A stretch of 64,000 nucleotides of DNA from Hyphomicrobiales bacterium (lineage in GTDB: Bacteria > Pseudomonadota > Alphaproteobacteria > Rhizobiales > Rhizobiaceae): assembly GCA_900469965.1 (NCBI GenBank), contig UBZP01000001.1, positions 310,001 through 374,000 on the forward strand, written 5' to 3'. Shown here in pieces: positions 1 to 64,000 of the stretch. The notes beneath the pieces were generated by a model. The model was not told where the DNA came from. It made no database searches and was given only the letters and a program-made list of their open reading frames with translations. Within the stretch, counting starts at the first letter, position 1. Every line of letters starts with the position of its first letter. A program made the position numbers and the translations under genes.

Positions 1-44
1 GCAAAGAGATTGCCGAGTGCCAGGCGCGCCGCGTCGAGGATCAT
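1..44 (-). CDS. N-terminal fragment of a CysZ/EI24-like membrane protein (partial)
   Basis: Only the first 14-15 codons lie in the window. They read MILDAARLALGNLFA from an ATG whose first base is 44, running off the left edge. A GGGAG stretch sits just upstream of the ATG on this strand. The wording resembles the start of rhizobial EI24-domain (CysZ-like) proteins as I remember them, but 15 residues cannot prove a family. It is divergent from the chemoreceptor gene at 202. Confidence 0.4.
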   Translation of the reverse strand, partial: MILDAARLALGNLF

Positions 45-121
45 CCCTATACTCCCTGTTGTGCCGACCGATGTAGGGTGTGGAAAACCGGCCCGCAAGC
101 CGTGGCTTTTGACCATGCAGT

Positions 122-136
122 TTAAGCCGGCGTTAA
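122..136 (+). promoter_or_regulatory. CtrA-type box TTAA-N7-TTAA upstream of the chemoreceptor
   Basis: TTAA at 122-125 and TTAA at 133-136 are separated by exactly seven bases, the full recognition pattern of the cell-cycle regulator CtrA. The box lies 65 bp before the chemoreceptor start at 202. A weak sigma70-like pair (TTGACC at 109-114 and GTTAAA at 132-137, spacing 17) overlaps it, so CtrA could act directly on this promoter. CtrA control of motility genes is established in several alphaproteobacteria. Binding here is inferred. Confidence 0.6.
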
Positions 137-201
137 AGGGCCGGATCTAGAGTTCACCTCACGTCAGTCGAGGTCGAAATTCCAGTCCGGGTGTTTGAAA
201 A

Positions 202-2319
202 ATGCGCAGCATCAAGATCAGCAGGCTCCTTCCCGCCCTCTTCGTCCTGATGGTGCTGCTCGGCGGACTGCAGGGTGCGGTGGCCTTCCGTTCGCTCTCG
301 ACGATCACCGGCCAGTTCGAACGCATCGGGCAGGAACGCATGCCCCAGATGAGCGAGATCCTGCAGATCAGCAACGATTTCTCCGTCCTGAACGGCACCT
401 TCTCCGAACATCTGCTGTCGATGGACCCGGACGAGCTGACGGCGATCGAAAAGAAGATCGCCGACGATGCCGCCGTCCTGAACCAGAGGATCGATGCCTA
501 TGCGGGCGCCGTGTCGGGCGATCCGGCAGCCGCCGGCACGGTCGCCGGCATCAAGGACAGCCTGGCGGCCTATCTGGCCGAGTCCGAAAAGCTGAAACAG
601 TTCTCCGCGATTGCCGCCAAGGGTCCGGCGCTGGAGATCTTCCATGGCGCGATGAAGCAGCAGGCCGACACGATCGATGCCGGCCTGAAGAACCTCGTGG
701 CCACCAACCAATCTCTGACGTCCGAGGCCATCGACGCTGCGCAGGCCGAGCAGGATTCCGCCTATCTCTTGACGATCGCCTCGCTCGTTCTGTCGGTCAG
801 TCTCGCGATCGCTGCGATCTTCATCGTCCACAGACGCGTCGTGCGTCCGCTCGACGGCATCGCGGCTGCGATGAAGAAGGTGGCCGACGGCGACATCCAC
901 CAGGACATTCCGCACGCGGAGCGCGGCGACGAGATCGGCGAGATGGCCGCGGCCGTCGCCATCTTCCGCGACAACGCCGGCGAGCGGATGCGCCTGGAGC
1001 GCCAGGCCGCCGCCGATCGCGCCAGCGCCGAGAGCGAGCGGATGGCACGGGATGCCGAACGCAACCGGGAAAGCGGCAAGGTCGAGGCGGCGGTGGGCTC
1101 GCTCGGCGACGCGCTCGGCCGGCTGGCCTCGGGCGACATGACATGTGCGATCGACGCGCCGTTCGAAGGCGAGCTCGACCGGCTGCGGCAGGACTTCAAC
1201 ACGTCGGTGGCGCGGCTGCGCGAGGCGCTCTGCGAGGTCGGCGACAATGCGCGCGCCATCGATTCCGGCGCCCGGGAGATCCGCGCGGCCGCCGATGCGC
1301 TGGCCCGGCGCACCGAGCAGCAGGCGGCCTCCGTCGAGGAAACGGCGGCGGCACTGGACCAGATCACGACGACGGTGCGCGATTCCACCAAGCGCGCCGA
1401 GGAGGCCGGCGACCTCGTCGGGCGCACCCGCGCCGGCGCGGAAAAATCGGGCGAGGTGGTGCGCCGGGCGATTGAAGCCATGCAGCAGATCGAGCGGTCG
1501 TCCGGCGAGATCGGCAACATCATCGGCGTCATCGACGACATCGCCTTCCAGACCAACCTCCTGGCCCTGAACGCCGGCGTCGAGGCCGCGCGCGCCGGCG
1601 AGGCGGGCAAGGGTTTCGCCGTCGTGGCCCAGGAAGTCCGCGAACTGGCGCAGCGCTCGGCCAAGGCCGCGCGCGAGATCAAGGCACTCATCACCACCTC
1701 GAGCAGCCAGGTGCAGAACGGCGTGGCGCTCGTCGGCGAGACCGGCAAGGCGCTGGAGACGATCGTCGTGGAGGTCGAGGAGATCAACGGGCACGTCCAG
1801 GCGATCGTCATGGCGGCGCGCGAACAGGCACTCGGCCTTTCGGAAATCAACACCGCCGTCGGGGCCATGGACCAGGGCACGCAGCAGAATGCCGCCATGG
1901 TCGAGGAAACGACGGCGGCAAGCCACGGACTGGCCAGCGACGTGCAGGCGCTCAACGCCCTGATCGGCCGCTTCAACGTCGGCGGCTCGATGAGCCAGGC
2001 CTCGCGCGGACCGCAACTGCATGTGGTGCCCGGAGCGGAACCCGCAGCGGCCGGCCCGACGCCGTCTGCCTTGCCGCCCGGAACGGCTTCCCCCAGAACC
2101 GCACCGGCCGGAACGGCACCGGCCGACGCGGCGCGCGCGCCCTCCAAGGGCGTGGTCTCCCAGCTGCCGCGCAAGTCGGCCGGCCAGTGGAACATCAAGG
2201 CCGCCAGCAAGACATCGCGGGCCGTCACCTCGCCGGCCCATCTGCTGAACCAGAAGCTGGCGGGCGCACTGGGGGCAAGGCAGGCCGACACCAAGGACGG
2301 CGACTGGGAAGAATTCTGA
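202..2319 (+). CDS. Methyl-accepting chemotaxis protein with DWEEF tail
   Basis: Transmembrane chemoreceptor of 705 residues. A membrane segment near residues 8-30 is followed by a helical periplasmic sensor region of about 155 residues, a second membrane segment near 188-210, a HAMP domain to about 262, and a second HAMP-like stretch near 295-340. The signalling domain has the hairpin-tip sequence [13 protein letters not shown] near residue 455. A Pro/Ala-rich linker of about 100 residues leads to a C-terminal DWEEF. Such WxxF pentapeptides tether methylation enzymes, and (D/N)WEEF tails occur on several Sinorhizobium receptors. The ligand cannot be told from sequence. The ATG at 202 has only a weak ribosome site. 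A CtrA-type box lies upstream. Confidence 0.95.
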   Translation: MRSIKISRLLPALFVLMVLLGGLQGAVAFRSLSTITGQFERIGQERMPQMSEILQISNDFSVLNGTFSEHLLSMDPDELTAIEKKIADDAAVLNQRIDAYAGAVSGDPAAAGTVAGIKDSLAAYLAESEKLKQFSAIAAKGPALEIFHGAMKQQADTIDAGLKNLVATNQSLTSEAIDAAQAEQDSAYLLTIASLVLSVSLAIAAIFIVHRRVVRPLDGIAAAMKKVADGDIHQDIPHAERGDEIGEMAAAVAIFRDNAGERMRLERQAAADRASAESERMARDAERNRESGKVEAAVGSLGDALGRLASGDMTCAIDAPFEGELDRLRQDFNTSVARLREALCEVGDNARAIDSGAREIRAAADALARRTEQQAASVEETAAALDQITTTVRDSTKRAEEAGDLVGRTRAGAEKSGEVVRRAIEAMQQIERSSGEIGNIIGVIDDIAFQTNLLALNAGVEAARAGEAGKGFAVVAQEVRELAQRSAKAAREIKALITTSSSQVQNGVALVGETGKALETIVVEVEEINGHVQAIVMAAREQALGLSEINTAVGAMDQGTQQNAAMVEETTAASHGLASDVQALNALIGRFNVGGSMSQASRGPQLHVVPGAEPAAAGPTPSALPPGTASPRTAPAGTAPADAARAPSKGVVSQLPRKSAGQWNIKAASKTSRAVTSPAHLLNQKLAGALGARQADTKDGDWEEF

Positions 2320-2418
2320 TCGTCCGCGACTGCGGCGGCGGCAGGCGCTCCCGGTGAGGCAGGCCCGAGGGCCTACTGGCTTCCGGGGTTCCTGCGTTGA
2401 GGCGGTGCCTCTTGTCCG

Positions 2419-3477
2419 TCAGTCGTGGCGCGGCGGATAGCTGTGCTCGCCGCCGCGGAAATCGCGGATGCGGAAGCAGCCGTCATCGCTCTCGCGGACG
2501 GCATCGGAAAGCACCGGCACCTTGCCGTGCCCGCCCGGTATGTCGAGGATATAGGTGGGCTGGCAGAGGCCGGAAATGCGGCCGCGCAGCTGCTCCACCA
2601 GCGCCCTGCCCTCGGCGAGGCCGAGGCGGAAGTGGCCGGTGCCCGGCGCCAGATCCGGGTGGTGGAGATAGTAGGGCCTGATACGGTTCTCGACGAAGGC
2701 GCGCATCAGTTCGGCCAGCACGCCGGCGTCGTCGTTGACGCCCTTCAGGAGCACCGTCTGGCTGATCATCGCGATCCCGGCGTCGACGAGCCGGGCGCAG
2801 GCCGCTCGCGCCTGTGCCGTCAGCTCGCGCGGATGGTTGGCGTGGAGCGCCACATAGGTCGTCTTGCCGGACGCCTTCAGCGCCTCCACGAGTTCGGCGT
2901 CGATGCGGTCGGGTTCCACGACCGGGACGCGGGTGTGGAAGCGGACGACCTTGACGTGGTCGATCGCCGCCAGCCGTTCCATCAGGTCGCGCAGGCGTCG
3001 AGCGGAGAGAACCAGCGGATCGCCGCCGGTGAGGATCACCTCCCAGATCTCCGGCCGTGCGGCGACATAGGCGATGGCCGCGTCGAGCTCGTCGGGTGCG
3101 AGCGTGCCCAGTCCCGACGGCCCGACCATCTCGCGGCGGAAGCAGAAGCGGCAATAGACCGGGCAGACATGCACGGCCTTCAGCAGCACCCGGTCCGGAT
3201 AGCGGTGGACGATGCCCGCCACGGGGCTGTGGGCGAGGTCGCCGATCGGATCGGCCCGCTCTTCGGCGCGAACGAGGAGTTCGGCCGGATCGGGGAGAAA
3301 CTGCCGGGCAATCGGGTCGTGCGGATCGTCCGGGTCGATCAAGGCTGCGACCGCAGGCGTCAGCGCGATCGCATAGCGCTCACCGACTTTCGCCGCTCCC
3401 GCATGCTGGGCTTCGGGCGGCATCAGGCCGGCATCCACCAGTTCGGCGACCGAGCGAAGCGTCCTTGCCGTCGTCAT
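2419..3477 (-). CDS. epmB: EF-P beta-lysylation radical SAM enzyme (EpmB, lysine 2,3-aminomutase family)
   Basis: Radical SAM aminomutase of 352 residues. C105, C109 and C112 form the CxxxCxxC cluster motif (CPVYCRFC), and the C-terminal PGGHGKVPV segment carries the PLP-binding lysine as in lysine 2,3-aminomutases. In E. coli EpmB converts alpha-lysine to beta-lysine for attachment to EF-P. Length matches EpmB (about 340) rather than the longer catabolic enzymes (over 400). Its ATG overlaps the epmA stop by four bases (ATGA), so the two are translationally coupled. Linkage to epmA and efp makes the role secure by context; the substrate is inferred. Confidence 0.92.
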   Translation of the reverse strand: MTTARTLRSVAELVDAGLMPPEAQHAGAAKVGERYAIALTPAVAALIDPDDPHDPIARQFLPDPAELLVRAEERADPIGDLAHSPVAGIVHRYPDRVLLKAVHVCPVYCRFCFRREMVGPSGLGTLAPDELDAAIAYVAARPEIWEVILTGGDPLVLSARRLRDLMERLAAIDHVKVVRFHTRVPVVEPDRIDAELVEALKASGKTTYVALHANHPRELTAQARAACARLVDAGIAMISQTVLLKGVNDDAGVLAELMRAFVENRIRPYYLHHPDLAPGTGHFRLGLAEGRALVEQLRGRISGLCQPTYILDIPGGHGKVPVLSDAVRESDDGCFRIRDFRGGEHSYPPRHD

Positions 3478-4538
3478 GGCGCCGTATCCGGCACCGGCGC
3501 CCAGATCACCTGGTCGATGCGGGCGGCCCCCGTTGCCAGCATCACCAGGCGATCGAAGCCGAGCGCGATGCCGCTCGCCTCCGGCATGAACCGCAGCGCT
3601 GCGAGGAAATCCTCGTCGAGCGGATAGGTCTCGCCGTAGACCCGCTGCTTCTCCGCCATCTCCAGGCCGAAGCGGCGGCGCTGCTCGGCCGGGTCGGTCA
3701 GTTCGCCGAAGGCGTTGGCGAGCTCGACGCCACAGGCATAGAGCTCGAAGCGCTCGGCGACGCGGGGATCATGCGCCGCCGGACGCGCCAGGGCGGCCTC
3801 GGAGACCGGATACTCGCAAAGGATCGTCGCCCTGCCGAAACCGAGGTTCGGCTCGATGCGCTCCACCAGCACCCGGCTGAACAGGTCGGCCCAGGTATCG
3901 TCGGGCGCCACGCGGATGCCGGCTCTGCCCATCGCGCTTGCGAGCACCGCGCGGTCGGTCGCCCCCTCGGGGCCGATGCTCGCCAGCAGGTCGAGGCCGG
4001 CATGGCGTTCGAAGGCCGCCGCAACGGTCAGCCGCTCGGGCTCGGCAAAGGGATCGCAGGCACGGCCGCGCCAGGACAGCTGCTGCGCCCCGGCCGTTTT
4101 CGCGGCGATCGCCAGGATCTCCGCGCAGTCCCGCATCAGTTCGTCATAGGTCGCCCCCGCCCGATACCATTCGAGCATCGTGAACTCGGGATGATGCAGG
4201 GGGCCGCGCTCGCGATTGCGATAGACATGGGCGAAGCAGGCAATGCGCCGTTCGCCGGCGGCGAGCAGCTTCTTGCAGGCGAATTCGGGCGAGGTGTGCA
4301 GGTAGAGCGGGGTTTCGGCGCCCGAGTGCCCGATCGCCTCGGTGCGAAAGGCATGCAGATGCGCCTCGTTGCCGGGCGAGACCTGCAAGGTCGCGGTGTC
4401 GACCTCGACGAAATCGCGATCGGCAAAATATCCCCTCAGGGCCGCCTGGATGCGGTTGCGCGCCATCAGGAACGGGCGACGATCGGCATGGACGTCTGGC
4501 GTCCACCAGGGGGACGGTGCGGGGGTGCTCGCGGTCAT
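3474..4538 (-). CDS. epmA: EF-P lysine ligase EpmA (GenX/PoxA), truncated lysyl-tRNA synthetase paralogue
   Basis: Class II synthetase catalytic domain of 354 residues, without the N-terminal anticodon-binding domain of true lysyl-tRNA synthetases. Motif 2 is seen as FAHVYRNRERGPLHHPEF and motif 3 as GIALGFDRLVML near the C-terminus. The family activates (R)-beta-lysine and attaches it to Lys34 of EF-P. It is first in a two-gene operon with epmB and divergent from efp across a 145-bp gap. Enzyme pair and target protein are therefore adjacent. The hydroxylase EpmC is not seen in this window. Confidence 0.93.
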   Translation of the reverse strand: MTASTPAPSPWWTPDVHADRRPFLMARNRIQAALRGYFADRDFVEVDTATLQVSPGNEAHLHAFRTEAIGHSGAETPLYLHTSPEFACKKLLAAGERRIACFAHVYRNRERGPLHHPEFTMLEWYRAGATYDELMRDCAEILAIAAKTAGAQQLSWRGRACDPFAEPERLTVAAAFERHAGLDLLASIGPEGATDRAVLASAMGRAGIRVAPDDTWADLFSRVLVERIEPNLGFGRATILCEYPVSEAALARPAAHDPRVAERFELYACGVELANAFGELTDPAEQRRRFGLEMAEKQRVYGETYPLDEDFLAALRFMPEASGIALGFDRLVMLATGAARIDQVIWAPVPDTAP

Positions 4539-4683
4539 GGCAAGTTTCTATCAGATTCCGGCGGACGCGCTGGCCTTTTGGCGGAATTTAGGGTAGTTGC
4601 GGCCCGAACCCGCTTTCCGGCGGCCCGGGACGACACTTGCCGTGTCCTCTACGACGCGGCCGCTCCAGATACAAGGAAGACTT

Positions 4684-5253
4684 ATGGCAAAGATCATCGC
4701 TTCTTCCGTCCGCAAGGGCAACGTGCTCGACGTCGACGGAAAACTCTACGTGGTTCTGACGGCGCAGAACTTCCATCCGGGCAAGGGTACGCCCGTGACG
4801 CAGATCGACATGCGCCGCATCTCCGACGGCGTGAAGGTCTCGGAGCGCTACCGCACGACCGAGCAGGTCGAGCGCGCCCATGTGGAGGACCGCGAGCACA
4901 CCTTCCTCTATGAAGACGGCGACGGCTTCCACTTCATGAACCCGGAGAGCTACGACCAGCTGACCATGTCGGCCGAAGACGTCGGCGACGCCAAGGCCTA
5001 TCTCCAGGAAGGCATGGCCGTGATCCTGTCGACGCACGAGGGCGTCGCGATCGCGCTCGACCTGCCGCGCCACGTCACGCTCGAGATCACCGAGACCGAG
5101 CCGGTCGTGAAGGGCCAGACGGCATCTTCCTCCTACAAGCCCGCCATGCTGTCCAACGGCGTGCGCACGCTCGTTCCGCCGCACATCCAGGCCGGTACCC
5201 GCGTCGTCATCGCCACCGAGGACGGCTCCTACGTCGAGCGCGCCAAGGACTGA
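4684..5253 (+). CDS. efp: Translation elongation factor P
   Basis: 189-residue EF-P that relieves ribosome stalling at polyproline. The loop PGKG places a lysine at residue 34, exactly the position modified by EpmA in E. coli. The start is the ATG at 4684, with AGGAAGA seven bases upstream; an in-frame extension to 4597 has no homology or ribosome site. The C-terminal domain ([13 protein letters not shown] through [19 protein letters not shown]) is complete. The neighbouring epmA and epmB genes indicate that this EF-P is lysylated rather than rhamnosylated. Confidence 0.97.
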
Positions 5254-5366
5254 GCCCATTTCGGCCGCCCGGCGGGACCCGATCGGGCGGCACCCCTTAC
5301 AATCCGTCGAAAATCCGCTATGACCGGTATCCGGCTCTTACCCCAACGAGACGGATCTGATACCGC

Positions 5367-6359
5367 ATGACCCAATTCGACGTGCTGACGGTCGGCAATG
5401 CCATCGTCGACATCATCGCCCGCTGCGACGACGACTTCCTCACAGACAATGCCATCATCAAGGGCGCGATGAACCTGATCGACGCCGAGCGCGCCGAGCT
5501 GCTCTACTCGCGGATGGGACCCGCGGTGGAAGCCTCCGGCGGCAGCGCCGGCAACACGGCGGCCGGCATTGCGAGCTTCGGCGGACGCGCCGCCTATTTC
5601 GGCAAGGTGGCGAAGGACCAGCTCGGCGAGATCTTCACCCACGACATCCATGCCCAGGGCGTCCATTTCGCCACGAAGCCGCTCGACCGTTTCCCGCCGA
5701 CCGCGCGGTCGATGATCTTCGTCACCGAGGATGGCGAGCGGTCGATGAACACCTATCTCGGCGCCTGCGTCGAGCTCGGGCCGGAAGACGTCGAGGAGGC
5801 CGTGGTGGCGGCCGCCAAGGTCACCTATTTCGAGGGCTATCTCTGGGACCCGCCGCGCGCGAAGGAGGCCATCCGCGCCTGCGCGCGCATCGCCCATGCG
5901 AACGGCCGGGAAGTCTCGATGACGCTGTCGGACAGTTTCTGCGTCCATCGCTATCGCGACGAGTTCCTCGAGCTGATGCGCTCGGGCACCGTCGACATCG
6001 TCTTCGCCAACCGGGCCGAAGCGCTGGCGCTCTACGAGACGGACGACTTCGACCACGCGCTCCAGCGGATCGCCAACGATTGCCGTCTCGCCATCGTCAC
6101 CATGAGCGAGGAAGGATCGGTGATCCTGAAGGGCAGCGAGCGGACACGGGTTCATGCCTCGCATATCGAGCGGGTGGTGGACACGACCGGCGCCGGCGAC
6201 CTCTATGCGGCCGGCTTCCTCCATGGCTATACGCAGGGGCGCTCGCTGGAGGATTGCGGCAAGCTCGGCAGCCTCGCGGCAGGGATCGTCATCGAGCAGA
6301 TCGGGCCGCGACCGATATGCTCGCTCGCCGCGGCGGCCGCGCAGGCAAGGCTCGCCTGA
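5367..6359 (+). CDS. Adenosine kinase-like PfkB-family sugar kinase
   Basis: 330-residue ribokinase/PfkB-fold kinase. The N-terminal signature GGSAGNTAAGIASFGG binds the sugar. The C-terminal signature DTTGAGD, with catalytic Asp near residue 278, forms the anion hole. The opening DVLTVGNAIVDIIARCDDDFL is typical of the alphaproteobacterial adenosine kinase group, so phosphorylation of adenosine or a related nucleoside is likely, though other PfkB substrates cannot be excluded. It starts 113 bp after efp and converges on the SH3 protein with nine bases between the stops. Confidence 0.88.
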   Translation: MTQFDVLTVGNAIVDIIARCDDDFLTDNAIIKGAMNLIDAERAELLYSRMGPAVEASGGSAGNTAAGIASFGGRAAYFGKVAKDQLGEIFTHDIHAQGVHFATKPLDRFPPTARSMIFVTEDGERSMNTYLGACVELGPEDVEEAVVAAAKVTYFEGYLWDPPRAKEAIRACARIAHANGREVSMTLSDSFCVHRYRDEFLELMRSGTVDIVFANRAEALALYETDDFDHALQRIANDCRLAIVTMSEEGSVILKGSERTRVHASHIERVVDTTGAGDLYAAGFLHGYTQGRSLEDCGKLGSLAAGIVIEQIGPRPICSLAAAAAQARLA

Positions 6360-6368
6360 GCCTTTCTG

Positions 6369-6911
6369 CTACTTGAAAGCCTCTCCGGGATAGGCGCCCC
6401 AGATCTCGGCCTGGGCCACCCAGCCCTCGGTGCCGTCCACCTCGGCGCGGCACCAGTCGCCGTTGCATTCCCCGACCTTGATGACGACGCCGGGTTCGAG
6501 CTTGGCGACGATCGCGCTGGAGGACTGCGGATCGCGGCGCATGTTGACGTAGATGTCGGCGCCCTTGCCGCGCATCCAGGGCGCCGTCACCGCCGTGCGT
6601 TCCCCCGAAAGTAGCGCCTGGTTGACCCAGCCCTCGGTGCCGTCCGCATCGCGGACATGCCGCCAGTTGTCGTATTCCTGGATGATCTCGACCGGCACGC
6701 CGGACTTCATGTAGCGCCAGGCGATCGCATAGTCGACGCTCGGGCCGACACGCAGATTGACGCTCTTGGCCTTCAGGCTGACAAAGCGCGGCAGCGGCAG
6801 GCCGCTCGTGCCCTTCGCTCCTTGGGCGAAGGCGGCAGGGACGCCATGGGAGGCCAGAAGGGACAGGGCGGCGAGCGCGAAGGTGCAAACGCGGATGGGT
6901 AAGCGATGCAT
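6369..6911 (-). CDS. Secreted tandem bacterial SH3-domain protein
   Basis: 180 residues from the ATG at 6911; a GTG at 6923 would add four. A signal peptide covers about the first 30 residues, ending near AAFAQG. Two SH3-like repeats follow, each with the pattern VNLRVGPSVDYAIAWR / YVNMRRDPQSSSAIVAKL and a closing GTEGWV. Such periplasmic SH3 domains commonly bind cell-wall peptides. No catalytic domain is present, so it is a structural or binding protein. It is convergent with the kinase gene. Confidence 0.8.
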   Translation of the reverse strand: MHRLPIRVCTFALAALSLLASHGVPAAFAQGAKGTSGLPLPRFVSLKAKSVNLRVGPSVDYAIAWRYMKSGVPVEIIQEYDNWRHVRDADGTEGWVNQALLSGERTAVTAPWMRGKGADIYVNMRRDPQSSSAIVAKLEPGVVIKVGECNGDWCRAEVDGTEGWVAQAEIWGAYPGEAFK

Positions 6912-7092
6912 GACGTGATCCACTCAAAAACATGCGGGCATCCGGCAACCGGACCTGGCCGGACCAGGCAATTCGCAAGTCCGGCTTTCAGAGCGGATTG
7001 TCTTCGCGACGGGGTCTGGTAGAAAATGCCCTTGATGAAGCAAGTCTTGCCTATCTTGGTTAAGGACCCGTCAACAGGACGCCGATCGGACC

Positions 7093-8097
7093 ATGACGAA
7101 CAAGAAAAAACCGAAGGTCTATCTGACACGCCGCCTGCCAGACGTTGTGGAAACGCGCATGCGCGAACTGTTCGACGCGGAGCTCAACATCGAGGACACG
7201 CCGCGCTCGCAGCCGGAGCTCGTCGCCGCGGTCAGGACGCATGATGTGCTGGTGCCGACCGTCACCGACCGGATCGACGCGGCCCTGATCGAGCAGGCCG
7301 GACCGCAGCTGAAGCTGATTGCCAGCTTCTCCAACGGCGTCGACCACATCGACGTCGACGCGGCGGCGCGCCGTGGCATCACCGTCACCAACACCCCGAA
7401 CGTCCTGACCGAGGACACCGCCGACATGACGATGGCGCTGATCCTCGCCGTACCGCGCCGACTCGCCGAGGGCGCGCACCTGCTGACGGACCGCAAGGGC
7501 GAGTGGGCCGGCTGGTCGCCGACCTGGATGCTCGGTCACCGGATCTGGGGCAAGCGGCTCGGCATCGTGGGCATGGGCCGGATCGGCACCGCGGTCGCCC
7601 GTCGCGCCAAGGCCTTCGGCCTCTCGATCCACTACCACAACCGCCATCGCGTCAGCCCGGCGACCGAGGAGGCGCTGGAGGCGACCTACTGGGACAGCCT
7701 CGACCAGATGCTGGCGCGCGTCGACATCGTCTCGGTCAATTGCCCGTCCACGCCTGCGACCTACCACCTGCTCTCGGCGCGGCGGCTGGCGCTGATGCAG
7801 CCGTCCAGCTACATCGTCAACACCGCGCGCGGCGGCATCATCGACGAGGCGGCGCTGATCAAGTCCCTCCGCGAAGGCAAGATCGCAGGCGCCGGGCTCG
7901 ACGTGTTCGAACACGAACCGGCGGTCAACCCGAAGCTCGTCAAGCTCGCGACCGAGGGCAAGGTAGTGCTCCTGCCGCACATGGGCTCGGCAACGCTGGA
8001 GGGCCGCATCGACATGGGCGAGAAGGTGGTGATCAACATCCGCACCTTCTTCGACGGACACCGGCCGCCGGACAGGGTGCTGCCCGGACGCACCTGA
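7093..8097 (+). CDS. D-2-hydroxyacid dehydrogenase (glyoxylate/hydroxypyruvate reductase-like)
   Basis: 334-residue NAD(P)-dependent dehydrogenase. The Rossmann motif is GMGRIG after KRLGIV. The catalytic triad is visible as Arg in NTARGG, Glu in FEHEP and His in LPHMGSAT. The Arg/Glu/His arrangement and overall length fit glyoxylate/hydroxypyruvate reductases (GhrB/GyaR type), which act in C2 metabolism in the cytoplasm. It is transcribed alone, facing the MoeB-like gene with 17 bp between the stops. Exact substrate is not determined. Confidence 0.88.
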   Translation: MTNKKKPKVYLTRRLPDVVETRMRELFDAELNIEDTPRSQPELVAAVRTHDVLVPTVTDRIDAALIEQAGPQLKLIASFSNGVDHIDVDAAARRGITVTNTPNVLTEDTADMTMALILAVPRRLAEGAHLLTDRKGEWAGWSPTWMLGHRIWGKRLGIVGMGRIGTAVARRAKAFGLSIHYHNRHRVSPATEEALEATYWDSLDQMLARVDIVSVNCPSTPATYHLLSARRLALMQPSSYIVNTARGGIIDEAALIKSLREGKIAGAGLDVFEHEPAVNPKLVKLATEGKVVLLPHMGSATLEGRIDMGEKVVINIRTFFDGHRPPDRVLPGRT

Positions 8098-8114
8098 GCC
8101 GCCCGTCCCCGATC

Positions 8115-8879
8115 CTACTGTCTGCGCCGCCGATAGCGCATCACGTCGAAGCGGGCCGCGAGGCCGTCATAGAGCATCAAGCGACCAACGAGAGGTTCGC
8201 CGGCGCCGGTGACGACCTTGATCGCCTCCATCGCCATCAGCGTGCCGATGACGCCGGTCAGCGCTCCTACGATGCCGGCCTCGGCGCAGGACGGGACGAC
8301 GCCAGGCGGCGGCGCCTGCGGGAAGAGGTCGCGGTAGCCGGGGTTCAGCCGTCCGTCGGGATCGGTCTCCCACGGCTTCAGCACCGTGAGCGAGCCATCG
8401 AAGCGGCCGACCGCGCCGGTCACCAGCGGCAGGCGCGCCGCCTCCGCCGCGTCGGCGGCGGCATAGCGGGTCTCGAAATTGTCGGAACCGTCGATCAGGA
8501 GGTCGAAACCCGCCAGGAGGCCCGGGGCCGCCTCAGGCGTGAATCGCGTCCTGAAGCCCGTGACGCGGACATGCGGATTGATCGCGGCGATCGCCGCCTC
8601 GGCACTCTCGATCTTGCTGCGGCCGATGCTGTCGGTGCCGTGGATCACCTGCCGCTGCAGGTTCGACAACGAGACGGTGTCGTCGTCGACGATGCCGATG
8701 TGCCCGATGCCGGCGGCTGCGAGATACTGCAGCACCGGCGCGCCCAGGCCGCCGGCGCCGATCACCAGCACGGCGGCGTTCTTCAACCTCTGCTGACCCG
8801 CGCCGCCGATCTCGGCCAGCACGATATGGCGCCGGTAGCGCTCAATCTCATCCGGTCCAAGGGGCTCTTCGGTCGTCAC
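8115..8879 (-). CDS. moeB: HesA/MoeB/ThiF-family adenylyltransferase lacking the zinc CxxC
   Basis: 254-residue E1-like enzyme that would adenylate the C-terminal Gly-Gly of a ubiquitin-like sulfur carrier (MoaD or ThiS). Present are the ATP loop GAGGLG, Arg in SNLQRQVIHG, and Asp in DGSDNFETRYAAADAA. The usual zinc pair CYRC is replaced by GYRD (NPGYRDLFPQ), although the following PSCAEAG is kept. The start is GTG at 8879. It lies 20 bp after recF on the same strand. MoeB and ThiF cannot be separated from sequence alone, so the symbol is provisional. Confidence 0.82.
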   Translation of the reverse strand: MTTEEPLGPDEIERYRRHIVLAEIGGAGQQRLKNAAVLVIGAGGLGAPVLQYLAAAGIGHIGIVDDDTVSLSNLQRQVIHGTDSIGRSKIESAEAAIAAINPHVRVTGFRTRFTPEAAPGLLAGFDLLIDGSDNFETRYAAADAAEAARLPLVTGAVGRFDGSLTVLKPWETDPDGRLNPGYRDLFPQAPPPGVVPSCAEAGIVGALTGVIGTLMAMEAIKVVTGAGEPLVGRLMLYDGLAARFDVMRYRRRRQ

Positions 8880-8899
8880 GCGCGCACTCCGTCGGTCTG

Positions 8900-10024
8900 C
8901 TATCCCGCAATCGCACCGTTCGCCACCGTCAGGAAGCGGGCGCGATCGCCGAGCGCCTCGAACATGGCACGATCGGTCCCGGTCATGAAGGCCTGACCGC
9001 CGAGCGCGTCGACGCGGTCGAACAACGCCGCCCTGCGGCCCTCGTCGAGATGGGCGGAAATCTCGTCCAACAGCAGGATGGGCGCATGCCCGGTCATGCC
9101 CGCGACGAGGCCGGCATGGGCGAGCACCATGCCGACGAGCAGCGCCTTCTGCTCGCCGGTCGAACAGCGCGCGGCATCCATGTCCTTCTCGCGGTGGCGG
9201 ATCATCAGATCGACCCGATGCGGGCCGTCGAGCGTGCGGCCCGCGGCGGCGTCGCGGAACCGGCCGTCGCGCAGCATGGCGGCATAGACCTCCTCGATCT
9301 CGTAGGCCGGCCGATCGAGTTCGTCGTCCAGAAAGCCGCTGAGCGCCATCGCTGCGGAGGGGAAGGGCCCTTCGTCGCGCGCCGCCTCGACGATGCCGGC
9401 CAGGAGGCCCACGAGCTCGCGCCGCGCCAGCGCCATGGCCACGCCGAGCTCGGCCATCTGCAGCTCGAGCGCGTCCAGCCAGCGCGCGTCGGGCCGCGGC
9501 TCCGACAGCAGCCGGTTGCGGCCACGCATGGCCTTGTCGAAGTCCGCAGCACGGCGGCCGTGGTCGGGATCGAGCGACAGAACCAGGCGATCGAGGAAGC
9601 GGCGGCGGTCCGACGACGCCCCGGTGAAGAGCCCGTCCATGGACGGCGTCAGCCAGACGACGCGCAGGTGCTCCAGGAGCTCGTCGACCGACCGGGCCGC
9701 GGTTCCGTTCAGCCGGAGGCGGCGCGACTGGCCCTCCTCGCCGGCCTCCGTGCCCGTGCCGATCTCGACTTCGCCCTGCATGCCGTCGATCGCCGCAAAG
9801 ACGCTGAAGCCGCCCGGCGCCCCCTCGCGGGCGACGTCGGCATAGGCGGCGCGGCGCAGGCCGCGGCCGGGGGTGAGGAAGGAGACCGCCTCCATCAGGT
9901 TGGTCTTGCCGGCGCCGTTCGCGCCGGTCAGCACGACATGGCGACCATCGAGCCCGAGCGCGATCGACGCATAGTTGCGAAAATCGTGCAGCTTCAGACT
10001 GAAAATGGTGACCTTGTGAGGCAT
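8900..10024 (-). CDS. recF: DNA replication/repair protein RecF
   Basis: SMC-like ATPase of 374 residues that loads RecA at gaps with RecO and RecR. Walker A GANGAGKTN is near residue 38, the ABC signature is CSTGEQKALL, and Walker B is ILLLDEISAHLDEGRR. The N-terminal KLHDFRNYASIALGL is characteristic. The start is either ATG 10024 (MPHKVT) or ATG 10030 (MPMPHK); homologues as I recall start with MPHKV, so 10024 is chosen. As in other alphaproteobacteria it is not beside dnaA/dnaN. Divergent from the GT2 gene. Confidence 0.95.
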   Translation of the reverse strand: MPHKVTIFSLKLHDFRNYASIALGLDGRHVVLTGANGAGKTNLMEAVSFLTPGRGLRRAAYADVAREGAPGGFSVFAAIDGMQGEVEIGTGTEAGEEGQSRRLRLNGTAARSVDELLEHLRVVWLTPSMDGLFTGASSDRRRFLDRLVLSLDPDHGRRAADFDKAMRGRNRLLSEPRPDARWLDALELQMAELGVAMALARRELVGLLAGIVEAARDEGPFPSAAMALSGFLDDELDRPAYEIEEVYAAMLRDGRFRDAAAGRTLDGPHRVDLMIRHREKDMDAARCSTGEQKALLVGMVLAHAGLVAGMTGHAPILLLDEISAHLDEGRRAALFDRVDALGGQAFMTGTDRAMFEALGDRARFLTVANGAIAG

Positions 10025-10204
10025 CGGCATCCGGATCTTTCGCCAGAGAGCTATGCCGAAGCGGGCGCCAAGGCAAGCCCGCCCGTCCGGCGCAACCCAT
10101 TCTTGCAAATCGGCAAGTCCGTTCACCGGGCCTTAACGCCTCGTCGGGACAATGTCGCGGCCGTATCCGCCGCCTGTTGGGGCCGGCTCACCCCCAGGAT
10201 CTTC

Positions 10205-11074
10205 ATGCAGCCAAACGACCGCTCATTCCGTCTCTCGCTCGTGGTCGCCACGCTCGGCCGCTCGGACGAGCTGACGCGACTGCTGGGCTCGCTCGCAGCA
10301 CAGACGGTGTCGGACTTCGAGGTGATCATCGTCGACCAGAACAGCGACGATCGCGTGCTCGGCCCGATCGCGCAGCACAGCCGCCGCCTCGAGATCGTGC
10401 ATGTCAGGACGCCGAGGAAAGGCGTCTGCCGCGCGCGCAACCTCGGCGCGTCGGTGGCACGCGGCGAATGGCTGATGTTTCCGGACGACGACTGCTGGTA
10501 CCCGGAAAGCCTTCTGGAGCGCTATCGGCACGTGACCGAGACGATGCCCGCCGACTTCTACTGCGGCCGCGCCACCAACGCGGCCGGACAGACGATCATG
10601 GGCACGTTCGAGACCCGCCCGGTGCGGATCCGGCGCGACAACGTCTGGACGACGCTGATCGAATGGATGCTGGCGGTGCGAAAGCACGACTTCACCGCGG
10701 CGGGCGGGTTCGACGAGAGGATCGGGCCGGGCTCGGGCACGCCGTGGGGCGCCTACGAGGTGCAGGATTTCGTGCTGACGCTGCTGGAGCGCGGGCTCAC
10801 GGGCCGGTACGATCCGACGCTTGCCGGACACCATCCCGAGGACATGACCGACCAGACCGTGCCGGCGAACATCGCCAAGATCCGCTGCTACAGCGCCGGC
10901 CTCGGCTATGTGATGCGCAAGCACGGCTTCGGCCTTTCCGGTTTCCTGCCGCGCCTGCTGCGGCCGCTCGCGGGAATGAGCGTCTACGCGCTGACGGGCC
11001 GCCCGGCGATGGCGCGGCGCTCGCAACAGATCATGATCGGCCGTCTGGACGGATGGCGGAGGGCGGCAGAGTGA
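10205..11074 (+). CDS. Family 2 glycosyltransferase
   Basis: 289-residue inverting GT-A glycosyltransferase. The nucleotide-sugar fold opens with LSLVVATLGRSDELTRLLGSL, the first Asp is in IIVDQNSDD, and the metal-binding motif is PDDDCWYP. No transmembrane segment is obvious, so it probably acts at the cytoplasmic face of the membrane. AGGA lies seven bases before the ATG. The stop overlaps the GTG of the following hydrolase (GTGA), so the two are coupled. Sugar donor and acceptor are unknown; the locus suggests surface polysaccharide. Confidence 0.85.
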   Translation: MQPNDRSFRLSLVVATLGRSDELTRLLGSLAAQTVSDFEVIIVDQNSDDRVLGPIAQHSRRLEIVHVRTPRKGVCRARNLGASVARGEWLMFPDDDCWYPESLLERYRHVTETMPADFYCGRATNAAGQTIMGTFETRPVRIRRDNVWTTLIEWMLAVRKHDFTAAGGFDERIGPGSGTPWGAYEVQDFVLTLLERGLTGRYDPTLAGHHPEDMTDQTVPANIAKIRCYSAGLGYVMRKHGFGLSGFLPRLLRPLAGMSVYALTGRPAMARRSQQIMIGRLDGWRRAAE

Positions 11075-12876
11075 CGACCATGCTGCGGTCCAACGACCTT
11101 GCGGCGGCGGCCGACGAAAGCGCCACCTGGACGCCAGGGTCGGCGGCCCTGCCCGTTTCTTTCGCCAGGACTGTCGGCCTCTTCACGCCGCCGGGGCCGG
11201 GGGCGGCACCCTCCGACTGCGCCGTGCTCTTCCTCAGCCCATGGGGCTTCGAGGAGATGTGCACGCGCAAGCTCTGGCGGCAGCTCGCGGAACGGTTCTC
11301 GGGCCTCGGGGTTGCGAGCCTCCGCTTCGACTATCCGGGGACGGGCGACTCTCTCGACGCGATGGAGTTTTCCGGCGGCCTGCCGGTGTGGCAGGCGGCG
11401 ATCGAGGCCGCGGCGGCCGAACTGCGCCGCCTGTCCGGCGCCTCGAAGCTGGTCCTCGTGGGGCACGGGCTCGGCGCGACGCTCGCGGTCCTCTCGGCGG
11501 GCAAACTCGGAGCCGTAGAAGGAATGGCGCTGATGGCGCCGGTGGTCAGCGGGCGCTTCTACCTGCGCGAACTCTCGGCCTGGTCGAAGATGGTGGACGA
11601 CGGCCTGGGGCTTGGCGAGGACCAGCGCATCACGTCGAAGACCTCGATCGCCGGCCTGGTCATGCCGGACGACGTCGCGGACGCGGTGCGCAGGATCAAT
11701 CTCCAGGCCACGGAGATCGCACCGGCCCCGTCGATCCTGATGGTGCACAGGCCTGCCCGGGAGAACGAGACGGCACTCGCCACCCGGCTGGAAGAGCTCG
11801 GTGCCGCCGTCTCCCGACAACCCTATCTCGGCTACGACGAGCTCGTCTCCAACCCGACCATCGCGACCCAGCCCGACGCGGTCGCGACACGCGTTGCCGA
11901 ATGGGTCGGGACGCTGGCGGCCGCGGCCGGACCTGCGAGCGGATCATGGTCGTCGCCCGGCACAGCCGTTCTGGGCGGCGACGGCTTCTTCGAGGAGCCG
12001 CTGCGGTTCGGGCCCCGGAGCCGGCTTTCCGGCGTCCTCTGCACGCCGGCCGCGGCGCGGCGCGGCGCATCCGTCATCCTGCTCGGCACCGCCTACGACC
12101 GGCACGCCGGATGGGCGCGCTCGACCGTGGAGACGGCCAGGTGCCTTGCGCTGCAGGGCATCGCCTCGCTGCGGTTCGATGCCGCCAATGTCGGCGACAG
12201 CCCGCCGGTCGAGGGCGCGCCGGGGCAGGTGCTCTTTTCGGAAAACCAGAAGGATGACGTGCAAGCCGCCTTCGACCTGATGGCCGCGCGTCAGCTCGCG
12301 CCGGCCGTTCTTGCCGGGCGATGCAGCGGCGCCTATCTCGCCTTCCAGAGTTCGCTAGACGAGCCACGCTGCCGCGGCGTCGTCGCCGTCAACCCCTTCA
12401 CCTTCGTCTGGGACCCCGACGACAGCGTCGACGAGGCCCTGCGGTACAATCCGCGCTCGCTGGGCGATTACCGCAAGCGGGCGCTGCGGCTGGACACCTT
12501 GCGCCGGCTCGCCGCCGGCCAGATCGATCTCGGGCGTGCCGCAGCCAATATCGGCAAACAGCTCGGCCGCCGGGCGGCCGCGGCGGCACCGGGCCTGCTG
12601 GGACACCTGACGAAGTACGGCCGGCTGCAGCGGTCGGTGCTGTCCGCCTTCCGCACCCTTGCCGGGCGGCGGACGCCCGTGCGGCTGATCTACAGCGAGA
12701 CCGACGTGGGGCTCGAACGATACCACGCCTATTTCGGGGCGGACGGGGCGGGCCTGAGGGCGTTTGCGAACGTCTCAGTCGAGGTCGTCCGCGATGCCGA
12801 CCACAACATGTCGCCGCCTGCCGCCAGAGCCCTCCTGCAACGGCGGATCGTCGAGGCCGCGCTGGCCGACGACTGA
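11071..12876 (+). CDS. Two-domain alpha/beta hydrolase with altered nucleophiles
   Basis: 601 residues carrying two consecutive alpha/beta-hydrolase domains (about 35-275 and 310-600), like the hydrolases linked to exosortase-type polysaccharide loci. In domain 1 the nucleophile elbow reads GHGLG (131-135), with Gly133 where Ser is expected, and no catalytic His is evident. In domain 2 it reads GRCSG (416-420), with Cys418 as nucleophile, and DADHN supplies His578. Domain 1 is thus probably structural and domain 2 active. GTG at 11071 is chosen because GGAGGG lies seven bases upstream; ATG 11080 is the alternative. Possible role: an esterase, thioesterase or acyltransferase in polymer modification. 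No exosortase gene is present. Confidence 0.8.
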   Translation: MTTMLRSNDLAAAADESATWTPGSAALPVSFARTVGLFTPPGPGAAPSDCAVLFLSPWGFEEMCTRKLWRQLAERFSGLGVASLRFDYPGTGDSLDAMEFSGGLPVWQAAIEAAAAELRRLSGASKLVLVGHGLGATLAVLSAGKLGAVEGMALMAPVVSGRFYLRELSAWSKMVDDGLGLGEDQRITSKTSIAGLVMPDDVADAVRRINLQATEIAPAPSILMVHRPARENETALATRLEELGAAVSRQPYLGYDELVSNPTIATQPDAVATRVAEWVGTLAAAAGPASGSWSSPGTAVLGGDGFFEEPLRFGPRSRLSGVLCTPAAARRGASVILLGTAYDRHAGWARSTVETARCLALQGIASLRFDAANVGDSPPVEGAPGQVLFSENQKDDVQAAFDLMAARQLAPAVLAGRCSGAYLAFQSSLDEPRCRGVVAVNPFTFVWDPDDSVDEALRYNPRSLGDYRKRALRLDTLRRLAAGQIDLGRAAANIGKQLGRRAAAAAPGLLGHLTKYGRLQRSVLSAFRTLAGRRTPVRLIYSETDVGLERYHAYFGADGAGLRAFANVSVEVVRDADHNMSPPAARALLQRRIVEAALADD

Positions 12877-12923
12877 GCGGCGAGGGCTGACCTGACCGAA
12901 ACGACAGGCGTGGTGGCGCCGGC

Positions 12924-15392
12924 TCAGAAGGAGACCGGAGCCTGCAGGTTCAGGGCGGAGAACTCGCCGGCGGGGCGATCCACGGCACCGAGCTGCGCCA
13001 GCCGGATCACGCGCTCCCGCCCCGGCGCAAGATGGAACCAGTTGTCCGAAGGCAGGAAGCCAGGACAGGCGATATGGGCCGACTGCAGCAGCCGGTCCGC
13101 AGCGACCCGCAGTTGCCAGCCCTCGTCCCCCTCTTCCAAGACAACCGTCGCCGCTGCCGAATGAAGGGCGCGGGTCCGGCCTTGCGGGAAATGGAAGGCT
13201 TCGGCGAGGATCGCCGATCCGTCCGTCTCCTCCCGCAGGCTCGCGATCGTGACGTCATGCGAGGGCGGGCCGAAGCGGAAGGCATAGGTCGTGTCGAAGA
13301 ACGCGCCGAAGAGATCGGTGGCGGCGATGGTGGCGGTGCCGTGGGCCGCAAGCGTCAGGGCGCGGCGGCCGCTGACGACGGGCTGGCGACCGTCACGCAG
13401 GCAGGCGAGCTCGAGGACAAGCGCGCGGCCGCTACCCGTCTCGTTGATCACGTGCACGTCGAGACCGTTGGTGCCCTCGTCCGACAGCAGCACCTGGAGC
13501 GGACGGAAAGCGCGCCGCAGCGCATGCCAGGCCGGCTTCGGCAGGCCGGTGGCGTCGACGATGCCCCACCCCGCGCCCGGCTGGAGATCCTGAAGCGTCC
13601 AGACCAGCGCGCCGTTGCAGGTCGATTGCGGCCGACGCCATTCGGAATAGGTCGCCTCCATGACCTCGCCGGTGACGGCGCGGGAGAGGTCGAGGTAGCG
13701 CGCAGGATCCTCGCGGCGCAGGCGCGCCGGATCATGGTCGTAGAGCAGGCCGAGATAGTGGTCGCGCACGTCCTCGAAGTCCCACGAAGCGCCGCGATCG
13801 CGCGGGACCCGCGCCTTCCAGCGGGGATCGTGAACGGCGGGGACGGGCAGATGCGCATCGAGCGTCGCCTGCTCCGGCACGTTGGCGAACGCCAGCGCTT
13901 CGGCTGCGAAGCGCACCGCCGCCCGGCGCGCATCCTCGAGCGGCCGGCAATAGGCACCGACGCCGTAGTAGTGCGCGACGCCGGCATTTGGGGAGAACGG
14001 CATGGCACCGCCAAAGGGCGAGTTGGGAACGAAGGGAACGTCCGGGCGGAGCGTTCGCACGCCCTCGGGCAGCACCGTCTCCGTCAGCGGCCCGCGCCAT
14101 GCGTCCGCCGGCAGGCCGAGCATCGCCGCCTGCTGGAACACCTCGCTGCCGCCGCAAAGGACGGCCAGCGACGGCGAGGGGGCGGTGCGCAGCAGCAACT
14201 GCTCGACTTCGGTTTGCAGCAGGGCGACGAAATGCTCATCGGCGGCCGGATAGTCGAAATTCGCCAGCATGACGTCCTGCCAGACGAGAATGCCGAGCTC
14301 GTCGCACAGCTCAAAGAAGGCATTGGTCTCATAGGCCATGGTGCCGCCGATGCGCAGCATGTTCATGCCGGCTTCGGCCGCAAGCCGCAGGGTCGGCGCG
14401 TAGCCCGCCCGCGTGCCCGGCAGGTCGACGATGTCCGCATTCGTCCAGACGGCACCGCGGCAGAAGACCGGGACGCCGTTCACCCGCAAGCCGAAACCGC
14501 TGCCATCGGGACCGGTGTCGATATCGATGCGGCGGAAGCCGGTGCGACCGAGCGCATGGCGTTCGCCATCGAGTTCGGCCTCCACCGCATGGAGGACCGG
14601 GCGACCGTGGGTGTGCGGCCACCAGGCGGCGACGTCCATGATCCGGAGCTCGCCGCTCCAGCGGCCGTCGGCGGTGCGATGCATGGGCACGGCAGTGCCG
14701 GCACAGTGCAGCACGGCCGTGCGTGTGCCCGCGTCCGCCGAAAACGAAACGGCAAGATGCCCGGCGCCGTCCGGCGCAAGGCTCGAAGCGATGCGGATAT
14801 CCCGCGGACGGCCCGGCTGCGGCCGCAAGAGCCGGACGGGGCGATAGGGACCGACGGCGTGCACAGACGGGCACCAGCCCGGCATCCGGCCGAGCAGGGT
14901 CGTGCGGGTGAGCCGAAGGCCCTGCGGAACGATCATCTGCGGGCGCCAGCGGGCGCGCGGGCCGCGTCGCTCCAGATGCGGCGCGAGCGCGCGAAAGCAG
15001 ATCGCCAGATGGTCCTTCCCGCTGACCTGCACGTCGATCCGATGGCCGACGAACATCGAATCCGAGGCAAGCAGGAGCGCGCCGTTCCAGTAGACCTCCG
15101 CGATCGTCGCCAGGCCTTCCAGCTCGAGCACGGCCGGGCCCGGCCGCTCACCGGACAGATCGAGCAGGTACCATGCATCGTATCCGTCGAGCGGCATCGG
15201 CTCGTCGCGGTCGAAGCGGCCGGCGTGCTCCAGGGCGCCCGCGACCGTTCCCGGAACCGGCGCATCCAGCCTCTCGGCGTCGCGGTCGATCATCGACGGG
15301 TCGGACCAGGCGCCGGCCGCCGTCAGGCACAGCTTCCAGCCCCTGTCCAGCTCGATCGTGGACGGAGACGTGCGCTCTGCCGGCTCGCTCAT
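12924..15392 (-). CDS. Glycoside hydrolase family 2 protein (beta-mannosidase-like)
   Basis: 822 residues with the GH2 layout: N-terminal jelly-roll (YLLDLSGERPG, VYWNGALLLASDSMFVGHR), immunoglobulin-like domain, then a TIM barrel (about 290-620) with GIVDATGLPKPAWHALRR near its end, as in beta-mannosidases. The acid/base site reads CGGSE (Glu417), with Ser where clan GH-A normally has Asn. A candidate nucleophile is the Glu in RFAAEALAF. No signal peptide is seen, so it is probably cytoplasmic. GGAGG lies six bases before ATG 15392. It is last in the carrier-protein operon, 15 bp after DUF1839. Activity is uncertain because of the altered site. Confidence 0.82.
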   Translation of the reverse strand: MSEPAERTSPSTIELDRGWKLCLTAAGAWSDPSMIDRDAERLDAPVPGTVAGALEHAGRFDRDEPMPLDGYDAWYLLDLSGERPGPAVLELEGLATIAEVYWNGALLLASDSMFVGHRIDVQVSGKDHLAICFRALAPHLERRGPRARWRPQMIVPQGLRLTRTTLLGRMPGWCPSVHAVGPYRPVRLLRPQPGRPRDIRIASSLAPDGAGHLAVSFSADAGTRTAVLHCAGTAVPMHRTADGRWSGELRIMDVAAWWPHTHGRPVLHAVEAELDGERHALGRTGFRRIDIDTGPDGSGFGLRVNGVPVFCRGAVWTNADIVDLPGTRAGYAPTLRLAAEAGMNMLRIGGTMAYETNAFFELCDELGILVWQDVMLANFDYPAADEHFVALLQTEVEQLLLRTAPSPSLAVLCGGSEVFQQAAMLGLPADAWRGPLTETVLPEGVRTLRPDVPFVPNSPFGGAMPFSPNAGVAHYYGVGAYCRPLEDARRAAVRFAAEALAFANVPEQATLDAHLPVPAVHDPRWKARVPRDRGASWDFEDVRDHYLGLLYDHDPARLRREDPARYLDLSRAVTGEVMEATYSEWRRPQSTCNGALVWTLQDLQPGAGWGIVDATGLPKPAWHALRRAFRPLQVLLSDEGTNGLDVHVINETGSGRALVLELACLRDGRQPVVSGRRALTLAAHGTATIAATDLFGAFFDTTYAFRFGPPSHDVTIASLREETDGSAILAEAFHFPQGRTRALHSAAATVVLEEGDEGWQLRVAADRLLQSAHIACPGFLPSDNWFHLAPGRERVIRLAQLGAVDRPAGEFSALNLQAPVSF

Positions 15393-15407
15393 GCGCATCC
15401 TCCAGCC

Positions 15408-16382
15408 TCAGTCGAGCCGGCGTTCGAGCACGGCCATCATCTCGTCCCAGGCGGCGGCCGCCGGGTCGAGCGCGGTCGCAAGCGGCTCGAAGCGCTTGCG
15501 GGTCACCGCGCGGGCGAGCTGGAACTGCACGGACTTGGCGGTCTCGGCGATACGGCGGGCGGCTGCCGCTGCATCCGACAGCGTGCCGTCCGGGGCAAGC
15601 CAGTCCAGGTGGCTCGCGGCGAGCTCGAAATTGGCGCCGAGCTGGCGCAGCGTGTTGAAGGCATATTTATGGAAGAAACCGAACGGGCGTTCCGCGACGG
15701 CCTCGACCTGAGCCGGGAAGACGGCCGCGAAGGCGGCAACGGGGTTTTCCGGCGGCCGGCGCTGCAGGTGGAACCGCAGCAGGCGACGGGCGGCTCTTGC
15801 CATGTCGGCCACGGCAGGGCGCGCGGCGGGGAACTTGACGAATTCCGTGTACGGCAGGAACGGCAGCGCATCGGCCGGCGCGTCGAGCTGGAACAGCCCG
15901 TCGAAATCCTCGCCTTCCAGCCGGAAAAAGCCGGCATTGTGGAAATAGTCGAGCGTGCGGGTGGCAAGGTCGAGCCGGTTGATCGCCACCGTCGTCTTGC
16001 CGTGTTCCAGCCGGTAGGCGACGCCGCGCGTATCGGGCATGTAGAAACTGTCCATCTCCACCAGGCAGAGACGGCCGCGACCGATCTGTTCCAGGACGTG
16101 GTGCTCCACCCGGTCGTAGATCGCAAGCTCGGTGCAGCGGATGCCGTAGAGGACCTCGAGGTCCTCCAGCGGCACCTTGAAGAAGGTGAACTGGTCGCCC
16201 TCGAAATCCTGCGTCAGGGTGAAGCCCAGCATGGCCTCCGGCGGCAGGGCGCGGGCGTTCAGCACCTCGATCCACAGGTCGACATAGCAGTTGGTCTCCG
16301 GCCACATGCGCTCGTGATCGTGCAGCGCGTGCGGCCGGTAGGTGGCGGGATCGAGCCCGGGAAAGACGGAAGGCGCTGCCAA
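15408..16382 (-). CDS. DUF1839 family protein of the aminoacyl-carrier operon
   Basis: 324 residues if started at the TTG at 16382, two bases after the ligase stop. The next ATG lies inside the conserved opening (TYRPHALHDHERMWPETNC), so the TTG is preferred. Recognisable segments are WPETNCYVDLWIEVL, DFEGDQFTFFKVPLEDLEVLYGI and LVEMDSFYMPDTRG. No membrane segments or signal peptide. DUF1839 has no established biochemistry that I know of. Its constant partnership with amino acid:carrier ligases suggests it accepts or transfers the carrier-bound aminoacyl group. This is inference. Confidence 0.82.
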   Translation of the reverse strand: MAAPSVFPGLDPATYRPHALHDHERMWPETNCYVDLWIEVLNARALPPEAMLGFTLTQDFEGDQFTFFKVPLEDLEVLYGIRCTELAIYDRVEHHVLEQIGRGRLCLVEMDSFYMPDTRGVAYRLEHGKTTVAINRLDLATRTLDYFHNAGFFRLEGEDFDGLFQLDAPADALPFLPYTEFVKFPAARPAVADMARAARRLLRFHLQRRPPENPVAAFAAVFPAQVEAVAERPFGFFHKYAFNTLRQLGANFELAASHLDWLAPDGTLSDAAAAARRIAETAKSVQFQLARAVTRKRFEPLATALDPAAAAWDEMMAVLERRLD

Positions 16383-16384
16383 GG

Positions 16385-17296
16385 TCAGCCCCAGAGGGTC
16401 TTGCGGACGCTCTCGGGCCAGTCGGCGACGTCGAGGCCGTGGGTATGGAACAGCGCCAATGCGATCCGTTCCAGGCCGAAGCCGACGCAGGCGGTGTGCG
16501 CCACGCTGCCATCCTCCATGGCCAGGCCCCACTTCGTGCCGAACGCATCCTGGTGATAGTTGAAGCTCATGCAGGCCGTGGGCTTCGCGACCGAGGTGAT
16601 CGGGATCAGCAGCTCGAACTTCAGGTTCTGGTCGCGCTGGTTGTTGGCCAGCATCTTGCCGGCGCGGCCGAAGAAGGGATCGTTGGCGACATCGATTGCA
16701 ACCTCGAGGCCGACCTCCTTCATCATGGCAACGCCGCGGTCCATCCAGGACTGGCGGAAATCGGTGACATGCGTCTCCGTGCCCATGCAGACATATTCGC
16801 GCATGCGGAAGAGCTGCTGGCGCGCCGGGTCCTGCGAGGGCTCGTGGCGGAAGCAGTAGGACTGCAGGTCGTAGAGCGCACCCTTGGCCGGAACCGGCCC
16901 ACGCTTTGCCACCGTCGGGTAGAGCGGATAGCAGGCGGCCGGCGTCAGCACGATGTCGGTCGCCTTCTGGTCCTTCGTCCAGTCCTCCTCGCCCACCTCC
17001 ATGCACTTGAGCAGGCTCATATGGTCGAGCTCGTTGCCGCAGAAGGAATGGACGGTGCCCGCGAGCTGCGGGAAGCTCTTCATGTAGCCGCTCTTTTCGA
17101 AGAAGGCGCGGTTCATGCCCGGCGGGAAGCGCATGGCTTCCGCGCCGTCGGCCCCGCCGAAGCGATCGATCAGCCGCTCGAATGCGACGATGACGTCCTC
17201 GAAGCGACCGCTGCGGCCGTAGAGCCCGTCAACGCCGGTATCGATCAGCAGGCCGGCATCGAACAGGCGGTCGAGAAACGAGGTCTGCATATCCAT
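16385..17296 (-). CDS. Amino acid--[carrier protein] ligase (seryl-tRNA synthetase-like)
   Basis: 303-residue class II synthetase core with no tRNA-binding domain. Motif 2 region [19 protein letters not shown] and motif 3 [12 protein letters not shown] are present. C122, E167 and C270 match the zinc ligands of Bradyrhizobium Bll0957 (C131, E176, C279, from memory) at a constant offset of nine. Characterised homologues activate glycine or alanine and load it as a thioester on a phosphopantetheine carrier instead of tRNA. The carrier gene lies two genes upstream in the same operon. ATG 17296 is six bases after the dehydrogenase stop. The amino acid used here is not known. Confidence 0.93.
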
Positions 17297-17302
17297 GGTT
17301 CT

Positions 17303-18475
17303 TCACCCCAGAAGACTGGTGTCCTGCTTGTGGACGAGCAGGAGATTGGACGTGTTGCCGAGAATGCGGTCGTTGGAGATCATCAGCTGGGCCGAATGCG
17401 CGTCGCGCAGGTGCCGGCCGAGGCTGTAGGGCGTGCCGTTCTTGTAGCCCATGATGCCGCAGATCAGCATGGCGTGGTTGATGATCGTCAGGATCGTTTC
17501 CGACGAGCCGATCTTCAGATTGTTCATGGCGACGGCGAAACCCATCGAGGACAGGACGTCCTGATCCGTCTTTGCCGCCTCGAAGGCGTTCAGACCGGCG
17601 ACCACGTTGGATTTCAGAAGCTGCAGCAGACTGGAGGCTTCGGCGAGCCTGAGCGCGCCGGGCGGCGTCTGCCCCGGCGCCTTGCGGGCGGCGGCCCGGA
17701 CGAAGGCCTGTGCGCGGGCAAACGCGTTGACGGCGATGCCGTACCAGACGGCACTCCAGAGCAGGTGCGAGGTGGCCAGCATCGACTGGGCGGCGATTTC
17801 CGCAAAGGGCTTCGGCAGGATCTGCTCGGCCGGGGCCTCGCCCTTGAACAGGTAGCCGTCCGAGCAGGTGCCGCGCATGCCGAGCGTATCCCAGACATGG
17901 GTGCGCTCGAGCGTATACTGGTCCTTCGTGAAGACGGTCATGACCTGGTCGGTGGATGCGGCTTCGGCATGGCTGCGCGAGGTGATCAGGATCGCATCGG
18001 CGTTTGCGCCGTAGGAGATGACGGTCGCGTCCTTCTCCAGCCGGCAGCGGCCGCCCTCGACTTCGATGGCGCAGATGCTGTTGCGCAGGTTGCCGCCGAT
18101 GCCGCCTTCCGTCGTGGCGGAGGCCAGAAGCAGCTGTTCGTCGGCGATGCGGCGCATGAAGGCGCGGTGCCAGGCTGCGTCCGCCCCATGCGAGACGAGG
18201 CTCGACGCCTTGATCTGATGCATGGCGAAGACCATGGCGGCGGCAGCGCAGGACTGGCCCAGAATGGAGCAGACCTCGGCGATCTCGGCGATGCTCGCCC
18301 CCTCGCCGCCCAGTTCGACAGCGATCTGGATGGACAGCAGGCGTTCGGCGCGCATGGCATCCACCGCCTCCTGCGGGAAACGCCCCTTGGCGTCGACGTC
18401 GTCGGCGTGCGCTTCGGCTACCGCGGCAACGCGGGCGGCCCGTTCGGCTAGGCCCGCCCCGGTGGACATGTTCAT
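17303..18475 (-). CDS. Acyl-CoA dehydrogenase-like flavoprotein of the carrier operon
   Basis: 390 residues with the three-part acyl-CoA dehydrogenase fold: helical N-terminus (ELGGEGASIAEIAEV), central beta domain with FAD-contacting SATTEGGIGG and WDTLGMRGTCSDGYLF, and helical C-terminus (LRDAHSAQLMISNDRILG). It resembles the DszC/acyl-CoA dehydrogenase group. In nonribosomal pathways such flavoproteins oxidise aminoacyl groups held on carrier proteins, for example prolyl to pyrrolyl. By context this one probably acts on the thioester made by the neighbouring ligase. Its ATG overlaps the carrier stop (ATGA), giving tight coupling. Substrate inferred, not shown. Confidence 0.86.
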   Translation of the reverse strand: MNMSTGAGLAERAARVAAVAEAHADDVDAKGRFPQEAVDAMRAERLLSIQIAVELGGEGASIAEIAEVCSILGQSCAAAAMVFAMHQIKASSLVSHGADAAWHRAFMRRIADEQLLLASATTEGGIGGNLRNSICAIEVEGGRCRLEKDATVISYGANADAILITSRSHAEAASTDQVMTVFTKDQYTLERTHVWDTLGMRGTCSDGYLFKGEAPAEQILPKPFAEIAAQSMLATSHLLWSAVWYGIAVNAFARAQAFVRAAARKAPGQTPPGALRLAEASSLLQLLKSNVVAGLNAFEAAKTDQDVLSSMGFAVAMNNLKIGSSETILTIINHAMLICGIMGYKNGTPYSLGRHLRDAHSAQLMISNDRILGNTSNLLLVHKQDTSLLG

Positions 18476-18726
18476 TCGGCGGCCTCCGCGTTGCCGGTCA
18501 GCCCTTCCACCGTGCGCGTGATGGTCGCAATGCTCTGGAACGACTTGCGGTTGAGAAGATTGTCGGGAAACTCCAGGTCGAAGGCCTCCTCGATCGCCAG
18601 CATGATCTGGACGGAGGCGAAGGAGGACAGGCCCGCCGCGTAGAGGTCCTGGTCGTCGGCGATCTGGTCGACGGCGACAGGCAGGCCGCCATGCTTGGCG
18701 AGCAACTCACGGATTTTCTGCTTCAT
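18472..18726 (-). CDS. Acyl/aminoacyl carrier protein
   Basis: 84-residue acidic carrier protein. The phosphopantetheine site lies in DLYAAGLSSFASVQ, with Ser35 in the position of the DSL serine. The helical pattern and LEFPDNLLNRKSFQSI match acyl/peptidyl carriers. It is first in the operon and is the expected acceptor for the synthetase-like ligase. The start is ATG 18726; a longer in-frame ORF to 18918 reaches into the promoter region and has no homology. It is separate from the fatty-acid AcpP gene, which is not in this window. Confidence 0.92.
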   Translation of the reverse strand: MKQKIRELLAKHGGLPVAVDQIADDQDLYAAGLSSFASVQIMLAIEEAFDLEFPDNLLNRKSFQSIATITRTVEGLTGNAEAAE

Positions 18727-19107
18727 GGCGACACTCTCCCGTGCTGTTTTCTTGTCGGCAGGCCACGCCGCCCGCCCGGTCTCGTTCAACCAGAGGCATA
18801 CAGAACGAGAGATAAGAACGCTTGAAGGGACATGGATAAGATTCCATGAAGGCGGCCCGGCTGGCGCATCTGGCCGGGGAACGGCGGCCGCCCTGAGACC
18901 GGCCGCCCCGAAAAGCATCGTATTTTCAATATCCTTTATATGTCCCCCCGCCCCTGCCGCCGCCGTCTTTCCTGCGCGCCGGTTGAGAGGTTGTTAACCA
19001 TAATCTGAGAGGTTGCGGGACGGTTCTCGGGAAGCGCCGCGCGATCGGGCGGCGGCGGGGACCGTGGATTCGGCCGCTTCCGAGAGGGACCGGCAATCGG
19101 GCATGTG
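18727..19107 (+). promoter_or_regulatory. Divergent regulatory region between carrier operon and wzz-like gene
   Basis: 381 bp without a gene. It serves both the carrier operon (leftward) and the Wzz/Wzy genes (rightward). An AT-rich patch at 18920-18945 gives -10-like sequences in both directions (TATAAA leftward, TTATAT rightward). Two TGAGAGGTTG repeats flank a TTAACCAT element at 18994-19001. I see no small ORF with a ribosome site. Confidence 0.6.
18984..19015 (+). repeat. 10-bp direct repeat TGAGAGGTTG flanking a CtrA-type half-site
   Basis: TGAGAGGTTG occurs at 18984-18993 and 19006-19015, start-to-start 22 bp, about two helical turns, which suits a dimeric activator or repressor. Between them at 18994-19001 is TTAACCAT, the half-site form reported for CtrA. 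The block lies about 95 bp before the wzz-like start. Confidence 0.6.
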
Positions 19108-21129
19108 ATGGACATCGACATTTTTCAGTTGCCGGGCATCGTGAGGAAGAGGATCCACTACGTGATCCTCGCCGCGGTGGTCTGCGCCCTGCTGGGAATG
19201 GCCTTCGTCCTCACCCAGAAGCCCTTCTACCGCTCGACCGCGGAGATCTTCGTCGACATCGGGGCGGGGCCCGTCGTCGGCACCGACACGGGCGGTTCCC
19301 TCAACGTGCAGCAGGTGATCGGCAGCCAGGTCTATCTGATCCAGTCGCGCGACGTGCTGCACCAGGTCGTCACCAAGCTCAACCTCACCAGCGATCCCTA
19401 TTTCAACCACCGCGGGCTCCTGTCCCGGTTGCTGGGGGGCGCCAAGGCCGATGCCGCGACGGTCGACGGCGTCATCAATGCGCTTCTGGAGAACCTGAGC
19501 GTCGCGCGCAACGGCGACAGCTTCGTCTTCACCATCACCGTTAAGCACGGAAACAGCGAGATGGCCGCGAAGATCGCCAATGCGATTGCCGAAAGCTATC
19601 TGGCGGTCGCCGACAAGGCACGCCTGGACGTCAGCCTGAAGACCACCCGCACGATCGCCGAGCAGGCGGAAGAGCTGCGCCAGCGGGCGCTGGACGCACA
19701 GAAGGCGGTGGAGGACTTCCGGGCCGAGAACGGCATGATCAGCGCCGGCGACCAGGGTCTGATCACCGACCAGCAGCTCGCCGGCCTGAACCAGCAATTG
19801 CTGACCGCGCGCCAGCAGGTGGAGCAACTGAAGACGGCCTACGAACAGGCGCGCCAGCTCAACGTGTCCAATGTCGAGGCGGGCGCCATTCCCGAAACGC
19901 TGAATTCAGGCGCACTCTCCGGGCTTCGCAGCCGCTATTCGCAGGCGCTCGACCGGCAGGCCGAACTGGCGGCCAACCTCGGCAACGACCATCCGCAGAT
20001 GCGTGCCATCCGCTCCCAGATCGCCAGCATCCGCAACGCCATCGAGATCGAGCTGGAGCGTATCCGCCAGCTGTCGGCCAATACCTACGAGCGCAGCCGG
20101 GCGAACCTCGCCTCGCTGGAAAAACGCTTCGACGAGCAGGCGGCCTCGACGAAGGACAGCGGCAAGCTCCGCTTCCAGCTGGTGCAGCTGACGAGCGAAG
20201 CGCAGGCCATCGATGCGGTCTACAAGGCCTTCCTCACCCGGGCGGAGGAACTGAGCCGCCAGCAGGATCTCGGCAACGGCAACTCACGGGTCATTTCCGA
20301 AGCCGTGCCGTCGGACAAGGCCGTGCAGGCGCCGAAGCTGCTGGTGCTGATCGCCGCCATTCTGTTCGGTGCGGCCGCCGGAGCGGCGCTCGCGGTCCTG
20401 CGGGAGCTGCTCGGCGGCACCCGGCGCATCGAACGGAGCCTCGTCGCCAGGACCGGCGCACCCATGCTGGCCGTGATGACGGGCAGCGAGCCCTCCCCCG
20501 CAAGCCGCCTCGACAGGCTGGCGCGCCGGATGCCGTTCGCACGGCCGGCCGCACCGGAAGCCTTGCCGCACGAGGCCGGGATCCGCAGGCTGCGCCAGCT
20601 GCTCGAAGCGGAATTCGGCACGACCCGACCCGCCACCATCGCCTTCCTGTCGCCCGACGGCAGCGGCCGGAACGAGGTCGCCGCCGCGGTGGCGCGCGAG
20701 CTGCATCTGGCCGGCGAGGTCGTGCTCTTCTGCGGCGGCGAACTTCGCCGCAGGGACCATCTGGCCGCACGACCGTCCGCGAGCGTCAAGATCCGCCTCG
20801 ATGCCGCAGCGCCGCGCGACCATGCGCTTCAGGATATCTTGCACTTCGAACGCATCGGTTCCGGCGGACTGAGAAGGATCGCGGCGCTCGGATCCTCCCG
20901 CGTCAGTACCGCGCCCCGGTCCGAGCCCGTCGACTTCGCCGTCGTCGATTGCAGCGGCACGCCCGCCGAAACGGTGATCCCCACCGTGCTCAGGCACGGC
21001 GACGCCGTCATCATCGTCTCGACGGTCGGCGTTTCGGGGGGCGATGCGCTCGATACGCTGATGGCGGAGATCGGCCCGTGGCGCGACAAGATCCTCGGCA
21101 ACGTCCTCCTGTCGGGCAAGGCCTCATAG
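19108..21129 (+). CDS. Wzz/GumC-type polysaccharide chain-length protein with degenerate kinase domain
   Basis: 673 residues. First membrane segment near 20-38, a long periplasmic region rich in coiled coil (about 150-350), second membrane segment near 412-432, then a cytoplasmic domain to the end. This is the architecture of bacterial tyrosine autokinases that set polymer length. The Walker A position reads SPDGSGRNEV (515-524) with no lysine or Ser/Thr, and no tyrosine cluster follows, so the kinase half is probably inactive. ATG 19108 is used, with GTG 19105 as alternative. Followed 11 bp later by the polymerase gene. Confidence 0.87.
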   Translation: MDIDIFQLPGIVRKRIHYVILAAVVCALLGMAFVLTQKPFYRSTAEIFVDIGAGPVVGTDTGGSLNVQQVIGSQVYLIQSRDVLHQVVTKLNLTSDPYFNHRGLLSRLLGGAKADAATVDGVINALLENLSVARNGDSFVFTITVKHGNSEMAAKIANAIAESYLAVADKARLDVSLKTTRTIAEQAEELRQRALDAQKAVEDFRAENGMISAGDQGLITDQQLAGLNQQLLTARQQVEQLKTAYEQARQLNVSNVEAGAIPETLNSGALSGLRSRYSQALDRQAELAANLGNDHPQMRAIRSQIASIRNAIEIELERIRQLSANTYERSRANLASLEKRFDEQAASTKDSGKLRFQLVQLTSEAQAIDAVYKAFLTRAEELSRQQDLGNGNSRVISEAVPSDKAVQAPKLLVLIAAILFGAAAGAALAVLRELLGGTRRIERSLVARTGAPMLAVMTGSEPSPASRLDRLARRMPFARPAAPEALPHEAGIRRLRQLLEAEFGTTRPATIAFLSPDGSGRNEVAAAVARELHLAGEVVLFCGGELRRRDHLAARPSASVKIRLDAAAPRDHALQDILHFERIGSGGLRRIAALGSSRVSTAPRSEPVDFAVVDCSGTPAETVIPTVLRHGDAVIIVSTVGVSGGDALDTLMAEIGPWRDKILGNVLLSGKAS

Positions 21130-21140
21130 GAGACGCGAGG

Positions 21141-22472
21141 ATGGCCCGCACGGAAACGATCGGCACCGGGACGGGTTTCGGCAACCGGTTCGGCCGCAGC
21201 AGCCCCGATGTGCGCCACGACGCTGCTGTGCCGGCCGGGATCGATCCCGTGCGCATTGCGGCGATCGTGACGGTGATCGGCGGCCTGGTGTTCAACGCTC
21301 TCCTCTGCCTGGTCAACACCCGTTTCATGGGGACGGCCGACCGCCACGTCATCATGTCGGAGCTTGCGATCGTCGGCTGTGCGTTTCTCGCGGCAATGAC
21401 GCGACGATCGACGCTCTACGTGATCCTCGGCGTCTTCGTCAGCTACATGATGTTCCTGTTCATGCTGCGCGGGCAGGTGAACCCGAAGGCCGTCCGCGAC
21501 ATCCTGATCCCGCTGACCTTCTATTTCATGGCCGCCCGCATCGCGGATGCGAAGCTCGCCGACAAGCTCGTGATGGCAAGCGGCCTGATCGTCGTCGGCT
21601 TCGGGCTCTTCGAATATCTCTTCCTCGAGACCTTCCTCGAATACTTCAACGTGATCGGCTACTACCTGGCGCGCGGCACGGTGACGCTGGACCAGGTGTT
21701 CGGTCAGACCAAGGGTCTGTTCATCTCCGGCCAGCGCCCCGAGGCCCGCACGATCCTGCCCTTCCTCGGCCAGCACCGCGTCTCCTCCGTCTTCCTGGAG
21801 CCGGTCTCGATGGGCAATTTCGCCGTGATCATCTATTCATGGGCGCTCTATCGCGGGCGCGCCTTTCCGGGCCGGTGGCTGGTGTTCGCGCTGGCCGTCA
21901 CCGTGATCGCTCTGGCCGACGCCCGCTTCGGGCTCTACAGCTGCGTGCTGATCACGCTGCTCTATCCGGTCTATTCGTTCCTGCCGCGACTGGTCTGGGT
22001 GGTCCTGCCCTTCTTCCTGCTCGCCGTGCTGACGATCTACGGCATCACCTCGGTCTCCGGCGGCGGCCCGAACGATCTCGCCGGACGCTTCGCCGTCACC
22101 GCGCATATCCTGACGCAGCTCGACCTCGGCGTCGTGCTCGGCTCGGAGACGACCGATGCATTCACCGCCGATTCCGGCATCTCCTACTCGCTGACCGCGT
22201 TCGGCATCTTCGGCTTCATCGGGCTTTGGACGATGTTCGTGCACGCACCGTTGAAGGAGGCGCGGGCCTGGCGCTTCCACTCGATGATGATCGTCTACCT
22301 GCTGCTGCTGATGCTGATCAGCGACTCGTTCTATTCGATCAAGACCGCCGCCCTGATGTGGTTCCTGGTGGGCACCGCCGGCGCCTGCCGGGATGCGACC
22401 CCGCCGCGACGGCCCGTCCTCGCGAAGACGCCGGTGCGGCGGGTCGCACCGACCCTGCCACGGCACGCGTGA
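21141..22472 (+). CDS. Wzy-like polysaccharide polymerase (multi-pass membrane protein)
   Basis: 443 residues with about ten hydrophobic segments and a larger external loop around FVIGYYLARGTVTLDQVF to FLEPVSMGNFAV, the layout of O-antigen/EPS polymerases. These join lipid-linked repeat units in the periplasm. The short signature FLGQHRVSSVFLEPVSMGN is seen in GumE-like proteins as I recall. AGGAGACGCGAGG precedes the ATG. Directly after the Wzz-like gene and presumably in one operon. Converges on the GH5 gene with six bases between stops. Confidence 0.83.
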   Translation: MARTETIGTGTGFGNRFGRSSPDVRHDAAVPAGIDPVRIAAIVTVIGGLVFNALLCLVNTRFMGTADRHVIMSELAIVGCAFLAAMTRRSTLYVILGVFVSYMMFLFMLRGQVNPKAVRDILIPLTFYFMAARIADAKLADKLVMASGLIVVGFGLFEYLFLETFLEYFNVIGYYLARGTVTLDQVFGQTKGLFISGQRPEARTILPFLGQHRVSSVFLEPVSMGNFAVIIYSWALYRGRAFPGRWLVFALAVTVIALADARFGLYSCVLITLLYPVYSFLPRLVWVVLPFFLLAVLTIYGITSVSGGGPNDLAGRFAVTAHILTQLDLGVVLGSETTDAFTADSGISYSLTAFGIFGFIGLWTMFVHAPLKEARAWRFHSMMIVYLLLLMLISDSFYSIKTAALMWFLVGTAGACRDATPPRRPVLAKTPVRRVAPTLPRHA

Positions 22473-22478
22473 CGGCTC

Positions 22479-23570
22479 CTACTCGGTCTGGCCGAGCGCC
22501 GGGCAGGCGCCGGTCTTCGCCGGGATGCTGCCGCCATATTCGAGGGCGCGCAGCTGCAGCCGGTCGCCGTCCTTGGTCGGCTGGATGTTGAGTGCCTCGG
22601 TCGGCGGCCACCAGTCGCCGGCCGCCCAGTAGGTCCAGCCGGTCCACACGTCCGGGGCGCCGTCGACCACGGCGGTCATGCGGGACAGCGCCGTCAGGCA
22701 TTCGGTCTTGGCGGATGCGCCGAACTCGCCGAGAAAGCCACGCTTGCCGTTCTCGCGCAGCCAGGCGGTGAAGCGCTCGAGTGCCGCGACGGCGCTCTCC
22801 GCGCCCTCGCAGGTGTCGTGCGTGCCGGAGAAATCGTCGTCGAGATACTGGTGGACCTCATAGGCGTAGTTCTTCGCCGGATCCTCGACGCCCAGCATCA
22901 CGCGGGCGTTCGAGCCGCCGGGCCGGTCGCTCTCCCAGCTGTGGGCGCCGGTCCAGATCGTGCCGGGGACGTAGACGAGATTGTCCGCCCCCGTGCTGCG
23001 GATCGCGGCGATGGCGGCGTTGGCCGCAACGAGCCATTGATCGGCCGGAATGTCGTGAGGCTCGTTCATCAGGCCGAACTGCACGGCCGGGTCGTTGGCG
23101 AACTCCGTGGCTAGCCTGCGCCAGAAGTCGGCGAAGGCCTCCACTGGGACCTCGTCGGAACCGATCTGCCGGCCGGCGTGATAGGCGTAGTTGTGCGGAT
23201 CGAGAACCACCGTGAAGCCGGCCGCCTTCAGGCGCTTGACGGTGTCGACGAGGCGCCGGCGCTCGCCCATCGCGAACGCCCGGCCGAGCCTCGGCTGGAG
23301 ACGCTCCCAGCGGAACGGCAGCCGCGCGCCATTGAACCCCTTGCCGGCGAAATACGCGATCGTCTCGTCACCGGGATAGATGTAGTCCTTGCCGTAGACG
23401 CCCGGCGGGTCGCCGAACTCGGCGCCGGCGAAGTTGACGCCGCGCATGCAGGCGGCGGAGGCCTCGAGCGGAAGGATCAGGGCCAGCGCCAGCCCGCCGA
23501 TCCGCAGTGCCCCACGTCTGGCATGCGCGGACCGGGATGCGATCCGCCCGGTACGCCGGCGCTCAGCCAT
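22479..23570 (-). CDS. Secreted GH5 endoglucanase-like glycoside hydrolase
   Basis: 363 residues with an N-terminal arginine-rich signal peptide (ARRGALRIGGLALALILPLEASA), then a GH5 TIM barrel starting CMRGVNFAGAEFG. Acid/base Glu lies in FGLMNEPHD and the nucleophile in GFLGEFGAS. VVLDPHNYAYHAG and YEVHQYLDDDFSG supply conserved His residues. It would cut a beta-glucan outside the cytoplasm, possibly trimming the polymer made by this locus. ATG 23570 overlaps the GT4 stop by eight bases; ATG 23585 is also possible. Cellulose or mixed-linkage glucan specificity cannot be told. Confidence 0.88.
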   Translation of the reverse strand: MAERRRTGRIASRSAHARRGALRIGGLALALILPLEASAACMRGVNFAGAEFGDPPGVYGKDYIYPGDETIAYFAGKGFNGARLPFRWERLQPRLGRAFAMGERRRLVDTVKRLKAAGFTVVLDPHNYAYHAGRQIGSDEVPVEAFADFWRRLATEFANDPAVQFGLMNEPHDIPADQWLVAANAAIAAIRSTGADNLVYVPGTIWTGAHSWESDRPGGSNARVMLGVEDPAKNYAYEVHQYLDDDFSGTHDTCEGAESAVAALERFTAWLRENGKRGFLGEFGASAKTECLTALSRMTAVVDGAPDVWTGWTYWAAGDWWPPTEALNIQPTKDGDRLQLRALEYGGSIPAKTGACPALGQTE

Positions 23571-24792
23571 TGGCCGCCACTTCATTGCCTTCACTGCCCT
23601 TTGCCGCCGGATCCCATTCGGGCGGGGCGACGCCCCCCAGTATCTCAGTGTAGATCTCGGCATAGCGCCGGGCCACATGATCCCACGCATAGCCGTCTGC
23701 CGCGCGCATGGCCCGCGTCCGGTAGCCGGCGACGTCGCGGGCGAGCGCCAGGAAGGCCGAGTGGATCGTTCCGGCGGCCGCTTCCGCGTCCTCGAAGTCG
23801 CAGAGGCGAATCTCCGGATGCTTGGCGGCGAGGTCCTCGTAGGCCTGGTTCGGATGCAGCAGGGGCATGAGACCCGCGCTCATCGCCTCGACCGCCACGA
23901 GGCCGAAGCCCTCGTATTCGGAGGCGGAGGCAAACAGCGAGCATCCCGAGATCAGCGTCCGGATCTCTTCGTTCGACAGGCCGACATGCAGCTCGATATG
24001 GTCCTCGAGCGCCCGCTGGCCGATCATCCGCTCAAGGTCCGCCTCGGTCAGGTCGCCCGGGACACCCACGACCGAGAGGCGCCAGTCCGGCTCGTGCACG
24101 ACGAGCCGCGACAGGGCTTCGAAAAGACGGTCGAGCCGCTTGTTGGACGAGAAGCGGCCGATGGTGACGATGCGGCGCAGCGGCTTGCCGGCGCCCGCGT
24201 TGCGGAATTTGGCGACGTCGGCGCCGTTGTCGACCTCGACGACCCGGCGTCCGGCGATCTTGCGGAACAGCCGAGCGTCCTGCGCGCTGCAGGCGATCAG
24301 CCGACGGTAGGCGAGCGCCGACAGGCGCGTCGTGACGTTGAACCAGGCGAGCTTGATTGCCGCATAGCGGTCGGTGTGAAAGAAGCCGCCATGGGTCGTG
24401 GCGACCAGCGGCTTGCCATGCAGGAGCTTGCCCCAGGCGAGCGCGTCGAAGAAGAAATCGATGGCATGCACGTGCACGAGGTCGGCATCCTTCAGATGCC
24501 GGAATACGCCCGGCGCGATGGGATAGCGGGAGCTGCCGGAGAACGGAATGCGCACCACCTCGATCCCGTCGACAGTCTCGCGGTCCGGCAACTTGCGATC
24601 GGGGGCGGTGAAGAGGCGATCGAGCGTCACGACGCGAACGCGGTAGCCGCGCGCGCAAAGCTGGCGTGACAGGTTGAGGACGACATCCTCCAGCCCGCCG
24701 CGGCTCGGCGGAAACTGGCGCACGACCTGCACGGCCAGCGGCGCGCGCCTGTCAGGATCGCTGGAAAGACTGCCTTGCAGAAATGCGTCCAT
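23563..24792 (-). CDS. Family 4 glycosyltransferase
   Basis: 409-residue GT-B enzyme. The N-terminal glycine loop is RQFPPSRGGLEDVVLNLSRQL, the phosphate-binding region is IGRFSSNKRLDRLFEAL, and the donor-binding E(x7)E motif is seen as EYEGFGLVAVEAMSAG. No membrane segments, so it probably works at the membrane face on a lipid-linked sugar. ATG 24792 (MDAFLQG) is preferred over 24816. First of a two-gene unit with the GH5 gene. A CtrA-type box lies about 100 bp upstream. Confidence 0.88.
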   Translation of the reverse strand: MDAFLQGSLSSDPDRRAPLAVQVVRQFPPSRGGLEDVVLNLSRQLCARGYRVRVVTLDRLFTAPDRKLPDRETVDGIEVVRIPFSGSSRYPIAPGVFRHLKDADLVHVHAIDFFFDALAWGKLLHGKPLVATTHGGFFHTDRYAAIKLAWFNVTTRLSALAYRRLIACSAQDARLFRKIAGRRVVEVDNGADVAKFRNAGAGKPLRRIVTIGRFSSNKRLDRLFEALSRLVVHEPDWRLSVVGVPGDLTEADLERMIGQRALEDHIELHVGLSNEEIRTLISGCSLFASASEYEGFGLVAVEAMSAGLMPLLHPNQAYEDLAAKHPEIRLCDFEDAEAAAGTIHSAFLALARDVAGYRTRAMRAADGYAWDHVARRYAEIYTEILGGVAPPEWDPAAKGSEGNEVAANG

Positions 24793-24893
24793 GCCGTCAT
24801 CCGTGCCGCATCGCATTGCGGGTCATCCGCAATTTCCAGGCGCCGGTCGATGACACGCGCCCCCCAAGCCTTCCGCAGAAGCGCAGGAAGCCC

Positions 24894-24908
24894 TTAAGGC
24901 CGCGTTAA
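24894..24908 (-). promoter_or_regulatory. CtrA-type box TTAA-N7-TTAA upstream of the GT4-GH5 unit
   Basis: TTAA at 24894-24897 and 24905-24908 with exactly seven bases between them. It lies in the gap between the GT4 start and the polA stop, 102 bp before the GT4 ATG. Because polA ends here, the only downstream unit that it can regulate on this strand is GT4-GH5. Confidence 0.5.
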
Positions 24909-24998
24909 GGCCGGCCGGCCGGGGCTGAGTTCCGCGCGAAACGTCGGTACGTGGTAAACGGACCCGCAACAGTTGCACCGGCTGCACTGGCGAAACGC

Positions 24999-27986
24999 CT
25001 AGTGCGCTTCGTCCCAGTTGAGGGCCGCGCGCGCATCCACCTTCAACGGTACCTTCATCGACAAGGCCGGCATGGACGCGTGCTCCATCACGCCGACGAT
25101 GACGGGAATGGCGCGTTCCACCTCCGCGTCCTCGACCTCGAAGACGAGCTCGTCGTGCACCTGCAGCAGCATGCGGGCCGACAGGCCGTTGTCGGCAAGC
25201 GCCGGCTCCATCTTGATCATGGCCCGGCGGATGATGTCGGCGGCCGAGCCCTGGATCGGGGCATTGATCGCCGCCCGCTCGTTGAAGGCGCGCACCGAGG
25301 GATTGGAGGAGCGGATCTCGGGATAGTGCGCGCGGCGGCCGAAGATCGTCTCGACATAGCCATGCTCGCGGGCAAAGGCCTTGGTCTCGTCCATGTAGTC
25401 CTTGATGCCGGGGAAGCGCTCGAAATAGCGCTTGATGTAGTCGCCGGCCTCGGAGCGCTCGATCGACAGCTGGTTGGCAAGGCCGAAGGCGGAGATGCCG
25501 TAGATGATGCCGAAATTGATCGCCTTGGCGCGGCGGCGGACGTCTGCGGGCATGCCCTCGACCGGCACGCCGAACATCTCCGATGCCGTCATCGCATGAA
25601 TGTCGACACCGTCGGCAAAGGCCTGCCTGAGTTGCGGGATGTCGGCGACATGGGCCAGCACGCGCAGCTCGATCTGGCTGTAGTCGGCGGAGACCAGCTT
25701 GTGGCCGGGGGTCGCGATGAAGGCGGTCCGGATCTTGCGGCCCTCGGCATTGCGCACCGGGATGTTCTGCAGGTTCGGGTCGGACGACGACAGGCGGCCG
25801 GTCGTGGTCGCCGCCAGCGCGTAGGAAGTGTGCACCCGCTTCGTCTCGGGGTGGACGAAGCCCGGCAGCGCGTCGGTATAGGTGGACTTCAGCTTGGTCA
25901 GCTGGCGCCAGTCGACGATCTTGCGCGGCAACGGCACGCCCTGGGCGGCCAGGTCCTCCAGCACCTGTGCGGAGGTCGACCACTGGCCGGTCTTCGTCTT
26001 CGAGCCGCCGGGCAGGCCCATCTTGCCGAACAGGATGTCGCCGAGCTGCTTCGGCGAGCCGATCGTGAAGCGTTCGCCGGCGAGCGCGTAGATCTCGTCC
26101 TCGAGCGCGGCTGCACCCTGCGCCAGCTCTCCCGACAGGCGCGACAGGATCTGGCGGTCGATGGTGATGCCCCGCTCCTCCATCCGCGCCAAGACCGGCA
26201 CCAGCGGCCGTTCCAGGCGCTCGTAGACCGTCGTCATCTTCTCCGCGGCGAGCCGCGGCTTCAGGACGTGCCACAGCCGCAGCGTCACGTCGGCATCCTC
26301 GGCGGCATAGGCCGTCGCCCGGTCGATATCGACCAGATCGAAGGTCTGCGCGCCCTTGCCGCTGCCGGCGACATCCTTGTAGGCGATCGGCTTGTGGCCG
26401 AGCCAGCGCTCGGAGAGCGAATCCATGCCATGCGTGCCGGCGCCGGCATCGAGCGCATAGGACATCAGCATCGTGTCGTCGAAACCCTGCATGGTGACGC
26501 CGTGGCGCTTCATCACCAGGTAGTCGTATTTCAGGTTCTGCACCACCTTGAGGACAGAGGCGTCCTCCAGCAGGTCCTTCAGCCGCGACAGCGCGTCGCG
26601 CATCGGGATCTGCCCGTCGACGAGCCCGCCGCCCAGAAGGTCGCCGACGCCCGACTTGTGCAAGAGCGGCACGTAGGCCGCGCGGATCGAAATGCCGGAC
26701 GGGTCCCTGCCGTTGTCGGCGATGGCCAGGGAGAAGCCGCAGAGCTCCGCCTGCATCGCATCGAGCGACGTCGTCTCGGTGTCGAAGCCGACGAGCCCGG
26801 TCTCGCGCGCGGCCGCGATCCAGCGGTCCAGGGTGTCGAGGTCGCGGATCGTGACATAGGCGGAATGATCGATCGGCTGGCCGGAGAGGCGGGCCGCGCG
26901 CGTCCGGGCGAGCGTTGCGGGTTCGTGCCCGTCGGCCGATGCGACCGGCAACAAGGTTTCGGCCGCCTCGGCGGCACTCTCCTCCGGCACGCCGGCAGCA
27001 TCCGGTCCGGAAGCCCCGCCCTTGTCGAGGTCCGGGCCATGGGCCTCGGCGCCCCATTCCACCGGCACGTCGGCGGGATCGATCGCAGACGCGTCGCAGT
27101 CACAGGCCTCGGCAACCCGCCGCGTCAGCGTGGTGAACTCCATCGCCTTGAGGAAGGCGATCAGCTTCGGGCCGTCCTGCGTCTCGAGGACCAGATCCTC
27201 CAGCGGCACGTCGAGCGGCGTGTCGGTCCTCAGCGTCACGAGCTGGCGCGACAAAAGCGCCTGGGCGCGGTTGGCGATGATGTTCTCGCGGCGCTTCTGC
27301 TGCTTGATCTCCTCCGCGCGCGCGAGCAGCGTGTCGAGATCGCCATATTCCTCCAGGAGCTGGGCTGCGGTCTTCGGCCCGATGCCGGGGATGCCCGGCA
27401 CGTTGTCGGTCGAATCGCCGGTCATCGCCTGCAGGTCGATCATCTTGTCCGGGGTCACGCCCCATTTCTCGATCACCTCGGGGATCGAAATCTGCTTGTC
27501 CTTCATGCTGTCGTACATCGACACCTTCGGGGTGACGAGCTGCATCAGGTCCTTGTCGGACGACACGATGGTGACGTCGGCCCCGGCCGCCTCGGCCAGC
27601 CGCGCATAGGTGGCGATCAGGTCGTCGGCCTCGAACCCCTCCTTTTCGATGCAGGGCAGGTTGAAGGCGCGCGTCGCGTGGCGGATCAGCCCGAACTGCG
27701 GGATCAGGTCTTCCGGCGGCGCCGTGCGGTTCGCCTTGTACTGGTCGTAGAGCTCGTTGCGGAAGGTCTTCGAGGAATAGTCGAAGATGACGGCGAAATG
27801 GGTGGGCGTCACGCCGACGTCGGTGTTGCGCGCATCCTTCAGGAGCTTCCACAGCATGTTGCAGAAGCCGGAGACGGCATTGACCGGCAAGCCGTCCGAC
27901 TTGCGGTTCAGCGGCGGGATCGCGTGAAAGGCGCGGAAGATGAAGCCCGAGCCGTCGACGAGGAAGAGATGGTCACCATTTTTCAT
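24999..27986 (-). CDS. polA: DNA polymerase I
   Basis: 995 residues starting at ATG 27986 (MKNGDHLFLVDGSGFIF). Domain 1 (1-300) is the 5'-3' exonuclease with SSDKDLMQL and DNVPGIPGIGPKTA. Domain 2 (about 380-590) is the 3'-5' exonuclease and looks intact, with VGFDTETTSLDAM at its first acidic motif and YAAEDADVT. Domain 3 is the polymerase: YSQIELRVLAH (motif A), RRAKAINFGIIYGISAFGL (motif B), LLQVHDELVFEV (motif C). Functions in Okazaki fragment maturation and repair. Divergent from the small RNA candidate and M20 peptidase. Confidence 0.97.
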   Translation of the reverse strand: MKNGDHLFLVDGSGFIFRAFHAIPPLNRKSDGLPVNAVSGFCNMLWKLLKDARNTDVGVTPTHFAVIFDYSSKTFRNELYDQYKANRTAPPEDLIPQFGLIRHATRAFNLPCIEKEGFEADDLIATYARLAEAAGADVTIVSSDKDLMQLVTPKVSMYDSMKDKQISIPEVIEKWGVTPDKMIDLQAMTGDSTDNVPGIPGIGPKTAAQLLEEYGDLDTLLARAEEIKQQKRRENIIANRAQALLSRQLVTLRTDTPLDVPLEDLVLETQDGPKLIAFLKAMEFTTLTRRVAEACDCDASAIDPADVPVEWGAEAHGPDLDKGGASGPDAAGVPEESAAEAAETLLPVASADGHEPATLARTRAARLSGQPIDHSAYVTIRDLDTLDRWIAAARETGLVGFDTETTSLDAMQAELCGFSLAIADNGRDPSGISIRAAYVPLLHKSGVGDLLGGGLVDGQIPMRDALSRLKDLLEDASVLKVVQNLKYDYLVMKRHGVTMQGFDDTMLMSYALDAGAGTHGMDSLSERWLGHKPIAYKDVAGSGKGAQTFDLVDIDRATAYAAEDADVTLRLWHVLKPRLAAEKMTTVYERLERPLVPVLARMEERGITIDRQILSRLSGELAQGAAALEDEIYALAGERFTIGSPKQLGDILFGKMGLPGGSKTKTGQWSTSAQVLEDLAAQGVPLPRKIVDWRQLTKLKSTYTDALPGFVHPETKRVHTSYALAATTTGRLSSSDPNLQNIPVRNAEGRKIRTAFIATPGHKLVSADYSQIELRVLAHVADIPQLRQAFADGVDIHAMTASEMFGVPVEGMPADVRRRAKAINFGIIYGISAFGLANQLSIERSEAGDYIKRYFERFPGIKDYMDETKAFAREHGYVETIFGRRAHYPEIRSSNPSVRAFNERAAINAPIQGSAADIIRRAMIKMEPALADNGLSARMLLQVHDELVFEVEDAEVERAIPVIVGVMEHASMPALSMKVPLKVDARAALNWDEAH

Positions 27987-28149
27987 GGCGTTAGGGATAG
28001 CGTGCGCGGGTCCCCGCGTCCATCGTCCATTGCGCTTGCCACCAGGCTTGCCAAACCGCTTTGGAGCCTCACACAAACGTTACCAATTTGTAATTTCCGG
28101 TGCCGCGCAAATCCCTTGAAAAGCCACATTCCGAGGCCCAAATGACAGT

Positions 28150-28302
28150 CATCGGCACCTGATCAAGCCGTGGTCTGGCATCCCGGCCTGTCCCCCGCCG
28201 CGCCAGACCAGAGGACAAAGGCCTTATCCCCCTCTCCGGGCCTTTGTCCACAATTCATAAGGGCCGCTTCGAACGCACCTCCCGTCCGAAGCGGCCCTTT
28301 TC
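28150..28302 (+). ncRNA. Three-hairpin small RNA candidate next to polA (possible alpha-r7/Smr7C family)
   Basis: Three perfect hairpins follow each other: 28171-28179 with 28202-28210 (9 bp), 28213-28223 with 28239-28249 (11 bp), and 28259-28271 with 28287-28299 (13 bp), the last followed by TTTT as an intrinsic terminator. No rightward gene precedes it, so the terminator needs its own transcript. The loops are C-rich; the third contains ACCTCCC, able to pair with Shine-Dalgarno sequences. A weak -35 CTTGAA is at 28115. The 5' end is a guess. From memory the Sinorhizobium sRNA Smr7C (about 150 nt) also lies beside polA, which supports the call. Confidence 0.75.
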
Positions 28303-28453
28303 GTTTTCCCCGCCCCGGCATACGTCCCCGCCCGGCCCCACGACGAAGCCGCGCCCACGGCAACCGTCGTGGCTTTGTGCGCACCCATCGCTTTTCCCCG
28401 TTCCCACTTTCGGCAGACATGCATTATGGTCCGTCCGCAAAGAGGATTCGACC

Positions 28454-29845
28454 ATGACCAACCTGTTACCCGTACTCGACCACGCCGCCGCGAACGTGCC
28501 CGCCGCCCTGGAGCGCCTGTTCGATCTCGTCCGTATCAAATCGATCTCGACCGACCCGGCCTACAAGGCCGATGTGCGGCGCGGCGCGGAGTGGCTGGTG
28601 AGCGAACTGCGCACGCTCGGGTTCGACGCCACCGTGCGCGATACGGCCGGGCACCCGATGGTGGTCGCCCACCACGAGGGGGCCAGCGCCGACGCGCCGC
28701 ACGTTCTCTTCTACGGCCACTACGACGTGCAGCCGGTCGATCCGCTGGAGCTCTGGGAGCACGACCCGTTCGAGCCGGCGGTGCGCGACATCGGCGGCGG
28801 ACGCCGGATCATCACCGGCCGCGGCACCTCCGACGACAAGGGCCAGCTGATGACGTTCGTCGAGGCGTGCCGCGCCTACAAGGAGACGGCCGGAACGTTG
28901 CCCTGCAAGGTCACGATCCTGTTCGAGGGGGAGGAGGAGTCCGGTTCGCCGTCGCTCAAGCCCTTCCTGGAGGCCAATGCGGCCGAGCTGAAGGCCGACT
29001 ATGCGCTCGTCTGCGACACCAACATGTGGGATGCCGAGACGCCGGCGATCTCGGCGGGGCTGCGCGGGCTGGTCGGCGAGGAAGTCGTCGTCAAGGCGGC
29101 GGACCGCGACCTGCATTCGGGCTATTTCGGCGGGGCCGCGGCCAATCCGATCCATATCCTCGCCGACATCCTCGCCGGACTGCACGACCAGGACGGGCGC
29201 GTGACGCTGAAGGGCTTCTACGACGGCGTCGAGGAGACGCCTGCCGACATCAAGGCCACCTGGGACAAGCTCGGCCAGACGGCGGAAAAATTCCTGGGCG
29301 AGATCGGCCTGGCCGTTCCCTCGGGCGAGAAGAACCGCTCGGTGCTGGAGCTGACCTGGGCGCGGCCGACGGCGGAGGTCAACGGCATCATCGGCGGCTA
29401 TACGGGCGACGGCTTCAAGACGGTGATCGCCGCCGAGGCCACGGCGAAGGTCTCGTTCCGGCTCGTCGGCAAGCAGGACCCGGGAAAGATCCGCGACGCC
29501 TTCCGCGCCTATGTCCGCGCGAAGATACCGGCCGACTGCTCGGTGAGCTTCCACGCCCACGGCGGTTCGCCGGCGATCCAGCTGCCCTATGATTCGCCAC
29601 TCCTGAACAAGGCGAAGGATGCGCTTTCGCAGGAATGGCCACAGCCCGCCGTGATGGTCGGCATGGGCGGCTCCATCCCGATCGTGGGCGACTTCCAGAA
29701 GATGCTCGGCATGGAATCGCTTCTGGTGGGCTTCGGGCTCTCCGACGACCGCATCCACTCGCCGAACGAGAAATACGAGTTGCGGTCCTTCGAGAAGGGC
29801 ATCCGCTCCTGGGTGCGCATCCTTTCGGCCCTGGCGGCACGGTGA
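28454..29845 (+). CDS. M20/M28-family dipeptidase-like metallopeptidase
   Basis: 463-residue zinc peptidase of the M20 (carnosinase/ArgE-like) family. Metal ligands and catalytic residues are visible in FYGHYDVQPVD (His, Asp), RGTSDDKGQ (Asp) and FEGEEESGSPS (catalytic Glu-Glu). A lid/dimerisation domain follows (ADRDLHSGYFGGAAANP), and the final His lies in DDRIHSPNEKYE. Probably hydrolyses dipeptides or N-acyl amino acids in the cytoplasm. AGAGGA lies seven bases before ATG 28454. Transcribed alone after the small RNA terminator. Exact substrate unknown. Confidence 0.9.
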   Translation: MTNLLPVLDHAAANVPAALERLFDLVRIKSISTDPAYKADVRRGAEWLVSELRTLGFDATVRDTAGHPMVVAHHEGASADAPHVLFYGHYDVQPVDPLELWEHDPFEPAVRDIGGGRRIITGRGTSDDKGQLMTFVEACRAYKETAGTLPCKVTILFEGEEESGSPSLKPFLEANAAELKADYALVCDTNMWDAETPAISAGLRGLVGEEVVVKAADRDLHSGYFGGAAANPIHILADILAGLHDQDGRVTLKGFYDGVEETPADIKATWDKLGQTAEKFLGEIGLAVPSGEKNRSVLELTWARPTAEVNGIIGGYTGDGFKTVIAAEATAKVSFRLVGKQDPGKIRDAFRAYVRAKIPADCSVSFHAHGGSPAIQLPYDSPLLNKAKDALSQEWPQPAVMVGMGGSIPIVGDFQKMLGMESLLVGFGLSDDRIHSPNEKYELRSFEKGIRSWVRILSALAAR

Positions 29846-30011
29846 CGAATTGTTGACCGTCGAGGGCGCGCAAATCGCGCGCGCTCGCGGTCGCATCGTT
29901 GTCCGGTTGGCCGAGAGTGGTTAACGTCGAGCGGATGGGAACCGGGGACGGGAGCAGACCCCGGCGGGGTCGCTGCCGCGACAGAAGACGGCCCGGAAGG
30001 GAAGCAACGGC

Positions 30012-30095
30012 ATGAACGACAATCCTGGACATCGCCTGCGAACCGGCCTGCCGCGACGCAGCCGTCGCCGGTCCGGGCAGGCACCGGGCGCATGA
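30012..30095 (+). CDS. Possible 27-residue Arg-rich leader peptide coupled to the downstream membrane protein
   Basis: A 27-codon ORF with a strong ribosome site (GGAAGGGAAG just upstream of its ATG). Its TGA overlaps the ATG of the next gene by four bases (ATGA at 30092-30095), while that next gene has no clear ribosome site of its own. The peptide carries eight arginines and no recognisable domain. It may serve translational coupling rather than make a functional protein. No homologue known to me. Confidence 0.4.
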   Translation: MNDNPGHRLRTGLPRRSRRRSGQAPGA

Positions 30096-31048
30096 AACTC
30101 GGCAAGCTCTTCTGGCCCCTCGTCGGCGGGGCCGCGATCATCTTCTCCCTCTGGATCCTGTACCACGACCTCAGGGGGCTGTCGTTCCACGAGTTCCGCG
30201 ACAGCCTTCTCGCCATTCCGCCTTCGGGATGGGCGCTCGCGGCTGTTGCGACGATCGCGGCCTATGCGGCGCTTGCCGCCTACGACCATCTGGCGCTCGA
30301 GCACCTCGGCCACCGGATATCGCTCTGGTTCATCACGGTCGCCTCGTTCACCGCCTATGCGCTGGCCCACAATATCGGCGCATCCGTCTTCTCCGGCGCC
30401 GTCGTGCGCTACCGCGCCTACACCTCCAAGGGCCTGTCGGCGAGCGAGGTCGGGGTGCTCGTCGCCTTCTGCTCGTTCACCTTCGCGCTCGGGACGGCGG
30501 TGCTGATGGGACTGGTGCTGATCATCGAGCCGGAGATCATCGAACGGGTGTCGAAGTTCCTGCCGGTGGAAGCGGCATTCTCGACCGGCGTGCTGATCCT
30601 GACGCTGGTCGCGATCTACCTCACCGGCAGCCTAGTCGGGTTCCGGCCGGTCAGGACCCGCTGGCTGAAACTGGAATATCCCCGGCCGTCGGTGGCCTTC
30701 CGGCAACTCCTGATCGCGCCGGTCGAACTGGTGGCGGCGGCGGCGATCATCTATTTCGTCCTGCCGGAGGCCAACAATCCGGGCTATCTCGTCGTGCTCG
30801 GCATCTTCCTCGCCTCGTTTTCCGCAGCCCTGCTCTCGCATGCGCCCGGGGGCATCGGCGTGCTGGAGCTGATCTTCATCGCGGGCCTGCCGGAACTCGA
30901 TCCCGTCGACGTCCTGGCTGCGCTCGCCGTCTTCCGGGTGTTCTATCTGATCATTCCGTTCGTGCTCGGCCTCGGCGCCGTGCTGGTGTTCGAGCATGCA
31001 CGCTATACGCAAATGCGGCGGGAAGAGAGCAACCGTCGGCAGGGATAG
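30092..31048 (+). CDS. MprF-like/UPF0104 family membrane protein
   Basis: 318 residues with about eight transmembrane segments, corresponding to the lipid-flippase half of MprF (lysylphosphatidylglycerol synthase TM region) without the synthase domain. Family markers are AHNIGASVFSGAVVRYRAYTSKG and SHAPGGIGVLELIFI. It probably sits in the inner membrane and handles lipids or lipid-linked molecules. The role of stand-alone UPF0104 proteins is poorly defined. The ATG overlaps a small Arg-rich ORF. Confidence 0.85.
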   Translation: MKLGKLFWPLVGGAAIIFSLWILYHDLRGLSFHEFRDSLLAIPPSGWALAAVATIAAYAALAAYDHLALEHLGHRISLWFITVASFTAYALAHNIGASVFSGAVVRYRAYTSKGLSASEVGVLVAFCSFTFALGTAVLMGLVLIIEPEIIERVSKFLPVEAAFSTGVLILTLVAIYLTGSLVGFRPVRTRWLKLEYPRPSVAFRQLLIAPVELVAAAAIIYFVLPEANNPGYLVVLGIFLASFSAALLSHAPGGIGVLELIFIAGLPELDPVDVLAALAVFRVFYLIIPFVLGLGAVLVFEHARYTQMRREESNRRQG

Positions 31049-31129
31049 GCGGTTCATCGCCCGTTCAGCCGAATTCCTGCATCATCCGACACGTCATTGG
31101 AAGGTTTGATGGCTCTCAGGAGTGAAAAG

Positions 31130-31597
31130 ATGAGAAAGATCGTCAGCGGCCTCATGGCGGCCGCGCTATCAGCGGCAACGCTCGCAGCCAGCCTGGTGCC
31201 GGCGCAGGCGGCCGGAATGCCGCGTGCCGACGTCACCGTCCAGTCGGACGTCGAGAACGTCGACTACTATGTCCGCCGCGGCTATCGTCCGCCGCCGCCC
31301 CACTACGGCGGTTCGCGCTACTATCGCAGCGGCTACTATCGCGGCTACCGCGGCTATCCCTACTATCGCGAGGGCTACCGCCGGTACGACGACGGCTACT
31401 GGTATCCGCTGGCCGCCTTTGGCGCAGGTGCGATCATCGGCGGGGCGATCGCCAGCCAGCCGCGCTACGTCGACGGCGGCGTCAATCCGCGGCATTTCGA
31501 ATGGTGTGCCGCGCGCTACCGCTCGTATCGCGCCTATGACAACACCTTCCAGCCCTATGGCGGGCCGCGCCAGCAGTGCCTGTCGCCCTACTACTGA
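31130..31597 (+). CDS. BA14K-like secreted protein
   Basis: 155 residues. A signal peptide ends near AQAAGM. A Tyr/Arg/Gly-rich low-complexity stretch (about 45-95) is followed by a glycine-rich hydrophobic segment and a C-terminal BA14K-type motif HFEWCAARYRSYRAYDNTF with a final Gln-Cys pair. The Brucella BA14K protein is an immunoreactive lectin-like surface protein; related proteins are common in Hyphomicrobiales. AGGAG lies seven bases before ATG 31130, ruling out the longer start at 31097. Followed by an intrinsic terminator. Confidence 0.85.
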   Translation: MRKIVSGLMAAALSAATLAASLVPAQAAGMPRADVTVQSDVENVDYYVRRGYRPPPPHYGGSRYYRSGYYRGYRGYPYYREGYRRYDDGYWYPLAAFGAGAIIGGAIASQPRYVDGGVNPRHFEWCAARYRSYRAYDNTFQPYGGPRQQCLSPYY

Positions 31598-31604
31598 AAC
31601 AGCG

Positions 31605-31633
31605 AAGGGCGGCCCGGAAGGCCGCCCTTTCCC
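31605..31633 (+). terminator. Bidirectional intrinsic terminator between convergent genes
   Basis: 10-bp perfect stem (31605-31614 with 31620-31629), 5-base loop, followed by TTT. It separates the BA14K gene from the convergent small secreted protein and reads as a hairpin in both directions. Confidence 0.8.
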
Positions 31634-31654
31634 TTGGCACGCGTCTGAGCCCGT

Positions 31655-31867
31655 CTACTCTGCCGGCTGCTGCTGTTCGGCAGCCGTGTCGTTCTTCTTC
31701 AGGAGAACGACCTCATCCGAAGCGGGCGTGGATTTTTCCGCAATGCTGGCCGTCGTGGTCGTCGTGTCGACGTCGGCCTTGGCGTTGGTCTGGTGATAGG
31801 CGCAATCGGCAAAAGCCATGGGAGCCGACAGGCCGAGCGCGCATGCAAATACGAGGATGCGTTTCAT
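31655..31867 (-). CDS. Small secreted protein of unknown function
   Basis: 70 residues from ATG 31867, preceded by AAGGAGACG. The first 20 residues form a signal peptide (MKRILVFACALGLSAPMAFA) and leave a mature protein of about 50 residues with one Cys, a Thr-rich stretch and a Gln/Glu-rich tail (AAEQQQPAE). No known family recognised. The long in-frame upstream extension lacks a ribosome site. Confidence 0.65.
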   Translation of the reverse strand: MKRILVFACALGLSAPMAFADCAYHQTNAKADVDTTTTTASIAEKSTPASDEVVLLKKNDTAAEQQQPAE

Positions 31868-32171
31868 CAATCGTCTCCTTGTTCGTTGCAGCGAGAGGAT
31901 ATCGGCGCAGACCGCAAAGCGGAAATCACGTTTGCGCGCGCATCCCGTCAGATGAACGTCGCGACAGCACAATCAAGGGGAGAGCGCCCCCGCTCTCCCT
32001 CCCCATTAAGTCGTCCTTAACCACCCCTTAAATCGCCGCATTTAAAGTTCAACGGACCGAGAGCCCAGCCTTCGCGGCCGCTCTTCAGAATAAAGGCGCT
32101 ACCGTAACGCCCTGTCCGCGCTGCGGACCCGGCTCGAGCGGCACGGACACGAAAGGCATATTTCTTCCAGG
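31868..32171 (+). promoter_or_regulatory. Divergent promoter region before the PBP1A gene
   Basis: 304 bp with no gene, between the small secreted protein and the PBP1A gene. Its outstanding feature is a TTAA cluster at 32006-32045 in otherwise GC-rich DNA. No clear sigma70 pair was picked out. Confidence 0.5.
32006..32031 (+). promoter_or_regulatory. Overlapping double CtrA-type site (TTAA-N7-TTAA-N7-TTAA)
   Basis: TTAA begins at 32006, 32017 and 32028, each pair separated by exactly seven bases, giving two full CtrA-type sites sharing a half. The middle half reads TTAACC, closest to consensus. The site is 141 bp before the PBP1A start and 138 bp before the opposite small gene, so the target is not certain. 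Confidence 0.65.
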
Positions 32172-34409
32172 ATGGCAGGCCGGCGCAAATCACAGCGGAT
32201 CGAGCCCTCGTTCAACGACGAGGACGACTACGACGATGACGATCTGCGCATCGACGAGGAGGATCGCGTGACCCGATCTGCGACGCGCAAGGCGAAGCCC
32301 GCGGCCCGAAAGGTGTCGGCGTCGCGTCGGAGAACGCCGGCCCGCAAGCGCCGCCACAGCAGCGGCGGCGGGGGCCTCCTCGGTGCCGTCCGGTTCCTCG
32401 CCTACTGGTGCGTCGTGCTCGGCATCTGGGGCGGCATGGCGATCGGCGCGCTCGTCCTCTACTACGGCGCGCAGATGCCGAGCGCGACGACCTGGAACAT
32501 TCCGGCGCGCCCGCCGAACGTCAAGATCATCTCGACCGACGGCACGGCGATCGCCAACCGCGGCACCACCGGCGGCGAAGCGCTGGCGCTGGAACAGATG
32601 TCGCCCTACATCCCGCAGGCGGTGATCGCCATCGAGGATCGCCGCTTCTACTCGCATTTCGGCATCGACCCGCTGGGGCTCGCCCGCGCCATGGTGACGA
32701 ACATTGCGACCGGACGCATGGTCCAGGGCGGCTCGACGCTGACCCAGCAGCTCGCCAAGAACCTCTTCCTCTCGCCGGAACGGACGCTGGAACGAAAGGT
32801 CCAGGAGGTGCTGCTCTCCTTCTGGCTGGAGCACAAGTACACCAAGGACGAGATCCTGGCGATGTACCTGAACCGCGTGTTCTTCGGCTCGAACGCCTAT
32901 GGCGTCGAGGCCGCGTCGCGCCGCTACTTCAACAAGTCCGCCCGCGACGTGAACCTCGGCGAGGCGGCGATGCTCGCGGGCCTGTTGAAGGCGCCCTCGC
33001 GGCTTTCGCCGGCGCGCGATCCGGAAGCGGCGGAAGAGCGGGCGCAGGTCGTGCTCGGCGCGATGCGCGACGCCGGCTTCGTGACCGAGCGGGAGATCAC
33101 CACCGCCATGTCGCAGCCGCCGACACGGGCGAAGAGCTACTGGTCGGGGGCCGAGCACTATGCGGCGGACCTCGTCATGGACCAGGTGCCGGCGCTGATC
33201 GGCGACATCACCGAAGACCTCGTCGTCGAGACGACGATCGATCTCGACCTGGAGAAGAAGGCGGAGGATGCGATTGCCGCCGTGCTCGACGCCGAAGGCA
33301 CCAAGCTCAACGCCTCGCAGGCCGCCCTCGTCTCGATCGACGGCACCGGCGCGATCCGGGCGCTCGTCGGCGGCCGCGACTATGCCGAAAGCCAGTTCGA
33401 CCGTGCCTCCAGGGCCAAGCGCCAGCCGGGCTCGGCCTTCAAGCCGTTCGTCTATGCCACCGCGCTGGAAATGGGCCGTTCGCCGCTGTCGATCCGCAAC
33501 GACGCACCGGTGCGCATCGGCAAGTGGACGCCGGAGAACTACGACCAGAAGTATCGCGGCGAAGTCACGCTTTCGACCGCCCTGGCCAACTCGCTGAACA
33601 CGATCGCCGCCCAGCTTGTGATGGAGGTCGGGCCGGACAACGTCATCAAGCTCGCCCACCGGCTCGGCATCGAATCCGAGATGCAGTCGAACGCCTCGAT
33701 CGCGCTCGGCACCTCGGAAGTCTCGCTCGTCGAGCTGACATCGGCCTATGCGCCGTTCATGAACGGCGGATACAAGGCGACGCCGCACATCATCCGCCGC
33801 ATCTCCACCGTCGAGGGCCGGGTCCTCTACGAGAATACCTATGACAACCCGCCGCGCGTGCTCCAGCCCGAGATCGTCGCCATGATGAACGGGATGATGA
33901 CGCGCGTCATCACCGAGGGGACGGGCAAGAACGCGAAAATCCCGGGCTGGGAGGCGGCCGGCAAGAGCGGCACCACCCAGTCCTTCCGCGATGCGCTGTT
34001 CGTCGGCTACACCAGCAACCTGACCACCGGCGTCTGGTTCGGCAACGACGACGGCAAGTCGATGAAGAAGGTGACCGGCGGCGGGCTGCCCGCGAAGGCC
34101 TGGAGCCGGTTCATGATCGCCGCACATGACGGGCTTTCGCCGTCGCCGCTGTTCGGCACCACCGGCGGTGGACTGCCGGTGGCGGGCACCGAACCTTCAC
34201 CGGCTGCCGGGGAAGGCGAGGAATCGCTGGCGGAGATGGTGGCGCGCGCGCTGGGCACGAGCAGCCGCGACGGCGGCGGCGAGACAGCCGTGGCGCCGGA
34301 ACAGACCGGCGGCATCGGCGGCGATCTGCCCGTCCCGCCGGCCGATGTCGGCGCGCAGCCGGCACGACCGCGGCGCTCCAGCCTGCTGGACGTGCTCATC
34401 GGCGGATGA
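32172..34409 (+). CDS. PBP1A-family bifunctional peptidoglycan synthase
   Basis: 745-residue class A penicillin-binding protein. A basic/acidic cytoplasmic tail of about 70 residues precedes one membrane segment (about 75-100). The GT51 transglycosylase domain has catalytic Glu155 in EDRRFYSHFGID and GGSTLTQQLAKN. The transpeptidase domain has S421-x-x-K424 (GSAFKPF), S474-L-N476 and K598-S-G. A low-complexity tail rich in Gly, Pro and Glu ends the protein. It polymerises and crosslinks peptidoglycan at the inner membrane. A double CtrA-type site upstream suggests cell-cycle timing. Confidence 0.93.
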   Translation: MAGRRKSQRIEPSFNDEDDYDDDDLRIDEEDRVTRSATRKAKPAARKVSASRRRTPARKRRHSSGGGGLLGAVRFLAYWCVVLGIWGGMAIGALVLYYGAQMPSATTWNIPARPPNVKIISTDGTAIANRGTTGGEALALEQMSPYIPQAVIAIEDRRFYSHFGIDPLGLARAMVTNIATGRMVQGGSTLTQQLAKNLFLSPERTLERKVQEVLLSFWLEHKYTKDEILAMYLNRVFFGSNAYGVEAASRRYFNKSARDVNLGEAAMLAGLLKAPSRLSPARDPEAAEERAQVVLGAMRDAGFVTEREITTAMSQPPTRAKSYWSGAEHYAADLVMDQVPALIGDITEDLVVETTIDLDLEKKAEDAIAAVLDAEGTKLNASQAALVSIDGTGAIRALVGGRDYAESQFDRASRAKRQPGSAFKPFVYATALEMGRSPLSIRNDAPVRIGKWTPENYDQKYRGEVTLSTALANSLNTIAAQLVMEVGPDNVIKLAHRLGIESEMQSNASIALGTSEVSLVELTSAYAPFMNGGYKATPHIIRRISTVEGRVLYENTYDNPPRVLQPEIVAMMNGMMTRVITEGTGKNAKIPGWEAAGKSGTTQSFRDALFVGYTSNLTTGVWFGNDDGKSMKKVTGGGLPAKAWSRFMIAAHDGLSPSPLFGTTGGGLPVAGTEPSPAAGEGEESLAEMVARALGTSSRDGGGETAVAPEQTGGIGGDLPVPPADVGAQPARPRRSSLLDVLIGG

Positions 34410-34562
34410 TCGGGCCGGGCGACGAGGCATCGGTTCCGCCTGTCCGGCAGGCGCCGGCAACCTTGACGGAGACAGGCGGCCCCACCACATTTCAGCCGGA
34501 GGCATCGGCCTTTTTCGACTGTCCGCGCCGGTCTGGAAGGCGCATTCCAGGGAGATTGACGC

Positions 34563-34591
34563 CTTGCAGTCACCTAGACTGATCCTTATAT
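34563..34591 (+). promoter_or_regulatory. RpoH (sigma32)-type promoter of dnaK
   Basis: CTTG at 34563-34566 and CTTATAT at 34585-34591, separated by 18 bases, match the alphaproteobacterial heat-shock consensus CTTG-N17-18-CYTATNT. It lies 109 bp before the dnaK ATG, leaving a leader of about 100 bases. Confidence 0.85.
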
Positions 34592-34700
34592 AGCCGGAAA
34601 CCGCGGCCCCGTTCGCGAATTCCTGCAATACCATCCCACTAGGGACTGCCAAACGAATGCCTGATTGGGTTCCGGCAGTTCGCTTCAAGGAGAGAATGAC

Positions 34701-36614
<1,914 letters not shown>

Positions 36615-36625
36615 TCATGACGATC

Positions 36626-36662
36626 GCTGGCCGCGCAAACGGCGCGGCCAGCCTGTCTTTTT
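36626..36662 (+). terminator. Intrinsic terminator after dnaK
   Basis: 11-bp perfect GC-rich stem (36626-36636 with 36642-36652), 5-base loop, followed after five bases by a T run (36657-36662). It lies 12 bp after the dnaK stop and should limit read-through into dnaJ. Confidence 0.85.
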
Positions 36663-36859
36663 CAGCAGGGGCGGAAGAAACCAAGGGGCGATTTCCATGA
36701 TGCATCCCGTTCGAGGCGGCGACGATGTCATGGCTTCACTTGCTCCCACGGCACCGCCTCCTTGCTTTTTGGCCGTGAAGCCGGATACATCAAGCTACGG
36801 CTGGCATTTCCACCTTCAACGAACAAGAACTCCGTTCACGAGACGGGCGCGGCACCAAT

Positions 36860-37993
36860 ATGGCTAAGAATGACTTCTACGAGACGCTGGGCGTTTCCCG
36901 GACCGCCGATGAAAAGGAGCTGAAAAGCGCCTTTCGCAAGATGGCAATGAAATACCACCCCGACAAGAACCCCGGGGATGCGACGGCCGAGATCCGCTTC
37001 AAGGAAGTCAACGAAGCCTACGAGGTCCTGAAGGACCCGCAGAAGCGGGCGGCCTACGACCGCTACGGCCATGCGGCCTTCGAGCACGGCGGCATGGGCG
37101 GCGGCGGCATGGGCGGCGGCGGTTTCGGCGCAGGCGGCTTCTCCGACATCTTCGAGGACATCTTCGGCGAGATGATGGGCGGCGGTCGCCAGCGGCGCTC
37201 CTCCGGCGGCCGCGAACGCGGCGCCGACCTGCGCTACAACATGGAGATCTCGCTGGAAGAGGCCTTCACCGGCAAGACGGCGCAGATCCGCGTGCCGACC
37301 TCGATCACCTGCGACGTCTGCGCAGGCTCGGGCGCCAAGCCCGGCACCAAGCCGCAGACCTGCTCGACCTGCCAGGGTGCGGGGCGCGTACGTGCGGCAC
37401 AGGGCTTCTTTTCGATCGAGCGGACCTGTCCGACATGCCAGGGCCGCGGGACGACCATTCCCGACCCCTGCACCAAGTGCCACGGCCACGGCCGCGTCAC
37501 CGAGGAGCGTTCGCTGTCGGTCAACATTCCGCAAGGGATCGAGGACGGCACCCGCATCCGGCTCGCCGGCGAAGGCGAGGCCGGTGTGCGCGGCGGGCCG
37601 GCGGGCGATCTCTACATCTTCCTCTCGGTCAAGCCGCACGAGATCTTCCAGCGCGACGGCGCGGACCTGCATTGCAGCGTGCCGATCTCCATGACGACGG
37701 CCGCACTCGGCGGCACCTTCGACGTCTCGACGCTGGACGGCACGAAGTCGCGCGTGACGGTGCCGGAAGGCACCCAGAACGGCCGGCAGTTCCGCCTGAA
37801 GGGCAAGGGCATGCCGGTGCTGCGCTCGAGCCAGGTCGGCGATCTCTACATCCAGATCATGATCGAGACGCCGCAGAAATTGACCAAGCGGCAACGCGAG
37901 CTGCTCAAGGAGTTCGAGGAAATCTCCTCTAAGGACAACAATCCGGAATCGACCGGCTTCTTCGCCCGGATGAAGGAATTCTTCGAGGGCTGA
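36860..37993 (+). CDS. dnaJ: Chaperone protein DnaJ (Hsp40)
   Basis: 377 residues, type I DnaJ. The J domain has the HPD motif ([10 protein letters not shown]) that stimulates DnaK ATPase. A Gly/Phe-rich linker ([16 protein letters not shown]) follows, then four CxxCxGxG zinc motifs ([32 protein letters not shown]), and the two client-binding beta domains. It lies 245 bp after dnaK behind a terminator, so it probably also has its own promoter. No clear RpoH promoter was found directly before it. Confidence 0.98.
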
Positions 37994-38082
37994 GCGTCCC
38001 GAACGGCCTCCGGCCCGCCGAGCGCCCCGTGCGCGCATCGAGACGGGTTCCGGAGAACAAGGCCTCTCTTGCAGTCAGAACC

Positions 38083-38125
38083 AAGGCCGCCCGCGATCGA
38101 ACCCGCGGGCGGCCTTGCTCGTTTG
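38083..38125 (+). terminator. Bidirectional terminator between dnaJ and the NIT chemoreceptor
   Basis: 13-bp perfect stem (38083-38095 with 38104-38116) and 8-base loop between convergent genes. A short T-rich stretch (GTTTG) follows on the plus strand. Confidence 0.7.
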
Positions 38126-38177
38126 TCGTGCCCCTCCGAGGGCCGCTGCACCGGGATCCCCGGACCCTTTCTGTCGG

Positions 38178-40382
38178 CTAGGCGCGCAGCCGCTCGGGCG
38201 CGCGGTAGTCCGAGGCGGCTTGCGCCTGATCGGACAGCCGGAAGCCGGCGAGCAGCCGTTCCAGCGTGCCGCTCTCCTGCGCCAGCCCGGCCCCGGCCGC
38301 ATTCATCTCCTCCACCATTGCGGCGTTCTGCTGCGTTGCCTGGTCCATGTGGTTCACGGCGGTATTGACCTGCGAAAGGCCGGCGGACTGCTCGTGGGCG
38401 GCCGTCGCGATCGCCTCCATATGCATGTTGACCTGCTGCACCAGCTGCACGATGTCCGCCAGCCCCTCGCCAGTGTCGGAGACGAGCCTTACGCCCTCGG
38501 CGACGGCGACCTCGGAATTGCCGATCAGCGTCTTGATCTCGCGCGCCGCGGCGGCGGAACGCTGGGCCAGCTCCCGCACCTCCTGGGCCACGACCGCAAA
38601 GCCCTTGCCGGCGTCGCCGGCGCGCGCCGCCTCGACGCCGGCGTTCAAGGCCAGGAGGTTCGTCTGGAAGGCGATCTCGTCGATGACGCTGATGATCTGG
38701 CTGATCTGTCCCGAGGCGTGCTCGATCCGCTCCATCGCCGCAACGGCCTCGCGGACGACCTCGCCGGACCGTCCGGCCTTCGCATGCGCTTCCTGCGTCA
38801 CGTCGCGCGCTTCGGTCGACCGGCGCGAAGTTGCCGCAACGTTGGCGGTGATCTGCTCCAGCGCCGCTGCGGTCTCCTCGAGCGAAGCGGCCTGCTGTTC
38901 CGTGCGGCGCGACAGATCGTCGGATGCGGCGGACACCTCGGCAGCGCCGCTGTTGACCGTCAGGACCGATCGACCGACGCTGAGAAGCGTGCGGCGCAGC
39001 TGGCCGACCGAGCTGTTGAAGTCCTGGCGAAGGGCCTCGAACTGTGGCGCGAACGGCTCGTCGATCTCGCAGAGCAGGTCGCCGGCGGCCAGTTTGCGGA
39101 GGCCGGCGGCCAGCGTCCCGGTGGCCCTGTTCAGGCGCTCCTCCGCTTCCACCTCGGCCCGGCGCTGCGTCTCGATGCGCTCCTGCTCGGCCCTTTCCCG
39201 GGACGCGGCCGCTTCCGCCTCGAGCGCGCCGTTGCGAATGGCCGCTTCGCGGAAGACGTCGACCGCACGCGCCATGTCGCCGATCTCGTCCTTGCGAGCC
39301 GCGCCCGTATCGCGCGCCTCGAGATCGCCGCCGGCCAGCGCCCGCATCGCCGCCACCATCCTGTTGAGCGGCCGAACGATCGTCGCGGCCATGAAGCCTG
39401 ACAGGCCGATCATGACGATGCCGCCGCCGACGCACAGGACCAGGATCGTGACCAGGCCTGCAAGCGCACCGGCAGCATCGGACTGCGCCATTTGCGACAG
39501 ATGCGCGAGGCTCCTGGCTTCGACCTGCCGCATGGCGTCGATGCGCTGCGTGGTCGCGGCAAACCACTTCAGGCTGTCGAGGCCGGTCAGGTCGGCCGCC
39601 GCCCCGCCTACGACGATCGTACGGCGAACGGCCTCGATCTCGCCGAGAGCGGCAACGTCGAGACCGGCGGCATAGCTGCCGCGCAGGTCCTGGTCCTGGA
39701 GGGAGAGGAAATCGTCGAGCAGGGCGCTCTGCGCACCCGCCATCTGCGCGAAGGCGACGAGACGATCGGCATCGGGCCGCCCAGCCTTGATGAAGCCGGT
39801 TCCGGTGGCGCGCTCCTGTCCTGCGATCTCCTTTGCCTGCATCAGCTGGGTATAGGCGACGACCTCGGCTGAGATCGCCGACCCCAGCCCCAGCATCGAC
39901 AGGTCGTTCGACAATGCGGCCAAAGAGCCGATGATGCCGGTGTAGGCCTCGAAGGATTGCTGGCCGGACAGGGCGGCGCCGTCGACCGCCTGCCGCGTCG
40001 TTTCCAGCAGCCTCACCGTGTCGCCGAGCCCCTTCGCCTTCTCCTGAAGACGCGCATCCTCGAGCGTCCGGACGCCACTCTGGAACGCCGGCAGCTTTCG
40101 CAGTGCGGCGTCGCTTTCCTTGCGCGCCGCGCTCAGCTCGGATGCGCCGCGCTGTCCGGCAGAGCCGACGAACTCGGCGCTGCGTGCTCTTTCGATCTGG
40201 ATCGCGTGCACCATCTCGCCGATGATCGCCATGTTGTCGCTGACGGTCACCACCACTTCCATACGCTTGTAGGAAGCCCACATGTCGGAAACCTGGAGCG
40301 ATGCGAGATAGCCCATCGCCAGGAGAGGAAGAAGGACGGCAAGCCAAAGCCGCCGATTGATGGAGATGTCGGTGATACGCAT
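38178..40382 (-). CDS. Methyl-accepting chemotaxis protein with NIT-type sensor domain
   Basis: 734 residues from ATG 40382. A first membrane segment near 9-28 is followed by a large periplasmic sensor (about 40-290) with the NIT-family opening [16 protein letters not shown], found in nitrate/nitrite sensors. A second membrane segment near 305-335, HAMP, a second HAMP-like stretch ([15 protein letters not shown]), and an MA signalling domain with [17 protein letters not shown] follow. Unlike the receptor at 202, it ends APERLRA with no WxxF methyltransferase tether. Ligand is inferred only from the domain. Confidence 0.92.
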
Positions 40383-40549
40383 GAGAGCCTCTGGTTTCCG
40401 GGCCTCATGCCGTTCCAACGACGCGATCATGCGTCACGCCATGCTTTTCAGGCAGGCATTAACATATCGTCATTGCGTTTTGTCATGGCTCCCGGGGATT
40501 TCGGGCGTTCGAGGCCTGGTCTGCACGGCAGAAACGCCACGGTGCGACA

Positions 40550-41140
40550 TCAGACCGCGGCAGCGGCTTCCAGACAGGCAAGCACAAAATCGACCCGTTC
40601 CCCGACCGAGGTCCTCGGCAGTTCGACCGGCCGGTAGCCGAACCTGGCAAACGTCTTCAGCGACGCATGGTACTGCGCGACGGCCTCTTCATAGGAATGC
40701 CTTCGCTCGTTGTCGCCGGCATAGATCGCTCGCCAGGGCGGGGTGAGAAAGACGGTCGCATTGTAGCGCAGCAGCTGCGCCGCCCGTTCGAGATGGGCGG
40801 GGACTTCGCGGCCGAGGTAGTCGAAGAACGCGACGGCATCGACGATGCCGCGATCGAAGAACACCGGTCCCGTGCTGCAGACGGCCGCCTCCATCTGCTG
40901 GATGGCGCAGAACACGCACAGCTCGGCGAAGAGGGCCTGGTCGCGCCAGGGCAGCCCAGGGCCGTCAATCAGCATCTGCGCCTTGACGACCTGTCGCCCG
41001 GGTTCCTCGAAGGCGAGATGACCTTGCTCCTGCAAGGCGGCGAGCAGCGTCGACTTTCCGCCGCCCGAACAGCCTGACAGGAGAAAAAAGCGGCCGGCAT
41101 CGTGCGCGAAGTCCTCAGTGCCACGACCGTCATCCGCCAT
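40550..41140 (-). CDS. P-loop ATPase/kinase-like protein (AAA_28 type)
   Basis: 196 residues. Walker A GCSGGGKST lies near residue 25, and a DRG motif (FFDRGIVDAVAFFDYLG) takes the Walker B position. FLTPPWRAIYAGDNERRHSYEEA resembles the lid of NadR-like nucleoside/nicotinamide kinases. Possible small-molecule kinase, substrate unknown. ATG 41140 is used, with GTG 41143 as alternative. It lies between the chemoreceptor and a HAD phosphatase on the same strand, with 84 bp to the HAD gene end. Confidence 0.72.
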   Translation of the reverse strand: MADDGRGTEDFAHDAGRFFLLSGCSGGGKSTLLAALQEQGHLAFEEPGRQVVKAQMLIDGPGLPWRDQALFAELCVFCAIQQMEAAVCSTGPVFFDRGIVDAVAFFDYLGREVPAHLERAAQLLRYNATVFLTPPWRAIYAGDNERRHSYEEAVAQYHASLKTFARFGYRPVELPRTSVGERVDFVLACLEAAAAV

Positions 41141-41224
41141 CACTTATCGCCTCAGGTTAGTCGAGCATTGCGGCCGCAACTCTTGCGGCCGCTTCTGACG
41201 AACACCGGCCGCTCCGGCGCAGGT

Positions 41225-41914
41225 TCAGTTTTTCGACGGTGCCAGGGCCAATGCGCCCTGCACAGACTGCAGATGCAGGTCCTGATAGCTTGCGATCGTC
41301 AGATGGGGCGTGTCCATCCTGTGTCGATGCGTCGCCGCGACGACCACGACGCCGGCCCCGGCCCGTTCGCCGGCCTGGACCCCGGCCTCGACGTCCTCGA
41401 ACACGAGGCAGCGGGCGGGATCGACGCCGAGCCGCGATGCCGCCAGGAGATAGCCTTCCGGCGACGGCTTGCCGGTCTTGACGTCCTCCGCCGTCACGAT
41501 GGTCTGCGGAACGGCAATGCCGGCCGCGGTCAGCCTGCGCCTTGCGAGTGCCACGGGCGCGGAGGTCACGATCGCCCAGCGATCCTTCGGCAGCGCGGAG
41601 AGGAACGCGATCGCGCCATCGATCGCCACCACACCCTCGACATCCTCGATCTCGCCCCGCTCGACCTCCAGGGCCTCGGCGCGCGGATCGATGCCCGGCA
41701 GGCCGAGCGCGGTAATCGTGTCGATGCCGCGCTTGCCGTGCATGGTCGGCAGGAAGGCCTCCACGTCGAGACCGTGCTTGCGCGCCCATCTGCTCCACAC
41801 CCGCTCGGTCGACGCGATGGAATTGAGAAGCGTTCCGTCCATATCGAACAGGAAGGCGTCGAAGGTCTTGCCAAAGATCGGAAAGGTCTGTGCGTCCACG
41901 TCTGGTCCATTCAT
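41225..41914 (-). CDS. HAD-superfamily phosphatase (sugar-phosphatase-like)
   Basis: 229 residues from ATG 41914. HAD motif I is FDMDGTLLNS, motif II is the Ser in IVTSAPVALARRR, motif III is KTGKPSPEGYLLAA, and motif IV is CLVFEDVEAGVQAG. A cap-1 helical domain lies between motifs I and II, as in beta-phosphoglucomutase or sugar-phosphate phosphatases. Substrate unknown. An in-frame upstream ATG at 42037 starts a sequence (MNGLYTKAQAFPI) that imperfectly copies the real N-terminus (MNGPDVDAQTFPI). The downstream ATG is preferred because the HAD fold starts there. Confidence 0.83.
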   Translation of the reverse strand: MNGPDVDAQTFPIFGKTFDAFLFDMDGTLLNSIASTERVWSRWARKHGLDVEAFLPTMHGKRGIDTITALGLPGIDPRAEALEVERGEIEDVEGVVAIDGAIAFLSALPKDRWAIVTSAPVALARRRLTAAGIAVPQTIVTAEDVKTGKPSPEGYLLAASRLGVDPARCLVFEDVEAGVQAGERAGAGVVVVAATHRHRMDTPHLTIASYQDLHLQSVQGALALAPSKN

Positions 41915-42037
41915 CTTGGGGGGAACAGGTGCGCCGACAGGGCGCGCGGCCCCTGGGATACAGTGCCAGCGCCAAAGAGGCAACGCCGGCGCGTTCACGA
42001 TCGGGAAAGCCTGTGCTTTGGTGTACAGTCCATTCAT
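41876..42037 (-). repeat. Imperfect 39-bp duplication spanning the HAD gene start
   Basis: 41876-41914 and 41999-42037 are both 39 bases long and identical at 28 positions, with both ends best conserved (GATCGG at one, GTCCATTCAT at the other). The offset is 123 bp (41 codons), so the copies stay in the same reading frame. It looks like an old local duplication of the start region. Confidence 0.55.
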
Positions 42038-42159
42038 CCGCAGGATACTGGCGTCCGGGCGCAAGGGGGCCTATCTTTTATCAAGATATCGGCGCCGAGC
42101 CGCGGAAAGCAGGAATGCGGAGGTGCCAGACGGCCGGCTGCCGGCCAGGGGGTGTCACG

Positions 42160-42399
42160 ATGCACTTGCGAACCATTTTCGTCCTCGCCGCCGCCCTGGC
42201 GATGGCCGGCACCGCGCTGGCCGCCCCGCCCGAACCGGAAGAGGATGCATCCTACCAGCTCCCGGTGGTGGTCCACGGCAAGACCAGCATGCGGCAGGCG
42301 ATGCGATCCGGCTCGACGTTCAGCTTCAAGATGTTCCAGCAGGAGGGCCGGCAGACCCGCCAGCCCTACTCCTACCCCGAGCCGGACAGCAACAGGTGA
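42160..42399 (+). CDS. Small secreted protein of unknown function
   Basis: 79 residues. A clear signal peptide (MHLRTIFVLAAALAMAGTALA) leaves a mature polypeptide of about 58 residues, without Cys, rich in Pro, Gln and charged residues (PPEPEEDASYQLPVVV). GGGGGTG precedes ATG 42160. No family recognised. It stands alone between the divergent HAD gene and the convergent transporter operon. Confidence 0.65.
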   Translation: MHLRTIFVLAAALAMAGTALAAPPEPEEDASYQLPVVVHGKTSMRQAMRSGSTFSFKMFQQEGRQTRQPYSYPEPDSNR

Positions 42400-42454
42400 A
42401 GCCGTGCCGCCATCCGGCGCGTTCCGGTGAGAGCTGCCCCCGTCATCAAGCCCG

Positions 42455-44056
42455 TCAGATGTGGAAGGCCGCGCCGATCAGGGCCTTCGTATATGCATCG
42501 GCCGGCGCCTCGAAGATCAGATCGGTCTCTCCCTCCTCGACGATCCGGCCGTCCTTCATCACCACGACATAGTCCGACATGGCCCTGACGACGGACAGGT
42601 CGTGGCTGATGAAGATGTAGGACAGGCTGTGGCTCTGCTGCAGCGTGCGCAGAAGGTCGATCACCTGGCCCTGGACGGAGCGGTCGAGCGCCGAGGTCGG
42701 CTCGTCGAGGATGACCACCTTCGGCTTGAGGATCATCGCCCGGGCAATCGCGATGCGCTGGCGCTGGCCGCCGGAGAACTCGTGCGGATATCGATTGCGG
42801 GCATCGGGATCGAGGCCGACCTCCTTCAGGGCGGCGATCGCGCGCCGGTCGCGCTCGGCCCTGCCGAGATCCGGCTCGTGCACCAGCAGGCCCTCGGTGA
42901 TCACCTCGCCGACCGTCTGCCGGGGCGAAAGCGAGCCGTAGGGATCCTGGAAGACAAGCTGCATCGCCTTGCGCAGGGGACGCATGCGCGCCCGGTCGTA
43001 GCCCGAGATGTCGGTCGTGCCGAAGCGGTAGTAGCCGGCGCCGGGGATGAGGCGCAGGAGCGCGCGGCCGAGCGTCGACTTGCCGGATCCGGATTCACCG
43101 ACGATGCCGATCGTCTGCCCCTCCCTGAGCCGCACCGTCACCCGGTCGACGGCGCGGAACATCGCCTTGCCGCCGGAGAACAGGCCGCCGCCGATCCGGT
43201 AGTCGACGACGACGTCGCGGCCCTCCAGGATGATCGGCGCGGTGTCGGCGGGGGCCGCCTTGCGCCCGTGCGGCTCGGCGGCGAGCAGCATCTTCGTATA
43301 GTCGGACGTCGGCCGCTCGAAAATATCGGCCGTCGTGCCCTGCTCCACCACCTGGCCGCGCCGCATCACCGCGACGCGCTCGGCGAAATGGCGGACGATG
43401 CCGAGGTCATGGGTGATCAGCACGATCGCCATGCCGAAGCGTTCCTGCAGGGAGCGCAGGAGCTTGAGGATCTGGGCCTGGATGGTGACGTCCAGGGCCG
43501 TCGTCGGCTCGTCGGCAATCAGGATGTCGGGATCGTTGGCGAGCGCCATCGCGATCATCACGCGCTGGCGCTGGCCGCCGGAAAGCTCGTGCGGATAGCT
43601 GTCGATGCGTCGGCCCGGCTCGGGGATGCCAACGAGCTCCAGGAGTTCGAGCACGCGCTTGCGCGCATCCTTGTAGGTGCCGCCGCGATGGTGGACGATC
43701 GGCTCGGCGATCTGCCGCCCGATCGGGTAGAGCGGGTCGAGCGAGGTCATCGGCTCCTGGAAGATCATCGTGACCTTGGCGCCGCGCACCTTGTTCAGCT
43801 CGGCCGGCGGCAGGCCGATCAGTTCCCTGCCGCGATAGCTGGCCGAGCCGGTGACGGCGCCGTTGCGGGCGAGCAGCCCCATGATGCCCATCATGGTCTG
43901 GCTCTTGCCGGAGCCGGATTCGCCGACGACGGCGAGCGTCTCGCCGGCGCGGACGTCGAGGTCGATGCCCTTGACCGCGTTCACGGTGCCGTCCGGGGTC
44001 GTGAAGTCCACCTTCAGGTCGCGGATGGCGAGGATGGTTTCGTTCTTGTCTGCCAT
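42455..44056 (-). CDS. Fused double ATP-binding protein of an oligopeptide-type ABC importer (OppD-OppF)
   Basis: 533 residues containing two complete ABC ATPase domains. Each has Walker A GESGSGKS (about residues 46 and 320), signature LSGGQRQRV or FSGGQRQRI, and Walker [13 protein letters not shown] or [12 protein letters not shown]. In E. coli these are separate OppD and OppF proteins; fusion is common in rhizobial transporters (YejF type). ATG 44056 lies one base after the oppC stop. Powers uptake of the ligand bound by the product of the gene at 46165. Confidence 0.93.
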
Positions 44057-44057
44057 C

Positions 44058-45191
44058 TCAACGGTCCTTCGGATCGAACGCATCGCGCAGGCCGTCGCCG
44101 ACGAAATTCAGCGAGAAGAGGGTGGCGACGAAGAATATCGAGGGGAAGATCAGGAGCCAGGGCGCGGACTGGATGTTGTTGGCGCCCTCGGAGATCAGCG
44201 CGCCCCAGCTCGTCAGCGGCGCCTGGACGCCGAGGCCGAGGAAGGACAGGAAGCTCTCCAGCAGGATCACCTTCGGCACGACGACGGTGACGAAGACGAT
44301 GACCGGGCCGATCGTGTTCGGAATGATGTGGCGGCGGATGATCTGCCAGTCGGTCAGCCCCAGCGCCTGGGCGGCGCCGACGAACTCGCGCCGCTTCAGG
44401 GCCAGCGTCTGTCCGCGCACGATGCGCGCCATGTCGAGCCATTCGACCGCGCCGATGACCAGGAAGATCAGGACGAAGCTGCGGCCGAAGAAGACGACCA
44501 GCACGACGACGAGGAAGACGAAGGGCAGCGAATAGAGGATTTCGACGAAGCGCATCATGACGTTGTCGACGCGCCCGCCGATATAGCCCGAGGTCGCGCC
44601 GTAGACGACGCCGATGCCGAGCGAGACGAGGCTTGCGAGCAGGCCGACGGCGATCGAGATCTGCCCGCCCAGCATGACGCGCGCCAGAAGGTCGCGCCCG
44701 TTGGGATCGGTGCCGAACGGGAAATATTCCCGGTTCACCTGGCCGGTGAGCTTGAGGACGCGGCCGTCGTTCTCCGTCGCCGCCACCGTGGTTTCCCTGA
44801 ACTCGTTGGCGCGGTCGAAGTAGCGGGTCGCACGCGGGTCGATCGGTTCGTCGGCGCTGATCGTGGCGGTGAAGGTCTGCCCGTCGACGGCAAATGCGTC
44901 GAGATTGACGCGGGCGCGGGCGGCAACCCCCTCCATCACCTCCTGCAGCGTCGAGATATCTGGCCGTGGCTGCAGGCTCGGCGGGACCGTCACGTAGGAC
45001 GAGAACACCTGGTCGTAGGTGTGCGGGACGAAGAGCGGCCCGACGAAGGAGAAGAGCGCGATCAGCAGAAGCATGACGCAGCCGGCCATCGCCGCCTTGT
45101 TGCGGCGGAAGCGGATCAGCGCCAGCTGGAACAGGCTGCGGCTCGCCGTCTTCGGCGCCTCGTGCATCGGGGTTGCGGCAAGGTCAGTCAT
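44058..45191 (-). CDS. ABC transporter permease (OppC-like)
   Basis: 377 residues. One N-terminal membrane segment, a periplasmic stretch of about 110 residues, then five membrane segments with the EAA loop (EFVGAAQALGLTDWQIIRRHIIPN) that docks to the ATPase. The extended periplasmic region is typical of OppC/DppC proteins. Its ATG overlaps the oppB stop by eight bases. Part of the oppA-B-C-DF operon. Confidence 0.92.
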   Translation of the reverse strand: MTDLAATPMHEAPKTASRSLFQLALIRFRRNKAAMAGCVMLLLIALFSFVGPLFVPHTYDQVFSSYVTVPPSLQPRPDISTLQEVMEGVAARARVNLDAFAVDGQTFTATISADEPIDPRATRYFDRANEFRETTVAATENDGRVLKLTGQVNREYFPFGTDPNGRDLLARVMLGGQISIAVGLLASLVSLGIGVVYGATSGYIGGRVDNVMMRFVEILYSLPFVFLVVVLVVFFGRSFVLIFLVIGAVEWLDMARIVRGQTLALKRREFVGAAQALGLTDWQIIRRHIIPNTIGPVIVFVTVVVPKVILLESFLSFLGLGVQAPLTSWGALISEGANNIQSAPWLLIFPSIFFVATLFSLNFVGDGLRDAFDPKDR

Positions 45192-46107
45192 GGCGGACCC
45201 TCGGATCGAGAAGGCCGTAGAGGATGTCGACCAAGAGGTTGAAGACGATGACGAAGATGGCGATCAGGATCACCGTCCCCATCACCAGCGTGTAGTCGCG
45301 GTTGATGGCGCCGAGCACGAAGTAGCGACCGACGCCGGGGATGGTGAAGATCGTCTCGACCACGGCGGAGCCCGTCAGCAGTGCCGCGGCACAGGGCGCG
45401 AGATAGGAGACCACCGGCAGCATGGCGCCGCGCATGGCATGGGTGACGACGACGACCCGCGACGGCAGGCCGTAGGCGCGCGCAGTGCGGATGTGGTCGG
45501 CGTGCAGAGCTTCGATCATCGACCCGCGCGTGAGGCGGGCAAAGACGGCGAGCTGCGGCAGGGCGAGCGCGATCATCGGCAGGATCAGAAAGCGCAGCGA
45601 ACCGTCGCCCCAGCCGCCGGCCGGCAGCCAGGACAGGGCGATGGCGAAGATCAAGGTCAGCACCGGGCCGACGACGAAGTTCGGCACCGTGGTGCCGACG
45701 GTCGCAAGCGACATGATGGAGAAATCGAGGGCGCTGTTCTGGCGCAGGGCGGCCACCGTCCCCATGGTGACGCCGCCGATCAGCGCGAGCAGCAGCGCGT
45801 AGAAGCCGAGCTCCATCGAATAGGGCAGGCCCTTGCCGATCAGTTCGGCGACGGTGTTGTCCTTGTAGATATAGCTGGGGCCGAAATCGCCGGTGACCGC
45901 ATTGGTGATGTAGGTCACGTACTGGCGCCAGAGCGGCTGGTCGAGCTGGTAGGTGCGGACCAGGTTCTCCATCGTGGCCGGAGGCAGCGGGCGTTCGAGA
46001 TTGAAGGGGCCGCCCGGGGCAAACCGCATCAGGAAAAAGGAAATCGTGACGACGATGAACAGCGTCGGCACGGCGCTCGCAAGGCGGCGCAAGACAAAGG
46101 CGATCAT
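45184..46107 (-). CDS. ABC transporter permease (OppB-like)
   Basis: 307 residues with six membrane segments; the start MIAFVLRRLASAVPTLFIVVTISFFLMR is typical of OppB/DppB. The EAA loop lies in ADHIRTARAYGLPSRVVVVTHAMRGAMLPV. GGGAG lies upstream of the ATG, and a 13-bp stem-loop sits between this gene and oppA. Inner-membrane partner of the OppC-like protein. Confidence 0.92.
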   Translation of the reverse strand: MIAFVLRRLASAVPTLFIVVTISFFLMRFAPGGPFNLERPLPPATMENLVRTYQLDQPLWRQYVTYITNAVTGDFGPSYIYKDNTVAELIGKGLPYSMELGFYALLLALIGGVTMGTVAALRQNSALDFSIMSLATVGTTVPNFVVGPVLTLIFAIALSWLPAGGWGDGSLRFLILPMIALALPQLAVFARLTRGSMIEALHADHIRTARAYGLPSRVVVVTHAMRGAMLPVVSYLAPCAAALLTGSAVVETIFTIPGVGRYFVLGAINRDYTLVMGTVILIAIFVIVFNLLVDILYGLLDPRVRHD

Positions 46108-46120
46108 GCCCGTTCTCCCG

Positions 46121-46152
46121 CGAGGCGGCGCGCGCAGATCCGCGCGCCGCCT
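46121..46152 (-). other. Intercistronic stem-loop between oppA-like and oppB-like genes
   Basis: 13-bp perfect GC-rich stem (46121-46133 with 46140-46152), 6-base loop and no T run, starting 12 bp after the binding-protein stop. Such hairpins in binding-protein transporter operons protect the upstream mRNA and lower expression of the permeases. The role here is inferred from position. Confidence 0.7.
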
Positions 46153-46164
46153 CGTATGGCAATG

Positions 46165-47763
46165 TTACTCGGAAACGCTGAGGAAGCGGCTCAGGTGCTG
46201 GTTGGCGGCATTGTCATGCCAGCCCTGCACGCGGCCGGAAACGAGCCAGAGATCCGCCTGGGTGAGGAACGGCGCGATCGGCTGGTCCTTCATCAGCATG
46301 GCTTCGGCCTCGTGCATCAGCTTCGAACGGGCCGCGGGATCGGTTTCCTCGTAGGACTTCTTCATCAGGTCGTCGAACGCCGGGTTCTCGTAGTGACCGT
46401 AGTTGAAGGTCTTGTTCGAGCTGAGGCTCAGCGCCAGGAAGTTCTCGGCGTCGGCATAGTCGGCCACCCAGCCGGCGCGGGCGACGTTGAACTTTCCGCC
46501 TTCCTGCAGGTAGGCGTAGTGCGAGGAGACGTCGAGGTTCACCAGCGAGACGTTGGCGCCGAAGGTGTTCTTCCACATGTCGGCAACCGCCGTCGCCACG
46601 CGCTCGTGGTTCGGGTTGGTGTTGTAGCGGATTTCGATGTTCAGCGGCTTGCCGCCTTCGCCATAGCCCGCTTCCTTCATCAGCGCGACCGCCTTGTCCT
46701 CACGATCGAGCTGCGACATCGTGCCGAAATCGGCCTTGGACGGCTCGCCATAGGTCTCGATGCCGGAGGGCACCATCGAATAGGCCGGGATCTGCGAGCC
46801 CGAATAGATCTCCTTGGCGAGGAAGTCGCGGTCGACGGCCATGGACAGCGCCTGGCGCACGCGGACGTCGCTATAGGGCTCCTGGCGGGTGTCGAAGGCG
46901 TAGTAGTAGGTCGCGAGCGTCGGCGAGACGTGGACCTGGTCGCCGTAGGCACCGCGCAGCCGGTCGATCTGGTCGGCGGAGAAGTTGTAGACGAGGTCCA
47001 TTTCCTTCGCCTCGAAACGGCGGACCGAGGCGGCCTGGTCGTCGATCGGGTAGAAGATCACCTTGTCCAGCTTGACGTTGGCGGCATCCCAGTAGCTGGC
47101 GTTCTTCTCGACGACGAGATTGTCGTTCGGCACGTGGCTGACGAGCTTGAAGGCGCCGTTGGAAACCATGGTGCCCGGCTTGACGAAATCGGCGCCGTTC
47201 TTCTCGACGCTGGCCTTCGAAACCGGCAGCGCCGTCTGGTGCGCCAGCAGTTCCAGGAAGAAGGGCGTCGGGCGCTCCAGCGTGACTTCCAGCGTCTTTT
47301 CGTCGATCGCCTTCACACCGAGCTCGGCGGGCGGAACCTCGCCCTTGTTGACCTTTTCGGCATTCTTGATCGGGTAGAGGATGTTGGCGTAGCCGGCTGC
47401 GGTCTTCGGATCCTCGACGCGCTGATAGGAGAAGACGAAGTCCTCAGCCGTGAGCGGCGATCCATCGGACCACTTGGCGTCGGCGCGCAGCTTGAACGTG
47501 TAGGTCAGGCCGTCGTCGGACAGGTCCCAGGTCTCGGCAGCGCCGGGCACGATCTTGCCGCTGGCGTCATAGACCGTCAGGCCCTCGTAGAGATCCTTCA
47601 GGATGAATTCCTCGATGTTGATCGAGGTGTGCGCCTGATCGAGCGTCTGCGGCTCGCCGGCATTGCCGCGATGCAGGACGGCTTCGGCCAGCGCCGGGCT
47701 GCTCGCGAGCAAGGTTGCCCCGAGCAGGAGGGCTGCGCGCAGGTTGAGAATTCGAGGTGTCAT
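46165..47763 (-). CDS. Periplasmic peptide/oligopeptide-binding protein (OppA/SBP_bac_5)
   Basis: 532 residues. A signal peptide ends near SPALAEA. The mature protein follows the family 5 solute-binding fold: GNAGEPQTLDQAHTSINIEEFILKDLYEGL near the start and ALSMAVDRDFLAKEIYSG in the second lobe. Captures peptides or similar cationic ligands in the periplasm for the permease. First gene of the operon, with GGGGAAGG before the ATG. An adjacent acetylpolyamine amidohydrolase hints at an amine-containing ligand, but the family mainly binds peptides. Confidence 0.92.
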   Translation of the reverse strand: MTPRILNLRAALLLGATLLASSPALAEAVLHRGNAGEPQTLDQAHTSINIEEFILKDLYEGLTVYDASGKIVPGAAETWDLSDDGLTYTFKLRADAKWSDGSPLTAEDFVFSYQRVEDPKTAAGYANILYPIKNAEKVNKGEVPPAELGVKAIDEKTLEVTLERPTPFFLELLAHQTALPVSKASVEKNGADFVKPGTMVSNGAFKLVSHVPNDNLVVEKNASYWDAANVKLDKVIFYPIDDQAASVRRFEAKEMDLVYNFSADQIDRLRGAYGDQVHVSPTLATYYYAFDTRQEPYSDVRVRQALSMAVDRDFLAKEIYSGSQIPAYSMVPSGIETYGEPSKADFGTMSQLDREDKAVALMKEAGYGEGGKPLNIEIRYNTNPNHERVATAVADMWKNTFGANVSLVNLDVSSHYAYLQEGGKFNVARAGWVADYADAENFLALSLSSNKTFNYGHYENPAFDDLMKKSYEETDPAARSKLMHEAEAMLMKDQPIAPFLTQADLWLVSGRVQGWHDNAANQHLSRFLSVSE

Positions 47764-48264
47764 TTTAAGTTACCTTCCCCGTGTTGTTTTTGCTTTGAAG
47801 GCCGAAGTGAATGCCAGAAAGACCGGAAACGCAAGGATTTTTGCGCGGAGGCCCGCCAAATCGGTCGAAGGCGCGCAGAAGGGTGAACGCCATGATTGTA
47901 GGCCTGATCGTTCCCCGGCGCCGTGTTTCAAAGCAGATCATCGCGATCGCGGGCGGGCACGCCGACGGCCCGCGAAGGCCGCCGCGCAATTTTTCGAATG
48001 CTGGACTGCCGCTTACGTAATATGTGGAATTGCGAAAGCCGGTCGCCTTCATCTTTCGTTTGCGGGCGGCAGCGGACTGTCCGGCGCACACGTTCCCCGA
48101 ACGGGCCGATCGAAATTTTCGAACCTCGACGCCTTTCTATCTGTGGTAGCAGACACCTCTGTGGATGGCAGGGCACCATCGCGGCCGGAAACCCGCCTCC
48201 CGGCCGCCTTGCCTTGCGGTCGGCTTCGAGGCTAACCTCGCGCCGACCGAACCGGGAGCTCCAC
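47764..48264 (+). promoter_or_regulatory. Divergent regulatory region between the opp operon and the HDAC-like gene
   Basis: 501 bp without a convincing gene; in-frame ORFs here have no ribosome site or homology. It must carry the promoters of both the leftward oppA operon and the rightward HDAC-like gene. I see no distinctive repeat or strong promoter match. Confidence 0.45.
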
Positions 48265-49290
48265 ATGCGCGTCGTTTTCTCAGAGGATCATAAGCTCAGA
48301 AATGCCAGGACCGAACTGCACGGCGGGGAGCTCGTGCCGCCATTCGAGGCGCCGTTCCGGGCGGAATGGATCCTTGCGGCGGTGAAGGAGGCAGGCTTCA
48401 CCGACGTGGTGGCACCGGCAAGGCACGGGCTGGAGACGGCGCTGAAAGTGCACGACGCCGGCTACCTGAAATTCCTCGAGACCGCATGGGACCGCTGGCA
48501 GGCCGCCGGATACCGGGGCGAGGCGATCGCCACCTCCTTTCCCGTGCGCCGCACCTCGCCGCGCATCCCGACCGACATCGACGGACAGATCGGCTACTAC
48601 TGCAACGCCGCCGAGACCGCGATTTCGCCCGGCACCTGGGAGGCCGCGCTCTCCTCGATGGCGTCGGCCCTCGACGGCGCGGAATTGATCGCCGCGGGCC
48701 ACAGGGCCGCCTTCTCGCTCTGCCGGCCGCCGGGCCATCACGCCGGCATCGACACGTTCGGAGGCTACTGCTTCATCAACAACGCCGCCGTCGCCGCCCA
48801 GCGCCTGCTCGACGCCGGCGCCGGCAAGGTGGCGATCCTCGACGTCGACTTCCATCACGGCAACGGCACGCAGGACATCTTCTACGAACGCGGCGACGTG
48901 TTCTTCGCCTCACTGCACGGCGACCCGGCCGAAGCCTTTCCGCATTTCCTCGGCTACGAGGAGGAAACCGGCAAGGGTGCCGGGGCGGGGGCGACGCGGA
49001 ACTACCCGATGGGCCGGGGCACGCCCTATTCGGTCTGGCGGGTCGCGCTGGAAGACGCGCTGAAACAGATCGCAGCTTTCGGCGCGGAGGCAATCGTCGT
49101 CTCCCTCGGCGTCGACACGTTCGAAAAGGACCCGATCTCCTTCTTCAAGCTGACCTCCCCGGACTATATCGACATGGGCCACAAGATCGCTTCGAACGGC
49201 GTGCCGGTCCTCGTGGTGATGGAAGGCGGCTACGGCGTACCGGAGATCGGCCTGAACGTGGCAAACGTGCTGAAGGGCATCGCCGGCTGA
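48265..49290 (+). CDS. Acetylpolyamine amidohydrolase/histone deacetylase-family protein
   Basis: 341 residues of the zinc-dependent deacetylase fold. The catalytic His pair lies in RPPGHHAGIDTFGGYCF. Zinc ligands lie in LDVDFHHGNGTQD and in GVDTFEKDP. Bacterial members of this form deacetylate acetylpolyamines or small amides in the cytoplasm. GGGAG precedes ATG 48265, and the longer in-frame ORF to 47923 lies in the intergenic region. Divergent from the oligopeptide-type importer. Confidence 0.9.
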   Translation: MRVVFSEDHKLRNARTELHGGELVPPFEAPFRAEWILAAVKEAGFTDVVAPARHGLETALKVHDAGYLKFLETAWDRWQAAGYRGEAIATSFPVRRTSPRIPTDIDGQIGYYCNAAETAISPGTWEAALSSMASALDGAELIAAGHRAAFSLCRPPGHHAGIDTFGGYCFINNAAVAAQRLLDAGAGKVAILDVDFHHGNGTQDIFYERGDVFFASLHGDPAEAFPHFLGYEEETGKGAGAGATRNYPMGRGTPYSVWRVALEDALKQIAAFGAEAIVVSLGVDTFEKDPISFFKLTSPDYIDMGHKIASNGVPVLVVMEGGYGVPEIGLNVANVLKGIAG

Positions 49291-49427
49291 GGGCCATGGT
49301 GGCCGGCCGGCCACACGGCGGGGCCGTCGTGTGCCGGAAAACCGGGGAGGACGGCGGCGGTTCCATCTTGCCGCCGCAATCGCTAGTTTGAAGCAGAATC
49401 AGGATAAACGCTCGGAATCACCTCTCC

Positions 49428-50093
49428 ATGTACAAGAAGATCGCAATCGTCTCCCTTTCCGCTATCTACCTCTCCGCCTGCACCACCACCGATCCCTACA
49501 CGGGGGAACAGAAGGTCTCCAACACCGCCGGCGGCGCGCTGATCGGTGCGGGCCTCGGTGCGGCGACCGGCCTTCTCGTCGGCAACAACCCGGTACAGCG
49601 GCGCAACGCCGCGCTGATCGGCGCGGGCGTCGGCGCGCTCGCCGGCGGCGCCATCGGCAACTACATGGACAACCAGGAGGCCGAACTGCGGGCGCAGTTG
49701 CAGGGCACCGGCGTCTCGGTCACCCGCGCCGGCGACCGCATCATCCTGAACATGCCTTCCAACATCACGTTCGCCACCGACCAGGACCAGATCGTGCCGG
49801 CCTTCTATCCGACGCTCGATTCGGTCGCGATCGTGCTGCGCAAGTTCAACAAGTCGCTGATCGACGTCGACGGCCACACCGATTCCACCGGCACCGCCGC
49901 CCACAACCAGGCGCTTTCGGAGCGCCGCGCCTATTCGGTCGCCAACTATCTGGGCTCCCGCGGCGTCGACCAGCGGCGCATCTCGGCAATGGGCTACGGG
50001 CAGGACCGCCCGATCGCCTCCAATGCCACCGAGGCCGGCCGCGCCCAGAACCGCCGCGTGGAAATCTCGATCTCGCCGCTGCGCCAGGGCTGA
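49428..50093 (+). CDS. OmpA-family lipoprotein (YiaD-like)
   Basis: 221 residues. The N-terminal lipobox LSAC makes it a lipoprotein. A glycine-zipper segment (about 34-77, GGALIGAGLGAATGLLVG) is followed by an OmpA-like peptidoglycan-binding domain with VDGHTDSTGTAAHNQALSERRA and NRRVEI. It anchors the outer membrane to peptidoglycan. Transcribed alone and convergent with xseA across a hairpin. Confidence 0.93.
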   Translation: MYKKIAIVSLSAIYLSACTTTDPYTGEQKVSNTAGGALIGAGLGAATGLLVGNNPVQRRNAALIGAGVGALAGGAIGNYMDNQEAELRAQLQGTGVSVTRAGDRIILNMPSNITFATDQDQIVPAFYPTLDSVAIVLRKFNKSLIDVDGHTDSTGTAAHNQALSERRAYSVANYLGSRGVDQRRISAMGYGQDRPIASNATEAGRAQNRRVEISISPLRQG

Positions 50094-50116
50094 TCACCGC
50101 AAACGCATGATTGATG

Positions 50117-50146
50117 AACGCGCATCCCGTCGGGGTGCGCGTTTCG
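50117..50146 (+). terminator. Terminator hairpin between the OmpA-like gene and xseA
   Basis: 12-bp stem (50117-50128 with 50132-50143, one G-T pair), 3-base loop, and TTT on the plus strand. It lies 23 bp after the OmpA-like stop. Confidence 0.65.
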
Positions 50147-50217
50147 CGTTGAGCTCGGGAAGAGTGCCGCGGGCGATCGTCGTCGGGATCTATGGACCAG
50201 CGGCAGCGCGTGGCCGT

Positions 50218-51834
50218 CTAGAACAGCGAGCCCTGCTTCGGCGGATCGGCCGCGGCGTCGGCGGGCCTTGCGATCTTTCGCTTCTGCGGTGCCGGCGGGG
50301 TGGTGGGCGGCGTATCGCCGCCCTGCGAGGGCTTGCCGGCCACGGCCTCGATCGTGCCGTCGGAGAACTCGAGGCTGATGGCCGCTCCCTCCGAGAGGTC
50401 CGCGGCCTGCTTGACGGCATGTCCGGCTTCATCGCGGACCAGCGCGAAGCCGCGCTTCAACACGTTCCTGTAGGACAGCGATTGCAGGATCCGGCCCTGC
50501 CCCGAAAGCAGTGCCTTGCGGCGGGCAAGGTCCGCCGAAAGTGCCGTGTCGGCGCGAAGGGCGAGCCCCGCGAGCCGGTCGCGCGAGCGGCCTGCTCTTG
50601 CCAGGATGCGCGACGGGGCCGTGCGCAATGCCGCATCCAGCGCAGCGACCCGGCTGCGGCCCTGGTCCAGCCGCCGCTCGACGAGCCGATCCGCCCGGCG
50701 GAGGGCATCGCTCAGCTTCTGGCGGCGCTCGACCATCCGGCCGGACAGAAGCTCCGGACGCACATGCGCCGCGACCCGCTCGAAGGCGCGGCGCTTGTTG
50801 ACCGTGTTCATCCGCAGGCCGCGGCCGAGGCCGGCTGCCGCCTCGTCGAAGCGCCGTCGCGGCAGCGCCAGCAGCTGGTCCAGCGACGGCAGCGCCCGGG
50901 CCAGCGCGCGCACGGCCTGCCGGCGCCCATCCATCTGGCGGCTTGCGGCATTGCGCAGCCGTGCCGCCAGCGCCGATACCGCCGCCTCCAGGTCAGCCTT
51001 GACCGGAACGGCCATTTCGGCCGCGCCGGTCGGCGTCGGGGCGCGACGGTCGGCGGCATGGTCGATCAGCGTCCAGTCGGTCTCGTGGCCGACGGCCGAG
51101 ATCAGCGGGATCGCCGAGGCCGCGGCGGCCCGCACGACGATCTCGTCGTTGAAGCTCCAGAGATCCTCCAGACTGCCGCCGCCACGCGCAACGATCAGAA
51201 CGTCGGGGCGCGCGATCGCCCCGCCCGGCTGCAACGCATTGAACCCCCTGATCGCGGCGGCGACCTCCTCGCCCGAGCCCTCGCCCTGGACCTTCACCGG
51301 CCAGACGAGCACATGAACCGGGAAGCGGTCGGCAATGCGGTGCAGGATATCGCGGATGACGGCGCCGGTCGGCGAGGTGACCACGCCGATCACATGCGGC
51401 ATGAACGGCAACGGCCGCTTGCGCGCCTGCTCGAACAGGCCCTCGGCCGCAAGCTTGCGCCGTCGTTCCTCCAGAAGCGCCATCAGCGCGCCGGCGCCGG
51501 CGGGCTCCAGCGTCTCGATGACGATCTGGTACTTGGAGGAGCCCGGGAAGGTGGTGACCTTGCCGGTGGCGATCACCTCCATGCCTTCCTCGGGACGGAA
51601 GCGAAGCCGGGAGAAGCTGCCCTTCCAGATCACCGCGTCGATGCGGGCACGATCATCCTTGAGGCTGAAATAGGCGTGGCCGGAAGAGTGGGGCCCGCGA
51701 TAGCCCGATATCTCGCCGCGCACCCGCACCTGATCGAAAGCCTGCTCGACCGTGCGCTTGATGGAGCCGGAAAGCTCCGACACGGAGTACTCGGCGAGGT
51801 TGGTGGGCGAATCGTTTTCCGGAAACATGCTCAT
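50218..51834 (-). CDS. xseA: Exodeoxyribonuclease VII large subunit
   Basis: 538 residues. N-terminal OB-fold domain ([29 protein letters not shown]), catalytic core with [32 protein letters not shown] and SAVGHETD, then a long arginine-rich helical region. With the small subunit XseB, not in this window, it degrades single-stranded DNA. A C-terminal Pro/Ala/Lys-rich tail of about 40 residues ends PKQGSLF. ATG 51834 is used; 51828 is possible. Lies 88 bp from the start-distal end of the neighbouring membrane protein gene. Confidence 0.95.
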
Positions 51835-51922
51835 GGCCCATTCTGACCGGCTCCGCGCCGCCTGGCCAGAGGGAGCCCTCGTCCCGTCCCGGCAAAGGGG
51901 GAGGCGCGCGCTTGCGCCGGAC

Positions 51923-53761
51923 CTATTGCGCGGCCCGCACGCGGTAGATCCGCAGTTGGGACACTCCATTGTCGACCGGCTCCAGATAGTCCGGGACGTT
52001 GCCGGAGGTCAGCTCCGCGTAGAGCCCGCCCGGCTCTGCCCTGACCAGGCTGCGCACGCCGGGATCCGACGGGCAGAAGGCCAGCAGCGTCACCCCGGCG
52101 CCGCGCAGAAAGGCTTCGGCCTGATGGGGTTCGGACAGGCCGATATGCAGTTCGGTCAGCATGCCGCCCTGGTTGCGGTGGTAGGGCGCGGACAGCACCC
52201 GGTGGCCGGTGAACCGGAGGATGTCGGTGCCGAGGTCCGTCGCCGCGGCGACGACGCCGGTCGGCTCGGCTGCGAGGGCGAGAAGGGACGCACGGCTGTC
52301 GCAGGCCGCCGCATCGTCCTCGCTGACGATCTCGGCCGCCGGCTTCTCCGTCGTCGTCACCTTCGATACCAGAAAGCCTGCGAGCGCCCAGACAGGCGGC
52401 ACGCTCGCCAGGGTGAACGCCGCAAAGCCGAGGCCAAGCCGCCAGTTCTTCGTGTCCGCATTGGCGCGCCGGCGAAGGTCGACGATCGCAGCGGCAAGCG
52501 GCGGCATGGCGAGCAGGTTGGTAAAGACATAGCCGCGCACTTGAATCAGCGAGATCGCGAAGGAGACGGCAAGGAGGGGCAAGAGCGCGAGATAGGCGTC
52601 CGCCTGCTGCCGCCGCCTTGCCCGATACAGGCAGACGGCCATGGCAATGAGCCCCGGCATGTAGAAGCTTCCGATCGGGACCGGATTGCCGCGCCACTGG
52701 CTGAACACCGACTGTGCCTCGACGACCCCGGAGAGCCAGAAGGTGTTCAACATGGGATCGAGATCGGCGAGCGGGCTGCGCAGGCATTGCGGCGCGATGA
52801 CGAGGACCGCCAGCGACAGGACGGCGCCGGTCCCGGCCAGCGCGAGGAGGCGCATCCTGACGCTCCATCCGCTCGCCACCGACGCCACAAGGAAGAGCGC
52901 CGAGCCGCCAAAGGTCGCAAGTGCGTAGAAGCCGTAGGACAGGCTGTCGCAGGTCACCTGGCCATAGTGCGAGGGCGGCACCGTGGCGAAGAAGGCGAAG
53001 CTGGTCGTTGCCGCAAACGCCAGGCCGAAAGCGGTCGCCGCCCGCCGGAACACCATGCCGTGGCAGGCCCAGCGAAAAGCGATGACGATGCAGATCACGC
53101 CGATCAGGGGCGTGGTCTCGGCGCCGATCGCAATCGCCAGCCCGCACAGGATGCCGGCGAGCGCATAGCTTCGGCCGCGATGCCGCGCATCGAGCAGCAT
53201 CGCGGCGAGCAGCGCCACGATCGCAAGCTGGACGTTGTGGTGATCGATCGCGCCGGGCCGGAAGCGGCCGACGGCAATGACATAGATTGCCGCCAGAACC
53301 AGGGCGGCGTGCATGGCGGGCCGCCCGCCGAGCCGGAACGCAGCCAGGCCGATGCCGAGCAGGAACGGGGCGATCAGCATGAGCGGCCAGGCCGCCAATG
53401 CGGCCGCCTCCGCGCGCTCTTTCGGCAGGAACAGGCCGAAGAAATCGATGAGATTGGCGATCGGCAGGTCGACGAAGCGCGACCAGTGCATGGGCGTGCC
53501 GCCGGCGAGCCCCAGCCGGTACTGCATCATGTCGAACCAGCCCTGGCCGGCGAGCAGATCGCGCACCTCGACGAGGCGCATCGCGTCGTCGTTGTCGCGC
53601 CCGACATAGTCGTTGCCGAAGATCAGCCAGACGGAGAGGATGTAGAGGATCGTGCCTGCCACATAGAGGACAAGCGGTCGGAGCGGCAGCCTCTCGGTGT
53701 CCTTCGGACCAGGCACGCATGCGGCCGGGACATCCTGCAAGACCGCCGTGCCGTCCGTCAT
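51923..53761 (-). CDS. Multi-pass membrane protein, putative GT-C-type glycosyltransferase
   Basis: 612 residues with about eleven membrane segments. After the first one comes [29 protein letters not shown], an acidic loop like the catalytic DD/DE site of GT-C glycosyltransferases (GT39 and oligosaccharyltransferase types), which use polyprenyl-phosphate sugars. A soluble C-terminal domain of about 170 residues ends the protein. It is divergent from a DPM1-like GT2, an enzyme type that makes polyprenyl-phosphate sugar donors, so a donor-user pair is likely. Not experimentally supported. Confidence 0.72.
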
Positions 53762-53895
53762 TCCTCTTCCCCGTGCCGCTGCATTTTCCCGCAGCGAAAC
53801 CTAGCCTTAACCTTCTCAAGAAATAGTAAAGCGGGGGGAGACGCCGGTGCCTGCGGCCCCGCCGGTATTGCGTTGACGGCACAACGGAACAGACC

Positions 53896-54897
53896 ATGTC
53901 GGATTCGTCGCAGTTGCCGCTCGATGTGGCAGTCCTGCTGCCGTGCTACAACGAGGCCCAGACGATCGGTGCGGTCGTGTCGGGCTTCAGGGAAGCCCTC
54001 CCCGGCGCACGCATCTACGTCTACGACAACAACTCGACCGACGGCACGGCGCTCCGCGCCCTTCTTGCCGGCGCCACCGTGGCGCGCGAGCGGCGCCAGG
54101 GCAAGGGCAACGTGGTGCGGCGGATGTTTTCCGACATCGACGCCGACGTCTACATCATGGCGGACGGCGACGGGACCTATGCGCCGCAGGATGCCCGGCA
54201 ACTGATCGACACGCTGATCTCCGAACGGGCCGACATGGTCGTGGGAACGCGGCGCGGCGTGCGCGCCGATGCCGGCCGGCAGGGCCATGCCTTCGGCAAC
54301 CGGATCTTCAACCGCCTCTATCGGACACTGTTCGGCACCGACTTCACCGACATCTTCTCCGGCTACCGCGCCTTTTCGCGGCGCTTTGCCAAGAGCTTCC
54401 CGGCTATGTCCGCCGGATTCGAGATCGAGACGGAGATGTCCGTCCATGCGAGCCGCCTGAGGGCGCCGATCCACGAAATCGAACTCGACTACGGCCGCCG
54501 GCCCGAGGGATCGCATTCGAAGCTCTCGACCTTCCGCGACGGTGGCAAGATCCTCTGGATGTTCGCCATGCTGATGAAGGAGACGCGGCCCTTCACCTTC
54601 TTCGGCGCTTTCAGCGGCCTGTTCATGCTGGCGAGCTTCGTCTTCATGGCGCCGGTGCTCGTCGAGTATTTCGAGACCGGCCTCGTGCAACGGCTGCCGA
54701 CCTGGATCCTGTCGATGGCGCTGATGATGATTTCCTTCCTCGTCTTCTCCGCCGGCCTCATCCTCGATTCGCTCGCCCGTGCGCGAAACGAGCAGCTGCG
54801 CATGCATTACATGACGCTGCCCAAGCTTCCCGCGGGCCTGACCGCACCGCTTGCAACACCTCTTGCAGAAGGCGCCGCGTCGGTGGATGCGGCATGA
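53896..54897 (+). CDS. DPM1-like family 2 glycosyltransferase with C-terminal membrane segments
   Basis: 333 residues. GT2 domain with LPCYNEAQTIGAVV, YDNNSTDGT and DGDGTYAPQDA (metal site), then FSGYRAFSRRF and two C-terminal membrane segments (about 235-300). It resembles dolichol/polyprenyl-phosphate sugar transferases. Its stop overlaps the ATG of the GtrA gene (ATGA), so they act together: synthesis of a lipid-linked sugar and flipping across the membrane. Sugar unknown. Confidence 0.88.
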   Translation: MSDSSQLPLDVAVLLPCYNEAQTIGAVVSGFREALPGARIYVYDNNSTDGTALRALLAGATVARERRQGKGNVVRRMFSDIDADVYIMADGDGTYAPQDARQLIDTLISERADMVVGTRRGVRADAGRQGHAFGNRIFNRLYRTLFGTDFTDIFSGYRAFSRRFAKSFPAMSAGFEIETEMSVHASRLRAPIHEIELDYGRRPEGSHSKLSTFRDGGKILWMFAMLMKETRPFTFFGAFSGLFMLASFVFMAPVLVEYFETGLVQRLPTWILSMALMMISFLVFSAGLILDSLARARNEQLRMHYMTLPKLPAGLTAPLATPLAEGAASVDAA

Positions 54898-55283
54898 GGC
54901 GGCTCGTCTGGTTTGCCGTTGCCGGCGGAACCGGATTTCTCTTGGATGCGGGCCTGCTTGCGCTGCTGTTGGCTGCGACGCCGCTCGGTCCGCTGACCGC
55001 GCGCGTCCTTTCCATCGTTACGGCGATGGCTGCGACGTGGGTGCTCAACCGCCAGCTGACGTTTGGCCGAAGCGGACGGTCGCTCGTATCCGAAGGCACC
55101 CGTTACGGTGGCGTCGGTGTGACCGCGGCCGTCCTCAACTACCTGCTTTATACCGGAACTCTGCTTGCAGTGCCGTCGACACCGCCGGTCCTGGCCGTGG
55201 CTGCCGCTTCGGCAATCGCGATGCTCTGGTCGTGGTTCGGCTATTCCCGCCTCGTCTTCGGCTCGCCCACCTCCCCGAAATAG
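54894..55283 (+). CDS. GtrA-family membrane protein (lipid-linked sugar flippase)
   Basis: 129 residues with four membrane segments, the size and layout of GtrA proteins. FAVAGGTGFLLDAGLLALL opens the protein and WVLNRQLTFGRSG is the conserved central motif. GtrA partners move polyprenyl-phosphate sugars made by a DPM1-like enzyme, which is encoded directly upstream with a four-base overlap. Confidence 0.87.
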   Translation: MRRLVWFAVAGGTGFLLDAGLLALLLAATPLGPLTARVLSIVTAMAATWVLNRQLTFGRSGRSLVSEGTRYGGVGVTAAVLNYLLYTGTLLAVPSTPPVLAVAAASAIAMLWSWFGYSRLVFGSPTSPK

Positions 55284-55373
55284 GCGCGCATCGCCTCGTC
55301 GCCGGGGAAGCAGGGATTGATTTGGCACGCCCGCCATCAGCATGGGGTATGCAGCGCGACGCCTTGCAGGGCG

Positions 55374-56360
55374 TCAGACCGTTTCCCAGCCATCCTTCTC
55401 GCTGGCGCGGTAGATGGCGTCGATCAGCTTCTGGCTGTTCATCGAGCTCTCGAGCGTCACCACTTCCTCGGGCTCGCCTTGCGCCGCACGCGCGAAGGCC
55501 TCGGCCTCCAGCTTGTACTGTCGCGAATCCTGGAACCGGAACAGCTGCGATTGGGAGTGGTTCTGGTTGGTCAGTTCGATTTCCTCGGCGCCGTAGCGGT
55601 CGGCGTTGAAAGGCGACTTGACCTCGATGAAACCCTTGTCGCCGTGGAAGACCATCACCTGGCGGGCGGCGAGCTGGGTCGAGATATAGAAGCTCAGGTC
55701 GAAGTCGCCGAAGTCGGCACGCACGGTGGAATAAATGTCGGTGCCGAAGTCGGGATCGCGCTCGGTCGCCGCCTGGACGCGGATCGGCTCCTTGCCGGTG
55801 GCAAAGCGCGTGGTCATGGTCGGATAGACGCCGATGTCCGGCAGACCACCCCCGCCGAGCGCGGGAATGTTGCGCATGTTGCCGGGGTCGCGGTTGAAAT
55901 AGGTGAAGGCGCCCTGGACATGGCGAAGCCTGCCGACGGCACCCTCCTTCAAGAGTTCGCGGACCTTCCGCCACACCGGGGCATAGGTGACCATGTAGGC
56001 CTCGGAGATCAGCACCTTGTTGCGGTCGCGCGCGGCGATCAGGGTCTCGATCTCGGACGCGCGCAGCGCGATCGGCTTTTCGCAGAGCACGTGCTTGCCG
56101 GCATCGGCCGCCTTGATCGTCCATTCGACGTGCTGCGAGGTCGGCAGCGGGATGTAGACGGCGTCGATCAGATCGGAGGCGAGCATCTCCTCGTAGGAGC
56201 CGAAGGCGTGCGGCACCGAGAAGCGGTCGGCCATGGCGCGGGCCTTGGCGAGATCGCGGCTGGCAATTGCGGTGACGACGCAGTTCTCCGCGTCCTGGAT
56301 CGCGGGCACGACCAGTTCACGGCCGATCTTGGCCGTAGACAGAATACCGAAACGCAACAT
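55374..56360 (-). CDS. Gfo/Idh/MocA-family oxidoreductase
   Basis: 328 residues. N-terminal Rossmann domain starting [16 protein letters not shown], with the family EKP motif in [16 protein letters not shown]. The C-terminal alpha/beta domain contains [12 protein letters not shown], in which the conserved Asp helps substrate binding. Acts on sugars or sugar derivatives with NAD(P). GGAGCCGCC precedes ATG 56360. Divergent from the aldo/keto reductase gene. Substrate unknown. Confidence 0.9.
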
Positions 56361-56523
56361 GGCGGCTCCTCCTTGAATCGGCCGCAGACTATGCCTGAGG
56401 TACGTGCCTAGCAAGGGTGACCTGCAGCGAAATTCCTTTGCCGCTGGTTCAAAAGTCCGCCGCCTGCCTTATGCTTGCAGGCGCCACCCGTCTGCCTCGC
56501 CACCTGACAATGGAGAATGCACC

Positions 56524-57474
56524 ATGCAGAAACGCAACCTCGGGCGAACCGGCCTGGACATCGCGCCGCTCGTGTTCGGCGGAAACGTGTTCGGCTGGAC
56601 CGCCGACGAGAAGACCTCGTTCACGCTGCTCGACGCCTTCACGGATGCCGGCTTCAACGCCATCGACACGGCCGACGTCTATTCGTCCTGGGTGCCGGGC
56701 AACAGGGGCGGCGAGTCCGAGACCATCATCGGCAACTGGCTGAAGCAATCCGGTCGACCGCGCGACAGCGTCGTCCTGATCACCAAGGTCGGCTCGGACA
56801 TGGGCCAGGGCCACCGCGACCTGTCGCGCAATTGGATCATGGAGGCGGTCGAGGCTTCGCTGAGGCGGCTGCAGACGGACCACATCGATCTTTATCTTTC
56901 GCATTGGCCGGACGACCGCACCCCGTACGAGGAAACGCTCGCGGCCCATGCCGCGCTCGTTTCGGCCGGCAAGGTCCGCGCCTTCGGAGCCTCCAATCTC
57001 AATGCCGCGCAGTTGCAGGCATCCTTCGAAGCCGCCGACCGGGCCGGCCTGCCGCGTTACGGCGCGCTGCAGCCCGAATACAATCTCTACGATCGGGCCG
57101 GATTCGAGGGCCCGCTTGCGGAACTCTGCACGCGCGAGCATATCGGCGTCATCACCTATTTCAGCCTGGCCCGCGGCTTCCTCAGCGGAAAGTACCGGTC
57201 GATCGCCGACACCGAGGGCAAGGCGCGCGGCGGCGGTGTCGCCGGATATCTCGACGACAAGGGCCTGCGCATCCTCGCAGCCCTCGACAAGGTCAGCGCC
57301 GAGACCGGCGCGAAGCCCGCCGAGATCGCTCTCGCCTGGCTGATCGCCAAGCCCGCCGTCACCGCGCCGATTGCCAGCGCAACCAATCTCGAGCAACTGA
57401 AGAGCCTGACCAGGGCGGCCGGTCTCGCGCTCTCGGACGAACACATGGCGGCGCTGGACGCCGCCGGCGCCTGA
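56524..57474 (+). CDS. Aldo/keto reductase
   Basis: 316-residue TIM-barrel NADPH oxidoreductase. The catalytic tetrad is visible as Asp48 and Tyr53 (DTADVY), Lys88 (LITKVG) and His127 (LYLSHWPD). The C-terminal NADPH site is PIASATNLEQLKSL. The opening MQKRNLGRTGLDIAPLVFGGN is typical of the AKR11/YajO-like group. GGAG lies before ATG 56524; the longer ORF from 56404 is not preferred. Substrate unknown. Confidence 0.92.
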   Translation: MQKRNLGRTGLDIAPLVFGGNVFGWTADEKTSFTLLDAFTDAGFNAIDTADVYSSWVPGNRGGESETIIGNWLKQSGRPRDSVVLITKVGSDMGQGHRDLSRNWIMEAVEASLRRLQTDHIDLYLSHWPDDRTPYEETLAAHAALVSAGKVRAFGASNLNAAQLQASFEAADRAGLPRYGALQPEYNLYDRAGFEGPLAELCTREHIGVITYFSLARGFLSGKYRSIADTEGKARGGGVAGYLDDKGLRILAALDKVSAETGAKPAEIALAWLIAKPAVTAPIASATNLEQLKSLTRAAGLALSDEHMAALDAAGA

Positions 57475-57656
57475 CCGAACCGCCGCCCCGCAACGGCATG
57501 GCCCGGCCGACGCGCCTTCGGGCCGGTCCTGCCGTGCGGGTGGGCGATCTCGCATCAGGAAAACGTCCACACGACGGAACAACTGCGTTCGACCATCGTT
57601 GTCGGGGAGCCACCGCGACGTGGCATTCCCAGATTTTCCCCAGGAGGACGAGGCAG

Positions 57657-58157
57657 ATGGCCAAGGAAAAGACATTGGACGACCTGTTCTACGACACGCT
57701 GAAGGACATCTACTACGCCGAGCGGCAGATCCTGAAGGCGCTGCCGAAGATGGCCCGCGGCGCCCAGTCGCCGGAGCTGAAGGCGGCTTTCGAGAAGCAC
57801 AAGGATCAGACGCAGGGCCAGATCGAGCGCCTTCAGAAGGTGTTCGAGATCATCGGCAAGCGCGCCCAGGGCAAGACCTGCGAAGCGATCGAAGGCATTC
57901 TCGCCGAGGGCGAGGAGGTGATGGAGGAATTCAAGGGCACCGCGGCGCTCGACGCCGGCCTGATCTCCGCCGCGCAGGCGGTGGAGCACTACGAGATCTC
58001 CCGCTACGGCACGCTGAAGACCTGGGCGCAGACGCTCGGCCACAAGGAGGCCGTGAAGCTCCTCGATGCGACGCTGCAGGAGGAAGGCCAGACCGACGAG
58101 GACCTGACCAGGCTCGCCGTCGCGACCTCCAACAAGAAGGCCGCCAAGGCGGCCTGA
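57657..58157 (+). CDS. DUF892 ferritin-like protein (YciE/YciF type)
   Basis: 166 residues forming a four-helix bundle. DTLKDIYYAERQILKALPKMA and AVEHYEISRYGTLKTWAQTLG carry the Glu/His residues that form a di-iron site in this family. A Lys/Ala-rich tail (SNKKAAKAA) follows. DUF892 proteins are linked to general and osmotic stress. AGGAGG is located ten bases before the ATG. Transcribed alone. Confidence 0.9.
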   Translation: MAKEKTLDDLFYDTLKDIYYAERQILKALPKMARGAQSPELKAAFEKHKDQTQGQIERLQKVFEIIGKRAQGKTCEAIEGILAEGEEVMEEFKGTAALDAGLISAAQAVEHYEISRYGTLKTWAQTLGHKEAVKLLDATLQEEGQTDEDLTRLAVATSNKKAAKAA

Positions 58158-58198
58158 CGTTTCGCCGGACCCGATCGAACGACCGGGCCGGGCATGAA

Positions 58199-58253
58199 GA
58201 ATGACGGGCGGGGAGGCCATCGAAGCGGCCGGCGGATCCCTCGCCCGTCATTC
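58199..58253 (+). repeat. Nested inverted repeat between DUF892 and pheT
   Basis: 12-bp perfect outer arms (58199-58210 and 58242-58253) with a nested GGCC/GGCC hairpin inside. It lies between convergent genes and may act as a terminator for both, though no T run follows on either strand. Confidence 0.55.
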
Positions 58254-58278
58254 CGTTACGTTCCCATTCGTCGCCCGA

Positions 58279-60705
58279 TCAGGCGCGAAGGACCCCGCCC
58301 GTCGCCTTGGCGACGCTTGCGACGATCTTGGCGGTCAGCGCCTCGAAGTCCTCGTCCGTCAGTGTCTTGTCCGACGGCTGGATGACCACTTCGATCGCAA
58401 CCGACTTCCTGCCTTCGCCGACGGAGGCCCCCTCGAACACGTCGAAGACGGTCACGGCCGTCACCAGCTTGCGGTCGGCGCCCGCGGCCGCCCGCACGAT
58501 GGCGCCGGCTTCCACCGTCTTGTCGACCACGAAGGCGAAGTCGCGCTTCACCGCCTGGAAGGGCGAGAGTTCCAGCGCCGGCTTGGTGCGGGTCGCCTTC
58601 TTCTTCGGCTCGGGCATGGCGTCGATGAAGATCTCGAAGCCGGCGAGGGCGCCGGAGACGTCGAGGGCGGCCAGCGTCTTCGGATGGAACTCGCCGAAAT
58701 GGCCGAGCACGATCTTCGGACCCATCTTGATGGTGCCGGAGCGACCGGGATGGTACCAGTCCGGGCCGCCCGGCTCGATCTGGACATTGGCCATCGGCAG
58801 GCCGCAGGCCTCGATCACAGCGAGCGCATCGGCCTTGGCGTCGAAGACGTCGACCGGCTTGCCGCCACCCTTGGCCGGATTCGACCAGAGGCGCCCGGCC
58901 CCGGACAGCGAGGCCGTTGCGCGGCGGATACCGCCGGCGACGCGACGCTGGCCTTCCGGCCGGTCGTTCTCGTAGGTGCCCGAAACCTCGAAGATCGCGA
59001 CGTCGCCGAAGCCCCTGTCGGCATTGCGCTGCGCCGCCGTCAGGAGGCCCGGCAGCAGCGAGGGCCGCATGTCGGACATGTCGGCCGCGATCGGGTTCGA
59101 CAGCGCCAGTTCCGGCGCGCCACCGCCGAAAAGCTCGGCCTGCGCCTTCGGAATGAAGGACCAGGTGACGGCCTCCATCATGCCGCGGGCGGCCAGTGCG
59201 CGCTTGGCGAGGCGCGAGCGGATCTGCAGCGTCGTCAGGATCTTGCCGTTGACGCTCGCATGGTTCTCGAGCGGCGCCGCATGAATGTTGTCGACGCCGT
59301 GAATGCGCATCACCTCTTCGACGAGGTCGGCCTTGCCGTCGACATCCGGACGCCAGGAGGGGACCGATACCGAGAGCCGTTCACCCGAGCCGGAAACGCC
59401 AAAGCCGAGCTTCGTCAGGATCGCACGGCTCTCCTCGGACGAGACTTCGAGACCCGTCAGGCGCCTGACCTCGGAGACCGGGAAATCGATGACCTTCGGC
59501 TCGTAGCCCCGGTAGCCGACGACGTCGGCCTTCGCCGCGACACCTCCACACAGCTCGAGCACGAGCTCGGTCGTGCGCTCGAGACCGGGCGCCATGTATT
59601 CCGGGTCGACGCCGCGCTCGAAGCGGTAGCGGGCATCGGTGATGATGCCGAGCGTGCGGCCGGTGCGCGCGATGTTCATCGGGTCCCAGAGCGCGGACTC
59701 GATCAGGACGTCGGTGGTGGACTCGTCGCAGCCCGAATGCTCGCCACCCATGACGCCGCCGATCGATTCCAGGCCGTTGTCGTCGGCGATGACGACATTG
59801 GCGGGGGACAGCTTGTACTCGCGCTGGTCGAGCGCCAGGATGCTCTCGCCCTCCTTCGCCCGGCGGACGACGAGATCGCCCTTGACCTTGGCCGCGTCGA
59901 AGACGTGCATCGGCCGGCCCTGGTCGAAGGTCATGTAGTTGGTGATGTCGACCAGCGCATTGATCGGGCGCAGGCCGATCGCGATCAGCCGCTGCTGCAT
60001 CCAGCGCGGGCTGGGGCCGTTCTTCACGCCGCGTACAAGCCGGAGCGCGAAGCCCGGGCAGAGATGGGCATCCTCGCCCAGATCGAGCTTCACCTTCACC
60101 GGCGTCTCGCCCTCGACCTTGAACGACGGCGAAACGGGGTGCTTCAGGGTGCCGAGGCCGGAGGCTGCGAGATCGCGGGCGATGCCGAAGACGCTGGTGC
60201 AATCCGGGCGGTTGGGCGTCAGGTTGATCTCGATAACCGGATCGTCGAGGCCGGCATAGGCGGCGAAGCTCGTGCCGACCGGCGCATCGGCCGGCAGGTC
60301 GATGATGCCGTCGTGATTGTCCGACATCTCGAGTTCCTTCTCCGAGCACATCATGCCGCGGCTCTCGACGCCGCGGATGTTGCCGACGGAAAGGGTCACG
60401 TCGATGCCGGGAACGTAGGTGCCGGGCGATGCGAAGGCGCCGACGAGGCCCGCGCGCGCGTTCGGCGCGCCGCAGACGACCTGCACAGGTGCGCCGGCGC
60501 CGGTGTCGACCATCAGCACGCGCAGCTTGTCGGCGTTCGGGTGCTGCTCGGCGGAGACGACCTTGGCGATCACGAAGGGGCGGAACGAAGCCTTGTCGTC
60601 GACGTCCTCGACCTCGAGCCCGATCGCGGTCAGGCGTTCGCAGATCTGTTCCAGCGTCGCATCCGTATCCAGATGCTCTTTCAGCCAGGAGAGTGTGAAT
60701 TTCAT
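58279..60705 (-). CDS. pheT: Phenylalanyl-tRNA synthetase beta subunit
   Basis: 808 residues, the usual length. N-terminal tRNA-binding (EMAP-like) domain (about 40-150), the B3/4 editing region, B5 ([22 protein letters not shown]), a synthetase-like core ([18 protein letters not shown] precedes B5) and a C-terminal FDX-ACB domain starting [15 protein letters not shown]. Forms the alpha2-beta2 enzyme with PheS. Follows pheS by 25 bp in one operon. Confidence 0.98.
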
Positions 60706-60730
60706 CGTTTCTGATCCTTACGCGCGCGAC

Positions 60731-61816
60731 TTAAGCACTGAGGCCGCCGAACAGGGTCGGGACGTCGAGCGGGCGGAAGCCGTAGTGGTTCATCCAGCGG
60801 ACATCGGCGTTGAAGAAGTCGCGCAGGTCCGGCATGCCGTATTTCAGCATGGCGATGCGGTCCAGCCCCATGCCCCAGGCGAAGCCCTGGTACTCGTCCG
60901 GGTCCAGCCCGCCGGCGCGCAGCACGTTCGGGTGCACCATGCCGCAGCCGAGGATCTCCATCCAGTCGGTGCCTTCGCCGAACTTGACGATCGGTCCCGA
61001 CGAGCGGTCGCACTGGATGTCGACCTCGAAGGAGGGCTCGGTGAAGGGGAAGAAGGACGGACGGAAACGCATGGTGACGCCGTCGACCTCGAAGAAGGCC
61101 TTGCAGAACTCTTCCAGCACCCAGCGCATGTTGGCGACGTTCGCGGTCTTGTCGACCACGAGGCCTTCCACCTGGTGGAACATCGGCGAGTGGGTCGCAT
61201 CCGAATCCTGCCGGTAGGTCTTGCCGGGGATGATGATGCGGATCGGCGGCTTCTGCGCCTCCATGGTGCGGACCTGCACCGGCGAGGTGTGGGTGCGCAG
61301 CACCTTGCGCTCGCCGTTTGCATCCGGCGGGAAGAAGAAGGTGTCGTGCATCTCGCGCGCCGGATGGCCTTCGGGGAAGTTCAGCGCGGTGAAATTGTAG
61401 TAGTCGGTCTCGATGTCCGGACCTTCGGCGATCGAAAAGCCCATGTCGGCGAAGATGGCGGTGATCTCGTCGATGATCTGGCTGATCGGATGGATGCGAC
61501 CGCGCTCGGCCGGCGAGGACCGCACCGGCAGGCTGACGTCGACGGTCTCGGCCGCAAGCCTTGCGGCGATCGCGGCGTCGCGCAGCTCGCTCTTGCGGGC
61601 GGTGATCGCCTCCGTCAGCTCGTTCTTCAAGGCATTGATCGCCGCGCCGCGCGTCTGGCGCTCTTCCGGGGTCATCGTGCCCAGCGTCTTCAGGAGCTCG
61701 GAGACGGAGCCCTTCTTGCCGAGCGCGTTGACACGCACGGCCTCGATGGCCGCTTCATCGCCGGCGGCCCCGACGTCCGCCAACAGGGTCTGTTTCAGGG
61801 AATCAAGATCGGACAT
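60731..61816 (-). CDS. pheS: Phenylalanyl-tRNA synthetase alpha subunit
   Basis: 361 residues from ATG 61816. Helical N-terminal domain (about 1-90) that binds tRNA, then the class II catalytic core: [19 protein letters not shown], motif 2 [19 protein letters not shown], and motif 3 [17 protein letters not shown]. Catalyses phenylalanylation of tRNA-Phe with PheT. A leftward terminator separates it from rplT, so pheST probably has its own promoter or is reached by partial read-through. Confidence 0.98.
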
Positions 61817-61837
61817 CGTTTCAAATCCATTGGGCCA

Positions 61838-61874
61838 TAAGAAAAACCCGCGCCAGCCCTGCCAGCGCGGGTTT
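61838..61874 (-). terminator. Leftward intrinsic terminator between rplT and pheS
   Basis: 10-bp stem AAACCCGCGC (61865-61874 pairing with 61844-61853), 11-base loop, then TTTTTC on the minus strand. It lies 38 bp after the rplT stop and 22 bp before the pheS ATG. Confidence 0.85.
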
Positions 61875-61911
61875 CCCAATTCTAGATACAAAGGCTTGGG
61901 AAGCGCTGGTC

Positions 61912-62316
61912 TTAACGAACCGCGCTTTCAAACTCGTTCTTCGTGCCGGCGTCCTTGAGGTAGGCGAGCGCCTTCTTGGAAGCTTCGACGAGGGCGCCGA
62001 AGGCTGCCGGCTCGTGGATCGCCATGTCGGAGAGGACCTTGCGGTCGACTTCGATGCCAGCCTTGTTCAGGCCGTCGATGAAGCGGCCATAGGTCAGGCC
62101 GAATTCGCGGACGGCAGCGTTGATGCGCTGGATCCACAGAGCGCGGAAGTTGCGCTTGTTCACCTTGCGGTCGCGGTAGGCGTACTGCTTGGAGCGGTCA
62201 ACCGCAGCCTTGGCGGCGCGGATGGTGTTCTTGCGGCGGCCGTAAAAGCCCTTGGCTGCCTTGAGGGTCTTCTTGTGCTTGGCGTGGGCGGTAACGCCGC
62301 GTTTTACACGTGCCAT
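61912..62316 (-). CDS. rplT: 50S ribosomal protein L20
   Basis: 134 residues. The basic N-terminal extension ([16 protein letters not shown]) that threads 23S r[19 protein letters not shown] and [18 protein letters not shown] are all conserved. Essential for assembly of the large subunit. Follows rpmI by 39 bp and ends at a terminator. Confidence 0.98.
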
Positions 62317-62355
62317 GTCATGATCTCCTTAACGTATCCAAATAGCCCGAAAGTC

Positions 62356-62559
62356 TCAGAGACCGTTCGGCAGGTAGTTCTTGACGACCTTCTTGCCGTC
62401 GGGCTCGGCGAGAACCATGGTTCCACGCGCGTCGCGGATGAACTTGTTGGTACGCTTGATCATGCCGTGGCGCTTGCCGGCGGCGGCAGCACGGACCTTG
62501 CCGGTCGCGGTGATCTTGAACCGCTTCTTGGCAGACGATTTCGTCTTCATCTTGGGCAT
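62356..62559 (-). CDS. rpmI: 50S ribosomal protein L35
   Basis: 67 residues from ATG 62559 ([20 protein letters not shown]), with GGAG upstream. The [16 protein letters not shown] motif is conserved. A longer in-frame ORF to 62688 is in the leader and not coding. First gene of the rpmI-rplT pair, after the infC terminator. Confidence 0.98.
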
Positions 62560-62718
62560 TTTGCTACTCCATTCTTCTTGGTTTCGAGACGGCTGACGAG
62601 GCTCGTCTCCAGCGTAAAGAACGGCCACGGCATGCCCTGCCGGACCGTTCGGACGGGGGCTTGTAACCGAAGTCCCCCGAAAGCGCAACCGGATTCCTGA
62701 AAACCGGGCGGTTGCGCC

Positions 62719-62749
62719 GGAAAAGCAAAAAGCCGCCCGGGGGGCGGCT
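62719..62749 (-). terminator. Leftward intrinsic terminator after infC
   Basis: 8-bp stem AGCCGCCC/GGGCGGCT (62731-62738 with 62742-62749), 3-base loop, followed by TTTTTGCTTTT on the minus strand. It starts 20 bp after the infC stop and isolates infC from rpmI-rplT. Confidence 0.87.
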
Positions 62750-62769
62750 CATGCGTCTCGTCGCGCGCC

Positions 62770-63306
62770 TCAGCGGGGCGCCAGCACCATCATCATCTGG
62801 CGGCCTTCGAGCTTCGGCTCGGCCTCGACCTTGGCGATCGTCTGCGTGTCTTCCTTGACCTGCAGCAGAAGCTTCATGCCGAGTTCCTGGTGCGCCATTT
62901 CGCGCCCGCGGAACTTGAGCGTCACCTTGACCTTGTCGCCGTCTTCGAAGAACCGGTTCATCGCCTTCATCTTCACGTCGTAGTCGTGCGTGTCGATGTT
63001 CGGGCGCATCTTGATTTCCTTGATCTCGACGATCTTCTGCTTCTTGCGCGCTTCGGCCGCCTTCTTCTGGTTGGCGTATTTCAGCTTGCCGAGGTCGAGG
63101 ATCTTACACACCGGCGGATCGGTGTTCGGGGAAATCTCCACGAGATCGAGGCCGGCGTCTTCCGCCATGCGAAGGGCCTGATCGGTGGGAACGATGCCGT
63201 GGTTCACGCCTTCGGCATCGATGAGCTGAACCCGGGGAATCCGGATTTCTCGGTTTGAGCGCGGGCCGTCCTTGACCGGGGCGTCCGCTTTGAAGGGTCT
63301 GCGAAT
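62770..63306 (-). CDS. infC: Translation initiation factor IF-3, with ATT start codon
   Basis: 178 residues, the normal IF-3 length, if translation starts at the ATT at 63306 (first codons ATT CGC AGA CCC). GAGGAG lies eight bases upstream. No ATG or GTG occurs in frame near the conserved N-terminus ([21 protein letters not shown]). IF-3 discriminates against non-AUG starts, and the E. coli gene uses AUU for autoregulation, so this start is meaningful. The C-terminal domain ([18 protein letters not shown]) binds 30S. A terminator follows. Confidence 0.93.
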
Positions 63307-63551
63307 GGTCGTATTCTCCTCGAATAGTTTCGGATAGGCATTCCAATTTTTCGGGGCAATTTTCACCGCCGCATCGCGCGGGTGCGCTGCTTGCGGGCAA
63401 TGTGTCGATCGCCGAGGCGAAGTCAATACCACGTCGCGCGGAAAAAATCACCACCTGTGCCGCCCCGTGCGAAATCGTGTAAATCGGAGCCACAGAGGCG
63501 GTAGAGGCAGGTGTGGCAAGCTGTCGCCGCCACCATTTCAGGAGCATTTCA

Positions 63552-64000
63552 TGACGTCAGGGGACACTACCGAAACGAGCGGCATGCTGGCCGTCGGCAC
63601 AGGCAACGACCAGCGCGCGATCGCCATGCGCCTTCTCGCCGAACGGGAGGGCAATGCCCATCCGCACCTCGTCTGGCTCGGCGGCTACCGTTCGGACATG
63701 ACCGGCACGAAGGCCGAGGAGCTCGCGCGGCTTGCCGCCGACCTCGGCACCGGCTGCGTCCGGTTCGACTATTCCGGCCACGGCGCCTCCGGCGGCGCCT
63801 TCGTGGACGGCACGATCTCGCGCTGGCTGGAGGAGGCGCTCGCCGTCGTCGGCCACGCCCGCAACCAGATCGGAATGCGGCGGATGATCCTCGTCGGCTC
63901 GTCGATGGGCGGCTGGCTCGCGCTGCGGCTGACGCAGGAGCTGCGCCAGGGCGGACAGGGCTCCGACATCGCCGGCATGGTCCTGATCGCGCCGGCGCCG
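63552..64000 (+). CDS. Alpha/beta hydrolase (partial, runs off the right edge)
   Basis: First 149 residues of an alpha/beta hydrolase. Opening strands HLVWLGGYRSDMTGTKA, then VRFDYSGHGASGG, and the nucleophile elbow GSSMGGWLAL with an intact Ser. The C-terminal acid and His are outside the window. It resembles ABHD10-like small-substrate hydrolases. AGGAG is located six bases before ATG 63552. Divergent from infC across about 245 bp. Confidence 0.85.

Follow-up and report, generated by a model that had tools for sequence, protein, structure and literature searches.

The window, a stretch of 64,000 nucleotides from a Hyphomicrobiales bacterium of the Rhizobiaceae (contig UBZP01000001.1), carries a tight minus-strand operon of five genes encoding a carrier protein (CP), a flavoprotein (ACAD), a ligase (LIG), a DUF1839 protein and a glycoside hydrolase (GH2), with the WZZ and WZY genes diverging from its CP side. 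Pfam and NCBIfam domain scans covered ten genes of the window, and the features at the locus are the following:

11053/11071-12876, plus strand: HYD, fused double alpha/beta-hydrolase, convergent with GH2 (Pfam and NCBIfam)
12924-15398, minus strand: GH2, beta-mannosidase-like glycoside hydrolase, 824 aa (PDB beta-mannosidase matches)
15408-16382, minus strand: DUF1839, 324 aa from a TTG start (PF08893), putative CP-dependent papain-fold acyltransferase
16385-17296, minus strand: LIG, aminoacyl-tRNA-synthetase-like amino acid:carrier protein ligase, 303 aa (NF005479)
17303-18475, minus strand: ACAD, acyl-CoA-dehydrogenase-fold flavoprotein, 390 aa (PF02771 and PF00441)
18472-18726, minus strand: CP, acyl/aminoacyl carrier protein, 84 aa (NF005480 and PF00550)
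18727-19107: intergenic spacer separating the diverging CP and WZZ genes, where promoters are expected from the sequence
19108-21129, plus strand: WZZ, chain-length determinant or polysaccharide co-polymerase-like protein, 673 aa (PF02706, 3.5e-10; PF13807, 5.7e-12)
21141-22472, plus strand: WZY, polytopic membrane protein resembling Wzy/WaaL in fold only
22479-23447, minus strand: GH5 cellulase-family hydrolase (PF00150, 6.9e-50)
23563-24816, minus strand: GT4 glycosyltransferase (PF00534 and PF13439)

A sequence-only reading had described five leftward genes with overlaps or gaps of 15 bp or less, and their order and strand were confirmed: CP and ACAD overlap by 4 bp, and the gaps are 6 bp between ACAD and LIG, 2 bp between LIG and DUF1839 (given the TTG start at 16382), and 9 bp between the DUF1839 stop at 15408 and the GH2 ATG at 15398. 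The gene caller's choice for the DUF1839 start, the ATG at 16307, would leave a gap of 77 bp and was rejected because it cuts the PF08893 domain, the match to which reaches 16349. The divergence of the operon from a Wzz-like and a Wzy-like gene also held, the former carrying Wzz and GNVR domains and the Wzy/WaaL-like label of the latter being soft. HYD and the GH5 and GT4 genes behind WZY were absent from that reading's gene list, and the GH5 frame runs further upstream, taking in a signal-peptide-like segment in its translation.

Loading of small amino acids onto carrier proteins by the ligase family is established, and the earlier assignment of LIG to it is well borne out, judging by a score of 516 bits to NF005479, 'amino acid--[acyl-carrier-protein] ligase' (cut-off 357). 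LIG matches the Bll0957 structures 4h2w (6.5e-99) and 3mey (9.5e-94) in the PDB, and 15 of 15 checked conserved positions are kept throughout 106 homologues, with C122, E167, C270, R150 and R277 invariant; the first three we take to be zinc ligands and the two arginines the class II core arginines. Furthermore, CP reaches 118 bits to NF005480 (cut-off 72), and its predicted phosphopantetheine site, Ser35, is present in 74/74 aligned homologues. Amino acid:CP ligases around Bradyrhizobium Bll0957 and Agrobacterium Atu2573/Atu2574 were reportedly the subject of Mocibob's work of 2010 and 2013, and to our knowledge the purpose of the aminoacyl carrier proteins made by such synthetase relatives has been unsettled since 2010.

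Oxidation of the amino acid on its carrier, the role first given to the flavoprotein, fits ACAD. In a profile alignment I366 of ACAD falls on the YE glutamate of 3pfd, and this position is I in 97 and V in 3 of 100 homologues, so that the Glu at the C-terminal YE position, presumably the catalytic residue of classical acyl-CoA dehydrogenases, is absent. Dehydrogenation may nevertheless be its reaction, since the best PDB match, 7p98, which is named an acyl-CoA dehydrogenase, likewise has no Glu at the aligned position.

DUF1839 matches PF08893 with 451 bits. Since a sequence search of the PDB returned no meaningful match, its fold was taken from a predicted structure (pLDDT 91.4). Foldseek of this model retrieved AziU2-U3 entries (1.2e-8), CtaG (6.1e-7) and CcbD (4.2e-5), and the same proteins led by VIA Z (CcbD 18.4, AziU2-U3 18.2, CtaG 16.9), with the next best at 7.7; against CcbD, AziU3 and CtaG, Z ranged from 15.7 to 18.4 over 270-286 aligned residues. 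In the AziU2-U3 entries we take the chains that match to be AziU3, and its reaction to be a ring-closing C-N bond formation, not amide formation. By sequence, similarity to BtrH_N (PF14399) is weak (2 of 28 members matched, best E 0.0021), as is the hhalign comparison with BtrH homologues (probability 9.5%). Across the homologue columns, Cys32 is found in 75/75 letters and His148 in 76/76, with Thr/Ser130 and Thr/Ser131 conserved alongside this invariant His, and Cys32 is the likely nucleophile.

DUF1839 resembles CcbD/LmbD, and also AziU3 and CtaG, in its fold, in a conserved Cys near the N-terminus and in having a CP partner. According to a review, CcbD uses a cysteine-protease-like triad in a ping-pong reaction that joins CP-bound proline to an amino sugar, the kind of aminoacyl attachment proposed here for DUF1839; CtaG is proposed to shift an acyl group between carriers, onto an amine that is itself carrier-bound. 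Unlike CcbD/LmbD, with which it shares 11-14% identity (as with AziU3 and CtaG), DUF1839 is reported to have a triad in the non-canonical order Cys-Thr/Ser-His, in which Thr/Ser and His are swapped (PMC10318531), and, unlike at lincosamide loci, its surroundings showed no recognisable antibiotic gene set. Together, these features suggest that DUF1839 is a CP-dependent acyltransferase with a papain fold. The match of its modelled fold to CcbD, AziU3 and CtaG is new here. Transfer of the amino acid by DUF1839, already put forward from the letters, thereby gains modelled fold relatives and a conserved Cys, while the reaction and the acceptor are what we infer from them.

For GH2 the best PDB match is the beta-mannosidase 5n6u (5.3e-46). 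Its Glu419 and Glu500, which we take to be the acid/base and the nucleophile, are present in 75/75 homologues and align with Glu of 2je8, and by this retained pair the enzyme looks catalytically competent. Hydropathy detected no N-terminal signal or hydrophobic N-terminus in GH2, and the N-terminus of DUF1839 is likewise free of a hydrophobic stretch. The two halves of HYD resemble hydrolases 1 and 2 of the exosortase A system (TIGR03100/TIGR03101; 1.8e-27 and 1.8e-18); unlike these, HYD is one fused protein, it scores far under the curated cut-offs, and no exosortase was found among the ten window genes scanned. Its C-terminal half has a predicted GxCxG cysteine nucleophile (Cys in 52/52 homologues), and its N-terminal half is without the usual nucleophile. 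HYD lies directly after GH2 in Azospirillum, Mycetohabitans and Methylobacterium, and is probably the sixth member of the unit. A literature search on glucomannan and on exosortase hydrolases returned nothing useful.

By its PF02706 and PF13807 matches, WZZ corresponds to the Wzz co-polymerase of the Wzx/Wzy pathway. WZY has no Pfam or NCBIfam match, and its cluster shows 7-9 hydrophobic segments in its 12 members. A low-confidence model (pLDDT 63) gave VIA Z 15.3 to the WaaL O-antigen ligase 7tpg, with the next best at 7.3, and Foldseek of the same model gave nothing under E 0.001; calling WZY Wzy/WaaL-like is reasonable but soft. Two weak Pfam matches were seen among WZY homologues, each in one homologue.

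The unit is strongly conserved. In 76 of the 78 DUF1839-bearing loci surveyed (window included) the five genes are complete, in the window's order and on the same strand. The remaining two are without GH2; L060, one of this pair, lies at a contig end, and contig ends also cut some other surveyed loci. Pattern scans found at least 580 stretches of genome contigs encoding a DUF1839 relative and none in viral contigs; among 80 listed loci, mostly from Rhizobium, Shinella and other Rhizobiaceae, 79 have all five genes.

Polysaccharide-type markers flank 52/78 operons compared with 2/40 control stretches (the first 40 of 51 randomly drawn), a count for which the marker HMMs were built from the case loci themselves. 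With an independent Pfam model and one genome per genus (the DUF1839 position standing in for the ligase in 8/32 genomes), a Wzz gene lay within 15 kb of the unit in 13/32 genera from 7 families, where 0.53 were expected; over the three distances tried, 10, 15 and 20 kb, the counts were 5, 13 and 13 of 32 against 0.36, 0.53 and 0.70 expected, the Poisson certainty of this enrichment being overstated because genera share ancestry. Matches to PF13439 across whole genomes were left out of the counts. No marker was present in the examined stretch of 26/78 DUF1839-type (type A) loci, nor in any locus of 15/32 genera, in a genus table covering 77 of the 78 loci (L070 left out). In L163 and L166 the GT4/GH5/WZY/WZZ set is reordered yet still adjacent. 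Distant plasmid loci were examined in 13 of 59 records, and 5/13 had a polysaccharide marker; two Cupriavidus and two Burkholderia loci have Wzz, initiating-transferase or GT4 neighbours. The other eight, without a marker, come from Azospirillum (three), Methylobacterium, R. leguminosarum, Mycetohabitans and Caballeronia (two). At the edge of one of the two Caballeronia stretches a pelG is annotated, and the annotation near the Mycetohabitans locus includes an LTA synthase family gene and a lipid A aminoarabinosyltransferase. The polysaccharide linkage of the unit is statistically real, enriched, partial and not universal.

We hypothesise that the six genes form a module whose product is an amino sugar carrying an aminoacyl amide, most probably destined for a glycan of the cell surface, a reading to which we give about an even chance. 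The functional idea is not new, since a nearly identical proposal has been in print since 2010: the note in proof of Aravind et al. 2010 has DUF1839 linking the amino acid to an amino sugar through an amide and a redox enzyme modifying the aminoacyl group (PMC2922099). We found no experimental test of it in the literature. As far as that paper describes them, the Bll0957 and Atu2573/Atu2574 operons resemble the window in having the ligase family, a CP, a redox enzyme, a conserved uncharacterised protein, a glycosidase and envelope-sugar neighbours (PMC2922099), and we found no difference in kind between the window copy and these operons. To the published operon descriptions the present analysis adds a sixth gene, HYD, and a fold for DUF1839, the structural evidence for which renders the 2010 proposal directly testable.

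In this module, LIG would adenylate a small amino acid and charge CP with it through the phosphopantetheine arm on Ser35, a step strongly supported by what is known of the family. The flavoprotein may then oxidise the CP-bound aminoacyl group, monooxygenation being weakly favoured over classical alpha,beta-dehydrogenation. Cys32 of DUF1839 would accept the acyl group and hand it to an amino sugar, whose amine would be acylated to an amide by CcbD-type ping-pong; the fold and the conserved Cys are in place for this, the reaction and the acceptor being presumed. GH2, apparently cytosolic, might trim or edit the acceptor-bearing glycoside. The half of HYD with the cysteine nucleophile might transfer an acyl group a second time or proofread by hydrolysis. 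Finally, the product would enter the surface polysaccharide built by the adjacent genes in about half of the carrier genera, as the partial linkage suggests. The decorated surface polysaccharide of the sequence-only reading thus finds enriched but partial gene linkage, with the product itself still deduced. If true, plant-associated bacteria would share a widespread modification of their envelope whose chemistry has not been described.

A surface glycan is the leading reading of the product, and a free, sugar-derived metabolite is a real rival. The unit could make a diffusible amino-sugar compound in lincosamide style, with the polysaccharide neighbours reflecting a non-functional location or shared regulation. 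This is compatible with the close fold relatives of DUF1839 being natural-product enzymes, with the 59 plasmid records that carry a DUF1839 relative, and with Azospirillum (3 loci), Mycetohabitans and Methylobacterium, which have all six genes and no marker-HMM match within 15 kb. We consider it possible but clearly less probable, as linkage to Wzz, seen in 13 genera from 7 families, is far above expectation and spans rearranged gene orders and two bacterial classes, and no transporter cluster besides polysaccharide flippases was seen among the annotated neighbour clusters.

Two further readings appear unlikely. DUF1839 could be an amidase, thioesterase or protease acting on glycans or on mischarged CP, in a unit that recycles or degrades an amino-acid-decorated glycan with GH2 and HYD; a papain fold next to two more hydrolase-fold proteins and a GH2 that looks competent would suit this, and a 2023 classification says only that DUF1839 might process cell-wall glycans in an acyl-CoA-dependent manner (PMC10318531). 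However, an ATP-using ligase and a CP suggest synthesis, the nearest folds of DUF1839 are biosynthetic, and neither GH2 nor DUF1839 has a hydrophobic N-terminus. Alternatively, and with as little probability, a lipid or a glycolipid of the outer membrane, and not a polysaccharide repeat unit, could be the acceptor, since the operon is sometimes without polymerase or co-polymerase genes and CP is adjoined by an Acyl_transf_3 gene (PF01757) in five loci and by an annotated acyltransferase in Mycetohabitans; against this, no lipid-specific gene is conserved with the unit among the annotated clusters. Supply of aminoacyl-CP to nonribosomal peptide synthesis, which the title of Mocibob et al. 2010 in PNAS is said to suggest, is very improbable and was rejected, as no condensation or adenylation domain occurs among the ten window genes scanned and the conserved partners are DUF1839, GH2 and HYD. 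The note in proof of Aravind et al. 2010 contains a remark on such a role and also argues against it (PMC2922099).

The proposed aminoacylation of a surface glycan resembles Dlt D-alanylation, in which an amino acid is likewise placed on a small CP and then on an envelope polymer. The unit differs from Dlt in having a ligase of aminoacyl-tRNA-synthetase type instead of an AMP-ligase and in its predicted cytosolic amide, and neither a DltA-type AMP ligase nor a DltB MBOAT was found among the ten window genes scanned. More tentatively, the cassette might be the cytosolic equivalent of D-alanylation of teichoic acids, with a relative of aminoacyl-tRNA synthetases as its driver: it would decorate an amino sugar of surface polysaccharides with an aminoacyl amide in oxidised, perhaps N-hydroxylated, form. 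In this reading one ligase stem has been combined in different bacteria with three types of transferase, namely DUF1839 (type A), a GNAT-like protein (type B) and a DltB-like MBOAT (type C). The 23 type B ligase loci, which we take to include the Bradyrhizobium kind, are without DUF1839 and GH2, and distant ligase relatives lie in dlt-like operons with an MBOAT.

The five tightly packed leftward genes that the sequence-only reading saw standing divergent from a Wzz-like and a Wzy-like gene were confirmed in the window, which lies in a genome of 5.34 Mb (G000, contig 20). The carrier protein (CP) and acyl-CoA-dehydrogenase-fold flavoprotein (ACAD) genes overlap by 4 bp, and gaps of 6, 2 and 9 bp then lead through the amino acid:CP ligase (LIG), DUF1839 and GH2 genes, the 2 bp LIG/DUF1839 gap needing a TTG start of DUF1839 at 16382. 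Profile matches returned the same gene families as that reading, and the Wzz-like gene (WZZ) is clear. The Wzy-like gene (WZY) held up in part: the 12 members of its cluster have 7-9 hydrophobic segments and its low-confidence model aligned to WaaL (Z 15.3, 291 residues, 4.5 Å), but it lacks a family match and a Foldseek search of the model returned nothing below E 0.001. Beyond WZY, profile matches identified a GH5 and a GT4 gene. The reading frame of the GH5 gene (window 22479-23690) continues 5' of the called start and there codes for a signal-peptide-like segment, so that GH5 is probably exported, in contrast to GH2, which is probably cytosolic since a simple hydropathy test found a strongly hydrophobic N-terminus in 0/76 GH2 sequences. 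GH2 matched 16 PDB sequences (best E 5.3e-46), of which 12 carry the name beta-mannosidase, three that of 'glycoside hydrolase family 2' and one that of beta-glucuronidase, and its catalytic Glu pair is kept in 75/75; we guess that it would trim a glycosylated acceptor.

Within the order, 88 of 397 genomes scored above the cut-off of the ligase family model NF005479. DUF1839 was present in 15 of 61 relatives and in 5 of 385 genomes sampled from the class as a whole, with the window's genome counting as one in each. For the survey we collected 105 stretches surrounding a ligase or DUF1839 match, which with the window made 106 loci. Type A comprises the 78 loci with DUF1839, and in 76 of these CP, ACAD, LIG, DUF1839 and GH2 follow in that order on one strand; GH2 is absent from L060, a locus cut by a contig end, and from L115. 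The 23 type B loci have ACAD and LIG on one strand without DUF1839 or GH2, with an opposite-strand CP in 21 of 23, and the five of type C have a longer, distant ligase that scores 151-164 bits against a cut-off of 357. Among the matches listed, 80 named loci have a DUF1839 close to that of the window, and 79 of them hold the complete five-gene set. In two Cupriavidus loci (L267 and L275), a single 31 kb stretch holds two DUF1839 copies on opposite strands, an initiating sugar transferase, a pair of Wzz genes and a fused double alpha/beta-hydrolase (HYD). On Rhizobium leguminosarum plasmid pCC283b_4 (L270), the unit is flanked by IS transposases and GH2 is reduced to a short frame that matches weakly (194 bits), so that this copy looks decayed.

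We found that the link between the operon and polysaccharide genes is real and recurrent but incomplete. We built marker HMMs (GT4, GT2, WecG, Wzx, Wzy, Wzz, initiating transferase) from clusters of neighbouring genes that had been identified either through Pfam or as homologues of the window's GT4, WZZ and WZY. At least one marker was present in 52/78 type A, 9/23 type B and 0/5 type C loci, against 2 of 40 control stretches drawn at random from type A genomes. Since these HMMs derive from the case loci, the test was repeated with Pfam Wzz on whole genomes, one per genus: Wzz lay no more than 15 kb away in 13 of 32 genera (0.53 expected); with a limit of 10 kb the count was five (0.36 expected) and with 20 kb it was 13 (0.70 expected). 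By the marker HMMs, 17 of 32 genera (77 loci) had one or more loci with a marker, and the window's GT4-GH5-WZY-WZZ set adjoins the operon in altered order in two loci (L163, L166). On the other hand, markers were found in only 5 of 13 distant plasmid loci, all Burkholderiaceae (two loci from Cupriavidus, two from Burkholderia and one from Caballeronia whose sole marker is a GT4), and the HMM search found none in the other eight, so that conservation beside the operon was neither general nor cleanly absent.

The sequence-only reading had the amino acid loaded on CP, oxidised by the flavoprotein and passed by DUF1839 to a surface polysaccharide. This is essentially the hypothesis of a 2010 note in proof by Aravind and colleagues (Biology Direct), which linked the ligase to an ACP, a redox enzyme, the conserved uncharacterised Atu2574, a glycosidase and liposaccharide genes (PMC2922099). 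The interpretation gains partial support from the CcbD-type fold of DUF1839 and the enriched linkage, but this linkage is incomplete and the idea dates from 2010; new here are that fold, the delimitation of a six-gene unit, the cysteine in HYD, the missing Glu of ACAD and the measured linkage. Atu2573 is named in an expression study, and bll0957 and bll0958 are among the genes listed as altered in the mutant of a PhaR study; our literature search, mostly of openly available papers, found no experimental test of module function.

The DUF1839 model, from 28 sequences, reached pLDDT 91.4 and pTM 0.91, and three PDB structures match its fold strongly, namely CcbD, the AziU2-U3 complex, whose matching chain we take to be AziU3, and CtaG; kinship with BtrH is weak by sequence. 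Over 76 rows, Cys32, His127, Lys129 and His148 are invariant save one gap, with Thr or Ser occupying positions 130 and 131. A 2025 review describes CcbD as a ping-pong enzyme with relaxed acceptor and acyl use that, through a Cys-His-Glu triad, couples proline carried on a CP with an amino sugar of the thiooctose kind (PMC12945683). A 2023 classification places DUF1839 among papain-like proteins with a Cys-Thr/Ser-His arrangement and suggests acyl-CoA-dependent glycan processing (PMC10318531). CtaG was proposed in 2019 to shift an acyl group between carriers, onto a carrier-bound beta-alanine chain (PMC6772006).

The closest solved structures to LIG are Bll0957 and its variants, and the 15 conserved positions checked, presumed zinc ligands among them, are kept without exception across the 106 homologues. 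The predicted phosphopantetheine-site serine of CP is kept in 74/74 homologues. A review table gives Ala, Gly and Ser as the amino acids added by ligases of this kind (PMC9437257). In the PDB, the ACAD family profile found its best match in the short-chain acyl-CoA dehydrogenase 7p98 (9.7e-28), followed by further such enzymes and, lower down, by DnmZ (1.9e-18), DszC (1.2e-16) and prolyl-ACP dehydrogenase (4.5e-14). Its I366 aligns with a glutamate of 3pfd which we take to be the usual acyl-CoA dehydrogenase catalytic base, and of 100 homologues 97 carry Ile at this position and the other 3 Val. However, 7p98 has Thr there, so some named dehydrogenases also lack the Glu, which counts against a simple reading of its absence from ACAD. 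We tentatively favour monooxygenation by ACAD, already guessed in the 2010 note in proof (PMC2922099).

HYD, a probable sixth gene, lies within the stretch in 52/78 type A and 0/28 other loci. It adjoins GH2 in 35 of those 52; in 15 it shares the strand of GH2, and in 20 the two genes converge, as in the window. Annotation puts it directly 3' of GH2, on the same strand, in Azospirillum sp. B510, A. brasilense, A. lipoferum and Mycetohabitans rhizoxinica, and HMMs place it likewise directly after GH2 in Methylobacterium bullatum. Its C-terminal half carries GxCxG with Cys in 52/52 and Asp-His in 50/50 letters, while in the N-terminal half the nucleophile position is Gly or Arg in 51/52; GxCxG is also kept in all eight HYDs found among the 13 distant plasmid loci. 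Such a cysteine nucleophile would be suited to acyl transfer.

Comparison of types B and C, grouped as OTHER TRANSFERASES, with type A suggests one charging machine paired with different delivery enzymes. In type B, where DUF1839 is absent, a protein of ~291 aa lies near or downstream of the ligase in 17/23 loci (e.g. L069:8547-9419); Pfam and NCBIfam gave no match for it, and by eye it is apparently GNAT acyltransferase-like. An SDR, an AMP-ligase and a further CP also occur in some type B loci. In 4/5 type C loci, the distant ligase has an MBOAT on one side and a CP on the other.

Dlt-like operons
L119:9205-13760, (-) strand: MBOAT, synthetase-like aminoacyl:CP ligase and CP; DltB family match tested for this locus
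L118:6622-10685; L120:4697-8725; L103:7653-10735: same make-up, in genomes of the same order

The L119 MBOAT matches TIGR04091 DltB at 1.3e-49, and also PF03062. The chemistry would resemble D-alanylation by the Dlt system, but the charging enzyme, a synthetase-like ligase, is different. Against 385 genomes of the class, the L119 ligase had one close relative (G244, 67% identity) and weaker ones. In three of the four operons the upstream protein looks SGNH/DltD-like by eye.
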